From: Phycisphaerales bacterium
GTDB lineage: Bacteria; Planctomycetota; Phycisphaerae; Tepidisphaerales; Tepidisphaeraceae
DNA: 44,270 nt
Assembly (NCBI GenBank): GCA_020853095.1
Contig: JADYZN010000063.1
Coordinates: forward strand, 1 to 44,270
Direction of reading: 5' to 3'
Both the position numbers and the translations under genes were made by a program. Below, one piece after another: positions 1 to 44,270 of the stretch (positions within the stretch are counted from its first letter, which is position 1; each line of letters opens with the position of its first letter). The notes beneath the pieces are model-generated. The model worked only from the letters and a program-made list of their open reading frames with translations, was not told where the DNA came from and did no database searches.

Positions 1-1800
1 CACCCAGGGGTCAACGATCTGCCGTCGGCCGCGTCATCGCGGGCATCTCCGCTACGCTCCGATGCCCGCGATGACGCATCTGTCATTGAAGCACGTTTTG
101 CCTGCAAAGGGAATATACGAGGGGTCATTGGCTTTGTCACGAACGCATCGTTCATCGACGGCAATGCACTTGACGGACTGCGCGCCTGCCTGACCGACGA
201 GTTCACCAGCATCTACGTCTTCAACCTGCGGGGGAATCAGCGGACTAGCGGCGAACTTTCCCGACAGGAAGGCGGGAAAATCTTCGGCTCCGGAAGCCGC
301 GCGCCCATCGCCATCACGCTACTGGTGAAGAACCCGTCCAGGAAGGCCCCGGCCACGCTTCGCTACCACGACATCGGCGACTATCTGGACCGCAACGAAA
401 AGCTCAAGATCATCCGCAACTTCGCCAGCATCGGCGGCATCGACACCGCGAAGAAATGGACGGTGCTCACGCCCAACGCGGAATACGACTGGATCAACCA
501 GCGCAACCCGGCGTTCGACGCATTCTTCCCAATGGGGGACAAGAGCGACGAAGCGCCGACAGTCTTGTTCGAGAGCTACAGCCAAGGAATCAACTCTGCT
601 CGCGCCGCATGGGTCTTCAACTTCAAAAGGCTGAGCGTAACCGAGAACGTGTCGCGGATGATCGACTTCTACAATCAGGAAACGGAACGGTATGAGTCCG
701 CAAGCGCTGGGGTATCAAAGAACGACCGGCCGGATGTCGATTCCTTGGTCTCTAGCGACCCAAAGAAAATCAGTTGGGCGCGCGGTCTCAAACAGCAGTT
801 GGAACGATACAAGCGACTTGAGTTCGAAGAGAAGTCGCTCACGGTTTCACTGTATCGACCATTTTGCAAGCAGTGGGTGTATTTCAACCGCAACTTGAAC
901 GAGATGGTGTATCGCTTGCCGAGCATCTTCCCGGTACCGGGTGCTCGCAACCTCGTGATCGCGCTTACGGGAAAAGGGGTCTCCAAAGAGCCGACGGCGT
1001 GCGTCGTCGATTGCGTCCCCGATGTCCAGTTCGAGGCGAACGGACAATGCTTCCCACTCTACCTCTACGAACCCGCCGAAGAATCCGGCAAGCTCGACCT
1101 CGGCAAGAGCGACGGCGAGATCATCGACGGCTATCGCCGTCGGGACGCGATTACGGATGGGATTCTGAAGACCTTCCGCGCGGCGTATGGCAAGGGCGTG
1201 AGCAAGGAGGACATTTTCTATTACGTCTATGGCGTGCTGCATTCGCCGGAGTATCGCAGGCGTTTCGCGGCGGACCTGAAGAAGATGCTGCCGCGGATTC
1301 CCCTGACGAAAGAGGCGAAGGATTTCAAGGCGTTCGCGGATAGCGGGCGCGAGCTGGCCAAGTGGCATTTGAATTACGAGACGGTGCAGCCGTGGCCGGT
1401 GGAGGAGATTCACGACAAGCTCGACCTGGGGTTGGAAGAAACCTACAAGGTGCAGAAGATGACCTTCGCCCGCCCGACGCCCGCGCAGAAGGCCGCGGGG
1501 GCCAAATGGGACAAGACGAAGATCATCTACAACAGCCACATCACAATCAGCAAAATCCCCCTCGATGCGTATGAGTACATCGTCAACGGCAAACCGGCGA
1601 TCGAGTGGGTGATGGAGCGGTATCAGGTGACGCGCGATAAGGACAGCGGGATCGTCAACGATCCCAATGACTGGTGCAAAGAGCACGATCAGCCGCGCTA
1701 CATCATCGATTTGATCGGGCGTGTCGTGCGGGTAAGCATCGAGACGATGAAGATCGTGAAGACCCTCCCCGCGCTCAACGAGATCGCTCGGCCGACGTGA
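1..1800 (+). CDS. Type ISP restriction-modification enzyme, C-terminal part (5' partial or truncated)
   Basis: The frame is open from base 1 to the TGA at 1798-1800. From about base 118 it reads like the late methylase and target-recognition part of type ISP (LlaBIII-like) single-chain restriction-modification enzymes: GVIGFVTNASFIDG, then YVFNLRGNQRTSGE, then KIFGSGSRAPIAITLLVKNP. The rest, to ARPT at the end, fits the family's C-terminal specificity domain. In full-length members the nuclease, helicase and NPPY methylase motifs lie upstream and are not in this window. The first ~38 codons do not resemble the family and contain a perfect palindrome at 31-77. The gene may therefore be a 5'-truncated remnant and not simply cut by the window edge. 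No good in-frame ATG precedes the conserved part; the GTG at 325 is internal to it. Family call is confident; functional state is not. Confidence 0.8.
   Translation, partial: HPGVNDLPSAASSRASPLRSDARDDASVIEARFACKGNIRGVIGFVTNASFIDGNALDGLRACLTDEFTSIYVFNLRGNQRTSGELSRQEGGKIFGSGSRAPIAITLLVKNPSRKAPATLRYHDIGDYLDRNEKLKIIRNFASIGGIDTAKKWTVLTPNAEYDWINQRNPAFDAFFPMGDKSDEAPTVLFESYSQGINSARAAWVFNFKRLSVTENVSRMIDFYNQETERYESASAGVSKNDRPDVDSLVSSDPKKISWARGLKQQLERYKRLEFEEKSLTVSLYRPFCKQWVYFNRNLNEMVYRLPSIFPVPGARNLVIALTGKGVSKEPTACVVDCVPDVQFEANGQCFPLYLYEPAEESGKLDLGKSDGEIIDGYRRRDAITDGILKTFRAAYGKGVSKEDIFYYVYGVLHSPEYRRRFAADLKKMLPRIPLTKEAKDFKAFADSGRELAKWHLNYETVQPWPVEEIHDKLDLGLEETYKVQKMTFARPTPAQKAAGAKWDKTKIIYNSHITISKIPLDAYEYIVNGKPAIEWVMERYQVTRDKDSGIVNDPNDWCKEHDQPRYIIDLIGRVVRVSIETMKIVKTLPALNEIARPT
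31..77. repeat. 16-bp perfect inverted repeat inside the type ISP frame
   Basis: The arm at 31-46 (GCGTCATCGCGGGCAT) is exactly repeated in reverse complement at 62-77, with a 15-base loop. It resembles REP-like or palindromic insertion elements. It lies in an open frame just before the point where similarity to the restriction enzyme begins. Confidence 0.8.
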
Positions 1801-1910
1801 ATCCCCGCATCCCGCCACGCCCCACCCGCGACACCCAAACCGCCGTGTCGAAGGAACTGGAGGAGCTGATGCCCTCGCTTCTGGACCCGGCGTTTGCCGG
1901 CGGGTTGTAG
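1797..1910 (+). pseudogene. Remnant of a type I restriction specificity subunit (HsdS) C-terminus
   Basis: A 37-codon frame starts with a GTG that overlaps the stop of the preceding gene (GTGA) and ends with the TAG at 1908-1910. Its last part reads TAVSKELEELMPSLLDPAFAGGL across the final 23 residues. This closely resembles the usual C-terminal tail of type I S subunits, in which an ELxxLLPSxLDxAFxGxL helix closes the coiled coil. The rest of an S subunit (two target-recognition domains and a central helix) is absent. I infer a leftover tail after deletion or recombination, although a very short translated peptide coupled to the upstream gene cannot be excluded. Confidence 0.45.
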
Positions 1911-2120
1911 TCCCATCGGGCAGCGCCGCGCCGCTCCCCGCCCATGCAACATCCCGCGCCGTCGGATGCCCGGGGGATGCCTCCGAAAATCCATTTCGAC
2001 CTCGGCGCGGGCGGGGAGGTGGGGAGCGTGGGTGGGGTTGAACGCAACGTGATAAGTCTATAGGTGAACGCCGGTGCGGATTCTCTCGATCATTATCAAC
2101 AACCCATCAATCTCGCGATA
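1911..2120. other. Non-coding gap between converging genes
   Basis: This is GC-rich sequence between the rightward restriction remnants and the leftward three-gene unit. I see no convincing gene, terminator hairpin with a T-run, or RNA. Confidence 0.4.
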
Positions 2121-2612
2121 CTATTCAGGGGAAACACCTCGGCTTTTTCCCTCCTCCTCATTTCTTTTTTTCTCCGCGGCATCCAGCCATTCCGCGATGT
2201 TCTTATTTACCGTTATTACAGACCATAGTACGAACCCAACGCTAACCAGCGCCGCGAAGAGACAACTGGCCGCAGCGAGCCAGTGATGAACAAGGCCGAC
2301 CGTGACTTGAAGGAGAGACGTTATCAAACAGCAGAGAATGGCGCAGAACAGCCTCTGTCGAAGATTACACAGCGGGCCATAGTATGGGAGATCGTTCTTG
2401 ATCGTCCTGAGTTCGGAAATCATCTTTATATAATGATCGGTGTCGTATACGTCTCGCTTCATGGTCGCGACAATGAAAGTTTTCATCGCGAACAGAAAAG
2501 CGCTGGCCGTGAGGAAGCCGGAAAACAAAGCAGGCCGAAGCCTGTCGTACAGAACCCAGAAGGATTCTCCCGACGTCATCGTCTCGGTGAATTGGCTTAG
2601 AAGCCCCAGCAT
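2121..2612 (-). CDS. Small three-helix membrane protein of unknown function
   Basis: A 163-residue protein. Three hydrophobic stretches are visible, at about residues 28-48, 88-108 and 112-134, with a hydrophilic segment between the first and second and a highly charged C-terminal tail (EKKRNEEEGK). This suggests an inner-membrane protein with its tail in the cytoplasm. It lies 9 bp downstream of the 308-residue gene and is probably co-transcribed with it. I do not recognise a family. A small membrane protein beside a soluble partner next to restriction-modification remnants is an arrangement often seen in phage-defence sets, but that role is inference only. Confidence 0.65.
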   Translation of the reverse strand: MLGLLSQFTETMTSGESFWVLYDRLRPALFSGFLTASAFLFAMKTFIVATMKRDVYDTDHYIKMISELRTIKNDLPYYGPLCNLRQRLFCAILCCLITSLLQVTVGLVHHWLAAASCLFAALVSVGFVLWSVITVNKNIAEWLDAAEKKRNEEEGKSRGVSPE

Positions 2613-2621
2613 GAAAGCCTC

Positions 2622-3548
2622 CTATGAATGGGACGGCTTGTGCATTCGGGCGTGGTTTTCCTTGCTCCCGGCAACCTTGAGCAGCACTTGAAGGCAGTGC
2701 GCTTCCTTTATTTTTCCCAGATCAATTTCGATTGTCTTCGCAAGGTCGTCGTAGTCGGCTTCTGCCAGAACGTCCGGGTTGTTCGTCAGGCGCACCACCT
2801 GTTCCAGCCCGCTGGAATCCCGTCCTTCGATGCGTCCCTTCGTTAACCTCTTGGATTCAATAATAGAAACCAGTTGATCCCGGATGCTCGCGACGCTCCA
2901 GTCTTTCTTGAAACGCAGGGTATGGGACTCCTTCTTGACGGCGTCCCGCAGAGGCGTGAATCCATTTCCATCAACGGTGAGAGTTGCAAAGTCAAATTCA
3001 AAGCTTTTGATTCTGTCAAGATCCTTGAGAATCTCATTCAAAGTTTCCTGACGGTAGATGGGAACGTACTTCAAGCTGGGCCGGTACTTTTTCTCAATTG
3101 CTTTGACTTCTTTCTTTGACGCACCGGTTGCAAGCTTGTTCTTTGCCGCAGTCAGGCCCTGTTGTCGAAGTTCATCGTAGGCCAAACGGCACAAGGATGA
3201 AAACTGTCCGACGCTACAGGACTGATGGTAGTGTTGATACAAGCCTCGGCGAGTCTTTTTCACAATCACAAAGAAGTTGAACTCAAACGGACTGGTTCCC
3301 TTCTCCAATTCCGAAACCGTGATGACAATCTTTCCGTTGTTCTCGGCGACCAGCGGCAGGTGCTTCTGATCTTTGATGGTCATGAGCATGCCGCCCCAGT
3401 AATCATCGAGATCACAGACATAAAGCCGTCGGGCGTGATCGCCAAATTCGACCTTCTCGCCGCCCTTTTGGCGTAAGTGGTCCATCAGATTGTCCAATGG
3501 AACAGCTTCCGCAAGTTCCCATTCGAAAGGCATGATTTTCACGCGCAT
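2622..3548 (-). CDS. Unknown 308-residue protein, candidate accessory or defence gene
   Basis: A soluble 308-residue protein with no signal peptide or membrane segment. The N-terminal half (about 1-115) looks beta-rich and includes YVCDLDDYWGGMLMTIKDQK and, near residues 98-114, RGLYQHYHQSCS, a stretch unusually rich in His, Tyr and Cys that could be conserved. A lysine-rich helical segment follows (about 125-160), then a mixed alpha/beta C-terminal half. It is the middle gene of a leftward unit, 72 bp after the DUF2188 gene and 9 bp before the membrane protein. I do not recognise the family with certainty. The context next to restriction-modification remnants suggests an accessory or defence role, which is inference. 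Confidence 0.65.
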   Translation of the reverse strand: MRVKIMPFEWELAEAVPLDNLMDHLRQKGGEKVEFGDHARRLYVCDLDDYWGGMLMTIKDQKHLPLVAENNGKIVITVSELEKGTSPFEFNFFVIVKKTRRGLYQHYHQSCSVGQFSSLCRLAYDELRQQGLTAAKNKLATGASKKEVKAIEKKYRPSLKYVPIYRQETLNEILKDLDRIKSFEFDFATLTVDGNGFTPLRDAVKKESHTLRFKKDWSVASIRDQLVSIIESKRLTKGRIEGRDSSGLEQVVRLTNNPDVLAEADYDDLAKTIEIDLGKIKEAHCLQVLLKVAGSKENHARMHKPSHS

Positions 3549-3620
3549 GAAGACTCCTTCATCCGATTCGCCCGGATTCGCTGGGGGATTGTCGGCTCCG
3601 ACAGCGGCGTTGCCAAGATG

Positions 3621-3851
3621 TCAATGCTTCCGATCCCTCGGCGGATGCGGATCATTCCCATAGCTGTCCTTGTCGCGGATGGTTCCATCGCGGCGGTGGA
3701 TGACGACTTCGGACGATTCGCCGCGCGCGATTCGGCGGGCGGCGGTTTCCGCGGCGCTTTGCGTGCGGTGCTGGCTGGTCACGCGCGCGTTGCCCGCGCC
3801 GCGAACGGCCCAGCCGCCATCACGCGGCACGACGTGCTGGTTTTTTCCCAT
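3621..3851 (-). CDS. DUF2188 family small protein
   Basis: A 76-residue protein beginning MGKNQHVVPRDGGWAV. It continues with a GxGN/T turn, the helix QSAAETAARRIA, the strand SEVVIHRRDG and the tail IRDKDSYGNDP. This matches the whole length of the DUF2188 family, small basic proteins of unknown biochemical role with an alpha/beta fold resembling small nucleic-acid-binding domains. The ATG at 3849-3851 is chosen because the family starts exactly here and GGAAAGG lies just upstream; a longer frame extends to 4118 but its extra residues look non-coding. It is the first gene of the leftward unit that includes the 308- and 163-residue proteins. Confidence 0.85.
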   Translation of the reverse strand: MGKNQHVVPRDGGWAVRGAGNARVTSQHRTQSAAETAARRIARGESSEVVIHRRDGTIRDKDSYGNDPHPPRDRKH

Positions 3852-4246
3852 GAGTAAACCTTTCCGGAGTGTCCCGCCCGGCGAAGTGCGGCCGTGCTTT
3901 GCCGGCCCGGCCCGCGCATCCATGCCCGCCCGTGAGAAACCCCAATGTGCAGCCCCATTAAGCCGACTCAGCCAGATGCCGTCAACACAAGATGCGGGGA
4001 AAAATAAAATTGTTTGCACGAGATGTGGTGTCTCCGGCACGACAGAATTGACCCATTTCCATGCCCATCGGAGTTCATCGACCTTCATCCGTGGCGAATC
4101 GTTCCGGCTTGACGCCAACCTCCCTTCGCGGGGCCAGGACGCCCCCGATAAAACCGCCGCTGGCGGAGTTGCCAGACCATCGTCCGGGAAAAGCGGCCCG
4201 ACGGGAGAGGAATCCGATGCGCCGGCCGAGGCGGGAAGGTCTTATC
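3852..4246. other. Non-coding region upstream of the DUF2188 unit
   Basis: About 395 bases separate the DUF2188 gene from the 21-bp tandem array. It contains a plausible leftward promoter at 3957-3985. A rightward frame is open across it into the first repeat unit, but it has no recognisable domain and its composition is not convincingly coding. It may be decayed sequence belonging to the remnant at 4384-4596. Confidence 0.35.
3957..3985 (-). promoter_or_regulatory. Candidate sigma70-type promoter for the DUF2188 unit
   Basis: On the minus strand TTGACG (3980-3985) is followed, after 17 bases, by CTTAAT (3957-3962). Transcription would begin near 3950, about 100 bases before the DUF2188 start. 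The match is by eye only. Confidence 0.35.
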
Positions 4247-4393
4247 CCGAGGAATAAGACTCTCCCGCCGAGGAATAAGCCGCTCTTGCCGAGGAATAAG
4301 CGGCTCCCGCCAAGGAGTAAGACTCTCTTGCCGAGGAGTAAGACTCTCCCGCCGAGGAGTAAGACTCTCCCGCCGAGGAGTAAGTCCCTCCCG
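4247..4393. repeat. 21-bp tandem repeat, seven copies
   Basis: Seven head-to-tail copies of a 21-base unit, typified by CCGAGGAGTAAGACTCTCCC plus one base, start at 4247, 4268, 4289, 4310, 4331, 4352 and 4373. The first three copies read GAATAAG and the last four GAGTAAG. In several units the core GAGTAAGACTC is itself a small palindrome. Because 21 is a multiple of 3, other frames on both strands stay open, while the frame shared with the flanking remnant has a TAA in every unit. Confidence 0.85.
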
Positions 4394-4596
4394 CCTGGGA
4401 ATTCGTCGGCTCAGCCACCTGCGCCAAGCACGAGATCGTCTTCGCCGACAGCGTCGCCGCCGGACAGCAGGTCTGGATCCGCTGCGCGTGGATCAACAGG
4501 AAACAGCAGGCCGGCCCGTTCAGCGAGCCGATCACCACCAACATTCAGGGTGGCGGATCGGCCGTGACGGGACAGAACATCAAGATCGCGGCGTAG
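4384..4596 (+). pseudogene. C-terminal remnant resembling a fibronectin type III-like domain protein
   Basis: From the last repeat stop (TAA at 4381-4383) to the TAG at 4594-4596 one frame reads WEFVGSATCAKHEIVFAD, then VWIRCAWINRKQQAGPFSEP, then NIQGGGSAVTGQNIKIAA. The aromatic-rich VWxRxxWxNxxxxxGPxSEP pattern is that of the last fibronectin III-like strand region in proteins common in planctomycete and verrucomicrobial genomes. There is no start codon with a ribosome site, and upstream the frame runs into the stop-bearing tandem array. I infer the surviving tail of a broken gene; the family assignment is tentative. Confidence 0.4.
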
Positions 4597-4609
4597 GGGA
4601 AGCGAGGAA

Positions 4610-4728
4610 TGAGCCACGGAGACACAGAGATCACGGAGAAGAACAATCAAATGATCTAAATTGATTGTTTGGATTTCTCTCTCCCCATCCGCATCTGATC
4701 TCCGTGCTCTTTGTGTCTCCGTGGCTCA
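4610..4728. repeat. 30-bp imperfect inverted repeat with a nested hairpin
   Basis: The arm at 4610-4639 (TGAGCCACGGAGACACAG and onward) pairs with 4699-4728 with only two mismatches. Inside the loop, AACAATCAA (4642-4650) pairs perfectly with TTGATTGTT (4661-4669). CCACGGAGACACAGAG-type units are known as dispersed intergenic repeats in many environmental genomes. It lies between a rightward remnant and the end of a leftward gene, so it could also end transcription from either side, although no T-run follows. Confidence 0.8.
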
Positions 4729-4774
4729 CCTTTGTTGATCCAACTCCCCCCTCTTTGGCCAGCACGGGGAAAGA

Positions 4775-6610
4775 TCAATTCAGATTCAACAGTTTTTCCA
4801 GGCGGGCTTTGGATTGCGGATAGTCCTCCTCGAATCGGGGGACGTTGGGCTTTGGGGGTTCGTATTGTTCGCACAGGGCGAAGAAGCGGGCGACCAGCGG
4901 TTTGAGCCGGGAGATGGTCCGCGCGTCGAGACTGGACAGTTGGGCTTCATCCTCGACGTACCAGACCGGCTCGATCGCCGCGCGGTAGGCGCAGATCGAC
5001 GCCTTTTCAACCCGGTGGCGGATGACGTCGTCGTCCGCCAACCGCAGGGCCTGGGCAAACGCCTCAAGGCCGGCGCGGGCGACCGATTCATTGGAACCGT
5101 AGTCGGCGGCCTTGCCAAAGCAGTCGGCGTGGCGGTTGCCGGCGGCGTCCTGGATTAACTTGAGATACTTGAAAATGGCCGGGGCGGCCGGGCCGTAATG
5201 CAATTTCACGAATTCGCCGACAAGTTGATCCGCATCCAGTTTCGGATCCCACAGCAACTTCGCGGTGACAAAAGTCCGCAGTTCGGACAAGGCCGCGGTG
5301 TGGTAGGGAACCCCTTCCATGAAAACGCCGGTGACGTGATTGGAGACCAGGTAACGGATGTTGGGGGCGATGACCTCAAATCGCGGGCAGGGGATGCGAA
5401 TGTCGCCGAAGGACAGGTTGTAATCCCAGACCGAAATCCTATCGCAGATCCCGCGCCACGCGGCGAAGACCTTCTGGAATTTGACGTTCCGCGGGCAGTT
5501 GGGATCCGACAGGGGATGAAGCACGCACGCCTCGATGGAGCACAGTTGGATCAGGACGTTGGGCCGCGGCCGGAGGGTGCGCGGGGGCTGGAGGGTCTGA
5601 TGATACGCCAGCGTGCCGACCGTCACGTCCGGGAACTCCTGTGCGACCCGGTCCGCCACGGCGTTGACGAACGCCAGAACCGAGCCCATGGTCGTGCCCT
5701 CGCGGTCGTTGATCGCCTGGCACTTTGGGCACTGGCAGAAATTGCTTTCATTGATCAGGCTGTCGTTTTGCCCCACCGAGATGCTTTTCAGTTTGGGATT
5801 GTCCCGCAATTTCTGGAGCACATCGTCGGTGATGATGCGCAGCACATCCGGGTTGGTGAGGCACAACTGGGTCTGATACCACTCCACTTCGACCTGCGAC
5901 TTTCGCTTTCCATCGATCAGGGAGTAATACTCGGGGTGTTCCTTGCCGTATTTGGTGGTGGGCATCACCTCGCAGAAGGTGTGGTTCATGAGCGTCACGT
6001 CCGACCGCCCGCCATACGGGTCGCCAAAATCATGTTCATTGAACCTGATGCGGGTTGAGAACGCGGGGTCGAATTCCGGTCCCGCCTCATCGCTGTAGCG
6101 AAACATAAGCGGGGGGTTGTACGAATAATCCACCGGGCCGATCAATCGGCCCTGTCCCACCGGCGGCACGAAGGTATGATCGGGCGTCAGAAATCGCACG
6201 CCCAGATAATTTTCGAGAAACGCGTAAACGCCATAGAGCGTCCCCCGTGGCCGGCCGCCCGCGATCGCGATGTTGTCGTCGCGGATGACAATGCGCAGTT
6301 CCTCGGGCTTGAACTGGTCCGTGGAGAAACCCACCTCGCTGGATCGCATGGACGCCCCCGCGCCGATGAAGACGTGCCGGTCCACCCGATCGGTCTTTTG
6401 CACGATCGGCAGCGTGATGCCGCTGGCCAGCCGGTAATGATCGCGGAACTCCTCGGCCGCGTAGGTCTCGGCGGAAATCGCATTGTCCGGCACGACGATG
6501 TCCCATCCATCCAGCGAGGCGAGATTCACCCCGTGCCCATCCCCCAGCGCGATGGTCGGGGCGCACATCAACATCATCAACATGACCAGACTCCTCGTGA
6601 ACGTTCTCAT
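4775..6610 (-). CDS. Secreted DUF4838 protein, probable glycoside hydrolase-like
   Basis: A 611-residue exported protein. The start at 6610 gives MRTFTRSLVMLMMLMCAPTIALG, a clear signal peptide, and has GGAG about 9 bases upstream; a start 16 codons earlier would add a poor leader. Residues ~30-150 resemble the alpha/beta N-terminal domain shared by GH20 and GH67 enzymes (AAEEFRDHYRLASGITLPI; GTLYGVYAFLENYLGVRFLTP). The central DUF4838 region includes a CQCPKC motif at about 292-297, a hallmark of this family, which may bind metal. The C-terminal part is helical. Substrate is unknown; an acidic plant or algal polysaccharide is plausible from the fold relationship. It is the last gene of the leftward carbohydrate series, 72 bp behind the MBL-fold gene. 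Confidence 0.8.
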   Translation of the reverse strand: MRTFTRSLVMLMMLMCAPTIALGDGHGVNLASLDGWDIVVPDNAISAETYAAEEFRDHYRLASGITLPIVQKTDRVDRHVFIGAGASMRSSEVGFSTDQFKPEELRIVIRDDNIAIAGGRPRGTLYGVYAFLENYLGVRFLTPDHTFVPPVGQGRLIGPVDYSYNPPLMFRYSDEAGPEFDPAFSTRIRFNEHDFGDPYGGRSDVTLMNHTFCEVMPTTKYGKEHPEYYSLIDGKRKSQVEVEWYQTQLCLTNPDVLRIITDDVLQKLRDNPKLKSISVGQNDSLINESNFCQCPKCQAINDREGTTMGSVLAFVNAVADRVAQEFPDVTVGTLAYHQTLQPPRTLRPRPNVLIQLCSIEACVLHPLSDPNCPRNVKFQKVFAAWRGICDRISVWDYNLSFGDIRIPCPRFEVIAPNIRYLVSNHVTGVFMEGVPYHTAALSELRTFVTAKLLWDPKLDADQLVGEFVKLHYGPAAPAIFKYLKLIQDAAGNRHADCFGKAADYGSNESVARAGLEAFAQALRLADDDVIRHRVEKASICAYRAAIEPVWYVEDEAQLSSLDARTISRLKPLVARFFALCEQYEPPKPNVPRFEEDYPQSKARLEKLLNLN

Positions 6611-6682
6611 GCTTGCGACTCCATGTCCTGCGATCGATCCGCCGCCATGACGAAACATTGTCGATGAAGATATACGATGCGC

Positions 6683-7603
6683 TTATTTGCCGGGTTCCGC
6701 CGACTGACGTGGAATACATTGAATCCTCTGCAGACCGTCAAACTGGTAATAATTCTTCTTCACGCCCAGCTCATCCATCCAGGATTTGACCTCCTGCGTC
6801 ACCCATGGGCCGGTGCCCTTGCCGCCTCCCATGTCGTTGTCCCAGAGCCACTGGGGCGTGGGCCACAGGCAATACCTGGGTGCGACGACCTGATAGAACG
6901 CCTTGTCCACGCCGTTCTGGCCATGATGAGCCATCTGCACGAAGTCGGATTTCAGTTGGTCCTTGTATTGGCCGTGCAGAATTTTCTCCCCCCCTTCCAC
7001 GCCAAGGTCCCCCGGAAAGAGGATCGACTTGTAGTGATCCCATACCCTCATCACCACGCTTGAATTGTTGACGCCGTTTTCCACGATTTCAGGGTTGCTG
7101 ACGCCCAGAATCCCGATCGTGACCCCGTCGAGCTTCAGCACCTGCCCCAGCTCAAGGTCCGTAATCTCCATGTGGGCGGCCTGGGCCGCCTTTTTGAAAT
7201 TGTCCAGGGTTTGCGGCTCCTGCTCTTCGGCCAGGCCGTACTTGCTCATCCACTGGTCGCTGAGCAGTGAGGCATATATGTGGTCGATCTTCAGTTGGCC
7301 CGGATCTTTCAAGATGGCGGTCAACGCATTGACGTGATCGTAATGCGTGTGCGAAATAAACCACATCGCCACGTGGTTGCCGCGCGCCCTGAGGAACGTC
7401 TTGAGGTAGTCGGCATCCTCGGTGTTTCCACCATCGATGACAATGACCTTCCCTCCGGTTGTCTGCATGACGTAGCTGTTCATCTGATTGCGCGACTGGC
7501 TGGGCAGTTGCCAGACCGTGAACGTGTCATCACAACCGTAGCTGGCTTGAACGGCCATCAACGGCAAGGCTGCCAACACGATCAGAGCAATGAAAGCGTT
7601 CAT
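6683..7603 (-). CDS. Exported MBL-fold metallohydrolase
   Basis: A 306-residue protein with a signal peptide (MNAFIALIVLAALPLMAVQAS). The metallo-beta-lactamase-fold signature is SHTHYDHVNAL, supplying the HxHxDH metal ligands, followed by FPGDLGVEGG and MAHHGQNGV, which provide the later Asp and His ligands. The ComEC/Rec2-like subtype is suggested by the AHHG motif. The start at 7603 is preferred because AGGAGA lies 9 bases upstream, whereas the ATG at 7621 lies before that ribosome site. It sits between the GH106-like gene and the DUF4838 gene. Its substrate is not evident; a periplasmic phosphodiesterase or ester hydrolase acting with the neighbouring carbohydrate enzymes is inference. 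Confidence 0.85.
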   Translation of the reverse strand: MNAFIALIVLAALPLMAVQASYGCDDTFTVWQLPSQSRNQMNSYVMQTTGGKVIVIDGGNTEDADYLKTFLRARGNHVAMWFISHTHYDHVNALTAILKDPGQLKIDHIYASLLSDQWMSKYGLAEEQEPQTLDNFKKAAQAAHMEITDLELGQVLKLDGVTIGILGVSNPEIVENGVNNSSVVMRVWDHYKSILFPGDLGVEGGEKILHGQYKDQLKSDFVQMAHHGQNGVDKAFYQVVAPRYCLWPTPQWLWDNDMGGGKGTGPWVTQEVKSWMDELGVKKNYYQFDGLQRIQCIPRQSAEPGK

Positions 7604-7640
7604 CCGATTGTCTCCTGTCATTGAGGATGGATCCGGAACG

Positions 7641-10600
7641 TCACCGGCTTGGCGTTGCGTTCACCGGCTTGTGGTCGCCGGGAATTCGCTTATGGTATTT
7701 CTTCTCATTTTTGTGTTGCGGCCGAATGCGGCGCCCCTGGGCGATCAGCGGATTCAACCATATTGAACCCTGGGGCTGTGGATCGGCCGCGAGAACCTCC
7801 GTGTCATCCTGCGTGCGAGACACCGTCGTCAGTTCAACGGGTTGCATCAGGCCGCACGGGATCAACTGATACTCCTGTTTCCATTCTTTTCCACTCTTTC
7901 GGAATGAATAAGGTCCGATGCCCTGCCGCAAGGTGGCCATCCGATCCGCGTGCAATGGTCCGTGTGAATTGCCGCGATGTCCGATGATCTCCACGCCGAG
8001 TACGTGCGCATCGGTTGAGCCGTCAAGATGGTCGGTGATATCCACCGTCCAGGGCGCCCATCCCACCACCCGGATCGGTTGATCGTTGAGCCAGATGCGC
8101 ACGGCGACGCCCTGATGGGCGGGAATGTTGACGATGTAACGCTTCGTCTCCTGGCATCTGAGCGTCAACGGGCAGAGGTATTTGACGGACCCGGAATAAA
8201 ACATCAACCCCTGTTCGGTCCAGTCTCCCAGGGTGAGCGTCGATGCCAGCCGGCACATCGACACAAGCCGGCCGTTGGGTTTCACCGCGAAGTCGCCCAG
8301 GAGATAAATCGCCTCCAGGCCGCCGTGGTGCGGATCGTAACGACATCGCAGCGCGATTTGATTGTCTCCGATCTTCAACAGCCGCGGAGGCATCGGGATT
8401 TTTTTCAGGCTTGCGTCAACCCACCAGCCATCGCTTTCATCCGTTGGAAGATCGCGGCCATTGACCGAGATTGCGTGGATATCGGGTCGTTCCATCGCCA
8501 GGTGCAAGTCACCTGATGGAACGTGGTCGACGCGAAACGAATAGCGCAGCTCCACCTCGATGGATCGGGAGCTTTCGCCGTTGGTACTCTCCTTCATCTG
8601 CCAGGGTTGCCGCATCAGCCATCCGCGCGGCTCAAGCCCCAGCCGTTTGCGGATGATGTCGTCAACCTGGAGGACGTCTTTTGATTTATTCCATCGGCCG
8701 CCATCGATGCGGAACTCCGGACAATCCAACACCAGATTGTTCGGTTCGCTCAACTCATACGAATAGGCGGGCTGATGAAGTTTCCTGCTGGAAAGGACGT
8801 CGTTGACGGCCCTGCGTGGGAGGTTCAGGGGTTGATCGTGCTTGGGAAGTACGAACAGCCGGGATCCGTTCTTCTCCAGCGATGTCCTGATCTCCAGGGC
8901 GCCCCAAACAGAAGCGGTGTCGGCGCGATACAGTTTGCCGTCACTACAGTCGACCTCCATGGCGCCGGCGAAAACGCCGTTCACGCGAATTCTCACATCC
9001 TGGCACTGGAAATCCCGTTGCGCGGCGGACAACGGCTCGTGACAAGGTCCTTTGTTCTTGTGCCACACGAGCGTCGAATCGGTGAATTCCGCGCCGTAGT
9101 TGCAGACGAACAGGTAATACGCATCCGCATCCTCCCGCAGAAGATGCAGGGCCGGCCCGATTTGTCTTCCCCGATTGTCGGCGATGGAGACCCGCCTGCA
9201 ACGTTCGACCGCGCGCACCATCCCGCCGCGGTTGAATGGGATGATGTCGCACATCCGGGCCAGCCGGGCGGCGGCATCGGAAGGTCTGGCGTCGACATGA
9301 GCGGCCGCGTCACCGACGACGACCACTTTTCCTCCCGCCCGCACGAACTCTTCCAGCAGTTTCACGGTGCTCGATCGGATCGTGAGCATCGGCGGAAGCA
9401 GTACCATCGTGTAGCTTGCCTTGCCAAGTTGCAGCCGCGCTTCGCCGGCCGTGCCGGTCACCGCGCCATGCCTGCTCATAATATCCTCATCGCCATAGTC
9501 GAAGCCGATATTGCCGGCCAGCAGGGCGTCGCGGACCCTCACCATGGACCGGTCGAGCTTTCGAATCGCGGCATCGTGCATCCAGTGCGGTTTCATGATC
9601 GCCCAGGCGCTTTCCACCGGGCTGATGACCAGAAGATCACGGACTTCCTCTCCCCTGGTCATGACCGCGCCGATGCGGGCGAAATAATCTTCAACGGTCG
9701 GGTAGCATTCCCACCAGGGTGACTGGTGCAAAATGGAAGCGGGATAGTCGCGTTTGCTCTCCCCCTCCATGCTGTAGAACCCCAGGTGCAGACAGCGCAT
9801 GTTGATCCCCAGCGCCATCTGCCAGTCGCCGATCGCCTTGTGCGACTCAAAAGGCAACTGCCATCCGGTGCATCCATAGGTCTCGGTCAACCGTCTTCGA
9901 CGGCCAAACTGGCGCGCCGCGGATGCTACTTGTATCGCCGAATCGAATTCGCGATCGTTGCACAACAAATCCATACCCGGCAGTTGCATGTGCTCGTAAA
10001 ACCGCATGGCGCTGCCGACCGCGTGCGCCTGGTGGCTCAGGAGGCTCTCGAACAGGACGTGCCCCGTGAACGCGACGCCGGCCCGCTCGCACCATTCGCC
10101 GATCTGTTTTGCGAAAGATTCGACGAACAGGTGCGTCAGGCAATCATAGAAGTCGTATCTGACGGCGGACACGTCCTTTCCATCAACCGTGTAAAACAAC
10201 TCCACCAGGTTCGCGACCAGGTCATATCCATATCGTTGCTTGAACGTCCGCGGAAGCGCATCGGTCCAAGGGACTCGCAGATCGTCCTTTTTATAGTGCG
10301 GGCTGAACACTTCCCCGAAATACGGCTCATCCGTGAAAATGCCCGGTATCGTTTTTCCAAAATCACTCTTGTGCCGCAACAAATACTGGTCATAAGTCGA
10401 TGCGACAAAGGCCCTGACCGCCTCGGGGTTCAGCGTGTCCAGATAAGGAACAGTCGACGACCCATAGATGTTATTGTCATGTCTCCTGAATGTCCCGCTG
10501 GCGGCCGCATCCGCGATCCGGCATCGAAACACCAGCAGGCTGTGCCCGGGGCCGGCCGGGGCGTTCTCACCTTTTGCCAGTTGTCGAACCTGTGATGCGC

Positions 10601-11027
10601 GACCCTTCAGGAGAACGGCGCTGAACGCCGCCACGACCGCTTCATCCCATGTGACCGTCTCATCGTCGGCCAAAATGGAAAGCTCCAATCGACGCATCCG
10701 GTATTCGGGGTTTTCCGTCACGAGGCCGGCCGCGCAACCGGATGGGAATTGGTCCTCATCGTACACCCATGCCCGCATTCCCAGTTGCCTTGCTTCATCA
10801 ACCGATGCCCGCACGCACTCGAACCATTCATCTCCCAGATACTGGGTTTGCAATCCCATGCGGGCGTGCATGAAAAATCCGCCCAACCCCATGCGATGCA
10901 TGATGCGGATCTGCCTGCGCAATTCGTCCGGTTGAAGATCCCCGTTCCATGCCCAGAATAATTGCCCTCTGTATTCGCTGCCGGGGCAATTCAATTGTCG
11001 GCTCAATCTTTCCAGCAAGAGCGTCAT
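7641..11027 (-). CDS. Large glycoside hydrolase, GH106/alpha-L-rhamnosidase-like
   Basis: An 1128-residue protein. The N-terminal ~450 residues form a barrel-like domain that begins with features seen in GH106-like enzymes of planctomycetes: FWAWNGDLQPDELRRQI, GLGGFFMHARMGL, WVYDEDQFPSG. Next comes a Rossmann-like region (~460-610; KASYTMVLLPP, FVRAGGKVVVVGD) resembling the glutaminase-like domain of large glycosidases, and then beta-sandwich modules to ~1085 with galactose-binding-like segments. There is no evident signal peptide, so it may act in the cytoplasm on imported oligosaccharides. The ribosome site before the ATG is weak. I cannot assign catalytic residues by eye. Assignment to a rhamnosidase-like family is reasonable, exact specificity is not. 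Confidence 0.75.
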   Translation of the reverse strand: MTLLLERLSRQLNCPGSEYRGQLFWAWNGDLQPDELRRQIRIMHRMGLGGFFMHARMGLQTQYLGDEWFECVRASVDEARQLGMRAWVYDEDQFPSGCAAGLVTENPEYRMRRLELSILADDETVTWDEAVVAAFSAVLLKGRASQVRQLAKGENAPAGPGHSLLVFRCRIADAAASGTFRRHDNNIYGSSTVPYLDTLNPEAVRAFVASTYDQYLLRHKSDFGKTIPGIFTDEPYFGEVFSPHYKKDDLRVPWTDALPRTFKQRYGYDLVANLVELFYTVDGKDVSAVRYDFYDCLTHLFVESFAKQIGEWCERAGVAFTGHVLFESLLSHQAHAVGSAMRFYEHMQLPGMDLLCNDREFDSAIQVASAARQFGRRRRLTETYGCTGWQLPFESHKAIGDWQMALGINMRCLHLGFYSMEGESKRDYPASILHQSPWWECYPTVEDYFARIGAVMTRGEEVRDLLVISPVESAWAIMKPHWMHDAAIRKLDRSMVRVRDALLAGNIGFDYGDEDIMSRHGAVTGTAGEARLQLGKASYTMVLLPPMLTIRSSTVKLLEEFVRAGGKVVVVGDAAAHVDARPSDAAARLARMCDIIPFNRGGMVRAVERCRRVSIADNRGRQIGPALHLLREDADAYYLFVCNYGAEFTDSTLVWHKNKGPCHEPLSAAQRDFQCQDVRIRVNGVFAGAMEVDCSDGKLYRADTASVWGALEIRTSLEKNGSRLFVLPKHDQPLNLPRRAVNDVLSSRKLHQPAYSYELSEPNNLVLDCPEFRIDGGRWNKSKDVLQVDDIIRKRLGLEPRGWLMRQPWQMKESTNGESSRSIEVELRYSFRVDHVPSGDLHLAMERPDIHAISVNGRDLPTDESDGWWVDASLKKIPMPPRLLKIGDNQIALRCRYDPHHGGLEAIYLLGDFAVKPNGRLVSMCRLASTLTLGDWTEQGLMFYSGSVKYLCPLTLRCQETKRYIVNIPAHQGVAVRIWLNDQPIRVVGWAPWTVDITDHLDGSTDAHVLGVEIIGHRGNSHGPLHADRMATLRQGIGPYSFRKSGKEWKQEYQLIPCGLMQPVELTTVSRTQDDTEVLAADPQPQGSIWLNPLIAQGRRIRPQHKNEKKYHKRIPGDHKPVNATPSR

Positions 11028-11112
11028 TCACATCTCAATTCGCGTACAATCGCCATCCCGGCAATCATGAGCCGGATTCCGGGTCTGCATTGCATACAAC
11101 GGCGGCGTCCCA

Positions 11113-11868
11113 TTACCAACGGAAGGTCAAACCCGGCAGTCGCGGCCGCAGTTCGAGGTCCTGGGCCGATTCGGATACAACGCTTCCATCCGTGAACAGA
11201 CTGTTGGGTGACTTATGGCTGGTGTTGTACCCATATACGATATAAGGACCTGGTTCAGTCACCATGTCCTGCATGAGCTTGGCCCGGCGCCCGGACAGTC
11301 CCGTCGGATATAGCCGGCCCTGTCGCTGCAACTCCAATTCCGCGCTCGGCAGAACATAAGTCCCCTCCCATGGATAGTTGCCAAAGTAAAAATAGTAGAT
11401 GAAAAACGAATAATTGGGAGCGGGAGAGTAGTTGAATCCGCCGTTCTTATACCAGTCATAGGTTGACATCCCCTGGGCGGCCGGATCGGTTGTCGCAGCG
11501 GGCATCTCAAGAGTGACCGAATTCGCCGGGCAGAGGAACATGGCCATGTTGTTTCCGAGATACTTCTTCAGATCAGAGCCGATGAACCCGCTGTCGCCTG
11601 CGTTGCCGGCGATGGCGTCATGGCTGAGGTCGGATCGATTGGCGATCGGATAATTGTAGAAATTACCGGCCGGAATTTTCCCCTTGTTGTCGTTGGCGTA
11701 CATCAGGATCGCCAGCCCGACCTGGCGCATGTTCGAGGCGCAGGAGACGATCTTCGCCTGCTGGCGCGCCTTGCTCAACGAGGGCATCAGTATGCTGATA
11801 AGAAGCGCTATGACGCCTATGACAACCAGCAATTCCACCAAGGTGAAACCATGATGTGTTTTTTTCAT
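11113..11868 (-). CDS. Prepilin-like protein with N-terminal methylation motif
   Basis: A 251-residue protein starting MKKTHHGFTLVELLVVIGVIALLISILMPSL, a class III-type prepilin leader cleaved after Gly7, followed by a hydrophobic helix. The body contains SCASNMRQVGLAILMYANDNKG, typical of the large planctomycete family of DUF1559-related pseudopilin-like proteins. It ends with an LFTDGSVVS segment like the H-X9-DG motif that closes these proteins. AGGAG precedes the ATG. It lies between the PEP-CTERM gene and the GH106-like gene. Such proteins are commonly paired with polysaccharide loci in planctomycetes; a surface-binding or uptake role is inference. It is separate from the pseudopilins of the 33-38 kb cluster. 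Confidence 0.85.
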   Translation of the reverse strand: MKKTHHGFTLVELLVVIGVIALLISILMPSLSKARQQAKIVSCASNMRQVGLAILMYANDNKGKIPAGNFYNYPIANRSDLSHDAIAGNAGDSGFIGSDLKKYLGNNMAMFLCPANSVTLEMPAATTDPAAQGMSTYDWYKNGGFNYSPAPNYSFFIYYFYFGNYPWEGTYVLPSAELELQRQGRLYPTGLSGRRAKLMQDMVTEPGPYIVYGYNTSHKSPNSLFTDGSVVSESAQDLELRPRLPGLTFRW

Positions 11869-11893
11869 GGCGAACTCCTGTGAGACACGTTAA

Positions 11894-11959
11894 CCGCCGA
11901 TGGAACACGGATGATCACAAATCCAACCATCATCCGTGATCATCCGTGCCCATCCGCGG
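11894..11959. repeat. Intergenic imperfect inverted repeat (about 24 bp arms)
   Basis: The arm 11894-11918 pairs with 11936-11959; the inner 13 bases (CACGGATGATCAC / GTGATCATCCGTG) are perfect and the outer part has two small interruptions. It fills the gap between the PEP-CTERM stop and the prepilin-like gene. GGATGATCACGGATG-type sequences occur as dispersed repeats in environmental bacteria. A strong RNA hairpin here could reduce read-through into the downstream genes. Confidence 0.75.
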
Positions 11960-11967
11960 CCGATGAT

Positions 11968-12675
11968 CTACTTCCGCCGGCGAATCATCGCCAACGCGCC
12001 AAGGCCCAGCAGAGACAGCGCCGCCGGCTCGGGAACGGGTGTGTAATTAATTGTCAATGCCTCGTTGCCCGCCGGGCTGTTTGGGTCGGCCAGGCCGCCG
12101 TAATAAATCTCCCCTTGCGATCCACCGGAGGTGATGGGCGTCCCTGAACTGTCCGCCACCGCGCTGATCAGGTAGGAGGTGTACGTCTTGCCCGCGGCGA
12201 CATCAGCGGCCACCGCGCTGGTGAGATCGATGGTAAACAGCCCGCCGCTGCCGGTATTGGTAATCGATGTAACCCCCACATCCACCAGCGTGGCGCTGTT
12301 GGGGTGATCGGTCGACATCAGACCGGTGTTGTTGTCATTGGCGTACCTCTGAACTTTGACGTAAACGGTGGTCGGAGAGCTGTAATTGTATTGTGAAATG
12401 GTATAGACGGCGGAGTTGATGGTATCCGTGGGTTGCAACGCACCGGGAAGCGGAATCTTCACAACCCCCAGGTCGTAATCAAAACCACCGTACCAATCGC
12501 CGAACCAAACCAGATATCCACCGGTCATTGCGGGCGACGTGGTATCGTATCCACCTGCCGCCGATCTCATCGTCCCGGATTTAGCCAGGTCGACATGACC
12601 CACCACCACCGAACCAAAAGCCATCCCCGCGCAACTGATGCACGATAACGCCGCAAAGACATGCGATTTCTTCAT
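11968..12675 (-). CDS. PEP-CTERM sorting domain protein
   Basis: A 235-residue exported protein. The start at 12675 gives the signal peptide MKKSHVFAALSCISCAGMAFG and has GGAGGA 6 bases upstream; a longer frame to 12780 adds implausible residues. The body is Ser/Thr/Gly-rich and beta-rich, with the pattern of a lectin- or DNRLRE-like adhesion domain (NSAVYTISQYN, VYVKVQRYANDNNTG). The C-terminus is the classical tripartite signal: VPEPAALSLLGLGALAMIRRRK, with PEP motif, short hydrophobic helix and basic tail. PEP-CTERM proteins are processed by an exosortase and delivered to the cell surface. It is the first gene of the leftward carbohydrate series, divergent from the AraC regulator. No exosortase gene is in the window. 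Confidence 0.9.
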   Translation of the reverse strand: MKKSHVFAALSCISCAGMAFGSVVVGHVDLAKSGTMRSAAGGYDTTSPAMTGGYLVWFGDWYGGFDYDLGVVKIPLPGALQPTDTINSAVYTISQYNYSSPTTVYVKVQRYANDNNTGLMSTDHPNSATLVDVGVTSITNTGSGGLFTIDLTSAVAADVAAGKTYTSYLISAVADSSGTPITSGGSQGEIYYGGLADPNSPAGNEALTINYTPVPEPAALSLLGLGALAMIRRRK

Positions 12676-12764
12676 GACAGTCCTCCAACTGGAGACATGA
12701 CCATAAGTCGGCCACAATAGCCAACTCAACGCCGAATACTTTACACGCCTTTTTGAAGACAACC

Positions 12765-12793
12765 TTGACAAACAAGACAATTATTAGCATGAT
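12765..12793 (+). promoter_or_regulatory. Candidate promoter for the AraC-family regulator
   Basis: TTGACA (12765-12770) is a perfect -35 and is followed after 17 bases by CATGAT (12788-12793), a 4/6 match to -10. The GTG start lies 30 bases downstream. The shared 148-bp region also has to contain the promoter for the divergent PEP-CTERM gene, which I could not identify. Confidence 0.4.
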
Positions 12794-12823
12794 AACGCCA
12801 CCACTCGCATCGGAGCCTCATCG

Positions 12824-13699
12824 GTGGACCTCAGTCGAAAGAACAAACTGTTCCATCGCGACCGCTTTCCCCTGGCGATCGTTCGCATGGACCCACAGCC
12901 GCCGATCACGCCGCATTCGCACGACTTCTCGGAACTGGTGGTTATCACCGGCGGACAGGGCACGCACGTCAGCGGGCGATCCACCTTTCAATTGTCGGAG
13001 GGCGATGTCTTTGTCATCTCCGAATTCCAATGGCACAACTACACCGACATGAAGGATTTATGCCTCATCAACATCCTGTTTGATTCCCATGCATTGAACC
13101 TGAATCAATGGGGCATCAGCTCATTGCCCGGGTATCAGGCCCTGTTCACCCTGGAACCGAACTGGCGCAAATCCAGACAATATCGAAATCGGCTTCACAT
13201 CTCCGGACGAGACCTGAGTTCGGCCATTGCCATGATCGATCAACTCGACAATGAGCTGATTCGGCGTGAACCGGGGTTTCAATCCATCGCCGCATCCACC
13301 TTTATGCAACTGGTGGTATATCTGTCACGCCGATACCAGCAATCCCCATTGCCCGATACCCATGCGCTGCTCCGTCTCGGCGGCGCCATCGCGCATCTCG
13401 AACAACTCCAAAACGAACCTGTCAGTCTGGACGATCTGGCTCATATCGCCCACATGTCCAAGCGAAATTTCCTGAGAGCCTTCAAAAAGGCCACCGGCAC
13501 CAGCCCCATTAAACATCTGCTGCGACGTCGAATCACCCGCGCGGCGGCGGATCTGCGTCAAAACGGACAGAACATCACGCAAATCGCGTTCGACCACGGT
13601 TTTAATGATTCAAACTATTTCAGCCGGCAATTTCACCAGGTGATGGGAATGTCCCCTCGTGAATACCAAAAACAATTCCAATCCCTCGCCACCCGATGA
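12824..13699 (+). CDS. AraC-family transcriptional regulator with cupin sensor
   Basis: A 291-residue regulator. Residues ~10-80 form a cupin-like sugar-sensing domain (TPHSHDFSELVVITGGQGTH; FVISEFQWHNYTD), like RhaS/RhaR. The C-terminal ~100 residues have the two helix-turn-helix units of the AraC/XylS family: VSLDDLAHIAHMSKRNFLRAFKKATG, then ITQIAFDHGFNDSNYFSRQFHQVMGMSPREY. The start is a GTG with GGAG about 10 bases upstream. It is divergently transcribed from the PEP-CTERM, prepilin and glycosidase genes and is likely their activator, responding to a sugar; the rhamnosidase-like neighbour makes a deoxy-sugar plausible but unproven. Confidence 0.9.
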   Translation: MDLSRKNKLFHRDRFPLAIVRMDPQPPITPHSHDFSELVVITGGQGTHVSGRSTFQLSEGDVFVISEFQWHNYTDMKDLCLINILFDSHALNLNQWGISSLPGYQALFTLEPNWRKSRQYRNRLHISGRDLSSAIAMIDQLDNELIRREPGFQSIAASTFMQLVVYLSRRYQQSPLPDTHALLRLGGAIAHLEQLQNEPVSLDDLAHIAHMSKRNFLRAFKKATGTSPIKHLLRRRITRAAADLRQNGQNITQIAFDHGFNDSNYFSRQFHQVMGMSPREYQKQFQSLATR

Positions 13700-13742
13700 A
13701 ATGCCCGACGCTCCCACTCGCCTCAAAAAACGCCCAAACTCC

Positions 13743-13771
13743 TTGGTGCGAAGGCCGATCGGGTTTACAAT
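13743..13771 (+). promoter_or_regulatory. Candidate promoter for lepA
   Basis: TTGGTG (13743-13748), a 17-base spacer and TACAAT (13766-13771) form a good sigma70-like promoter. Transcription would start near 13778, leaving a leader of about 205 bases before lepA. In that leader I see no coding sequence; it is C-rich and no riboswitch is recognised. Confidence 0.5.
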
Positions 13772-13983
13772 GGCTCTTTTGTCCCGCAGGCCCCGGCCGG
13801 AGGAAGAAAGGATATTGGATCGCCCATTTTGGATTGTCGATGGCCCCCTCACCCCCCCGCTTCCCCTGATCTGGCTCCACCCCGCCATCTCCAACATCCC
13901 CGCATCCGCCCGCAATCCAAAGCCGCCATCCTCCATCCCCTCCGGTTTCCGGCCAAACTTCATTGAATAAAGCCCCGACTCCC

Positions 13984-15771
13984 ATGCCGATCCGCAATTT
14001 TTCCATCATCGCCCACATTGACCACGGCAAATCGACCCTCTCCGATCGTCTGCTGATGCGGGCCGGGGCGATCACCGAACGCGAATTTCAAAGCCAGATG
14101 CTCGATGACATGGACCTGGAACGCGAGCGCGGCATCACCATCAAGGCCTCGGCCGTCACGGTCTTTCACGAGCATGGCGGGGAAAAATTCATGCTCAATT
14201 TCATCGACACCCCCGGCCACGTCGACTTTCATTACGAGGTGCAAAAGGCGCTTCAGGCGTGCGAAGGGGCGATCCTGGTCGTGGACGCCACGCAGGGGGT
14301 GCAGGCGCAGACCGTGGCCAACGCCTACGCGGCCATCGAGGCGGGGCTGGAGATCATCCCGGTCATCAACAAGATCGACCTCCCCTCGGCCCGCACCGTT
14401 GAGGTGGCCGAGGAGATCGAGCAGGTGCTGGGATTCCCGGCCGAAGAGTGCATCCTGGTCTCGGCCAAGACCGGCCAGGGGATCGACCCACTGATCGCCA
14501 CCCTGTGCGACAAACTGCCGCCCCCCAAAGGCAAGCCCGATCAGCCGGCCCGCGCCCTGATCTTCGACAGCATCTACGACGACTACCGCGGCGTGATCGT
14601 CTACGTGCGGGTGGTGGATGGGGAATTGAAAAAGGGGATGAAAATCCGGCTGATGGGGACCAACCGCGAATACCAGATCAGCGACCTGGGCAAACTGATG
14701 CCCCGACCCCGCCAGGTGGAACGCATCGGCACCGGCGAGGTCGGTTACATCGTGGCGGCCATCAAGGACCTGCACGACGTGCGCATCGGCGACACCGTGA
14801 CCGACGCCCTGGCCCCGGCCGCCGAGCCGCTGCCGGGTTACAAGCCGATCCAGCAGATGGTCTACTGCGATTTTTATCCCGGCGGCAAAACCCAATACGA
14901 GGAACTGCGCGACGCGATGGACCGGCTGCAGCTCAACGACTCGAGTTTCAGCTTTCAACCCGAATCATCCGATGCCTTGGGGTTCGGCTTCCGCTGCGGG
15001 TTTCTGGGCCTGCTTCACATGGAGATCATCCAGGAACGGCTGGAACGGGAATTCGGCATCGAGGTGGTGCAGACCGCCCCGACCGTCACCTACGAGATCG
15101 CCCTGACCGATGGATCGATCGTCCGCATCGACGCCCCCAGCGAACTGCCCAACCCGACGCAGGTGCTGGAGATCCGCGAGCCGTACATCCTGATGAACAT
15201 GATCCTGCCGGCCGACGGGGTGGGGGCGATGATGAAACTGTGCGAGGATCGGCGCGGGGTCTACAAAAAGACCGAGTACATCGGGGCCACCCGCGTCATC
15301 CTGGTCTACGAGATGCCGCTGGCGGAGGTGATCTACGACTTTTACGACCGGCTCAAAAGCGCCACGCGCGGCTACGGGACGATGGATTACGACTTCATCG
15401 GATTCCGCTCCGGAGAGCTGGTCAAGATGGACATCCTTGTCAACGCCGACCGGGTGGACGCCCTGTCGGTGATCGTCCACCGCGATCACGCCGAGGCCCG
15501 CGGAAGAAAGCTGCTGGTCCGGTTGAAACAGGAGATCGACCGCCATCTGTTCGAGATTCCGCTGCAGGCGGCGATCGGCGGAAAAATCATCGCCCGCGAG
15601 ACGATCAAATCGGTCGGCAAGAACGTGACGGCCAAATGTTACGGCGGCGACATCACCCGCAAACGCAAATTGCTGGAAAAACAAAAGGAAGGCAAAAAGC
15701 GAATGAAGCGGGTGGGATCGGTGGACATCCCGCAGGAAGCCTTCATGGCGATCCTCGAATCGGGCGATTAG
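13984..15771 (+). CDS. lepA: Elongation factor 4 (LepA)
   Basis: A 595-residue ribosome-associated GTPase, the usual length for LepA/EF4. The GTPase motifs are all present: AHIDHGKST (residues 10-18), the switch II segment DTPGHVDF, NKID and SAKTG. EF-G-like domains follow (GFRCGFLGLLHMEIIQERLEREF), and the LepA-specific C-terminal domain ends in the basic KRKLLEKQKEGKKRMKRVG. The ATG at 13984 (MPIRNFSII) matches the family start; a TTG seven codons upstream is less likely. There is no strong ribosome site. EF4 acts on the ribosome during initiation and elongation under stress and is conserved in nearly all bacteria. It stands alone between the AraC gene and the MFS gene. Confidence 0.97.
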   Translation: MPIRNFSIIAHIDHGKSTLSDRLLMRAGAITEREFQSQMLDDMDLERERGITIKASAVTVFHEHGGEKFMLNFIDTPGHVDFHYEVQKALQACEGAILVVDATQGVQAQTVANAYAAIEAGLEIIPVINKIDLPSARTVEVAEEIEQVLGFPAEECILVSAKTGQGIDPLIATLCDKLPPPKGKPDQPARALIFDSIYDDYRGVIVYVRVVDGELKKGMKIRLMGTNREYQISDLGKLMPRPRQVERIGTGEVGYIVAAIKDLHDVRIGDTVTDALAPAAEPLPGYKPIQQMVYCDFYPGGKTQYEELRDAMDRLQLNDSSFSFQPESSDALGFGFRCGFLGLLHMEIIQERLEREFGIEVVQTAPTVTYEIALTDGSIVRIDAPSELPNPTQVLEIREPYILMNMILPADGVGAMMKLCEDRRGVYKKTEYIGATRVILVYEMPLAEVIYDFYDRLKSATRGYGTMDYDFIGFRSGELVKMDILVNADRVDALSVIVHRDHAEARGRKLLVRLKQEIDRHLFEIPLQAAIGGKIIARETIKSVGKNVTAKCYGGDITRKRKLLEKQKEGKKRMKRVGSVDIPQEAFMAILESGD

Positions 15772-15838
15772 ACGCACCGGCCGGATCGGACATCACCCTC
15801 TGCGCATCGCGCCATAGGCAGGGGGCGCATCCCCCCTT

Positions 15839-17227
15839 ATGATCGGCCGGTCCATGGATTCGCCGACGTTGGGACCAACTTCCGCCGACCCCAAGCCCAG
15901 CGGGCTGTTTTTCATTCTGCGGGCGCTGCGCCATCGCAACTACCGGCTCTTTTTCATCGGGCAGGGTATCTCGCTGGTGGGAACCTGGCTGACGCGGGTG
16001 GCGACCAGTTGGCTGGTCTATCGTCTGACGCCCGACCACACCGCCGGCGAGGCGGCGTTTCTGCTGGGGGTGGTCAGTTTTTCCGGGTTGATTCCCTTGT
16101 TCGTCTTCGCCCCGCTGACCGGCGTGCTGGTGGACCGGTGGGATCGCCATCGCATCCTGGTCATGACGGCGATTTTGTCGCTGCTGCAAAGCCTGGCGCT
16201 GGCAGTGCTGGCATTGGGGCATTGGATCAACATCCCGCAGGTGATCGCACTGAGCGTCTTTCAGGGGTTGATCAACTCATTTGACGTTCCGGCCAGACAG
16301 GCGTTCCTGGTGGAGATGGTCGAGGATCCCGAGGACCTGTCCAACGCCATCGCCCTCAATTCGTCGATGTTCAACGGGGCGCGGCTGGTGGGGCCGGCCG
16401 TGGCCGGTTTGTTGATCGCGGGGGTGGGAGAGGGGTTGTGTTTTCTCATTGACGCCATCAGCTACATCGGGGTGGTGGCGGCATTGCTCATGATGCACGT
16501 CAAACCACGGCCGATGCCCAAGGAACACAAGCGGGTGATACAGGACCTGAAGGAAGGGTTTGGTTATACCTTCGGATTCAAACCGATCCGGGCGCTGCTG
16601 CTGCTGGTGGGGACGATCAGCTTTTTGAGCATGTCCTACCAGGTGCTGATGCCGATCTTCGCCGATCAACTCAGCGCGCCCGGACACGGGGCGCGGATGC
16701 TGGGTTGGCTGAACTCGGCCGTGGGGGTCGGGTCGCTGCTGGGGGCGCTCTATCTGGCCTCCCGGCGGACGGTGGTGGGACTGGGCAAGGTGCTGGCGAT
16801 GGCGGCGATGTTGTTCGGGGCGGCCCTGATCGCCTTTGGGGTGGCGCCCGATGCGCTGCTGGCGCTGGGGACCATGTTCGTGGCGGGGTTCGGCATGATC
16901 GTCCATCTGGCGGCCGCCAACACCGTGTTGCAGACGGTGGTGGAGGATGACAAACGCGGCCGGGTGATGAGTTTTTACAGCATGTCCGTCATCGGGATGG
17001 CCCCTTTTGGGAGTTTGTTGTGCGGGATGCTGGCCAGCCGGATGGGGGAGGCGAACACGATCATCCTGGCCGGGGCGTTGTGCATCATCGCGGCCGGATT
17101 GTTCTCGCTGTCGATCCCCCGGATGCGGGAGCTGGTTCATCCGATCTACATGCGGAAGGGAATTTTGCCGGAAGTTTCCAAGGGATTGCAGTCGGCCAGC
17201 GTGCTGGCGCCGGGGTCGAAGGGGTGA
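15839..17227 (+). CDS. MFS exporter, EntS/MFS_3-like
   Basis: A 462-residue membrane transporter with about 12 helices. The start region RALRHRNYRLFFIGQGISLVGTWLTRVATSWLVYRLT and the loop PLTGVLVDRWDRHRILVMT (the MFS motif A equivalent) are typical of the MFS_3 group, which includes the enterobactin exporter EntS and many drug or macrolide exporters. Other signatures are QGLINSFDVPARQAFLVEMV and NAIALNSSMFNGARLVGPAVAG. The ATG at 15839 is used; one at 15854 is also possible. The stop lies 3 bp before the start of the kinase gene, so the two are almost certainly co-transcribed. The substrate is unknown. Confidence 0.9.
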   Translation: MIGRSMDSPTLGPTSADPKPSGLFFILRALRHRNYRLFFIGQGISLVGTWLTRVATSWLVYRLTPDHTAGEAAFLLGVVSFSGLIPLFVFAPLTGVLVDRWDRHRILVMTAILSLLQSLALAVLALGHWINIPQVIALSVFQGLINSFDVPARQAFLVEMVEDPEDLSNAIALNSSMFNGARLVGPAVAGLLIAGVGEGLCFLIDAISYIGVVAALLMMHVKPRPMPKEHKRVIQDLKEGFGYTFGFKPIRALLLLVGTISFLSMSYQVLMPIFADQLSAPGHGARMLGWLNSAVGVGSLLGALYLASRRTVVGLGKVLAMAAMLFGAALIAFGVAPDALLALGTMFVAGFGMIVHLAAANTVLQTVVEDDKRGRVMSFYSMSVIGMAPFGSLLCGMLASRMGEANTIILAGALCIIAAGLFSLSIPRMRELVHPIYMRKGILPEVSKGLQSASVLAPGSKG

Positions 17228-17230
17228 ACC

Positions 17231-18637
17231 ATGGTTGAGCTGGAACGCATCCTCAGGGAGTTGTCCGCCGCCGGCCGATTGGTGAAGGATCGGCCCGGCC
17301 GGCAGATCTGGCGGATGGAGATCAACGGGCGGGGATATTTCATCAAGTTCTATCCGCGCACCCGATCGAGGCTTAAACGGCTGGTGCGCGGCAGCCCGGC
17401 GCTGCGGGAATTTTTTCGGCTTCAGTGGTTGCAGAAGGGAAAAATCGCCGCCCCCCGGCCGGTGGGCGTGTTGTCGGGGTTTGAACTGTGCGGCAAACGG
17501 GGAGATGCGGTCATCACCGAGGCGCTGGAACCGGCGGTGGGGTTGGATGAACACCTGAATCAGGCCAAATCGGCCGGGCGGGCGGCGACCGATCACCGGC
17601 CGCTGGCCAGTCAGGTCATCGAGATCGTCCGGCAACTGGGGATCGCCAGATTAAGACATCGGGATTTGCACCTTGGAAATTTCCTGCTGTCGGATGGAAA
17701 GTTGTTTTTGCTGGATGCTTATGCCGTGGAACGCGGGCCGATGAAGCAGGAGGATGTGCTGAAGCTGGGCCATTCGGTTCGGGAATTCGCCACGAGAACG
17801 GATGTGCTGAGGGCGTGGCGGCGATGGAACCCCGACAGCAACCCGCCCAAAAACAATCCGGTCAGCCTGAGGGAATGGAACAAGGCGCTGGGACGGATTT
17901 GGGGTGAGAATCGGTATTTCGGACGATTCAAGGAAGGGGAATGGACGGTCAATTTTGTTCGTCGATTCAAGTACGCCAAACCCTGGTCGTCGATGAGCGG
18001 CCGGGAATGCACCGCCGAACAGTGGCAACAGGGTTGGATCGGTTTGCTGGATCAAATTGCCGGCGGAAAATTGACGGCCTTGGAGGAGCTTTCGCAGACC
18101 TTGAGCGGACAGGTGACATTGGACGGGCAGGTGGTGGATGTCCTGGTCCGGCGAATGCCATGGGGCGGGCGGGCATGGCGCAAGGCATGGGAATTGGTTT
18201 ATCGGGACATCCCCACCCTCTGGCCGATGGCGGTGGTTCGGCGAAAGGTGCTGGGATTGACGGCCGAAGCGTTGTTGATCGTGGAACGTCCGGCCGGAGA
18301 GTGGCTGGCGCGGATGGATTTGGATGCGTTGTCGGCGGAAGATCGCCAGCGATTGTTTGGACGGCTGGGACGGACGTTGCGCAGGCTGGATCAGAGCGGA
18401 TTGTACACCCGCAGCGCCAATGCGAATCAATGGTGGGTGGCAACGGGGTTGGACGGTGGGCCGGTGCCGATGCTGGCGGATGTGTCCGGGTTGAGAAAGA
18501 ACACGGGATGGGGGTGGAGCATGTCATCGCTGTTGGGGTCGATGAAGGATCACCCGCAGTATATGCCGGAGGATTCGCTGGCTTTGTGCCGGGGATACGC
18601 GCCATTCGCCCGTATGAGGCGCGAAGAAGAAAGTTGA
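17231..18637 (+). CDS. WaaP/KdkA-like lipopolysaccharide kinase family protein, two-lobed
   Basis: A 468-residue protein. The N-terminal ~230 residues form a small kinase of the lipopolysaccharide-core kinase clan. GYFIKFYP supplies the ATP lysine (about residue 39), RHRDLHLGNFLL the catalytic loop (about 142-153), and FLLDAYAV the metal-binding Asp (about 162). The C-terminal half looks like a second, degenerate copy: RAWRKAWELVYRDIPT and RRLDQSGLYTRSANANQWWV appear at the places of the small lobe and catalytic loop, but the canonical HRDxH is missing. Members phosphorylate heptose or Kdo in the cell-envelope glycolipid. The gene starts 3 bp after the MFS gene, which suggests joint handling of an envelope lipid or saccharide. 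Confidence 0.8.
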   Translation: MVELERILRELSAAGRLVKDRPGRQIWRMEINGRGYFIKFYPRTRSRLKRLVRGSPALREFFRLQWLQKGKIAAPRPVGVLSGFELCGKRGDAVITEALEPAVGLDEHLNQAKSAGRAATDHRPLASQVIEIVRQLGIARLRHRDLHLGNFLLSDGKLFLLDAYAVERGPMKQEDVLKLGHSVREFATRTDVLRAWRRWNPDSNPPKNNPVSLREWNKALGRIWGENRYFGRFKEGEWTVNFVRRFKYAKPWSSMSGRECTAEQWQQGWIGLLDQIAGGKLTALEELSQTLSGQVTLDGQVVDVLVRRMPWGGRAWRKAWELVYRDIPTLWPMAVVRRKVLGLTAEALLIVERPAGEWLARMDLDALSAEDRQRLFGRLGRTLRRLDQSGLYTRSANANQWWVATGLDGGPVPMLADVSGLRKNTGWGWSMSSLLGSMKDHPQYMPEDSLALCRGYAPFARMRREEES

Positions 18638-18739
18638 ACCCGTTGCGCCTTGTGGGATCAAACCATTGGGGTATGATTAAAATGGCGGGGATTGGCATGG
18701 ATGCCGGGGGCAGGTGATGGAAGACCCAGGATGGGACAC

Positions 18740-19954
18740 ATGAACGCACATCAATTTTTGTCTGTTGGGGTGGCGGCCATGATGATCGTGGCCGGATGCG
18801 GAAGCTCTGAAAAAACACACGATCAACCCTCGACCGCGCTGCTGTCTTCGCCATCTCAGACTCCTTTGCCACAACGACATCCGCCGCAGGCGCCGGAGGA
18901 TGTGCCGCCGGAAGAGCCGCATTCGGCGGAATTGTTGAAACGCCGGACGGAGAAATATGCCCAGGAGATGAGACAGCAGATGGAGCAACATGCTGCCCCG
19001 CCACGGCAGCAGCCTGAATCTCCAGCCAATCCACCGGCCACAGCCCCGGCGCCGCAACCCCGCCAAACACCGCCGACCGCACAGGTTCCACCGGCCCCTC
19101 CGGCCCCCCCTGCCCTCCCCGCCTCCCCTGTCCCATCGGCGGAAGCCAACCAGCCGGCCGTGACACCGCAGCCGCCGTCGTCCCCGGCACCAACCGGCAG
19201 CGCGGATGCCAATTCGCCCGCGGCGGTCCCCCAGACACGCGAATTGACCACCCCTCCTCCCGCCACCCCGGCCGATGCGTTGATGGCAAAACTGGCGCAG
19301 CGAATACGGGACAACCCGCGCGATGTGGCCAGCCATCTGGACTATCAACTGCTGCGGTTCGTGCAAAATGAATCGGTGCCGGATTTGTCCGCGCTGGCGA
19401 GCCTGCCGGCGGAGGATCGGGAACTGGTCAGCGCGGTGATGGATGGATTGTCGAATTTTCGCAGCACTTTACGTTCGGACAACAACATGCTGTTGAGCCG
19501 CAAGGTCAAGCCGCTTTTGGACCTTTCGGACCGATTGCGGACGCAGACCGACCTGACCATCGGCGCAATCGCGCTATGCACCAAGGTGGAGGGGTTTGGA
19601 ATTTATGATGCGATCGAGCCGGCACGGTTCGCCGCCGGCCGGGAACATCCGGCGATCATCTATTGCCAGATCGAGAATTTCGCATCGCAGTTCAACGAAC
19701 AAAAGCAGTGGGAAACCCGCCTGACCATGGAATCGGTCCTGTACACCGAAAGCGGGCTGAATGTCTGGAGCGACAAGACCACCCCCATCGTGGACCGCTC
19801 ACGCCAGCGACGACACGATTTTTTCGTGGTCCGAATGGTCCGCATCCCGGCCAATTTGACCATCGGGCGATACCTGCTGAAAGTCACGCTGGTGGATCAG
19901 CAGGCCAGTCGAGTGGCCGAAGCGACGCTGCCGATTCAGGTGGTCGCGCAGTAA
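18740..19954 (+). CDS. Proline-rich lipoprotein of unknown function
   Basis: A 404-residue lipoprotein. The start at 18740 gives MNAHQFLSVGVAAMMIVAGCGSS with a lipobox (VAGC). An ATG three codons earlier at 18731 is equally acceptable. After the anchor comes a long Pro/Ala/Gln-rich linker (about residues 25-185) likely to span the periplasm or cell-wall layer. The C-terminal ~215 residues are a folded domain with RIRDNPRDVASHLDYQLLRF, a helical part and a beta-rich end (HPAIIYCQIENFAS; GRYLLKVTLVDQQASRVAEA). I do not recognise the domain. It lies 102 bp behind the kinase gene and converges on the pseudopilus operon. Confidence 0.75.
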   Translation: MNAHQFLSVGVAAMMIVAGCGSSEKTHDQPSTALLSSPSQTPLPQRHPPQAPEDVPPEEPHSAELLKRRTEKYAQEMRQQMEQHAAPPRQQPESPANPPATAPAPQPRQTPPTAQVPPAPPAPPALPASPVPSAEANQPAVTPQPPSSPAPTGSADANSPAAVPQTRELTTPPPATPADALMAKLAQRIRDNPRDVASHLDYQLLRFVQNESVPDLSALASLPAEDRELVSAVMDGLSNFRSTLRSDNNMLLSRKVKPLLDLSDRLRTQTDLTIGAIALCTKVEGFGIYDAIEPARFAAGREHPAIIYCQIENFASQFNEQKQWETRLTMESVLYTESGLNVWSDKTTPIVDRSRQRRHDFFVVRMVRIPANLTIGRYLLKVTLVDQQASRVAEATLPIQVVAQ

Positions 19955-19998
19955 CAACCCTCCGCCACTTTGGGGCCTGAATTCCCCTGTTTGGGCTT

Positions 19999-20039
19999 AA
20001 AAAACGTGACCGAGAACATTCTGGTTGGCAAACCGGTCA
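19999..20039 (-). terminator. Candidate terminator of the pseudopilus/signalling operon
   Basis: On the minus strand TGACCG pairs with CGGTCA (20034-20039 with 20007-20012), enclosing a GGTT-TGCC-AACC mini-hairpin, and is followed by CG and six T. It overlaps the stop codon of the gspF-like gene, the last of the leftward cluster. Strength is moderate. Confidence 0.4.
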
Positions 20040-21257
20040 GCTCGCCATCACCCGGCTGATGGTGAAGATCGGCAGCAACAACGCCATGGCGACGCCGCCG
20101 ATGATCAGGCCCATGACCATGATCATGATCGGTTCGATGTAGCGCGTCAGCGAGGCGATGCGTTCCTTGAGTTCAACTTCGCTGAAGCCGGCGACCTGTT
20201 CCATCACCTGCGAGAGTTTTCCCCCTTTTTCGCCGCTGTGAAGCATCTGCGAGATCGAACGGGGGACGAGATTGCTCTGGAACAGTGGTTCGGAAAGCTG
20301 CTTGCCCACCTGGATCTGCGCTGAAACATCATCCCACAATTCGCGGAAATAGGTGTTGCCGCACAGGTCTCGCGCTGTGGCGACACAATCGACGAGATTA
20401 ACCCCGGCGCTTCCCATGGTCCCGACCATGCGCAGGCCGCGCGCCAGGTAAAGCTGGCGGAACATCGGCCCAAGCAGCGGAATGCGAAGCTGAAAATAAT
20501 GCCATACCCGCAGGCCGGGTGCGCTGTTGAAATACAGGTAACCGATCGTGCCGCTGATGAGTGCGGTGATCAGGATCAAAATCCAATGGTGTATCAATCC
20601 ATTGCTGAGGTTCATCAGTATCTTCGTGGGCAACGGCAGTGCGGCCGCCTTTGAAGCATAAATGGCCGTAAATCGCGGCAAGACAAAGATTAACAGAAAT
20701 ATCGTCGTCGTAACGGCGAACCCCAGCATGATTCCCGGATAGGTCAGTGCCCCTTTGACCTTGCGCAGGGTCTCCTGCTCATCGCGCAGATAATGGGTGG
20801 CGCGGACGAGGAGTTTGGACATCATGCCGCTTTTTTCGCTCGCCTTGATCAGGGCGATGAAAAGCCGCGGAAAACTGCGGGGATGACGTCCAAGGGCGGC
20901 CGAAAAATCGGATCCACCATGAACCTGGGCGCTGACATCCGTCACCAGTGCCTTGACCTGCGGCTTGACACTCTGCGCGGCGATGCATTCGAGGGCTTCG
21001 CTGAGAGTGACGCCGGTCTCGGTCATGACGGCCAGTTGGGTGGCGAACTGAATGACATCCGCGCGCGAGATGCGGATGTTGGCCCCGGCGGATGCGCCGG
21101 CCGCCGCGGCGGACATTTCGCCGGCCGGCCGCACCGAAATCGGGTATTTCCCCTCGGCACGGAGCTTCTGCGAAACCTCGGCAATCGAATCGGCCATGAG
21201 GGTTCCACTGGCGGAAAGGCCGGCCTGATCACGGGCGGTGAATGCGAAGGTTGCCAT
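20037..21257 (-). CDS. gspF: Type II secretion/type IV pilus inner-membrane platform protein (GspF/PilC)
   Basis: A 406-residue polytopic protein with two T2SSF domains (about residues 70-190 and 273-395) and three membrane helices near 167-190, 220-240 and 375-395. Family hallmarks include QFATQLAVMTETGVTLSEAL, FSAALGRHPRSFPRLFIALIKASEKSGMM and the second-repeat counterpart GLRMVGTMGSAGVNLVDCV. It works with GspE as the rotary platform that drives pseudopilin assembly. It is the last gene of the leftward cluster, 15 bp after gspE. GspF and PilC cannot be separated by sequence reading alone. Confidence 0.95.
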   Translation of the reverse strand: MATFAFTARDQAGLSASGTLMADSIAEVSQKLRAEGKYPISVRPAGEMSAAAAGASAGANIRISRADVIQFATQLAVMTETGVTLSEALECIAAQSVKPQVKALVTDVSAQVHGGSDFSAALGRHPRSFPRLFIALIKASEKSGMMSKLLVRATHYLRDEQETLRKVKGALTYPGIMLGFAVTTTIFLLIFVLPRFTAIYASKAAALPLPTKILMNLSNGLIHHWILILITALISGTIGYLYFNSAPGLRVWHYFQLRIPLLGPMFRQLYLARGLRMVGTMGSAGVNLVDCVATARDLCGNTYFRELWDDVSAQIQVGKQLSEPLFQSNLVPRSISQMLHSGEKGGKLSQVMEQVAGFSEVELKERIASLTRYIEPIMIMVMGLIIGGVAMALLLPIFTISRVMAS

Positions 21258-21272
21258 GGGGATGCTCCTGTA

Positions 21273-22976
21273 TCAGGCCGTGACGCGGTAGACTTCTTCC
21301 AGGGTGGTGATGCCGGTTTTGACCTTCTCAATGCCGTCGGCGCGGAGGGTTTTCATCTCCTGCTCGCGGGCCAGCTCGCGGACCTGGTTCAACGTGGCCC
21401 CCTGGCTGATCAGGTCGATCATCCGATCGTCGGGAACCAGCAATTCATAAATGCCGATCCGGCCGCTGTAACCGAGGTTTCGGCAGCGCGGACATCCCTT
21501 GGGGCGATACAACGATTCCACGCTGCCGCCGAATTTTTCCATTTGCCGGCGCTCGTTCAAAGAAGGCTCGTACGCCTCCTTGCAGTTCTGGCAGAGCTTG
21601 CGAACCAGCCGCTGGGCGAGAATGCCCGACAGTGATGCGCCCACGAGATACGGTTCGATGCCGATGTTGAAAAGCCGCGTCACGGCGCCGGGGGCGTCGT
21701 TGGTGTGCAAGGTGGAAAAGACCAGGTGGCCGGTCAGGGCGGCCTGCGTGGCGATGCGGGCGGTCTCGGCGTCGCGGATTTCGCCGACCATGATGACGTC
21801 CGGGTCCTGCCGCAGCAGCGAACGCAGCGCCGAGGCGAACGTGAACCCCGCTTTTTCGTTGACCTGGAACTGGTTGATGCCGCCCAGGGCATATTCGACC
21901 GGGTCTTCGATCGTGCAGATGTTGATGTCATCGGAGTTGATCTCCTGCAGACACGAATAGAGCGTGGTGCTCTTGCCGCTGCCGGTGGGTCCGGTGACCA
22001 GCACGATGCCGTTGGGCAGGGAGATCAGTTTTTTGAACTGTTTAAGCGTGTCGTAACCAAACCCGAGCTTTTCGAGATTGACCGAGGCACGCTCGTTGTC
22101 AATGATGCGGATGACGACTTTTTCGCCGTGCTTTCCGGGCATGGTGGAGACGCGAAGGTCGATGGGCCGCTTGTCCATCATGACGTGGATGCCGCCATCC
22201 TGCGGAAGACGTCGTTCGGAAATATCCAGCCCGGCCATGATTTTGATGCGCGAGGAAACCGCCGCGTGCATCTGCACCGGGGGCCGCAGGCGCTCGGTCA
22301 GCCGTCCATCGATGCGATAACGCACGCGAACGTGGCTGTCGGCCGGTTCAATGTGAATGTCGCTGGCCCCTTCCTTGACGGCGCTGTAAATGCAGTAATT
22401 GACCAGCTTGATGACCGGCGAATCCCCCGCGGCCTGCTCAAGGTTGGCGATGTCCTGGACGGGCTGCTCGATGAGCGTGAATTCTTCGGGATTGACCTCT
22501 TCGATGATGTCATCAATCACGAAGACCTTGTCATCCGGCAGATACGTCTGAAGCGTGGCCCGGATGTCGCGGACGGTGGCGGCGACCACCTGCACGGCGT
22601 ATCCACTGAGCCGCTCGATTTCCTCGAGCAAAAAGACGTTCGCCGGCTCGGGGACGGCGACTGTCAGCACGCCCTCGACCAGATACAACGGCAGCACCTG
22701 GTGCTTTTCCAGAAATTCCTTGGGCAATACGGAGATGACCTTTGGATCGGCGATGCGCGGGCTGACGCGGGCGTAGGGAACGCCATAGGCCTGGGCCAGC
22801 GCCTCGGTGATCTGGTCCTCGGTGCAGAATCGCATCTCGACCAGCACCTCGCCCAGCAGCTTCTGGTGGTTGCTGCGACGCTGTTCATCCAATGCGCGAT
22901 CAAGCTGCTCGGGCTTGATGAGGCCCTTGTCGAGCAGCAATTGACCCAAAGGTTTTCTCTGGACGGTTGCGATCAT
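21273..22976 (-). CDS. gspE: Type II secretion/type IV pilus assembly ATPase (GspE/PilB) with MshEN-like domain
   Basis: A 567-residue hexameric motor ATPase. Residues ~9-62 hold two tandem MshEN-like motifs (LGQLLLDKGLIKPEQLDRAL and LGEVLVEMRFCTEDQITEAL), a module that in MshE and PilB relatives binds cyclic-di-GMP. The canonical Arg before LG is Pro in the first and Leu in the second copy, so binding is not assured. The ATPase core has Walker A GPTGSGKST (329-337), Asp box TIEDPVEY (355-362), Walker B DPDVIMVGEIRD (391-402) and His box GHLVFSTLHTND. A tetracysteine zinc site follows (CQNC ~462-465; CPRC ~495-498), typical of assembly ATPases and not of PilT. It lies 40 bp after the STAS gene and 15 bp before gspF. 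Confidence 0.96.
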   Translation of the reverse strand: MIATVQRKPLGQLLLDKGLIKPEQLDRALDEQRRSNHQKLLGEVLVEMRFCTEDQITEALAQAYGVPYARVSPRIADPKVISVLPKEFLEKHQVLPLYLVEGVLTVAVPEPANVFLLEEIERLSGYAVQVVAATVRDIRATLQTYLPDDKVFVIDDIIEEVNPEEFTLIEQPVQDIANLEQAAGDSPVIKLVNYCIYSAVKEGASDIHIEPADSHVRVRYRIDGRLTERLRPPVQMHAAVSSRIKIMAGLDISERRLPQDGGIHVMMDKRPIDLRVSTMPGKHGEKVVIRIIDNERASVNLEKLGFGYDTLKQFKKLISLPNGIVLVTGPTGSGKSTTLYSCLQEINSDDINICTIEDPVEYALGGINQFQVNEKAGFTFASALRSLLRQDPDVIMVGEIRDAETARIATQAALTGHLVFSTLHTNDAPGAVTRLFNIGIEPYLVGASLSGILAQRLVRKLCQNCKEAYEPSLNERRQMEKFGGSVESLYRPKGCPRCRNLGYSGRIGIYELLVPDDRMIDLISQGATLNQVRELAREQEMKTLRADGIEKVKTGITTLEEVYRVTA

Positions 22977-23016
22977 TGAACGAAGCTTCCCATCTGTCTT
23001 TTCCCCGCGCCGGCCA

Positions 23017-23355
23017 TCAACGCATGTTCTTCAACGCCGCCGCCAGGTCCGGATGGCATTCAAAACGATGTTCCAGCCGGGTGATCTCCAGAATCTTGCG
23101 GCAATTCTCGTCGAGATTCGCCAGCTTGACCTGTCCAAACAGGTCCTCGCATTTTCGTTTGATCCACAACAACGACTCCAGCCCCTCGCTGTCGATGAAT
23201 CCGGCGTTTTCAAGATCGACGACCACGTCAACGATCTGCCGTTTGTCGATGTATTCCTCGGTCAATTTGCGCGCTGCGATGCTGTTTTCCGCCGCCAGAT
23301 CGCCGGTGACGGCCATCACGCACACCTGATTGTATTGCTCGCATTTGACCGGCAT
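23017..23355 (-). CDS. STAS-domain protein, anti-sigma-factor antagonist-like
   Basis: A 112-residue protein that is entirely a STAS domain. VDVVVDLENAGFIDSEGLESL is the conserved strand-loop-helix, with Ser56 at the position that anti-sigma kinases phosphorylate in SpoIIAA-type antagonists. Such proteins switch partners according to phosphorylation. No RsbW-type kinase is nearby, so the partner may be encoded elsewhere, or the protein may act as a scaffold in the adjacent signalling block. It begins 8 bp after the HD-GYP gene and precedes gspE, so it belongs to the pseudopilus operon. Confidence 0.9.
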   Translation of the reverse strand: MPVKCEQYNQVCVMAVTGDLAAENSIAARKLTEEYIDKRQIVDVVVDLENAGFIDSEGLESLLWIKRKCEDLFGQVKLANLDENCRKILEITRLEHRFECHPDLAAALKNMR

Positions 23356-23363
23356 ATCGCCTC

Positions 23364-25055
23364 CTAGGCGGCCCGCAACGATTCCTGCAGATCCATCAAC
23401 GTCTTGGTTTTCTGCTCCTGTTCACGCAGCAATTCGCGGTATCGTTCGGCCCCGACCTGTAAAAACGACTCGGTCAACCGCGGGTCAAACTGCGTCCCGG
23501 AGCATCGGCGAATCTCCGTCAACGCCACCTCCAGCGGCAGCGCCTTGCGATAGGTGCGGTTGGAGGTCATCGCGTCAAAACAATCCGCCAGGCAGATGAT
23601 CCGCCCCATGAGCGGGATCCGCTCCCCGGCCAAAGCCGCGGGATAGCCGCGACCGTCGTAGCGTTCATGGTGATGCAACACGCCGGGGATGATGTCCTCG
23701 ATCTGCTTGATGTCGCGCAGAATCCGCGCGCCGATTTGCGGGTGGCGCTTCATCTGCTCGAATTCCTCGGCCGTCAACCGGCCGGTTTTCTGCAACACGT
23801 TCTCCGGCACGCCGATCTTGCCCACGTCATGCAGCAGCCCGGCCATGTAAATCCGCTCGATCTCCGCCTCGGGCAGTTGAATCTGCCGGGCCAGATGCCG
23901 GCTCAGCAGCGCCACACGTTCGCTGTGGCCGCAGGTATAGGCATCCTTGGCGTCCACGGCGCTGGTCAGACTGTGTAATAAACCCATCATAAGGTCGTGT
24001 ACATCCTCAAACAGCATCGAGTTTTCGAGATAAATCGCCGACTCGTTGGCGATGGAATTCAGCAGCTTGCTGTCCATTGAATCAAACTCATCGGCGTTCT
24101 TGTCCAGCGCGAACAGGCAACCCAGCACCTGTTCCTGCCGTTGCAACGGAACCGCCAGAATCTGCGTCGCGTATTCGCCCATCCATGCCAGCGACTTGTC
24201 GGCCGCCAGATCATTGATCAGCAGCGCCGACTTGCGTTCGGTCAAATTCGTCACCAACTGGTCGGCCAGTCGATGCACCTTTCCCGGCGGCAGGCTCAAC
24301 GATCCGTAAATGACCGGCTCCTGCCTCCGCAGGGTGTTCCCCTGCAGCGCCACGCCCATCCCGCGCACGCCCATGACCTCCATGACGTCCAGGCACGCCT
24401 GCTTGAAGAAATCGGACGCCTGGCGATTGACCTTCATCCCGCCGCTGATCTGATAAATCAGGCTCAATTCCTCGTACGTGTTGGCCAGTTGCCCCGACAG
24501 CGAATCCAGCTCCTGTTCCAGCCCGTTGAGCCGGATCTGGTCGCGCATCATGCTCAACAGCAACCGTGACTGGCGCTGCATCGACGCCTCATCGTGACTG
24601 GGCAGTTCCTCGGCCTGTTGATTCAGCCAGATGCCGTCAAGCCCAAGCTGGCCGCACACCCGCACCACCTCTTCCCCCAGGCGAAACGTTTCGGATTTCC
24701 CGGCCAACACCACCGCACCGGCGATCTGTCTCTTCTCAACGTACGGAAAAGCCGACAGGATCACCCCCGGCATGATCTGCCAGATCGCCGTCCCCGCGCC
24801 GGTTGACAACTTTTCGATCCGCTCACGCATCGCCTGGCGGCTCTCGTCGCCATATTGCAACAGCGGCATCACGTAGCGCACAAAGAACATCCCCGACGAT
24901 GCGTCGCCGAAGGCAAGCTTCCCATCGGGCCGCAGCATCATCAGGCACAATCCGCCGGGGCGCATCCGCATCGCCAGGTTCTCCAGCACGCCGTGCCATA
25001 TCTCCTGCGAATCGTAACCCGCCGACGTTGAATGTTTTATTTCGTGCAATGACAT
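23364..25055 (-). CDS. GAF and HD-GYP domain cyclic-di-GMP phosphodiesterase
   Basis: A 563-residue cytoplasmic signalling protein. Residues ~20-150 form an unrecognised sensor-like domain. A coiled coil (~165-200) leads to a GAF domain (~205-345; VMGVRGMGVALQG, YATQILAVPLQRQEQVLGCL). The HD-GYP domain (~355-540) has CGHSERVALLSR, the metal-binding HDVGKIGVPENVL (~409-421), a second metal His region, and HHERYDGRGYP with the GYP motif intact. All the signature residues of an active cyclic-di-GMP hydrolase are present. A short coiled tail follows. The gene lies between the lone receiver and the STAS protein within the pseudopilus cluster; lowering cyclic-di-GMP at the GspE motor is a plausible role (inference). 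Confidence 0.93.
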   Translation of the reverse strand: MSLHEIKHSTSAGYDSQEIWHGVLENLAMRMRPGGLCLMMLRPDGKLAFGDASSGMFFVRYVMPLLQYGDESRQAMRERIEKLSTGAGTAIWQIMPGVILSAFPYVEKRQIAGAVVLAGKSETFRLGEEVVRVCGQLGLDGIWLNQQAEELPSHDEASMQRQSRLLLSMMRDQIRLNGLEQELDSLSGQLANTYEELSLIYQISGGMKVNRQASDFFKQACLDVMEVMGVRGMGVALQGNTLRRQEPVIYGSLSLPPGKVHRLADQLVTNLTERKSALLINDLAADKSLAWMGEYATQILAVPLQRQEQVLGCLFALDKNADEFDSMDSKLLNSIANESAIYLENSMLFEDVHDLMMGLLHSLTSAVDAKDAYTCGHSERVALLSRHLARQIQLPEAEIERIYMAGLLHDVGKIGVPENVLQKTGRLTAEEFEQMKRHPQIGARILRDIKQIEDIIPGVLHHHERYDGRGYPAALAGERIPLMGRIICLADCFDAMTSNRTYRKALPLEVALTEIRRCSGTQFDPRLTESFLQVGAERYRELLREQEQKTKTLMDLQESLRAA

Positions 25056-25080
25056 ACTTCCCTCGCCCGCACGGAAACGA

Positions 25081-25458
25081 TCAGGCCGCGTTCAGCAACA
25101 CTTCGTTCACCGTGCTCAACAACTGCCGGGGACTGAATGGCTTGCTGATCATCCGCAGAATCCCGCTTTGCTCGGTGTCGTGCGGCTCCAGGTGATACCC
25201 GCGCGCCGTCAGCATGATCGCCGGAATCCCCGTGGTCAGCGGGTCCGCCTTCAGCTTCTGGCACAGCTCGATGCCGGACAACTGCGGCATGTGATAGTCG
25301 GTGATCACCAGGTCCGGACGTTCGTGCAACGCCAGTTCAAGCGCCTCCATCCCATCCTGCGCCGTCAACACCCGATACCCCGCGTTGCGCAACTTCAGTG
25401 ATACCACGTGAAGAATGTGCGTCTCATCGTCGGCCACCAGTATCGTCTTCTCGCTCAT
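25081..25458 (-). CDS. Single-domain response regulator (CheY-like receiver)
   Basis: A 125-residue receiver domain with no output domain. Key residues are the acidic pair in LVADDETH, the phospho-acceptor Asp54 in LVITDYHMP, the Thr in IMLTARG and the Lys in ISKPFSP. The start at 25458 is chosen because GGGAGAG lies a few bases upstream; earlier in-frame ATGs at 25470 and 25479 fall before that ribosome site. It lies between the histidine kinase (33 bp gap) and the HD-GYP gene (25 bp). The likely path is phosphate from the kinase to this receiver, which then acts by protein contact, as CheY does. Confidence 0.93.
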   Translation of the reverse strand: MSEKTILVADDETHILHVVSLKLRNAGYRVLTAQDGMEALELALHERPDLVITDYHMPQLSGIELCQKLKADPLTTGIPAIMLTARGYHLEPHDTEQSGILRMISKPFSPRQLLSTVNEVLLNAA

Positions 25459-25491
25459 CATCTCTCCCATCTCGACCACGAATCATCCCAC

Positions 25492-26919
25492 TCAATCAAT
25501 CAGCTCCAGCTCAAACCCGAACGTGCTTCCTTTGCCCACCTCGCTCTGGGCGATCGTTCGCCCCTGGTGCACGACCTCCACGACGTGCTTCACCAGCGAC
25601 AAACCCAATCCGGTACCCTTGGCCATGCGATTGTTCGCCTCGGCCCTGTAGAACTTATCGAACACAAAAGGCAGGTCCTTTGGCCCGATCCCCACCCCCG
25701 TATCGGAAATTCTCGCCGATACCGTGCGCCCCGCGACGTCCACGTCCGTCTGTACCGTTACAGTCCCCCCATCCGGCGTATATTTCACCGCGTTGGACAG
25801 CAGGTTCAACATCGCCTGGTACAGCATGTCCCTGTCCCCCAGGGTCTGATAAATCATGCTCCCCAGCTTTTCCTCGATGCGGATGTTCTTCAACGCCGCC
25901 TGCGGGGCGATCACCTCGATCGCCTCCTTGGCGATCACCATCAGGCTCAACGGCTGCTTGTTGACCTTCACCAGTCCCGACTCGATCCGGGAAATGTTCA
26001 GGATGTTGTCGATCAGCCGGCCCAGTCTCCCCGCCTCGTTCTGGATGACCTCGTAAAACTCGTCTCGTGTCTTCTCATCGGAGGCCTCTCCGTCGATCAG
26101 CATCTCCACGTACGCCCGGATGCTGGCCAGCGGCGTGCGCAATTCATGGCTGACGTTGGAAACGAAATCGTTTTTCATCTGGGCGACTTCTTTTTCCCTC
26201 GTCATGTCGTGCAGCACCGCCACCACGCCGCAGGCCGATTCGCTCTGGTCGGACACGGTCGAAAGCGTCACCTTGAACGTCCGCGGCCCGGCCGGCGTGC
26301 GCAACTCGTGTTCGACCACCCGCCTTCCGCCCCGGCTGTCGCTCTGGCGCATGTCGCGGACCATCTCGACGATCCGCTGGTCCCCCAGCACCCGGTCAAT
26401 CGGCGACCGGCGCGACCCCTTGAGATCAAAATCAAACGTCCGCGCCGCCGCGTCGTTGGCCAGCATCATTTCGTCAAATTGATCCGTCACCAGCACCGCA
26501 TCCGAAATGCTGTAAATGATCGCCTCGGCGTGTTGCCGGGCGGCGTTGGCCACTTTCAACTCGATTTGCAGTTCCCTGGTTTTCAGGTTCGCCGCGTTGA
26601 TCGTCTGCTCGACTTCCTCGATCAACTGGTTGATGGCCTTCGCCACCGGACGCAGGTCCGGCCGTGAACAATCCACCCGCGATTGACCGCGGTTCGACAC
26701 GCACTCAAGCTGCCGTCGCAATTCGCGGCCGCTTTTTTGCATCGATGAGGTCAACCACCACGACAATCCCGCCGACAACGCCAGCAGAATCACGCCCCAG
26801 ACGCCCCCTTTCAGAGACATCGTCAACGATGGATTGGCATACAGGACGCCGGCCAGAAGATACACCCCCCCCGCCAACATCGCCCCCGAAAGCAAATTGA
26901 GTATCGTTCCCCGTTGCAC
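25492..26919 (-). CDS. Membrane sensor histidine kinase (PAS, HisKA, HATPase)
   Basis: A 475-residue kinase. Two membrane helices near the N-terminus (about 7-27 and 38-58) enclose only a very short extracytoplasmic loop. A helical linker leads to a PAS domain (~130-235; IIYSISDAVLVTDQFDEMMLAN). The HisKA dimerisation domain has phospho-acceptor His258 in NVSHELRTPL, and the ATPase domain has the N box MLNLLSNAVKYTP, G1 DTGVGIG and G2 GTGLGLSLVKHV. It resembles the PhoR/WalK class. It is embedded in the pseudopilus operon, upstream of a lone receiver. With almost no external domain it probably senses an internal or membrane signal. Confidence 0.94.
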   Translation of the reverse strand: MQRGTILNLLSGAMLAGGVYLLAGVLYANPSLTMSLKGGVWGVILLALSAGLSWWLTSSMQKSGRELRRQLECVSNRGQSRVDCSRPDLRPVAKAINQLIEEVEQTINAANLKTRELQIELKVANAARQHAEAIIYSISDAVLVTDQFDEMMLANDAAARTFDFDLKGSRRSPIDRVLGDQRIVEMVRDMRQSDSRGGRRVVEHELRTPAGPRTFKVTLSTVSDQSESACGVVAVLHDMTREKEVAQMKNDFVSNVSHELRTPLASIRAYVEMLIDGEASDEKTRDEFYEVIQNEAGRLGRLIDNILNISRIESGLVKVNKQPLSLMVIAKEAIEVIAPQAALKNIRIEEKLGSMIYQTLGDRDMLYQAMLNLLSNAVKYTPDGGTVTVQTDVDVAGRTVSARISDTGVGIGPKDLPFVFDKFYRAEANNRMAKGTGLGLSLVKHVVEVVHQGRTIAQSEVGKGSTFGFELELID

Positions 26920-26970
26920 CGTTTTCTCCTATCCCACCAGTCAAACGGGGTGGACACCCTTCCCGCTGGT

Positions 26971-28155
26971 CTATTGCCCCACATCCACGCCCGCCAGCAG
27001 ACGGGCCGCCAGCTCATCACCCGGCCGCATCCTCAACGCCTGCCTGTAATAATCCATCGCCCGCTCCCCTTCGCCCGATTTTTCAAGCGTATAGCCGATC
27101 ATGCACAAACTGACGGTGTCCGATCCATCCAGCCGATTGGCCTGTCGAAACGCATCCAGCGCCTCGGACAATCGTCCCTGCCGCAGACGAACCGTCCCCA
27201 TCAGCAAATATCCCTGGCTGGATTGATCCTCAATCGCCAGTGAACGCCGAACGGAGATTTCCGCCCGTTTCAGATCATTTTCCGCCAGCGCCGATCTCCC
27301 CAGCGCCCGCCAGGCGGCCGCCGATTCCGGCTTCAATCTGGCCGCCAGCTCAAAATTCGACCGCGCCTCGCGCATTCTGCCCGTGTGCATCTGGCACTCT
27401 CCCAGCGCCAGGATCAGGTCAAACCGATCGGCCATCGCCTCCTGTTTCACCAACCGGCCCAGCACCTCCTGCGCCCCGGCATAATCTTTCGCCCAGTACA
27501 GCGCCATGCCCAGCCGTTCGCGGATTCCCTGGTCATCTTCGGACAGGATGCTCGCCTCGCGCAACATCGACGCCGCCTCGGCATACCGCCCCTGCTGCAT
27601 CAACAATTGACCGGCCGCATCGCGGATCGCCCCGCTGTGTTCAAAATAGACCACCTTGTCCTTCAACAGCGCCAATGCTTCGGGCGTGCGATCCATCGCA
27701 ACCAGCATTTCCGACCGCGCCAACAGGTAAGCCAGCTCGGCCGGGGCTTTTTCGCTGGCCGAGGTGTAAAAGTCATAGGCCGTTTCAATCCGCTGCCAGC
27801 GCTGATAAACCACGCCGCTGAGATAATCCGCCTCCGCGTTGGATGGGGCCGCGGTGCGGGCGCGTTCCAGTTCCTTTTCCGCCAGTTCCAGTTGCCCCTG
27901 CTCGATGGCCACCTTCGCGGACAAAATGCGCAATGCCGGGTTGTTCGGCTCCAGCTTCAACCCCATCTGGATCGATTCCCGGCTCTTGTCAAAGTTTCCG
28001 GTTTCATACTGTTGTTTGGCCAGGCCATATTGCACGCCGGCTCGGGCCATGTTCCACTGATCGGTGGCGGCCTGATTCTGCGATTTGCGATTGGACTGGC
28101 AGCCGGTCATCAGGATCAAAGCGGCCGCGAAAATGGAGAGCTTGGCTTTCAACAT
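26971..28155 (-). CDS. TPR-repeat lipoprotein, pilotin or PilF-like
   Basis: A 394-residue lipoprotein. The start at 28155 gives MLKAKLSIFAAALILMTGCQSN with lipobox MTGC and a GAGGTG ribosome site; the longer frame upstream is unlikely. About ten tetratricopeptide repeats follow, for example AKQQYETGNFDKSRESIQMG and ALGRSALAENDLKRAEISVR, ending KSGEGERAMDYYRQALRMRPGDELAARLL. TPR lipoproteins such as PilF/PilW help the outer-membrane secretin to assemble in type IV pilus systems. Here the gene directly follows the secretin gene, which supports that role, though the protein is longer than PilF. A hairpin lies between the two genes. Confidence 0.88.
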   Translation of the reverse strand: MLKAKLSIFAAALILMTGCQSNRKSQNQAATDQWNMARAGVQYGLAKQQYETGNFDKSRESIQMGLKLEPNNPALRILSAKVAIEQGQLELAEKELERARTAAPSNAEADYLSGVVYQRWQRIETAYDFYTSASEKAPAELAYLLARSEMLVAMDRTPEALALLKDKVVYFEHSGAIRDAAGQLLMQQGRYAEAASMLREASILSEDDQGIRERLGMALYWAKDYAGAQEVLGRLVKQEAMADRFDLILALGECQMHTGRMREARSNFELAARLKPESAAAWRALGRSALAENDLKRAEISVRRSLAIEDQSSQGYLLMGTVRLRQGRLSEALDAFRQANRLDGSDTVSLCMIGYTLEKSGEGERAMDYYRQALRMRPGDELAARLLAGVDVGQ

Positions 28156-28182
28156 CGAAACACCTCGGATGCTTGTCGTAAC

Positions 28183-28223
28183 GTGGCATGGCGGACGGCA
28201 TTTCTGCCATCCGCCACAGCCAC
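28183..28223. repeat. Intercistronic hairpin between secretin and TPR genes
   Basis: GTGGCATGGCGGACGGCA (28183-28200), loop TTTC, then TGCCATCCGCCACAGCCAC (28205-28223) form a strong stem with one mismatch and one bulge. There is no T-run, so it is more likely an RNA-processing or stabilising stem, or a dispersed palindrome, than a terminator. Confidence 0.65.
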
Positions 28224-28232
28224 GAGGTTGAA

Positions 28233-30365
28233 TCACTTATTCAGGTCCACCGCCGCCTGGTCGGTTTGATCCGGCAGTTCGTTCACCACCGTGACCGTCG
28301 GCGCGGATTTGGGCTTGGCCACCGGCCGCTCGGCGACCTGCTCCTGGTGGGATTTTGACGAGAAATACCGCCAGAACGCGCCCCACGGGTTGAATTTGGA
28401 CTGCATCGCCACCGGCTGGGTCGTCGGTGTCTTGTCCGTCGAGGCGACCGGCTGAGTCGTCGCCGGAGCATCGACCTTCGCGGTTCGCGTGGTCGGCCCA
28501 TCGACACCCGGAGCCGTCTGTTCCAGCACCGGCTGGGTCGCCGGAGCCGCCGCCCGATCCGCCAGCACCGCCTTGGTGACAAATTCCCGTATCAGGGAGT
28601 TGTCCACCGCCGTCACCTGGTGACCGGTCAACATCTCCTTCATGTGGATCGCTTCGACGAATTTCGGATTCAAATTGGTGGCGCAATTCAGATGCCACAA
28701 CGCCCGCTGGCGGTTGGGGTTGGGCTTTTTCATCTCCGCCACCGCCGATTCATAGCTCGACTCGGCCAGCCGCTCGCGTCCCCAGGGCATCATGCCCTGA
28801 CGCACGCCCACCCGCAGCGTCTCTGCCTCCTTGAGCGCCTCTTCGGACAGGCTCGAATAGGCCGCATCATCCTTCACAATGTGCGGAGTCAGCAGAATAA
28901 TGACTTCCTCGCGCAGCGTGTGATCGCTTTGTTTGCGAAACAGCGCACCCGCCAGCGGCAGATTGCCCAAAAACGGAACCTGCCCGCGTGAGGTGTTGCT
29001 GTCCTCGCGGAACAGTCCACCGATGACGATCGTGTTGCCATCCTTGACCATCACGTTGCTGGTCACTTCGGTGGTGATCTTAAAGGGCAGATTCGCCTCG
29101 CCCGCCAGCCCGCCGCTGGAATCTTCCGGATGAATCTCCATGCGAATGTACCCGTCATCGCCGATGAACGGCCGGAAAACCAGCCGCGTACCGGTCTCCA
29201 GAAATTCCACCGTCTGCACGGTCGAACTTTCCGTGGTCGTCGACGTCATATAGCCATCCTTGCGGCCGACGATCACCTCTCCCTTTTGTTTGTTCAGCGC
29301 CAAAACCTTCGGATTGGCCAGCACCACCGTATCGGTGATCCCCTCCAACGCCTGGACGAACACCCCGACGTTGTTCTTCACCACGCCGATGTTCAACCCG
29401 CCGCCACCCGCCCGGCCGGCCACGAACCCACGATCGTTGATCGCCCCGGCCTTGCCCGATTCCATGATCGATCCGGTCAACGCCTGGTTCAGGCCCGTGC
29501 CCGTGGTCGTGGTCTCGTTGACCGCCGACAAGGCATTGAAATCCACCCCGCCCAATACCGTGAAATCGACTCCCAGCGAATTGTCCTCGCTCAAACTGGC
29601 GCGCAAAATCGTCGCCTCGATCAGGATCTGCTGCGGCCGTCGGTCGATTTCCTTCAGAATTTTGCGAACTTTTTCCAGGTTGTCCGGGTAGTCCGTGATG
29701 ACCAGCATGTCCTCGCCGGCGTGCGAGCTGCCCCCCAGGTCCTTGGTCCCGCTTTCCAGGCCGCTGCTGGCCGGCGTGGTGAACGACGTCTGCGACTCGG
29801 CGCTCAACACCGGCTTGATCATGTTCACCGCGTTGGCGGCCGGCGTGTAATACAGTTGGAACACCTCCGTCTGCATCTTCCGCTCTGATTTTTCCAATTC
29901 GGCCAGTTCCTTGGCGGAATAGACGTAGATGAAATTCCCCTGCTCACGATACGCATACCCGTTGGCCCGCAAAATCGCGTCCAGCGCCTCCTTGATCGTG
30001 ACATCGTACAGATTGGCCGTCACCGTGCCGTGGACTTCCTTGCTGGCGATGATGTTGCGCTGCGACTGCAACGACAACATCCGCAACACCTGCACCAGGC
30101 TGGCATCGTCAACGTGAATCTCCACCGTACCGGCGGGCGAAACCGCCACGTCCGTGCTGCTGACCGATTTGCCCTCCCCGGCGCCCGTCGGCGCGGTGTT
30201 TACCTGCACCGGAACCGCCTCTTCCACCGACCGCACCTGGACCTGATTCTGGCTGGGCGCGGTCGTGGTTGCCCCGTCCGCCGCGATTGCCGTGATTGCC
30301 CCACCCGTATAAACGGACGCCGCGGCCACAAAAAGAATCCCCGCCGTCTTCGAATTCATGCGCAT
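28233..30365 (-). CDS. gspD: Outer-membrane secretin (GspD/PilQ family)
   Basis: A 710-residue protein. The ATG at 30365 is preferred because GAGGAG lies 7 bases upstream; ATGs at 30359 and 30380 also exist. A signal peptide (about 1-30) is followed by an N0/STN-like domain (VEIHVDDASLVQVLRMLSLQ; ITIKEALDAIL-like segment), then an N1-like domain (VITDYPDNLEKVRKILKEIDRRP). The secretin gate domain (~330-510) ends in VPFLGNLPLAGALFRKQ and EEVIILLTPHIV, both classic. A C-terminal extension of ~200 residues contains a TPR-like helix pair and a Thr/Pro/Gln-rich tail (TTQPVAS, TPTTQPVA). No AMIN peptidoglycan-binding domain is seen. It forms the outer-membrane pore for the pseudopilus machine. Confidence 0.95.
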   Translation of the reverse strand: MRMNSKTAGILFVAAASVYTGGAITAIAADGATTTAPSQNQVQVRSVEEAVPVQVNTAPTGAGEGKSVSSTDVAVSPAGTVEIHVDDASLVQVLRMLSLQSQRNIIASKEVHGTVTANLYDVTIKEALDAILRANGYAYREQGNFIYVYSAKELAELEKSERKMQTEVFQLYYTPAANAVNMIKPVLSAESQTSFTTPASSGLESGTKDLGGSSHAGEDMLVITDYPDNLEKVRKILKEIDRRPQQILIEATILRASLSEDNSLGVDFTVLGGVDFNALSAVNETTTTGTGLNQALTGSIMESGKAGAINDRGFVAGRAGGGGLNIGVVKNNVGVFVQALEGITDTVVLANPKVLALNKQKGEVIVGRKDGYMTSTTTESSTVQTVEFLETGTRLVFRPFIGDDGYIRMEIHPEDSSGGLAGEANLPFKITTEVTSNVMVKDGNTIVIGGLFREDSNTSRGQVPFLGNLPLAGALFRKQSDHTLREEVIILLTPHIVKDDAAYSSLSEEALKEAETLRVGVRQGMMPWGRERLAESSYESAVAEMKKPNPNRQRALWHLNCATNLNPKFVEAIHMKEMLTGHQVTAVDNSLIREFVTKAVLADRAAAPATQPVLEQTAPGVDGPTTRTAKVDAPATTQPVASTDKTPTTQPVAMQSKFNPWGAFWRYFSSKSHQEQVAERPVAKPKSAPTVTVVNELPDQTDQAAVDLNK

Positions 30366-30444
30366 AATACAACTCCTCAAACATCCGCCGGTGCCGCGGC
30401 GTGGTGGCGGTTTTTCCGCCGTTCCATGACTGAGGCATCAAAAC

Positions 30445-31047
30445 TTATTTCATCAGGACCTCGATGCGGATGCCGTCACGCTCGACGATGATCCCCCGCG
30501 CCCCGATCTTCAGGACGCGGAATCCTTCGACGACGTCGCCTTCTTCCACCAGCTTCCCGTTCACCATGGCCTTTGGCTTCTGTCCCATGATGGTGCTTTG
30601 CAGGCGAAGCTGTCCGGCCTGATGCCGGAGGTTCTCCACCAGTATTTCCTTCTCTCTTCTTTGATCGGCTTGCGAGTTGACCGACTTTGCCATCTCGCTC
30701 CAGAATCCTTGAACCAGACTCCCATCCGACTCGCCGGAACCTGGAATCCGGGGGTAATAATCCATTCGGATGACAAAAAGGTTACGCCCCCCATCATCCA
30801 CCGGCTTTTGCGCCCATTCCTGAAACCGGGTGATCGTCGTATCGCCGGCTGCCACATTGGCAGGTACGCTCGCCGGCACGTCGGCCGCCTGGGCCACCGA
30901 CGCGATCGACGGGGTTGGCACGCTCGTCCCGCCCAGCCGCCAGACCCATAACCCGCCCATGAAAACCACCAGCACCACCAGGGCGGCCGCTTTTTTCGGC
31001 TCCTTGCGAATCAACGCCTTGAGGTTGTAGAAGTCCAATGAACCCAT
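30445..31047 (-). CDS. GspC/PilP-like inner-membrane linker protein
   Basis: A 200-residue protein with one membrane helix (about residues 20-37; AALVVLVVFMGGLWVW), a short low-complexity linker and a coiled segment (~120-150). The C-terminal HR-like beta domain (IMGQKPKAMVNGKLVEEGDVVEGFRVLKIGARGIIVERDG) has the layout shared by GspC and PilP, which contact the secretin N0 domain. No PDZ domain is present. The gene lies between pilO (4 bp) and the secretin gene, exactly where PilP or GspC is expected. Naming it PilP or GspC would be arbitrary. Confidence 0.75.
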   Translation of the reverse strand: MGSLDFYNLKALIRKEPKKAAALVVLVVFMGGLWVWRLGGTSVPTPSIASVAQAADVPASVPANVAAGDTTITRFQEWAQKPVDDGGRNLFVIRMDYYPRIPGSGESDGSLVQGFWSEMAKSVNSQADQRREKEILVENLRHQAGQLRLQSTIMGQKPKAMVNGKLVEEGDVVEGFRVLKIGARGIIVERDGIRIEVLMK

Positions 31048-31051
31048 CGGA

Positions 31052-31606
31052 TCATCCCTCGGTGAAATAAATGGTCAGTGCCGCCTGAACCTCAACTTGT
31101 CCAAGCTGCGAATCCAACACCCGAATCTGCACGTTGTGCAGCCGCGTCAGCCGCTGCATCTGCTCGGCCTGTTTCAAAAACGAAAATGCGCTCCGGTAAT
31201 CCCCTTCAAAATGAATCTGAATCGGCGTTTCACTGTAAAGCTCGTTGCGTTTGGGCGCCTTGGCGTCGATTCGCCACCGACGCAGCGACGTCTGCTGGCT
31301 GAGCTGGGTGATGTCCTTGATGAATGCCCCAAGGTCCTGCTGTTTGGGCAGTTTTTTGTCAAACCGCTCCACCCGCTGCTGAAGCCTCGCCACCTCGGCC
31401 ATCACCATGGGCAACGCCTTGGCACGGGCCTGGGCCGAATCCAGATCCCGCTTTTTTTCAGCGATGTGCGTACGCAGGCCGTTCAACTCGACCATCTGGG
31501 GTCGATACCCAAAAATCAGAAAAAACAGCCCGAAGACGACAAACGCGCCGGCCAGCACCATTTGCATCCTGCGGCTCCAACCGATTTGGCTTTGCAGGGT
31601 TCTCAT
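31052..31606 (-). CDS. pilO: PilO-like inner-membrane pilus assembly protein
   Basis: A 184-residue protein with one N-terminal membrane helix (MVLAGAFVVFGLFFLIFG, about 16-33), a coiled coil (~38-85; LRTHIAEKKRDLDSAQARAK) and a C-terminal ferredoxin-like domain (PIQIHFEGDYRSAFSFLKQ), the PilO/GspM layout. The ATG overlaps the pilN stop by 4 bp, so translation is coupled. PilO pairs with PilN in the inner membrane and aligns the secretin with the motor. Confidence 0.87.
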   Translation of the reverse strand: MRTLQSQIGWSRRMQMVLAGAFVVFGLFFLIFGYRPQMVELNGLRTHIAEKKRDLDSAQARAKALPMVMAEVARLQQRVERFDKKLPKQQDLGAFIKDITQLSQQTSLRRWRIDAKAPKRNELYSETPIQIHFEGDYRSAFSFLKQAEQMQRLTRLHNVQIRVLDSQLGQVEVQAALTIYFTEG

Positions 31607-32223
31607 TGGGCGTTGCCTCCGGCGATGTTCAGGTTGACGACAAAGACCACTTCAAATTCCCGCATGACATGGCCGCGTTCCTGCCGCTCCTTGGCATAGG
31701 ACATCGAAACCTGCTCGAAATACCGCTCGGCCGTCAGCCGGGTCATGAAGTTGGCCAGGTCCACATCCGTTGGCGCCACGCCCAACATGCGGATTTTGAT
31801 CTGTCGATCGACGACGATTTCGGATTTTCCATTGGGCTTGGCCACCGAGCGGGGTTGTTCAACCGTTTCCACCGCAAGATTCAGCAACGCCATTTCAGGC
31901 GGCATCACCGATTCCAGCGCCGCGATCAGGCGGGCCGATGGCACGTGCACGCCCAGGCGGGCGATGACCTGGTCTTGTAGACGCCATTGACGTTTCAATT
32001 CCAGCAATTGATCCAGTTTTTTCAGGTCCATGTCCGTTTTGGACATATCCCCTTTCAACGTCGAGAGTTCCGCGCGGGCGGATTTGACGTTCCGGCCGCA
32101 CAGAAAAGACCAGCCGGCCAGGCCAAGGGCGAACGTCAGGACCATCCATGCCTGCAACATCACCAGCCGCCGTCGGCGGAAGATGCGGGGATACCACTCG
32201 GGCAGGAATTCCAGTTCACGCAT
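31603..32223 (-). CDS. pilN: PilN-like inner-membrane pilus assembly protein
   Basis: A 206-residue protein. The short cytoplasmic N-terminus MRELEFLPEWYPR is the PilM-binding peptide equivalent (NLLPxx in model PilN). A membrane helix (about 22-42) is followed by a coiled coil (~45-80; ELSTLKGDMSKTDMDLKKL) and a ferredoxin-like domain with RLIAALESVMPPEMALLNLAVE. It starts inside the last 8 bp of pilM and overlaps pilO by 4 bp, a tightly coupled trio. The function is joining cytoplasmic PilM to periplasmic PilO. Confidence 0.87.
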   Translation of the reverse strand: MRELEFLPEWYPRIFRRRRLVMLQAWMVLTFALGLAGWSFLCGRNVKSARAELSTLKGDMSKTDMDLKKLDQLLELKRQWRLQDQVIARLGVHVPSARLIAALESVMPPEMALLNLAVETVEQPRSVAKPNGKSEIVVDRQIKIRMLGVAPTDVDLANFMTRLTAERYFEQVSMSYAKERQERGHVMREFEVVFVVNLNIAGGNAQ

Positions 32224-33511
32224 GGTGGGACTCCATGAGGGTCGAGGCGTTCAATCCGCCGACGGTCACGGGCGTGCCCGTACGCCGCTGGGCGGCCGAT
32301 GGCTCCCTGGGCGCATCCGGCGAAACGGCCTGCAATTCCCGTCCAATGTCAACCACCTCGGCGCTGGCGACGGCCAGGTCCGGCCGCGGAGCGTTGGGAT
32401 CGCGGGGTGTGCCATCGCGGGGGGCGAAGCTGCCGCTGGTGTGCCGAAGGGCAAGACCAAAGGCCAGCGTCCATTCGCACATCGTCCCGCGTCGATCGGC
32501 GGGGCGCATGTGGCGGGTGTCAACGCTGTACAAAGGCCGGCCGATCTCGACGGGGATCGTCAAGGCCGTGCTCAGCACGCCCTGCAACAGCCCATCGCAC
32601 GACTCGCCACCGGTCAGTCGAACTTTGGCGGGACGATGCCCGCGGAACGTGACCGAGTAATAGCGCAGACACATCGAGATTTCGCGGGATATTTCTTCCA
32701 TGGCCGGACGGGTCGCATCGATCACCGCCTGGCGAACCGAATCGCGGGATGCGGCCGCATCAACACATTCGGCCTGACGACGGCGCAACGGTTCGGCTTC
32801 ATCCGGGGAAATTCCCAGTTTTCGGGCGATGGCATCGTGAAGCTGCTGTCCGCCGATGTCCATCGGTTTGATGAAATTGATCTCGCGCCCTTTGCCGATC
32901 AGGACGTTGGTGCGCTGCCGGCCGACATCCACAAGGACGTGAACTTCCTGTTCATCCTCGCGACGGCGGATGAAGCGGTCGATCGTGCGATAAAGAGCCA
33001 GCGGCTCGGCATCCAGCGAGACGATTTGCAGCCCGCAATGGTGAACCTGCTCCAGAAATTCACTGATCTGGTCATGTCTCGCGGCCAGGACGATGACTTC
33101 CTGTTTCAAGTCCGCTCCCTGTCGAACATCCCCGGCCGGCAGGACGTGGATCCGTGCCTGATCGGAATCGAAAGGGAAGATATTTCGCGATTCAAACTGT
33201 ACGGCCGCGACCAAATCCGCCGGCGGCATGGGAGGCAGACGCAGGTTTTTGGCGTGCAGGATCGGACGAGGCAGCGCCAGCACCGCCTTGTTGCCCTTAA
33301 AATCGTTCTGCCGTCGCATCTGCCGGATCATCTCAACCGCCAACGGCATCCGAAGTTCCGAATGGTCGCGAACTTCCGGCGGAAACGACTGCCGCGCCGC
33401 GGCGACCACCGACAGCGTGTTGCCGGTCGTCTCCAGTTGCATCATCTTGATGCTGTCCTGGCCGATGTCGATGCCGATCGGCTGAAGTTGTGCGCGGGTA
33501 AGTCGAATCAT
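32216..33511 (-). CDS. pilM: PilM-like actin-fold pilus assembly protein
   Basis: A 431-residue cytoplasmic protein with the actin-like ATPase fold. QPIGIDIGQDSIKMMQL is the phosphate-1 loop, FKGNKAVLALPRP and VHVLVDVGRQRTNVLIGKG mark subdomains, and VRLTGGESCDGLLQGVL the second nucleotide loop. The last ~90 residues extend beyond the usual PilM core and are low in order (SAAQRRTGTPVTVGGL). In type II systems the PilM-PilN pair is equivalent to GspL. It is 3 bp after the GspH-like pseudopilin gene and overlaps pilN by 8 bp. Confidence 0.92.
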   Translation of the reverse strand: MIRLTRAQLQPIGIDIGQDSIKMMQLETTGNTLSVVAAARQSFPPEVRDHSELRMPLAVEMIRQMRRQNDFKGNKAVLALPRPILHAKNLRLPPMPPADLVAAVQFESRNIFPFDSDQARIHVLPAGDVRQGADLKQEVIVLAARHDQISEFLEQVHHCGLQIVSLDAEPLALYRTIDRFIRRREDEQEVHVLVDVGRQRTNVLIGKGREINFIKPMDIGGQQLHDAIARKLGISPDEAEPLRRRQAECVDAAASRDSVRQAVIDATRPAMEEISREISMCLRYYSVTFRGHRPAKVRLTGGESCDGLLQGVLSTALTIPVEIGRPLYSVDTRHMRPADRRGTMCEWTLAFGLALRHTSGSFAPRDGTPRDPNAPRPDLAVASAEVVDIGRELQAVSPDAPREPSAAQRRTGTPVTVGGLNASTLMESHHA

Positions 33512-33514
33512 GGC

Positions 33515-34048
33515 TTATTGAATTGAAATTTCCCCGGTATACGGCTCGATGGAGAGGGTCAGGGAATTGGAACCACAGGTGAGCGTGATCGACCCCGATG
33601 AGAGGACCGACGTGGTGCCGGTCCCCGAATCGTACACCCGCGGGCTGCCCATTTCATCGAACGCCAGCGTCAACTTGCCATCAAATGTCGCATCGGTCAG
33701 CGTGATTCCGGTCAGACCCGCGCTGGCGGAACTGCCGAATTTCTCAACGTAATCCGTATGGTTGATCGGATGCTGCAGGATCGTCGCCGGCGACATGGCG
33801 TCATACAAAGTGTACTTGCCGGCCACCTTGTCGAACTGGATGAAGCACAACTTCTGGTTGGTGATGGCCTGATTCTGGGCATAAATCAGGTCCGACATCA
33901 CGATGCGGGCGGCCGCGGCGACTTTCAGATCGTCGCGCGAGCTGATCGACGGCAATATCACGGCCGATGCAATCCCCAGGATCACCACGACCACGAGGAT
34001 CTCGATCAGCGTAAACCCATGTTGTGCGGATGAACGGTCTGCCATCAT
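33515..34048 (-). CDS. GspH-like minor pseudopilin
   Basis: A pseudopilin of about 177 residues with leader MMADRSSAQHG cleaved before FTLIEILVVVVILGIASAVILPSI, the methylation motif with Glu at +5. The body is a short beta domain (IVMSDLIYAQNQAITNQKLCFIQFD), the GspH pattern. Two starts are possible. The ATG at 34048 has a GGGA motif and gives a normal short leader. A GTG at 34105 overlaps the upstream stop as GTGA and would add 19 residues. I use the shorter form but coupling favours the longer. It precedes pilM. Confidence 0.88.
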   Translation of the reverse strand: MMADRSSAQHGFTLIEILVVVVILGIASAVILPSISSRDDLKVAAAARIVMSDLIYAQNQAITNQKLCFIQFDKVAGKYTLYDAMSPATILQHPINHTDYVEKFGSSASAGLTGITLTDATFDGKLTLAFDEMGSPRVYDSGTGTTSVLSSGSITLTCGSNSLTLSIEPYTGEISIQ

Positions 34049-34101
34049 ATCGATCGATCCCATGAGGCTGCGATCCGCACCCGAATCATCCGTGGTCCGG
34101 A

Positions 34102-34350
34102 TCACTTGCCTTTATTGTCATCGGGCTTTGCGGCCTTCACCTGAAGGTTGCCACCCTCTAAAAATCGAATTAAATCATCCATTTTTCCATTGAGATCCTT
34201 TAGTTGCTGGATCATCTGGATGCGCTGGGCGCCGGCGTCGGGAACCTGCGCCCCGGCCGTGGAGACATAGCCGGCGGGACTGGTCCACTGTCCGATAAGA
34301 ATCATGCACTGAAGCGCCAGAAGAATGCCGATCCATTGTCCGATTTTCAT
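34102..34350 (-). CDS. Small membrane-anchored or secreted protein in the pseudopilus operon
   Basis: An 82-residue protein with MKIGQWIGILLALQCMILIGQW, a signal peptide or single membrane anchor, then an amphipathic helix (IQMIQQLKDLNGKMDDLIRFLEGG) and a lysine-rich tail. AGGAG precedes the ATG. It is 3 bp after the GspK/PilX-like gene and overlaps the possible GTG start of the GspH-like gene. No family is recognised. Its conserved place between pseudopilin genes suggests an assembly factor or a regulator of the pseudopilus tip; this is inference. Confidence 0.7.
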   Translation of the reverse strand: MKIGQWIGILLALQCMILIGQWTSPAGYVSTAGAQVPDAGAQRIQMIQQLKDLNGKMDDLIRFLEGGNLQVKAAKPDDNKGK

Positions 34351-34353
34351 GAC

Positions 34354-35592
34354 TTACTCCTGTTTTGTGTTATTCCACGAAACCACGCGAATACGCTGGG
34401 GGACCGCCCCCACCGTGCTGAAATCCGTCACGTTGACCATGGCGGGCGTGTAGAGGATCGACACGCCGCCGAAACTGGTGGAATTTTTGATCAAGGCGTT
34501 GGATCCGAAGATGGCCGCGCCGGTGATGGTGACGCCGCTGCCGAGTGTGGTGCCGCCGAACGTGACTCCGTTGTTGGCCCAGACCAGGCCGGTGGCCAGC
34601 AATCGGGCATTCAGCCCGCTGACGTTGATTTCCTTGTCCACCATCAGGGCCGGCAGGCTGCTGGATAATCCGATGCTGGGGATGATGGTGCTGGGGATCG
34701 CACCCCGGATATTGAGCCGGCCGTTTCGCACGACCAGCGTGCCGGTGATGATCGCCGCCTGAAGCGTCAGATTGCCATCGTAGTAGTACACATGGGCGGG
34801 GTTGCCGGCACTGGCCGCCGGCGGCAATCCGGTGATGGTTCCGCCCACAACCTGACTTGTGATGTTATCGGCCTGGTAGGTGCGGCCGTTGTAGGTGTAA
34901 TTCAGATACCGGTCCATGTCCACGCCGCCGTTCTCCACTGAAGGAATCGCCATCGGCTTGGCAGGATCCAGTAAAATGAAATTGATCAGCGCCATGACGT
35001 TGCCGCCCAACGCGATAATCGGGCCGGTGAGCAGCGCGCCGGGGTCCATGTCGATGTTGCCGTTTATCTTGGCGCCGCCGACGGTAAACGACGTTCGCGC
35101 CGGCAACCGGATATAACTGCCGGCAAACGCGGCGGCCGACTCAACCTTAAATTCGTAATCCACCTGCACGTTGGCCGTCGTCACCCGTGAAAAACTCTGG
35201 CCGCCGCGCGACACCTTACCGCTGGCGGTAATTTTGTAATTGGACTGAAAACCCGTGGTGGAGACTTTCTCGATTGTGATGCTGACCGATCCATCCACCC
35301 CATCCCCCAGGCTGATGTTGTTTCCGCCGGTCCAGAATGGATCGCTCCACGCCTTGGGAGAAGCGTTGGGATACTCCAGATAATACATCGCCAGGTTCAC
35401 GCCCGATTCGGCCAGATATTCGGCCCGCGTCGCCGCCTGCGTGCTGATGGCCATCTGACCCTGCAACGCGCTGGCGGAAAGCATCCCCATCCCCATGACA
35501 CAGGCGATGCTCATCACCAGCAGCACCATGATCAGCGCCATGCCGCGCCGGCGTGCGTGAATGATCGGGTTGGATCGGGTGCGATGGTTCAT
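34354..35592 (-). CDS. PilX/GspK-like large minor pilin with beta-helix-like body
   Basis: A 412-residue protein. The N-terminus MALIMVLLVMSIACVMGMG after a basic RRRG segment fits PilX-type class III leaders, with cleavage likely after the Gly of RRRG. Residue 5 of the mature form is Met and not Glu (MALIM), as expected for the GspK/PilX group, which lacks Glu5. The body (~140-390) has repeated short beta segments (GGAKINGNIDMDPGALLTGP; GTLVVRNGRLNIRGAIP; GSGVTITGAAIFGSNALIKN) like bactofilin or beta-helix polymerising proteins. It overlaps the GspJ-like gene by 4 bp. It probably caps or decorates the pseudopilus tip. Confidence 0.8.
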   Translation of the reverse strand: MNHRTRSNPIIHARRRGMALIMVLLVMSIACVMGMGMLSASALQGQMAISTQAATRAEYLAESGVNLAMYYLEYPNASPKAWSDPFWTGGNNISLGDGVDGSVSITIEKVSTTGFQSNYKITASGKVSRGGQSFSRVTTANVQVDYEFKVESAAAFAGSYIRLPARTSFTVGGAKINGNIDMDPGALLTGPIIALGGNVMALINFILLDPAKPMAIPSVENGGVDMDRYLNYTYNGRTYQADNITSQVVGGTITGLPPAASAGNPAHVYYYDGNLTLQAAIITGTLVVRNGRLNIRGAIPSTIIPSIGLSSSLPALMVDKEINVSGLNARLLATGLVWANNGVTFGGTTLGSGVTITGAAIFGSNALIKNSTSFGGVSILYTPAMVNVTDFSTVGAVPQRIRVVSWNNTKQE

Positions 35593-36257
35593 GGCTGGGT
35601 CGTCGGCGCGTAGTTATAAGCACGAATGGCGGCGGTTCCGGCCAAAACTTCCCGGTGGCCATCGCGATCAAAGGTCAACACGTAACTGATTCCCGGCGAC
35701 GCCACGCCCTGCTTTGCCATCCGCAATCCAGCCACATCCCGCGCCAGCACCACCGACGAGACGAATGGCATGGCTTTGAACGTGGAGAAATACGCGTTGT
35801 CGTTCAGATTGGCATAGGTGACAGGCTGGTCATCCGCGAGTTGTTGTGCGGCCGTATAAGATTCCGGCCAGACCACGCGATAAAACTTCAGGGTCTTGTC
35901 GTTCGGGTCGTGCTCCAGCAGACCGATCTCCGACAATTTCATCTGGCAGTCCCCATCGCCATCGTTCATCCAGAACCCCAGCACGGCGGCCGGGTCGTTC
36001 GTGTCCGGTGTTCTCCCGGGGACCAGCAATCCATACAGCCGCGCATCGCGCAACAGCGATTGCAGACGCAGCGTGACCTGCGTGGCGCTCATCGAATCAT
36101 CCTGGATCAACTCGCTTTGCCGCCATCCGGTCGCCAAAGCCGATGCAAACGCCCCCAGCGCCACCATGACAATCGCCATGATGCACAGGCCGATCATCAA
36201 TTCAGGCAGCGTCAACCCGCGGAAGGCTCGAGATTTTCCATCATGGATAATTGTCAT
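35589..36257 (-). CDS. GspJ/PilW-like minor pseudopilin
   Basis: A 222-residue pseudopilin with leader ending KSRAFRG and mature RLTLPELMIG-like start (GLTLPELMIGLCIMAIVMVALG), Glu5 present. The body (SMSATQVTLRLQSLLRDARLYG; LKFYRVVWPESYTAAQQL) and length fit GspJ. It overlaps both neighbours: its start lies inside the last 17 bp of the GspI-like gene, and its end overlaps the PilX-like start by 4 bp (ATGA). This is the usual GspI-J-K order. Confidence 0.85.
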   Translation of the reverse strand: MTIIHDGKSRAFRGLTLPELMIGLCIMAIVMVALGAFASALATGWRQSELIQDDSMSATQVTLRLQSLLRDARLYGLLVPGRTPDTNDPAAVLGFWMNDGDGDCQMKLSEIGLLEHDPNDKTLKFYRVVWPESYTAAQQLADDQPVTYANLNDNAYFSTFKAMPFVSSVVLARDVAGLRMAKQGVASPGISYVLTFDRDGHREVLAGTAAIRAYNYAPTTQP

Positions 36258-36765
36258 TGGTCGTCCGTGCGACCAGCCGCGACAGCTTGAGCGTTCGGCC
36301 GCTGGGGGCGGTGATGGTCACGGTGATCAACGCCAGTTTCCCATCGCTGTCGGCCGGGCCTTGCGGCTGGGATCGAAATTCAACCTTCACGTCGCGTTGA
36401 TACGCCCCCGTGTCGGTCATGGCGGCCGGTTCGCCGCCGGCGGTCGTCAAATCGTCACTGCTGTCGCTGTAATTGTTGTAATCGCCCACGTCGTCGTACC
36501 CGGACCGCTGCATCTCGTTTGGGCCGAGCTTCGCCTGGCCGGTGTCCGGATCGGCAAAGGGCAACGCGGTGATTTCTTCCATCAACTGCCGGCCCAGCAT
36601 CACCATTTTGGTGTTTTCCCGCAGCATGGCCGACTGGCCATGGGCGGCGCTCATGGTCATCGCCACGCCCCCCACCGCCACCGACAATACCACCGCCGCC
36701 AGCAGCGCTTCAATCAGCGTAAACCCGCCCCGACGCCGGGTTTGAATCCGATCAGTACGACGCAT
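36241..36765 (-). CDS. GspI/PilV-like minor pseudopilin
   Basis: A 174-residue pseudopilin. The start at 36765 gives MRRTDRIQTRRRGGFTLIEALLAAVVLSVAVGGV, with cleavage after Gly14 and Glu5 present; a longer frame to 36978 runs inside the neighbouring gene and is rejected. The body (MLGRQLMEEITALPFADPD, RDVKVEFRSQPQG) fits GspI/PilV. It overlaps the end of the second GspG-like gene by 14 bp. Confidence 0.85.
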   Translation of the reverse strand: MRRTDRIQTRRRGGFTLIEALLAAVVLSVAVGGVAMTMSAAHGQSAMLRENTKMVMLGRQLMEEITALPFADPDTGQAKLGPNEMQRSGYDDVGDYNNYSDSSDDLTTAGGEPAAMTDTGAYQRDVKVEFRSQPQGPADSDGKLALITVTITAPSGRTLKLSRLVARTTNDNYP

Positions 36766-37288
36766 ACGCAACCCCGTCCTGGTCGTTGCCGGCGAGGTTC
36801 GGGATGATTTCCTGGGTCTGCGCCTTGTAAATCCAGCCGGTGGTTCCATCGGCCGTCGGCAACGCCGCGTTGTCGGCCACGATCTTGATCGAATTTTTGG
36901 CGTTGATCGGGTTCGGCGGCATCTTTTGCAAATATGGCCCAAACGGATAGGTCGCCGCCGATGCGCCGGTGGAACCACTCTCGTTGGTTCGGTTGGTCAT
37001 CTGCGACAGAAAATCGGTTTCGGTCGGGCTGGCGGATCGGCTGCCGCCGGGATATCCAGGCGGCGTATCTCGATGCTGCGCCGAATAGACGATGATCTGC
37101 GTCCGCAGATAACGCAGGTCATCCTTGAGCGTATTCTGCTTGGCCGTCTGTGAAGCGTTGGAAAACTGCGGCAGCACGATCGCCGCCAGGATGCCAAGAA
37201 TCACGACAACGATCAGGATTTCGATCAGCGTAAAGCCGCCCTTGGATCGGCCCATTCGCCATCGCGAGATGTCTGTATACCGCTTCAT
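36752..37288 (-). CDS. GspG-like pseudopilin (second copy)
   Basis: A 178-residue pseudopilin with leader MKRYTDISRWRMGRSKGG and mature FTLIEILIVVVILGILAAIVLPQFSNAS, the classic GspG start. The body has LRTQIIVYSAQHRDTPPGY and FGPYLQKMPPNPIN, the GspG pattern in which the PYLxxxPxNP loop shapes the calcium-binding end. It is larger than the first copy, with an insert rich in Ser/Thr (SRSASPTETD). It overlaps the GspI-like gene and is separated from the first GspG gene by 93 bp containing a hairpin. Confidence 0.92.
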   Translation of the reverse strand: MKRYTDISRWRMGRSKGGFTLIEILIVVVILGILAAIVLPQFSNASQTAKQNTLKDDLRYLRTQIIVYSAQHRDTPPGYPGGSRSASPTETDFLSQMTNRTNESGSTGASAATYPFGPYLQKMPPNPINAKNSIKIVADNAALPTADGTTGWIYKAQTQEIIPNLAGNDQDGVAYASY

Positions 37289-37340
37289 CCCTTAAATCCT
37301 TTTCACAACATAACCTACGTCGATCCCTCCCCATCAAGCC

Positions 37341-37367
37341 GGCCGGCGGATGACGACTCCGCCAGCC
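37341..37367. repeat. Intercistronic hairpin between the two GspG-like genes
   Basis: GGCCGGCGGA (37341-37350), loop of 7, then TCCGCCAGCC (37358-37367) form a ten-position stem with one mismatch. It sits immediately downstream of the first pseudopilin gene. It may limit read-through or protect the upstream transcript. Confidence 0.5.
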
Positions 37368-37381
37368 GCATTTCAAACACG

Positions 37382-37804
37382 TTATTCCGTGAATGCGGTG
37401 CCCGCGGCATCCGAAGTTGCCGTGATCGCACCCGTTGTCTCGTTATACACCCAGCCCACGTTGGCAGCGCCGGCCGCTGCAACGGTGCTGCTGTGCGCTA
37501 ACGGATTGACGGGGGTCGTCTGCATGTATGGACCGAAAGTCGATCCACCATACGTCGTCGTGCCGGTCAGTTCCGACCAACCCGTGCTGATCAATTTCGG
37601 CGGCACATCGCCATGCTGAAGCTTGAACAGCTCAATCTGGCTCCGCAAGGTCTGCAACTGGCTGACGACACTGCTCTTGCGGGCGTCCGAGCTGGCGTTG
37701 CTGAACTGCGGGATGACGATCGCGGCCAAAATGCCGAGGATGATCACCACGATCAAAATTTCCACGAGCGTGAAACCACGCTTTACACTGCGATACGACT
37801 TCAT
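37382..37804 (-). CDS. gspG: GspG-like major pseudopilin (first gene of the cluster)
   Basis: A 140-residue protein of normal GspG length. The ATG at 37804 has GGAGGA upstream and gives the short leader MKSYRSVKRG, then FTLVEILIVVIILGILAAIVIPQFSNAS with Glu5. The body includes LRSQIELFKLQHGDVPPKL and FGPYMQTTPVNPLAHSS, the GspG hallmark. A longer frame to 37924 is not needed. As the first gene after a 600-bp non-coding region it is likely the abundant major pseudopilin. Confidence 0.93.
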   Translation of the reverse strand: MKSYRSVKRGFTLVEILIVVIILGILAAIVIPQFSNASSDARKSSVVSQLQTLRSQIELFKLQHGDVPPKLISTGWSELTGTTTYGGSTFGPYMQTTPVNPLAHSSTVAAAGAANVGWVYNETTGAITATSDAAGTAFTE

Positions 37805-38323
37805 AGATTCCTCCACAACGAAAAGTCCTTGACTAACCATCGAGCCACACGACCCGACAGCTTCTGTTCCATCTGCACGGTTCCCAACGCGGGAACCCGC
37901 TCCTTTCTCCATGAGCCGGTTCATGCGAACCAGCCCATGAGACTAAATGATCCATCGGCGTCGCCGACGATGGACTTAACAACACCGCCCCGATTTCACC
38001 GATTGCACGCGCAAACGGACCGAAGGCGGTTCCTGCGGAGGAATCAAACGACCGATAAGAAATGCCGAATCGACGATTGACGATCCGGGAGCATCCTTTC
38101 GGCAACATCTCGATCCGTTTTCCGGACCAGATGCTTTGCGCATCACCGCACCGGCCGGACCATCCGGCCAACCTGCGATGAGCCGTACCCGATTTCACGG
38201 TCCGGCGTCGCCTCTCGACGACTTTGCCCTTGACAGGGATCCTCGCGCGGCCGATTCAAGATCAACTCGAATCAGCCACCTGTGACTTACGATTCATTTT
38301 CCCCTGAGTCAAACGGGATTATT
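37805..38323. other. Long non-coding region upstream of the pseudopilus operon
   Basis: About 520 bases without a convincing gene. It should contain the promoter for the leftward cluster, but I could not pick a clear sigma70 site. A near-perfect palindrome, CCATCGGCGTCGCCGACGAT plus two bases (37952-37973), lies about 150 bases before the first start codon and could be an operator. Short GC-rich stems also occur further right (CCGGCCGGACCATCCGGCC near 38150). Confidence 0.4.
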
Positions 38324-38412
38324 CCCTCTCCCGGTACTCCGGGGGAGGGTGGGTGTGATTCCACTCGCGGAACGCGGGGATGCCCCCTCTCCCGGTACTC
38401 CGGGGGAGGGTG
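38324..38412. repeat. Two direct copies of a palindromic repeat
   Basis: The 28-base sequence starting CCCTCTCCCGGTACTCCGGG occurs at 38324-38351 and again, identical, at 38385-38412. Each copy forms an 11-bp stem with one mismatch and a TACT loop. Such CCCTCTCCC...GGGAGGG elements are typical REP-like dispersed repeats. The pair lies between the nadC stop and the pseudopilus upstream region and may act as a boundary. Confidence 0.85.
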
Positions 38413-38438
38413 AGGGAGGGGGTCGGATGCTGGTTTAT

Positions 38439-39338
38439 TCAGCATTCAATTTCCAGCCCGATGTCCAGCGCCGGCGCTGAATGCGTGATCGCCCCCACCG
38501 CGATCCGATCCACCCCTGTTTCGGCCACCTGCCGAACCGTCTCCAACGTCACCCCGCCGCTGGCTTCAAGCAGAACCTTCCCCTTTTTCCCCGATTCATC
38601 CCGCATCCGCACCGCCTGGATCATCTTCGGGCAATCCATGTTGTCCAACAGAATCACCTGGGCGCCCTCGACTTTCAGCACCTCGCGCAACTGTTCCAGC
38701 GTGTCCACCTCAACCTCGATGAACCGATCCGGCGATTCGGCCCGGCTGCGGGCCACCGCATCGGCGACGAATCGCCCGAGTTCCTTGAGCGGCAATGGCG
38801 CCAGGTGGTTGTCCTTCACCAGCAATCCATCATAAAGCCCCATGCGATGATTAAACCCGCCCCCACACCGCACGGCATATTTATCCAGCAACCGAAACCC
38901 CGGAATCGTCTTTCGCGTGTCGTAGATTTTCGCCCCCGTCCCCTGCGCCCGCCGGACAAACCGCTGCGTCTGCGTCGCCACGCCCGACAGACGCTGCATA
39001 AAATTCAATATCACCCGCTCGGCCGACAACAGCGAACGCACCGGCCCCCGAATCCGCAACAAAGGCGTCGCCCGCGCATCGCTGTACCGCCCCTCGATGA
39101 TCTCCATGTGAAATCCCGGAATCTGCTCGGTTCGCAACCGTTCATCGTACGCCCGGCAGATCATCTCCACGATCGGCAACCCGCAGACAATCCCCACCTC
39201 CTTCTGCATCAACGTCCCCACCGCCACCGCATCCTCCGGTATCAACAACCGGCTGGTCACGTCATCCCCCCCCATGTCCTCGCGCCGGGCCAGTTCGATC
39301 AATTCACGAATGTCTGAATATGCCGGAAACCCTTCCAT
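38439..39338 (-). CDS. nadC: Nicotinate-nucleotide diphosphorylase (quinolinate phosphoribosyltransferase)
   Basis: A 299-residue enzyme of de novo NAD synthesis, converting quinolinate and PRPP to nicotinate mononucleotide. Signatures are ERVILNFMQRLSGVAT, DTRKTIPGFRLLDKYAVRCGGG, HRMGLYDGLLVKDNH, the strand EVEVDTLEQL, and near the end LLEASGGVTLETVRQVAETGVD for phosphate binding. Length is normal. GAGGTGA precedes the ATG. It lies after the antitoxin-like gene and may be the last gene of a leftward series with uvrB. No nadA or nadB is in the window. Confidence 0.96.
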   Translation of the reverse strand: MEGFPAYSDIRELIELARREDMGGDDVTSRLLIPEDAVAVGTLMQKEVGIVCGLPIVEMICRAYDERLRTEQIPGFHMEIIEGRYSDARATPLLRIRGPVRSLLSAERVILNFMQRLSGVATQTQRFVRRAQGTGAKIYDTRKTIPGFRLLDKYAVRCGGGFNHRMGLYDGLLVKDNHLAPLPLKELGRFVADAVARSRAESPDRFIEVEVDTLEQLREVLKVEGAQVILLDNMDCPKMIQAVRMRDESGKKGKVLLEASGGVTLETVRQVAETGVDRIAVGAITHSAPALDIGLEIEC

Positions 39339-39371
39339 GACTCACCTCATGCAAACTTTTCAATGGTGATT

Positions 39372-39400
39372 GTAGGGTCCGCACCCCGTGCGGACCCTAC
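39372..39400. repeat. 13-bp perfect palindrome, dispersed-repeat type
   Basis: GTAGGGTCCGCAC, loop CCC, then GTGCGGACCCTAC form a perfect stem between nadC and the antitoxin-like gene. Sequences of this GTAGGGTCCGC type are common as dispersed intergenic palindromes. It has no T-run. Confidence 0.85.
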
Positions 39401-39407
39401 TGAACCA

Positions 39408-39605
39408 TCAAATGGAGTTTTCATTATGCCGATCGCGCCGTTGTTTCATTTTCTCCAGTAATCGTGAGGTAATGTCATTAAAAACCTCATCCACATCCCG
39501 CGATTTTCCTTGATCGATTTGTTCCCTCGATCGGCGCATCGCGGCCACATCGCAGGAAAGCTGTTCTTCATGTTCTTGCTGCAATTTTGATTTTTCTGGT
39601 TGCAT
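39408..39605 (-). CDS. Small antitoxin-like protein without a toxin
   Basis: A 65-residue, highly charged, helical protein. AAMRRSREQIDQGKSRDVDEVFNDITSRL resembles the C-terminal toxin-binding helix of ParD/RelB-like antitoxins, which typically read xxGxxxxxxEVFxxLxxxL. An AGAGG ribosome site precedes the ATG. It follows uvrB by 21 bp. No toxin gene of ParE/RelE type adjoins it, since the next gene on this strand is nadC. It could also be an unrelated small regulator; the assignment rests on pattern only. Confidence 0.5.
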   Translation of the reverse strand: MQPEKSKLQQEHEEQLSCDVAAMRRSREQIDQGKSRDVDEVFNDITSRLLEKMKQRRDRHNENSI

Positions 39606-39626
39606 GAAGAGCCTCTTATCTGTGAC

Positions 39627-41705
39627 CTACCGCGCCGCCCTTTTTCCCTTGCCGCGCCCCTTGCTTTTGGGTTGCCACAACCGCACCGAGGGATCATCCC
39701 CGCCGCCATCTGGTTTCCATTGGCCGCCCGAATGGATCGTCGGCGCCCCTTTCATCTCGTTTAACTTGTCCCGTAACTGCGCCGCCCGTTCAAATTCAAG
39801 GTTCCGCGCCGCCTCCAGCATCTCCTCTTCCAATAGCCGGATCAGCTCGGTCTGGTCCAACTGCTCATCGTTGGCATGGATCGCCTCCTGCACCGTCCGC
39901 CGGGCTTTCACTTCGCTTTCGATGCCCGACCGGATCGCCTTCTGCACCGTCTGTGGCGTGATGCCATGCTCGGCATTGTACGCCAGTTGCAGTTCACGCC
40001 GACGGCCGCTCTCATCCAGCGCCTTCTGCATCGCCGGCGTCGTCGTATCGGCATACAGCACCACCATCGCGTTCACGTTTCTCGCCGCCCGGCCGATCAT
40101 CTGGATCAATGAGGTTTCCGATCGCAAAAACCCCGCCTTGTCCGCATCCAGGATCGCCACCAGCGACACTTCCGGAAGGTCCAACCCTTCGCGTAACAGA
40201 TTCACCCCCACCAGCACATCGTAATCTCCCTGCCTCAATTCCCGCAGAATCTCCACCCGTTCGATGGTCTGAATCTCGCTGTGCAGATACCGCCCGCGAA
40301 AACCCGCCTCCTGGATGTACGCGCTCAAATCCTCCGCCAGCCGCTTGGTCAGCGTCGTCACCAGCACCCGGTCTCCCTGTTCAACCCGCTGCTTGATCCG
40401 CTCCAGCAGGTCCGGTACCTGGCCTTGCGCCGGGTGAACCTCGATGACCGGGTCCACCAACCCCGTCGGCCGGATGACCTGCTCCACCACCTCCCCGGCG
40501 CACTGTTCCAGCTCGTATTTGCCCGGCGTCGCCGACACAAAAATCACCTGGCTCCACATCCCCTCAAATTCCTCAAACCGCAGCGGCCGGTTGTCCAGGG
40601 CGCTTGGCAATCGAAACCCATGGTCCACCAGCACCTGTTTTCGCTGGCGGTCCCCGTTGAACATCGCCCGCAACTGTGGAATCGTCACGTGCGATTCATC
40701 AATGATCAGCACGAAATCCTTTGGAAAATAATCAATCAGCGTGTACGGCTTTTCTCCCGGCTGTCGCCCATCCAGATGCCGGCTGTAATTTTCGATCCCC
40801 GGACACACCCCCGCCTCCTGGATCATCTCGATGTCATATTTCGTCCGCGCCAGCAGCCGCTGCGCCTCCAGCAGTTTCGCCTCGCCGCGCAACTGCATCA
40901 CGCGCTGATCCAGCTCCTGACGGATCGACCGCACCGCCTCCTCCACGCGCTCTTCGGGCATGACGTAGTGAACCGCCGGATAGACAAACACCTGCTGTTC
41001 GCTTTTAAGCCGTTCTCCGGTGAGCGGGTTGATCACGTCCAGCGCCGACACTTCATCCCCGAAAAATTCGATCCGATAGGCGAATTCCTCCTGCGCCGGG
41101 TGCAATTCCACCACGTCCCCCCTCACCCGGAACGTCCCGCGTTTGAAATCAATGTCATTTCGGCTGTATTGAAGATCGATCAGCCGCCGCAACAGCTCAT
41201 CCCGGTCGCACTCCACCCCCTTGCGGATCGGCACCACGCCACTCTTGTAATCCACCGGCGACCCAAGCCCGAAAATACAACTCACCGACGCCACCAGCAG
41301 CACATCCTGCCGGCTGACAAGGTTGCTCGTGGCCGACAACCGCAAACGGTCCAAGTCGTCGTTTCGGCTGGCATCCTTTTCAATGTAAATGTCCCGCTGC
41401 GGTATGTACGCCTCGGGCTGGTAATAGTCGTAATACGAAACGAAATACCCCACCGCATTGTTCGGCATCAACCCCTTGAATTCCTCGTACAGCTGCGCCG
41501 CCAGCGTCTTGTTGTGCGATATCACCAGCGCCGGCCGGCCCAGCCGCGCCACCATGTGCGCCATGGTGAACGTCTTGCCCGAACCGGTCACCCCCATCAA
41601 CGTCTGAAACTTTTTGCCCGAACGCACCCCCTCCACCAGCCGATCAATCGCCTGCGGCTGATCACCCTGCGGGGTAAATCCACTGATCACCTCAAACTGA
41701 CCCAT
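39627..41705 (-). CDS. uvrB: UvrABC excision-repair protein B
   Basis: A 692-residue DNA-damage-verifying helicase. Walker A is [13 protein letters not shown], the beta-hairpin region includes [21 protein letters not shown], motif II is [16 protein letters not shown], and motif [11 protein letters not shown]. The C-terminal UVR domain ([27 protein letters not shown]) binds UvrC. A short basic tail follows ([13 protein letters not shown]). Start and length match the family ([20 protein letters not shown]). It follows the ComEA-like gene by 62 bp and precedes the antitoxin-like gene. Confidence 0.97.
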
Positions 41706-41767
41706 TCATCCGCTCCCGGCCAATCAACCCTTCATCATTGCATTATATGCCCGCCGACCCCCCAATA

Positions 41768-42163
41768 TCATCTTCCCCCTGTCATCGGCTCCGTCGTCGG
41801 ATCCGGAAATTCCAAATACGCCCGCAACTGCTCCACCATCGCCACACCGATCCCCTTCACCTTCAACAAATCTTCCGCGCGCTCAAACGCTTTGCTCCCC
41901 GGATGCCGCCGTACAAATTCCTCCCGATATTCCACAATCACCCCCGCCCGGCTCAATCCCAGCGCCGGCAGCGCGGCCAGATCCTCCCGGCTGGCCGTGT
42001 TCACGTCCAGTCGATCCGCCAATTCATCCATCCCATGCGAATCCCCCCGCTCATGGATCGGTATAAAACGCCGATGCCCCGCCCACCATGCCCCATACCC
42101 GACCAGCAGCACCAGCAACCCCACCCCCAACACCCGCCGCTGCCGCCGCGTCCAGCCCAACAT
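41768..42163 (-). CDS. ComEA-like helix-hairpin-helix DNA-binding protein
   Basis: A 131-residue protein with one N-terminal membrane helix (VLGVGLLVLLVGYGAWWAG, about 11-29) and a helix-hairpin-helix domain (DVNTASREDLAALPALGLSRAGVIVEYR and LLKVKGIGVAMVEQLRAYL), as in ComEA and its relatives. ComEA binds incoming double-stranded DNA in the periplasm during transformation. It lies 18 bp after the GH10-like gene and before uvrB. A competence link with the type IV pilus-like cluster is possible; no ComEC or DprA is seen in the window. Confidence 0.85.
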   Translation of the reverse strand: MLGWTRRQRRVLGVGLLVLLVGYGAWWAGHRRFIPIHERGDSHGMDELADRLDVNTASREDLAALPALGLSRAGVIVEYREEFVRRHPGSKAFERAEDLLKVKGIGVAMVEQLRAYLEFPDPTTEPMTGGR

Positions 42164-42181
42164 CGTTTTCCCCCCATCATC

Positions 42182-43708
42182 TTATGTCCCCGACGCCGGC
42201 GACTTGCGCGACCACTGATGAAATCGCTCTCTCAACTCCTGTGATTTGGCGAACGCCGCCTTGGGTTGCATCAGGTCATCCAGCAAACCGCCGGCCGGCA
42301 TCGTCTGGTTCAAATCCGCCAGGTTCGTCCACGCGATGCTCTCGACGTACGGCTTGCTGAGCGCCAACCGATACACCGCTTCCATCCATTCCGCCTGCAA
42401 CTGCGGATCCCACGCCCGATGCCACCGCCCCGCCGCCGCCGGATCGAGCTTTCCTTCGCTTAAATCGCCCGGATCGGGCGTGGATTTGCCCGGCGCATTG
42501 ACGGCCGTCAAAAACAACGGCCTCCCAAACGTCGAAAACTTGTCCAACATGCAGCTCAATTGAAACAAATCCCGCGTGAACATCCCCGGTCGCGGAACCC
42601 CCATCTCGATCTCCAGCCCGAACGCCTCAAAATTGATCCCCGCCTGCGCCACCATTTCCGCGTACAGCATCGGCGGTACGCTGCTGGCCACCTTGGCATG
42701 GTATTCCCCAAACGGCTCGCTGATCGTCACCAGCGTCCGCGCGCCGGGCATCATGTTTTTCACCTGCGACACCAGCAACCGCGTCAATTCGATGATCTGC
42801 TCAAAACTCAGCGGAAACACCCCGTTGCAGCACAGCCCCGCCGCCACGTTCCACACCGACACCCCCTTGCGATAGCGCTGCACCACCTTCTGCACGTATT
42901 CATACGCCAGCTCGCGCAGCGTCTCAAAATCGTGCTCCCAGATGAACATCCAATCCGGCACTTCCGCCTCGTCCAACCGGATCAACGGCCCGGCGATCAC
43001 CGGTATCCGCCGTCGATTGAGCGCCTCGATCCACTCATCCACCGCCGCGGTCTCAAAAACCTCCTCCTCCGGCTGCAACTGCTTCCACGGCATCGGCAGC
43101 ACCGCGTAATCAAACGAGCTGGTCAGCATGTCGCGGTATTTCTGATTCTGCACCCGCGGGTCCACCCGACAACCCACGATATGCCTGGCGAACTGACCCG
43201 ACTGCCGCCGCCGATTGAGCAGCAGATCGCCATGAAAAATCGACAATTGTTCCGACAATTCCAGCGACAATGCCAACGAGCGATCCGCCAGCTTGGCCGC
43301 TTCGGCCGGCTCATCCAGCTTTCCCAGCGCCTCGGCGAACAACTCCTGGGCTTGGCGAAACAACTGTTGGAATTTTTCCGCCTTCGGAAAATCAAATAAA
43401 TTCCAGTCCTCCTGCTTCTGCACGATCTTCATCAGCCGAAGCCGAGCCAGCTCAACGTTCAAATTATATGGCTGTTCCCGATGCCGCAGCCGTGTCGTCT
43501 CCAGCGCATAAGCGCCCGCCTCACCCATGTCCCACAGCAACGACAACCCGATCGCGTGCTCATCCCCCCGATCCACGATCAGCAACCCGTCGCGAAACAC
43601 GATGTCCCCCGCGATCGGCACGCTCTCCGGCCCCATCGCCACCGCCCCGGCCGGCGCATAGTGCTTAACCCGCTCCCCCCCGCGATATATCTCAAATTTA
43701 ACCGCCAT
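42182..43708 (-). CDS. GH10-fold protein, probable non-catalytic xylanase relative
   Basis: A 508-residue protein. The N-terminal ~165 residues form a beta-rich domain (VKFEIYRGGERVKHY), followed by a helical segment. From ~185 a barrel follows the GH10 xylanase layout: LPMPWKQLQPEE corresponds to the FNxxTxENxxKW strand, VSVWNVAAG (284-291) to the WDVVNE acid/base strand, and LFLTAVNA (398-405) to the ITELD nucleophile strand. In both places the catalytic Glu is replaced (Gly291 and Ala402), so hydrolysis by the normal mechanism is unlikely. No signal peptide is evident. Known planctomycete relatives are annotated as xylanase-like. It is divergent from ispE. Confidence 0.75.
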   Translation of the reverse strand: MAVKFEIYRGGERVKHYAPAGAVAMGPESVPIAGDIVFRDGLLIVDRGDEHAIGLSLLWDMGEAGAYALETTRLRHREQPYNLNVELARLRLMKIVQKQEDWNLFDFPKAEKFQQLFRQAQELFAEALGKLDEPAEAAKLADRSLALSLELSEQLSIFHGDLLLNRRRQSGQFARHIVGCRVDPRVQNQKYRDMLTSSFDYAVLPMPWKQLQPEEEVFETAAVDEWIEALNRRRIPVIAGPLIRLDEAEVPDWMFIWEHDFETLRELAYEYVQKVVQRYRKGVSVWNVAAGLCCNGVFPLSFEQIIELTRLLVSQVKNMMPGARTLVTISEPFGEYHAKVASSVPPMLYAEMVAQAGINFEAFGLEIEMGVPRPGMFTRDLFQLSCMLDKFSTFGRPLFLTAVNAPGKSTPDPGDLSEGKLDPAAAGRWHRAWDPQLQAEWMEAVYRLALSKPYVESIAWTNLADLNQTMPAGGLLDDLMQPKAAFAKSQELRERFHQWSRKSPASGT

Positions 43709-43855
43709 GCATCCATCCCAACGCCCCGCCCCAATCCGGCGGTCAGCCCACGCATCTTAAACACCAACCCCTCCCTCCACAACGCAACCTTGAACCGCTT
43801 CCGCGATCCAATTCATCATTCTCCATCAATTCTCATAAAATTGATCATTTTTTCG

Positions 43856-43884
43856 TTGACTTCAATCCTCCTTTTTTTTAATCT
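43856..43884 (+). promoter_or_regulatory. Candidate promoter for ispE
   Basis: TTGACT (43856-43861), a 17-base spacer with a T-run, and TAATCT (43879-43884) form a good sigma70-like promoter pointing to ispE. Two near-identical motifs lie just downstream: GGACCATTTCAA (43901-43912) and GGACATTTCAA (43926-43936). Confidence 0.5.
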
Positions 43885-44003
43885 ACACCCTGTTCGTTGA
43901 GGACCATTTCAACTTGTCGTTTGTGGACATTTCAATGCGTGCCGGGTTGATTTATAGCTTTTCGGCCCTTGACACTTGAATCGCGGTTCGGGACGCTCGC
44001 GAC

Positions 44004-44270
44004 ATGCGAGTCCTGGCGCCGGCCAAAATCAATTTGTTCCTCCGCGTCGGTCCACCGCGGGATGATGGGTTTCATCCACTGTTGTCGTGGATGTGCACCG
44101 TCGAGCTCTTTGACACTTTGATGTTCGAGCGTGCGCGCCCACCGGGATTGACCTTGTCCTGTGATCAGGCCGATCTCACCAACGACCAGTCCAACCTGGT
44201 CTGCAAAGCGGCCGCATCCCTGGCGGAATGGATCGCCCGGCCACCAGCCCGTGCCGACGTTCCTGGAGGA
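44004..44270 (+). CDS. ispE: 4-diphosphocytidyl-2-C-methyl-D-erythritol kinase, N-terminal part
   Basis: The frame runs from an ATG at 44004 off the window end (89 codons seen). MRVLAPAKINLFLRV is the characteristic IspE start of the GHMP kinase family. DDGFHPLLSWMCTVELFDTL and LTCDQADLTN-like sequence (LTLSCDQADLTNDQSNLVCKAA) matches the RxDGYHxL and PxxxxNLxxKAA segments, with Phe for Tyr in GYH. IspE phosphorylates CDP-methylerythritol in the non-mevalonate isoprenoid pathway. The ATP-binding PxxxGLGGGSS loop lies beyond the window end. There is no strong ribosome site. Confidence 0.9.
   Translation, partial: MRVLAPAKINLFLRVGPPRDDGFHPLLSWMCTVELFDTLMFERARPPGLTLSCDQADLTNDQSNLVCKAAASLAEWIARPPARADVPGG

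What the first reader, a model, noticed from the sequence alone, without database searches (positions are those of the whole stretch)
2121..3985. Three-gene unit (DUF2188, 308-aa unknown, three-helix membrane protein) beside restriction remnants
The genes are closely spaced, share a plausible promoter, and combine a small conserved protein, a soluble protein with an unusual RGLYQHYHQSCS stretch, and a membrane protein. Soluble-plus-membrane pairs are common among phage-defence systems, and the neighbouring genes are type ISP and type I restriction pieces. The 308- and 163-residue families are unknown to me.
Basis: inference. Interest (0 to 1): 0.5.

Follow-up and report, generated by a model that had tools for sequence, protein, structure and literature searches.

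The report
RexAB-type phage-exclusion pair outside a prophage
Two adjacent bacterial genes look like a distant relative of the Rex system with which phage lambda makes its host shut out other phages, but here the pair sits in a bacterial chromosome beside a DNA-restriction gene rather than in a prophage, and its membrane partner has lost one of the usual four membrane helices.

Summary
The unit is two genes: a 308-aa soluble protein (2622-3548, minus strand) and, 9 bp downstream, a 163-aa membrane protein (2121-2612). In relatives the second always follows the first (165 of 170 fetched loci; the five misses are two contig ends, one spurious hit and one broken copy fetched twice). The DUF2188 gene belongs to none of 69 relatives' loci and differs in composition. 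The AlphaFold2 model of the 308-aa protein has phage lambda RexA as its best match in the PDB (Foldseek E 6.8e-6; VIA-align Z 11.3), then RdgC, the fold relative already published for RexA. Best explanation: a RexAB-type abortive-infection pair, in which a DNA-binding sensor triggers a membrane effector. The window copy and two other chromosomal copies sit beside restriction genes, and the window copy is not in a recognisable prophage. The window belongs to a clade of four whose membrane protein lacks the first helix. Sequence-level homology to lambda RexA or RexB was tested and not found, and function is untested. New variant of a known kind; not in PADLOC, Pfam or NCBIfam.

The parts
2622..3548 (-). 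308-aa soluble RexA-like protein ('A'); AAGGAG ribosome-binding site before the ATG
   Evidence: ORF; phrog_2802 E 1.3e-43; AlphaFold2 pLDDT 84.2, pTM 0.71; best PDB match lambda RexA 8twq E 6.8e-6 and Z 11.3; RBS read
3213..3248 (-). codons of the conserved motif RGLYQHYHQSCS (residues 101-112), predicted last strand of the N-terminal sheet plus the turn into the next helix
   Evidence: conserved columns G102, Y104, C111; secondary structure E101-107, H113-137
2121..2612 (-). 163-aa RexB-like membrane protein ('B'), three transmembrane helices, lacking the first helix of most relatives; AGGAGG ribosome-binding site
   Evidence: profile of 25 sequences; 182 bits; no in-frame N-terminal extension is possible because the stop of A lies in the same frame just upstream
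2613..2621 (-). 9-bp gap between A and B, implying co-transcription and perhaps translational coupling
   Evidence: in most relatives the two genes overlap or nearly touch
3588..3616 (-). promoter-like site upstream of the pair (TTGGCA-17-GACAAT), weak
   Evidence: consensus scan, near chance
3621..3851 (-). DUF2188 protein (76 aa); neighbour, not part of the pair
   Evidence: Pfam E 3.3e-23, PADLOC PDC-S16 E 5.2e-35; absent from 69 of 69 relatives' loci
1..1800 (+). C-terminal part (599 aa) of a type ISP restriction-modification enzyme, cut by the contig start; neighbour
   Evidence: PF18135 E 4.3e-115; only copy in the genome

Best explanation
The two genes are a RexAB-type phage-exclusion (abortive-infection) pair. 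Shown here: A has the predicted fold of lambda RexA and RdgC; B is a small polytopic membrane protein with no recognisable enzyme domain; B always follows A. Inferred: A dimerises as a clamp on DNA and senses abnormal DNA or protein-DNA complexes made during phage replication; activated A then acts on B, whose oligomer permeabilises or depolarises the inner membrane, so the infected cell stops growing before phage can be made. In the window the pair has been captured by the bacterial chromosome and placed beside a restriction enzyme, and B has lost the first of its usual four membrane helices.
For: Best PDB match of the model of A among 350,542 chains is lambda RexA (Foldseek E 6.8e-6, prob 1.00), followed by two RdgC chains (1.2e-5, 4.7e-5), and these are the only three chains at E <= 0.001. 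VIA-align gives RexA Z 11.3 over 238 residues and next best Z 7.7; the lower rows include Iml3, CENP-N and RdgC, and RdgC, IML3 and CHL4 are the relatives published for RexA (PMC11077077, section read). The domain order, an N-terminal sheet domain completed by C-terminal helices and split by a sheet domain at about 160-253, is that described for RexA. Obligate pairing: 65 of 69 loci plus 100 of 101, including all 68 loci found by searching with B. Gene order A then B as in rexA-rexB. A CI-like repressor (HTH plus S24) lies upstream in phage loci L003 and L006. Related pairs occur in prophages: mEp460-type phages and 218 of 5426 E. coli genomes. Host copies beside restriction genes: window, G369 with HsdM, HsdS and GmrSD, L009 with HsdS. 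P. putida RexAB, assigned on the same kind of evidence (fold and gene order), was shown by others to defend and to damage membranes (PMC12894663).
Against: No sequence homology to lambda RexA or RexB was detected: hhalign scores were reached by 28 of 100 column-shuffled RexA controls and 61 of 100 RexB controls, and the reversed RexA control scored higher than the real one (19.6 against 15.8). The RexA superposition has rmsd 17.4 and whole-chain TM-scores are low (0.26-0.37), perhaps because the domains are rotated, which I did not test domain by domain. B of the window has three membrane helices; P. putida RexB has four. B has no significant fold match. The published P. putida RexB was not found among my loci by its seven reported residues, so the tested system is not shown to belong to this sequence family. 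No function test exists for any member known to me. In the RexA paper, DNA binding did not track with exclusion. Four of the ten bacterial copies examined lie among ordinary genes with neither phage nor restriction neighbours in the genes scanned.
Confidence: 0.65

Rival explanations
1. Butters-type wiring: A is the cytosolic effector and B only holds it inactive at the membrane; infection releases A.
For: Described for mycobacteriophage Butters gp30/gp31 (as summarised in PMC12894663). Loss of a membrane helix in the window clade is easier to accept if B is an anchor rather than a channel.
Against: B is well conserved, with invariant residues in the membrane part such as Q102, G106 and L107, more than an anchor needs; lambda, Sbash, CarolAnn and P. 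putida systems use B as effector.
Confidence: 0.12
2. The pair mainly tunes phage lysogeny or another DNA transaction (as RexA biases the lambda switch), and exclusion is a side effect; the chromosomal copies are relics.
For: The RexA authors say it is unknown whether exclusion is the true function of Rex homologues. Some phage relatives lie beside a repressor.
Against: Host copies stand outside recognisable prophages with intact reading frames, several beside restriction genes; in the window no phage genes were identified among the nine neighbours scanned.
Confidence: 0.13
3. A is an RdgC-like recombination or repair protein tethered to the membrane by B, with no role against phages.
For: RdgC is the second-best fold match, close to RexA.
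Against: Patchy distribution (2 convincing copies in 392 genomes of the phylum, 3 of 398 in the Pseudomonas sample with one broken), phage carriage and foreign composition do not suit housekeeping.
Confidence: 0.06
4. A three-gene defence unit that includes DUF2188.
For: Same strand, 72 bp apart; DUF2188 matches PADLOC candidate PDC-S16.
Against: DUF2188 in 0 of 69 relatives' loci; host-like GC3 against the pair's low GC3.
Confidence: 0.03

Closest known systems
Phage lambda RexA/RexB
   Same: Predicted fold of A (rank 1 in PDB); gene order A then B, adjacent and same strand; soluble plus membrane partner
   Different: No detectable sequence homology; window B has three membrane helices; the window pair is not in a recognisable prophage
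Pseudomonas putida RexABpp (PP_5643/PP_5644)
   Same: RexA-fold DNA-binding protein plus small membrane protein, downstream of a CI-like repressor by a gene or two, as in L003 and L006
   Different: Its reported RexB residues match none of my loci, so same sequence family is not shown; four helices; proven function
Actinobacteriophage Rex-like pairs (Sbash gp30/gp31, CarolAnn gp44/gp43, Butters gp30/gp31)
   Same: Two-gene soluble plus membrane exclusion systems (read about)
   Different: Not compared by sequence here; prophage-borne
RdgC
   Same: Second-best fold match of A (E 1.2e-5)
   Different: Chromosomal recombination protein (described); no membrane partner that I know of
Kiwa (KwaA/KwaB)
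   Same: Membrane plus DNA-binding protein pair (recalled)
   Different: No DUF4868 (KwaB, recalled) in Pfam and no PADLOC match for either protein at E <= 1

Membership tests
RexAB exclusion systems | Soluble partner with the RexA/RdgC two-domain fold | tested here: met
   AlphaFold2 model pLDDT 84.2; RexA rank 1, E 6.8e-6, Z 11.3, rmsd 17.4 over 238 residues; a predicted fold, not a solved one
RexAB exclusion systems | Small membrane partner encoded directly downstream on the same strand | tested here: met
   9-bp gap in the window; 65 of 69 and 100 of 101 relatives' loci
RexAB exclusion systems | Four transmembrane helices in RexB (usual, not shown to be essential) | tested here: not met
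   Window B has three; 39 of 43 distinct cores have the extra hydrophobic N-terminal segment, 4 do not. Hence filed as a variant, RexAB-type, not as a plain member
RexAB exclusion systems | Sequence homology to lambda RexA and RexB | tested here: inconclusive
   hhalign no better than shuffled controls; thin lambda-side profiles of 4 rows each
RexAB exclusion systems | Position in a prophage near the CI repressor (usual, not essential) | tested here: not met
   No phage genes among nine window neighbours scanned by Pfam; met for phage relatives L003 and L006
RexAB exclusion systems | Non-specific DNA binding and dimerisation of A | not testable with these tools
   Needs protein work
RexAB exclusion systems | Phage exclusion needing both genes, with B-dependent membrane damage | not testable with these tools
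   Needs phage and growth assays
Kiwa | KwaB DUF4868 domain (link recalled) | tested here: not met
   No such family among Pfam or PADLOC matches of either protein at E <= 1
DUF2188 (PF09954) | Pfam match of the 76-aa protein over the cut-off | tested here: met
   E 3.3e-23, 82 bits against a cut-off of 22
Type ISP restriction-modification | C-terminal specificity domain PF18135 | tested here: met
   E 4.3e-115
Type ISP restriction-modification | N-terminal nuclease, translocase and methylase domains | not testable with these tools
   Lost beyond the contig start; the other methylase gene of the genome (C44) is a separate complete ORF

The most novel reading that the evidence does not exclude
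Rex systems are not only prophage exclusion genes: a branch with a three-helix RexB has been captured by bacterial chromosomes (seen in two planctomycete families) as a stand-alone second line next to restriction enzymes, where the RexA-like clamp senses DNA damaged or left unrestricted by the neighbouring enzyme and triggers a pore that needs only three helices per subunit.
Probability: 0.2. Interest if true: 0.68.

Novelty: new variant of a known kind. Interest (0 to 1): 0.52.

Why it matters
Only five RexAB-like systems had been described by January 2026 according to PMC12894663. Here is a sequence family (phrog_2802) with 43 distinct RexB-like cores, present in 218 of 5426 complete E. coli genomes as two 'hypothetical proteins' and invisible to PADLOC-DB 2.0.0. 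Whether exclusion is the real job of Rex proteins or a by-product of tuning lysogeny is stated as open by the RexA authors. Copies outside recognisable prophages, with no lysis switch to tune, make that question directly testable, and the natural three-helix partner shows which part of the membrane protein may be dispensable.

Tried and rejected
Sequence-level link to lambda RexA and RexB: tried with single sequences, with a four-row RexA family and with 42- and 43-row profiles against four-row RexA/RexB families plus shuffled and reversed controls; all null. A first version of that comparison seems to have run in a global mode and was repeated. PDB sequence searches with A alone or as a profile gave only chance-like hits, among them 3o0z at E 0.0015 over one segment.

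A fold match for B: the top Foldseek rows include NINJ2 and NINJ1 at E 0.6-0.75, and VIA-align put NINJ1 first at Z 10.3 over 106 residues, under the level of about 13 that the tool names for helical bundles. Not used as evidence.

Is the P. putida system in this family? The seven reported RexBpp residues were slid along all frames of all loci then held, with at least 5 of 7 required: no hit. Plasmids: no match to A. Another scan with a Pseudomonas copy found only itself. Type ISP N-terminus on another contig: the one other methylase gene of the genome is a complete separate ORF.

Rows dropped or unsound: the row L055 gave no A under my ORF rule, and L025's partner was first miscalled as a non-membrane ORF (corrected by profile). 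The third phylum hit (G075, E 3.5e-4, one segment) was dropped as spurious. For the trees I used 30 of the 70 rows then held (69 loci and the window). The many near-identical E. coli prophage loci are not independent, hence the 90% clustering. The B tree did not resolve the three-helix group (3 changes, 16% of bootstrap trees with one). The chance figures for restriction neighbours in the report are my own arithmetic, made after seeing the neighbours.

Rfam, tandem-repeat and tRNA tools were not used.
Full report
What is there. The window is the first 44,270 bases of contig C63 of a 3.6-Mb genome. On the minus strand lie a 76-aa DUF2188 protein (3621-3851), a 308-aa protein (2622-3548, 'A') and a 163-aa protein (2121-2612, 'B'). 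A and B are 9 bp apart and each has a good ribosome-binding site; B cannot be longer at its N-terminus because the stop codon of A lies in the same frame just upstream. To the left is a type ISP enzyme, open from base 1 and therefore cut by the contig end rather than a remnant. To the right, the neighbours scanned are host genes: a DUF4838 protein, a metallo-beta-lactamase fold, a GH106-like enzyme, a DUF1559 pseudopilin, an AraC regulator, LepA, an MFS transporter and a kinase-like protein. G000 shares its phylum with G369, which carries 51 PSCyt2 domains, a planctomycete hallmark by my own knowledge, so the host is taken to be a planctomycete; G000 itself has none of these domains.

The unit is two genes. 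Relatives of A were collected from viral contigs, phage records and bacterial genomes. With profiles of A and B, 65 of 69 loci hold both; the four misses are L055 (contig end), L064 (spurious) and L071/L072 (one broken Pseudomonas copy fetched twice). Of 101 further loci 100 hold both, and the miss is a contig end. Searching with B (68 loci) never found B without A. B always follows A on the same strand. These loci are redundant; after clustering, 166 B loci, the window included, give 43 distinct cores. DUF2188 was absent from all 69 loci tested. GC3 of A and B is 0.618 and 0.610, below all 18 other window genes compared (0.647-0.844), whereas DUF2188 has 0.753. So the pair looks acquired and DUF2188 does not look acquired with it.

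What it is. A has no family in Pfam, NCBIfam or PADLOC, but matches phrog_2802 (E 1.3e-43, unknown function). Gene order and sizes suggested lambda RexA and RexB before any structure was computed. The AlphaFold2 model of A from a 27-row alignment of the window protein and loci has pLDDT 84.2 and pTM 0.71. Against 350,542 PDB chains, lambda RexA (8twq) ranks first (E 6.8e-6, probability 1.00) and RdgC second and third (1.2e-5 and 4.7e-5); nothing else reaches 0.001. VIA-align gives RexA Z 11.3 over 238 residues, with the next row at 7.7; its lower rows include Iml3, CENP-N and RdgC. RdgC, IML3 and CHL4 are the structural relatives that the RexA paper reports (PMC11077077, section read), which makes the match more credible than its E-value alone. 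The superposition is poor as a rigid body (rmsd 17.4, TM 0.26). The RexA crystal is a closed form whose domains are thought to rotate, and AlphaFold predicts an open one; a rotated predicted form would give such numbers, but I did not align domains separately.

Limits of the link. Sequence comparison does not support it. Profiles of A and B against lambda-type RexA and RexB families score no better than column-shuffled controls (28 of 100 and 61 of 100 controls reach the real score). For P. putida PP_5643 the published HHpred search did find RexA (probability 98.19), presumably with alignments deeper than mine. B has no significant fold match. I therefore call the pair RexAB-type, by fold of A and by architecture, and do not claim that B is a demonstrated homologue of RexB.

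The membrane partner and its lost helix. In 39 of 43 distinct B cores a strongly hydrophobic segment precedes the conserved core (best 19-residue Kyte-Doolittle mean 1.96 or more). In four it does not: the window 0.41, L063 0.27, L020 and L025 1.29 each. In the tree of A, built from the other protein, these four are one side of a branch with support 98/97, 96% of 200 bootstrap trees need one change, and 0 of 500 shuffles do as well; the B tree does not resolve them. L063 has a very long branch (2.5), so its place is less sure. The window protein keeps three membrane helices (33-51, 90-108, 117-135; model helices 15-56, 79-107, 111-158). The charged stretch between the first two and the charged tail would lie on the same side of the membrane.

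Where it lives. Phages and prophages: in two E. coli phages the pair lies on the strand opposite the late genes, between Q and the lysis genes, and the same pair is in 218 of 5426 complete E. coli genomes, 217 of them at 99% identity or more. In phage loci L003 and L006 a repressor with HTH and S24 domains lies upstream on the same strand, as in lambda and in the P. putida prophage. Three further phage-type loci (L002, L005, L014) have an HTH protein there without an S24 match; in a sixth, L007, none is annotated upstream on its strand, and a 'LexA-like protein' is annotated some 2.6 kb downstream on the other strand. Bacterial genomes: I hold 15 copies (window, L009-L019, L063, L070, and the broken one of G654) and examined the neighbours of 10. 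Three lie beside restriction genes: the window (type ISP), G369 (PD-(D/E)XK nuclease and a kinase/PP2C/VWA trio on one side; HsdM, HsdS and GmrSD downstream, with one unknown gene between) and L009 (HsdS, with one unknown 272-aa gene between). L019 is next to a tyrosine integrase, and L014 is a phage-type contig with much the same gene set as viral contig L002. L010, L011, L015 and L017 lie between ordinary genes in what was scanned (a PIN protein and CcmF; a DEAD helicase; an oligopeptide transporter and a deacetylase-like protein; a hydroxyacylglutathione hydrolase). L013 is undecided, with a ParA-like gene downstream. The type ISP gene is the only one of its family in G000, and G369 has four methylase (PF02384) places. 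By my own arithmetic a random place would fall within 3 kb of such a gene about 0.2% and 0.4% of the time, and up to about 2% in the genome of L009; these figures were made after the fact. In the own phylum 2 of 392 genomes have a convincing copy, in the Pseudomonas sample 3 of 398 with one broken.

How it most likely works. From the Rex systems with experiments (read: PMC12894663 abstract, results sections on PP_5643-5644 and discussion, plus search passages; PMC11077077 abstract and sections on structure, RdgC, homologues and discussion): A dimers bind DNA, A is thought to be activated by phage replication intermediates or phage proteins, and activated A makes B permeabilise the membrane, arresting growth. 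For the present pair the predicted fold of A, the pairing and the membrane nature of B are shown; DNA binding, the trigger, contact between A and B, membrane damage and protection are inferred. Invariant membrane-core residues of B (for example Q102, G106 and L107) are the natural targets for mutation. The main caution is that in lambda, mutants with quite different DNA-binding behaviour all lost exclusion, so DNA binding may not be the sensing step.

What is in print. Searches. The Sbash, CarolAnn and Butters papers were seen only in the search listing and as summarised in PMC12894663. I found no paper that describes phrog_2802 or the mEp460-type pair as Rex-like, nor any Rex system in planctomycetes; the one hit for 'planctomycet' with 'rexab' (listing only) is an analysis of recombination systems, where RexAB means, to my knowledge, an unrelated exonuclease. 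The library holds only openly licensed papers, so absence there is weak evidence.

Noticed in passing
window 4240-4400: A short imperfect tandem repeat (units like GAGGAGTAAGACTCTCCCGCC) read by eye in non-coding-looking sequence next to the DUF2188 gene.
   Followed up: no
G000 contig C44 (L189:5040-8477, minus): A complete 1145-aa fused restriction-methylase-like ORF with an N6 methylase match (E 1.4e-9); the only PF02384 place of the genome.
   Followed up: partly
L087:3552-7748 (minus): A kinase-like, PP2C phosphatase and VWA gene trio beside the RexAB-type pair and type I restriction genes, resembling other such trios that I recall from defence islands.
   Followed up: partly
L009:813-1631: A 272-aa protein without Pfam or PADLOC match between a type I specificity gene and the pair.
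   Followed up: no
E. coli NZ_CP022730.1 1269584-1272117 (hit H17): The E. coli pair is apparently split by an ISApl1 insertion in this strain.
   Followed up: no
L042, L043, L044, L052: E. coli prophage copies in which my ORF call of A is only 258-271 aa while B is intact, suggesting that A can decay first.
   Followed up: no
L150: A very divergent pair: A scores 43 bits and B keeps the core; possibly a bridge to other Rex families.
   Followed up: partly
model of the 163-aa protein (window 2121-2612): Its top, statistically weak, fold look-alikes include ninjurins (NINJ1/NINJ2), which I recall as membrane-rupture proteins.
   Followed up: no
L003:2820-3908, L004:2838-3902 and downstream genes: Variable, membrane-protein-like genes flank the pair on these phage contigs, like a cargo region.
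   Followed up: no
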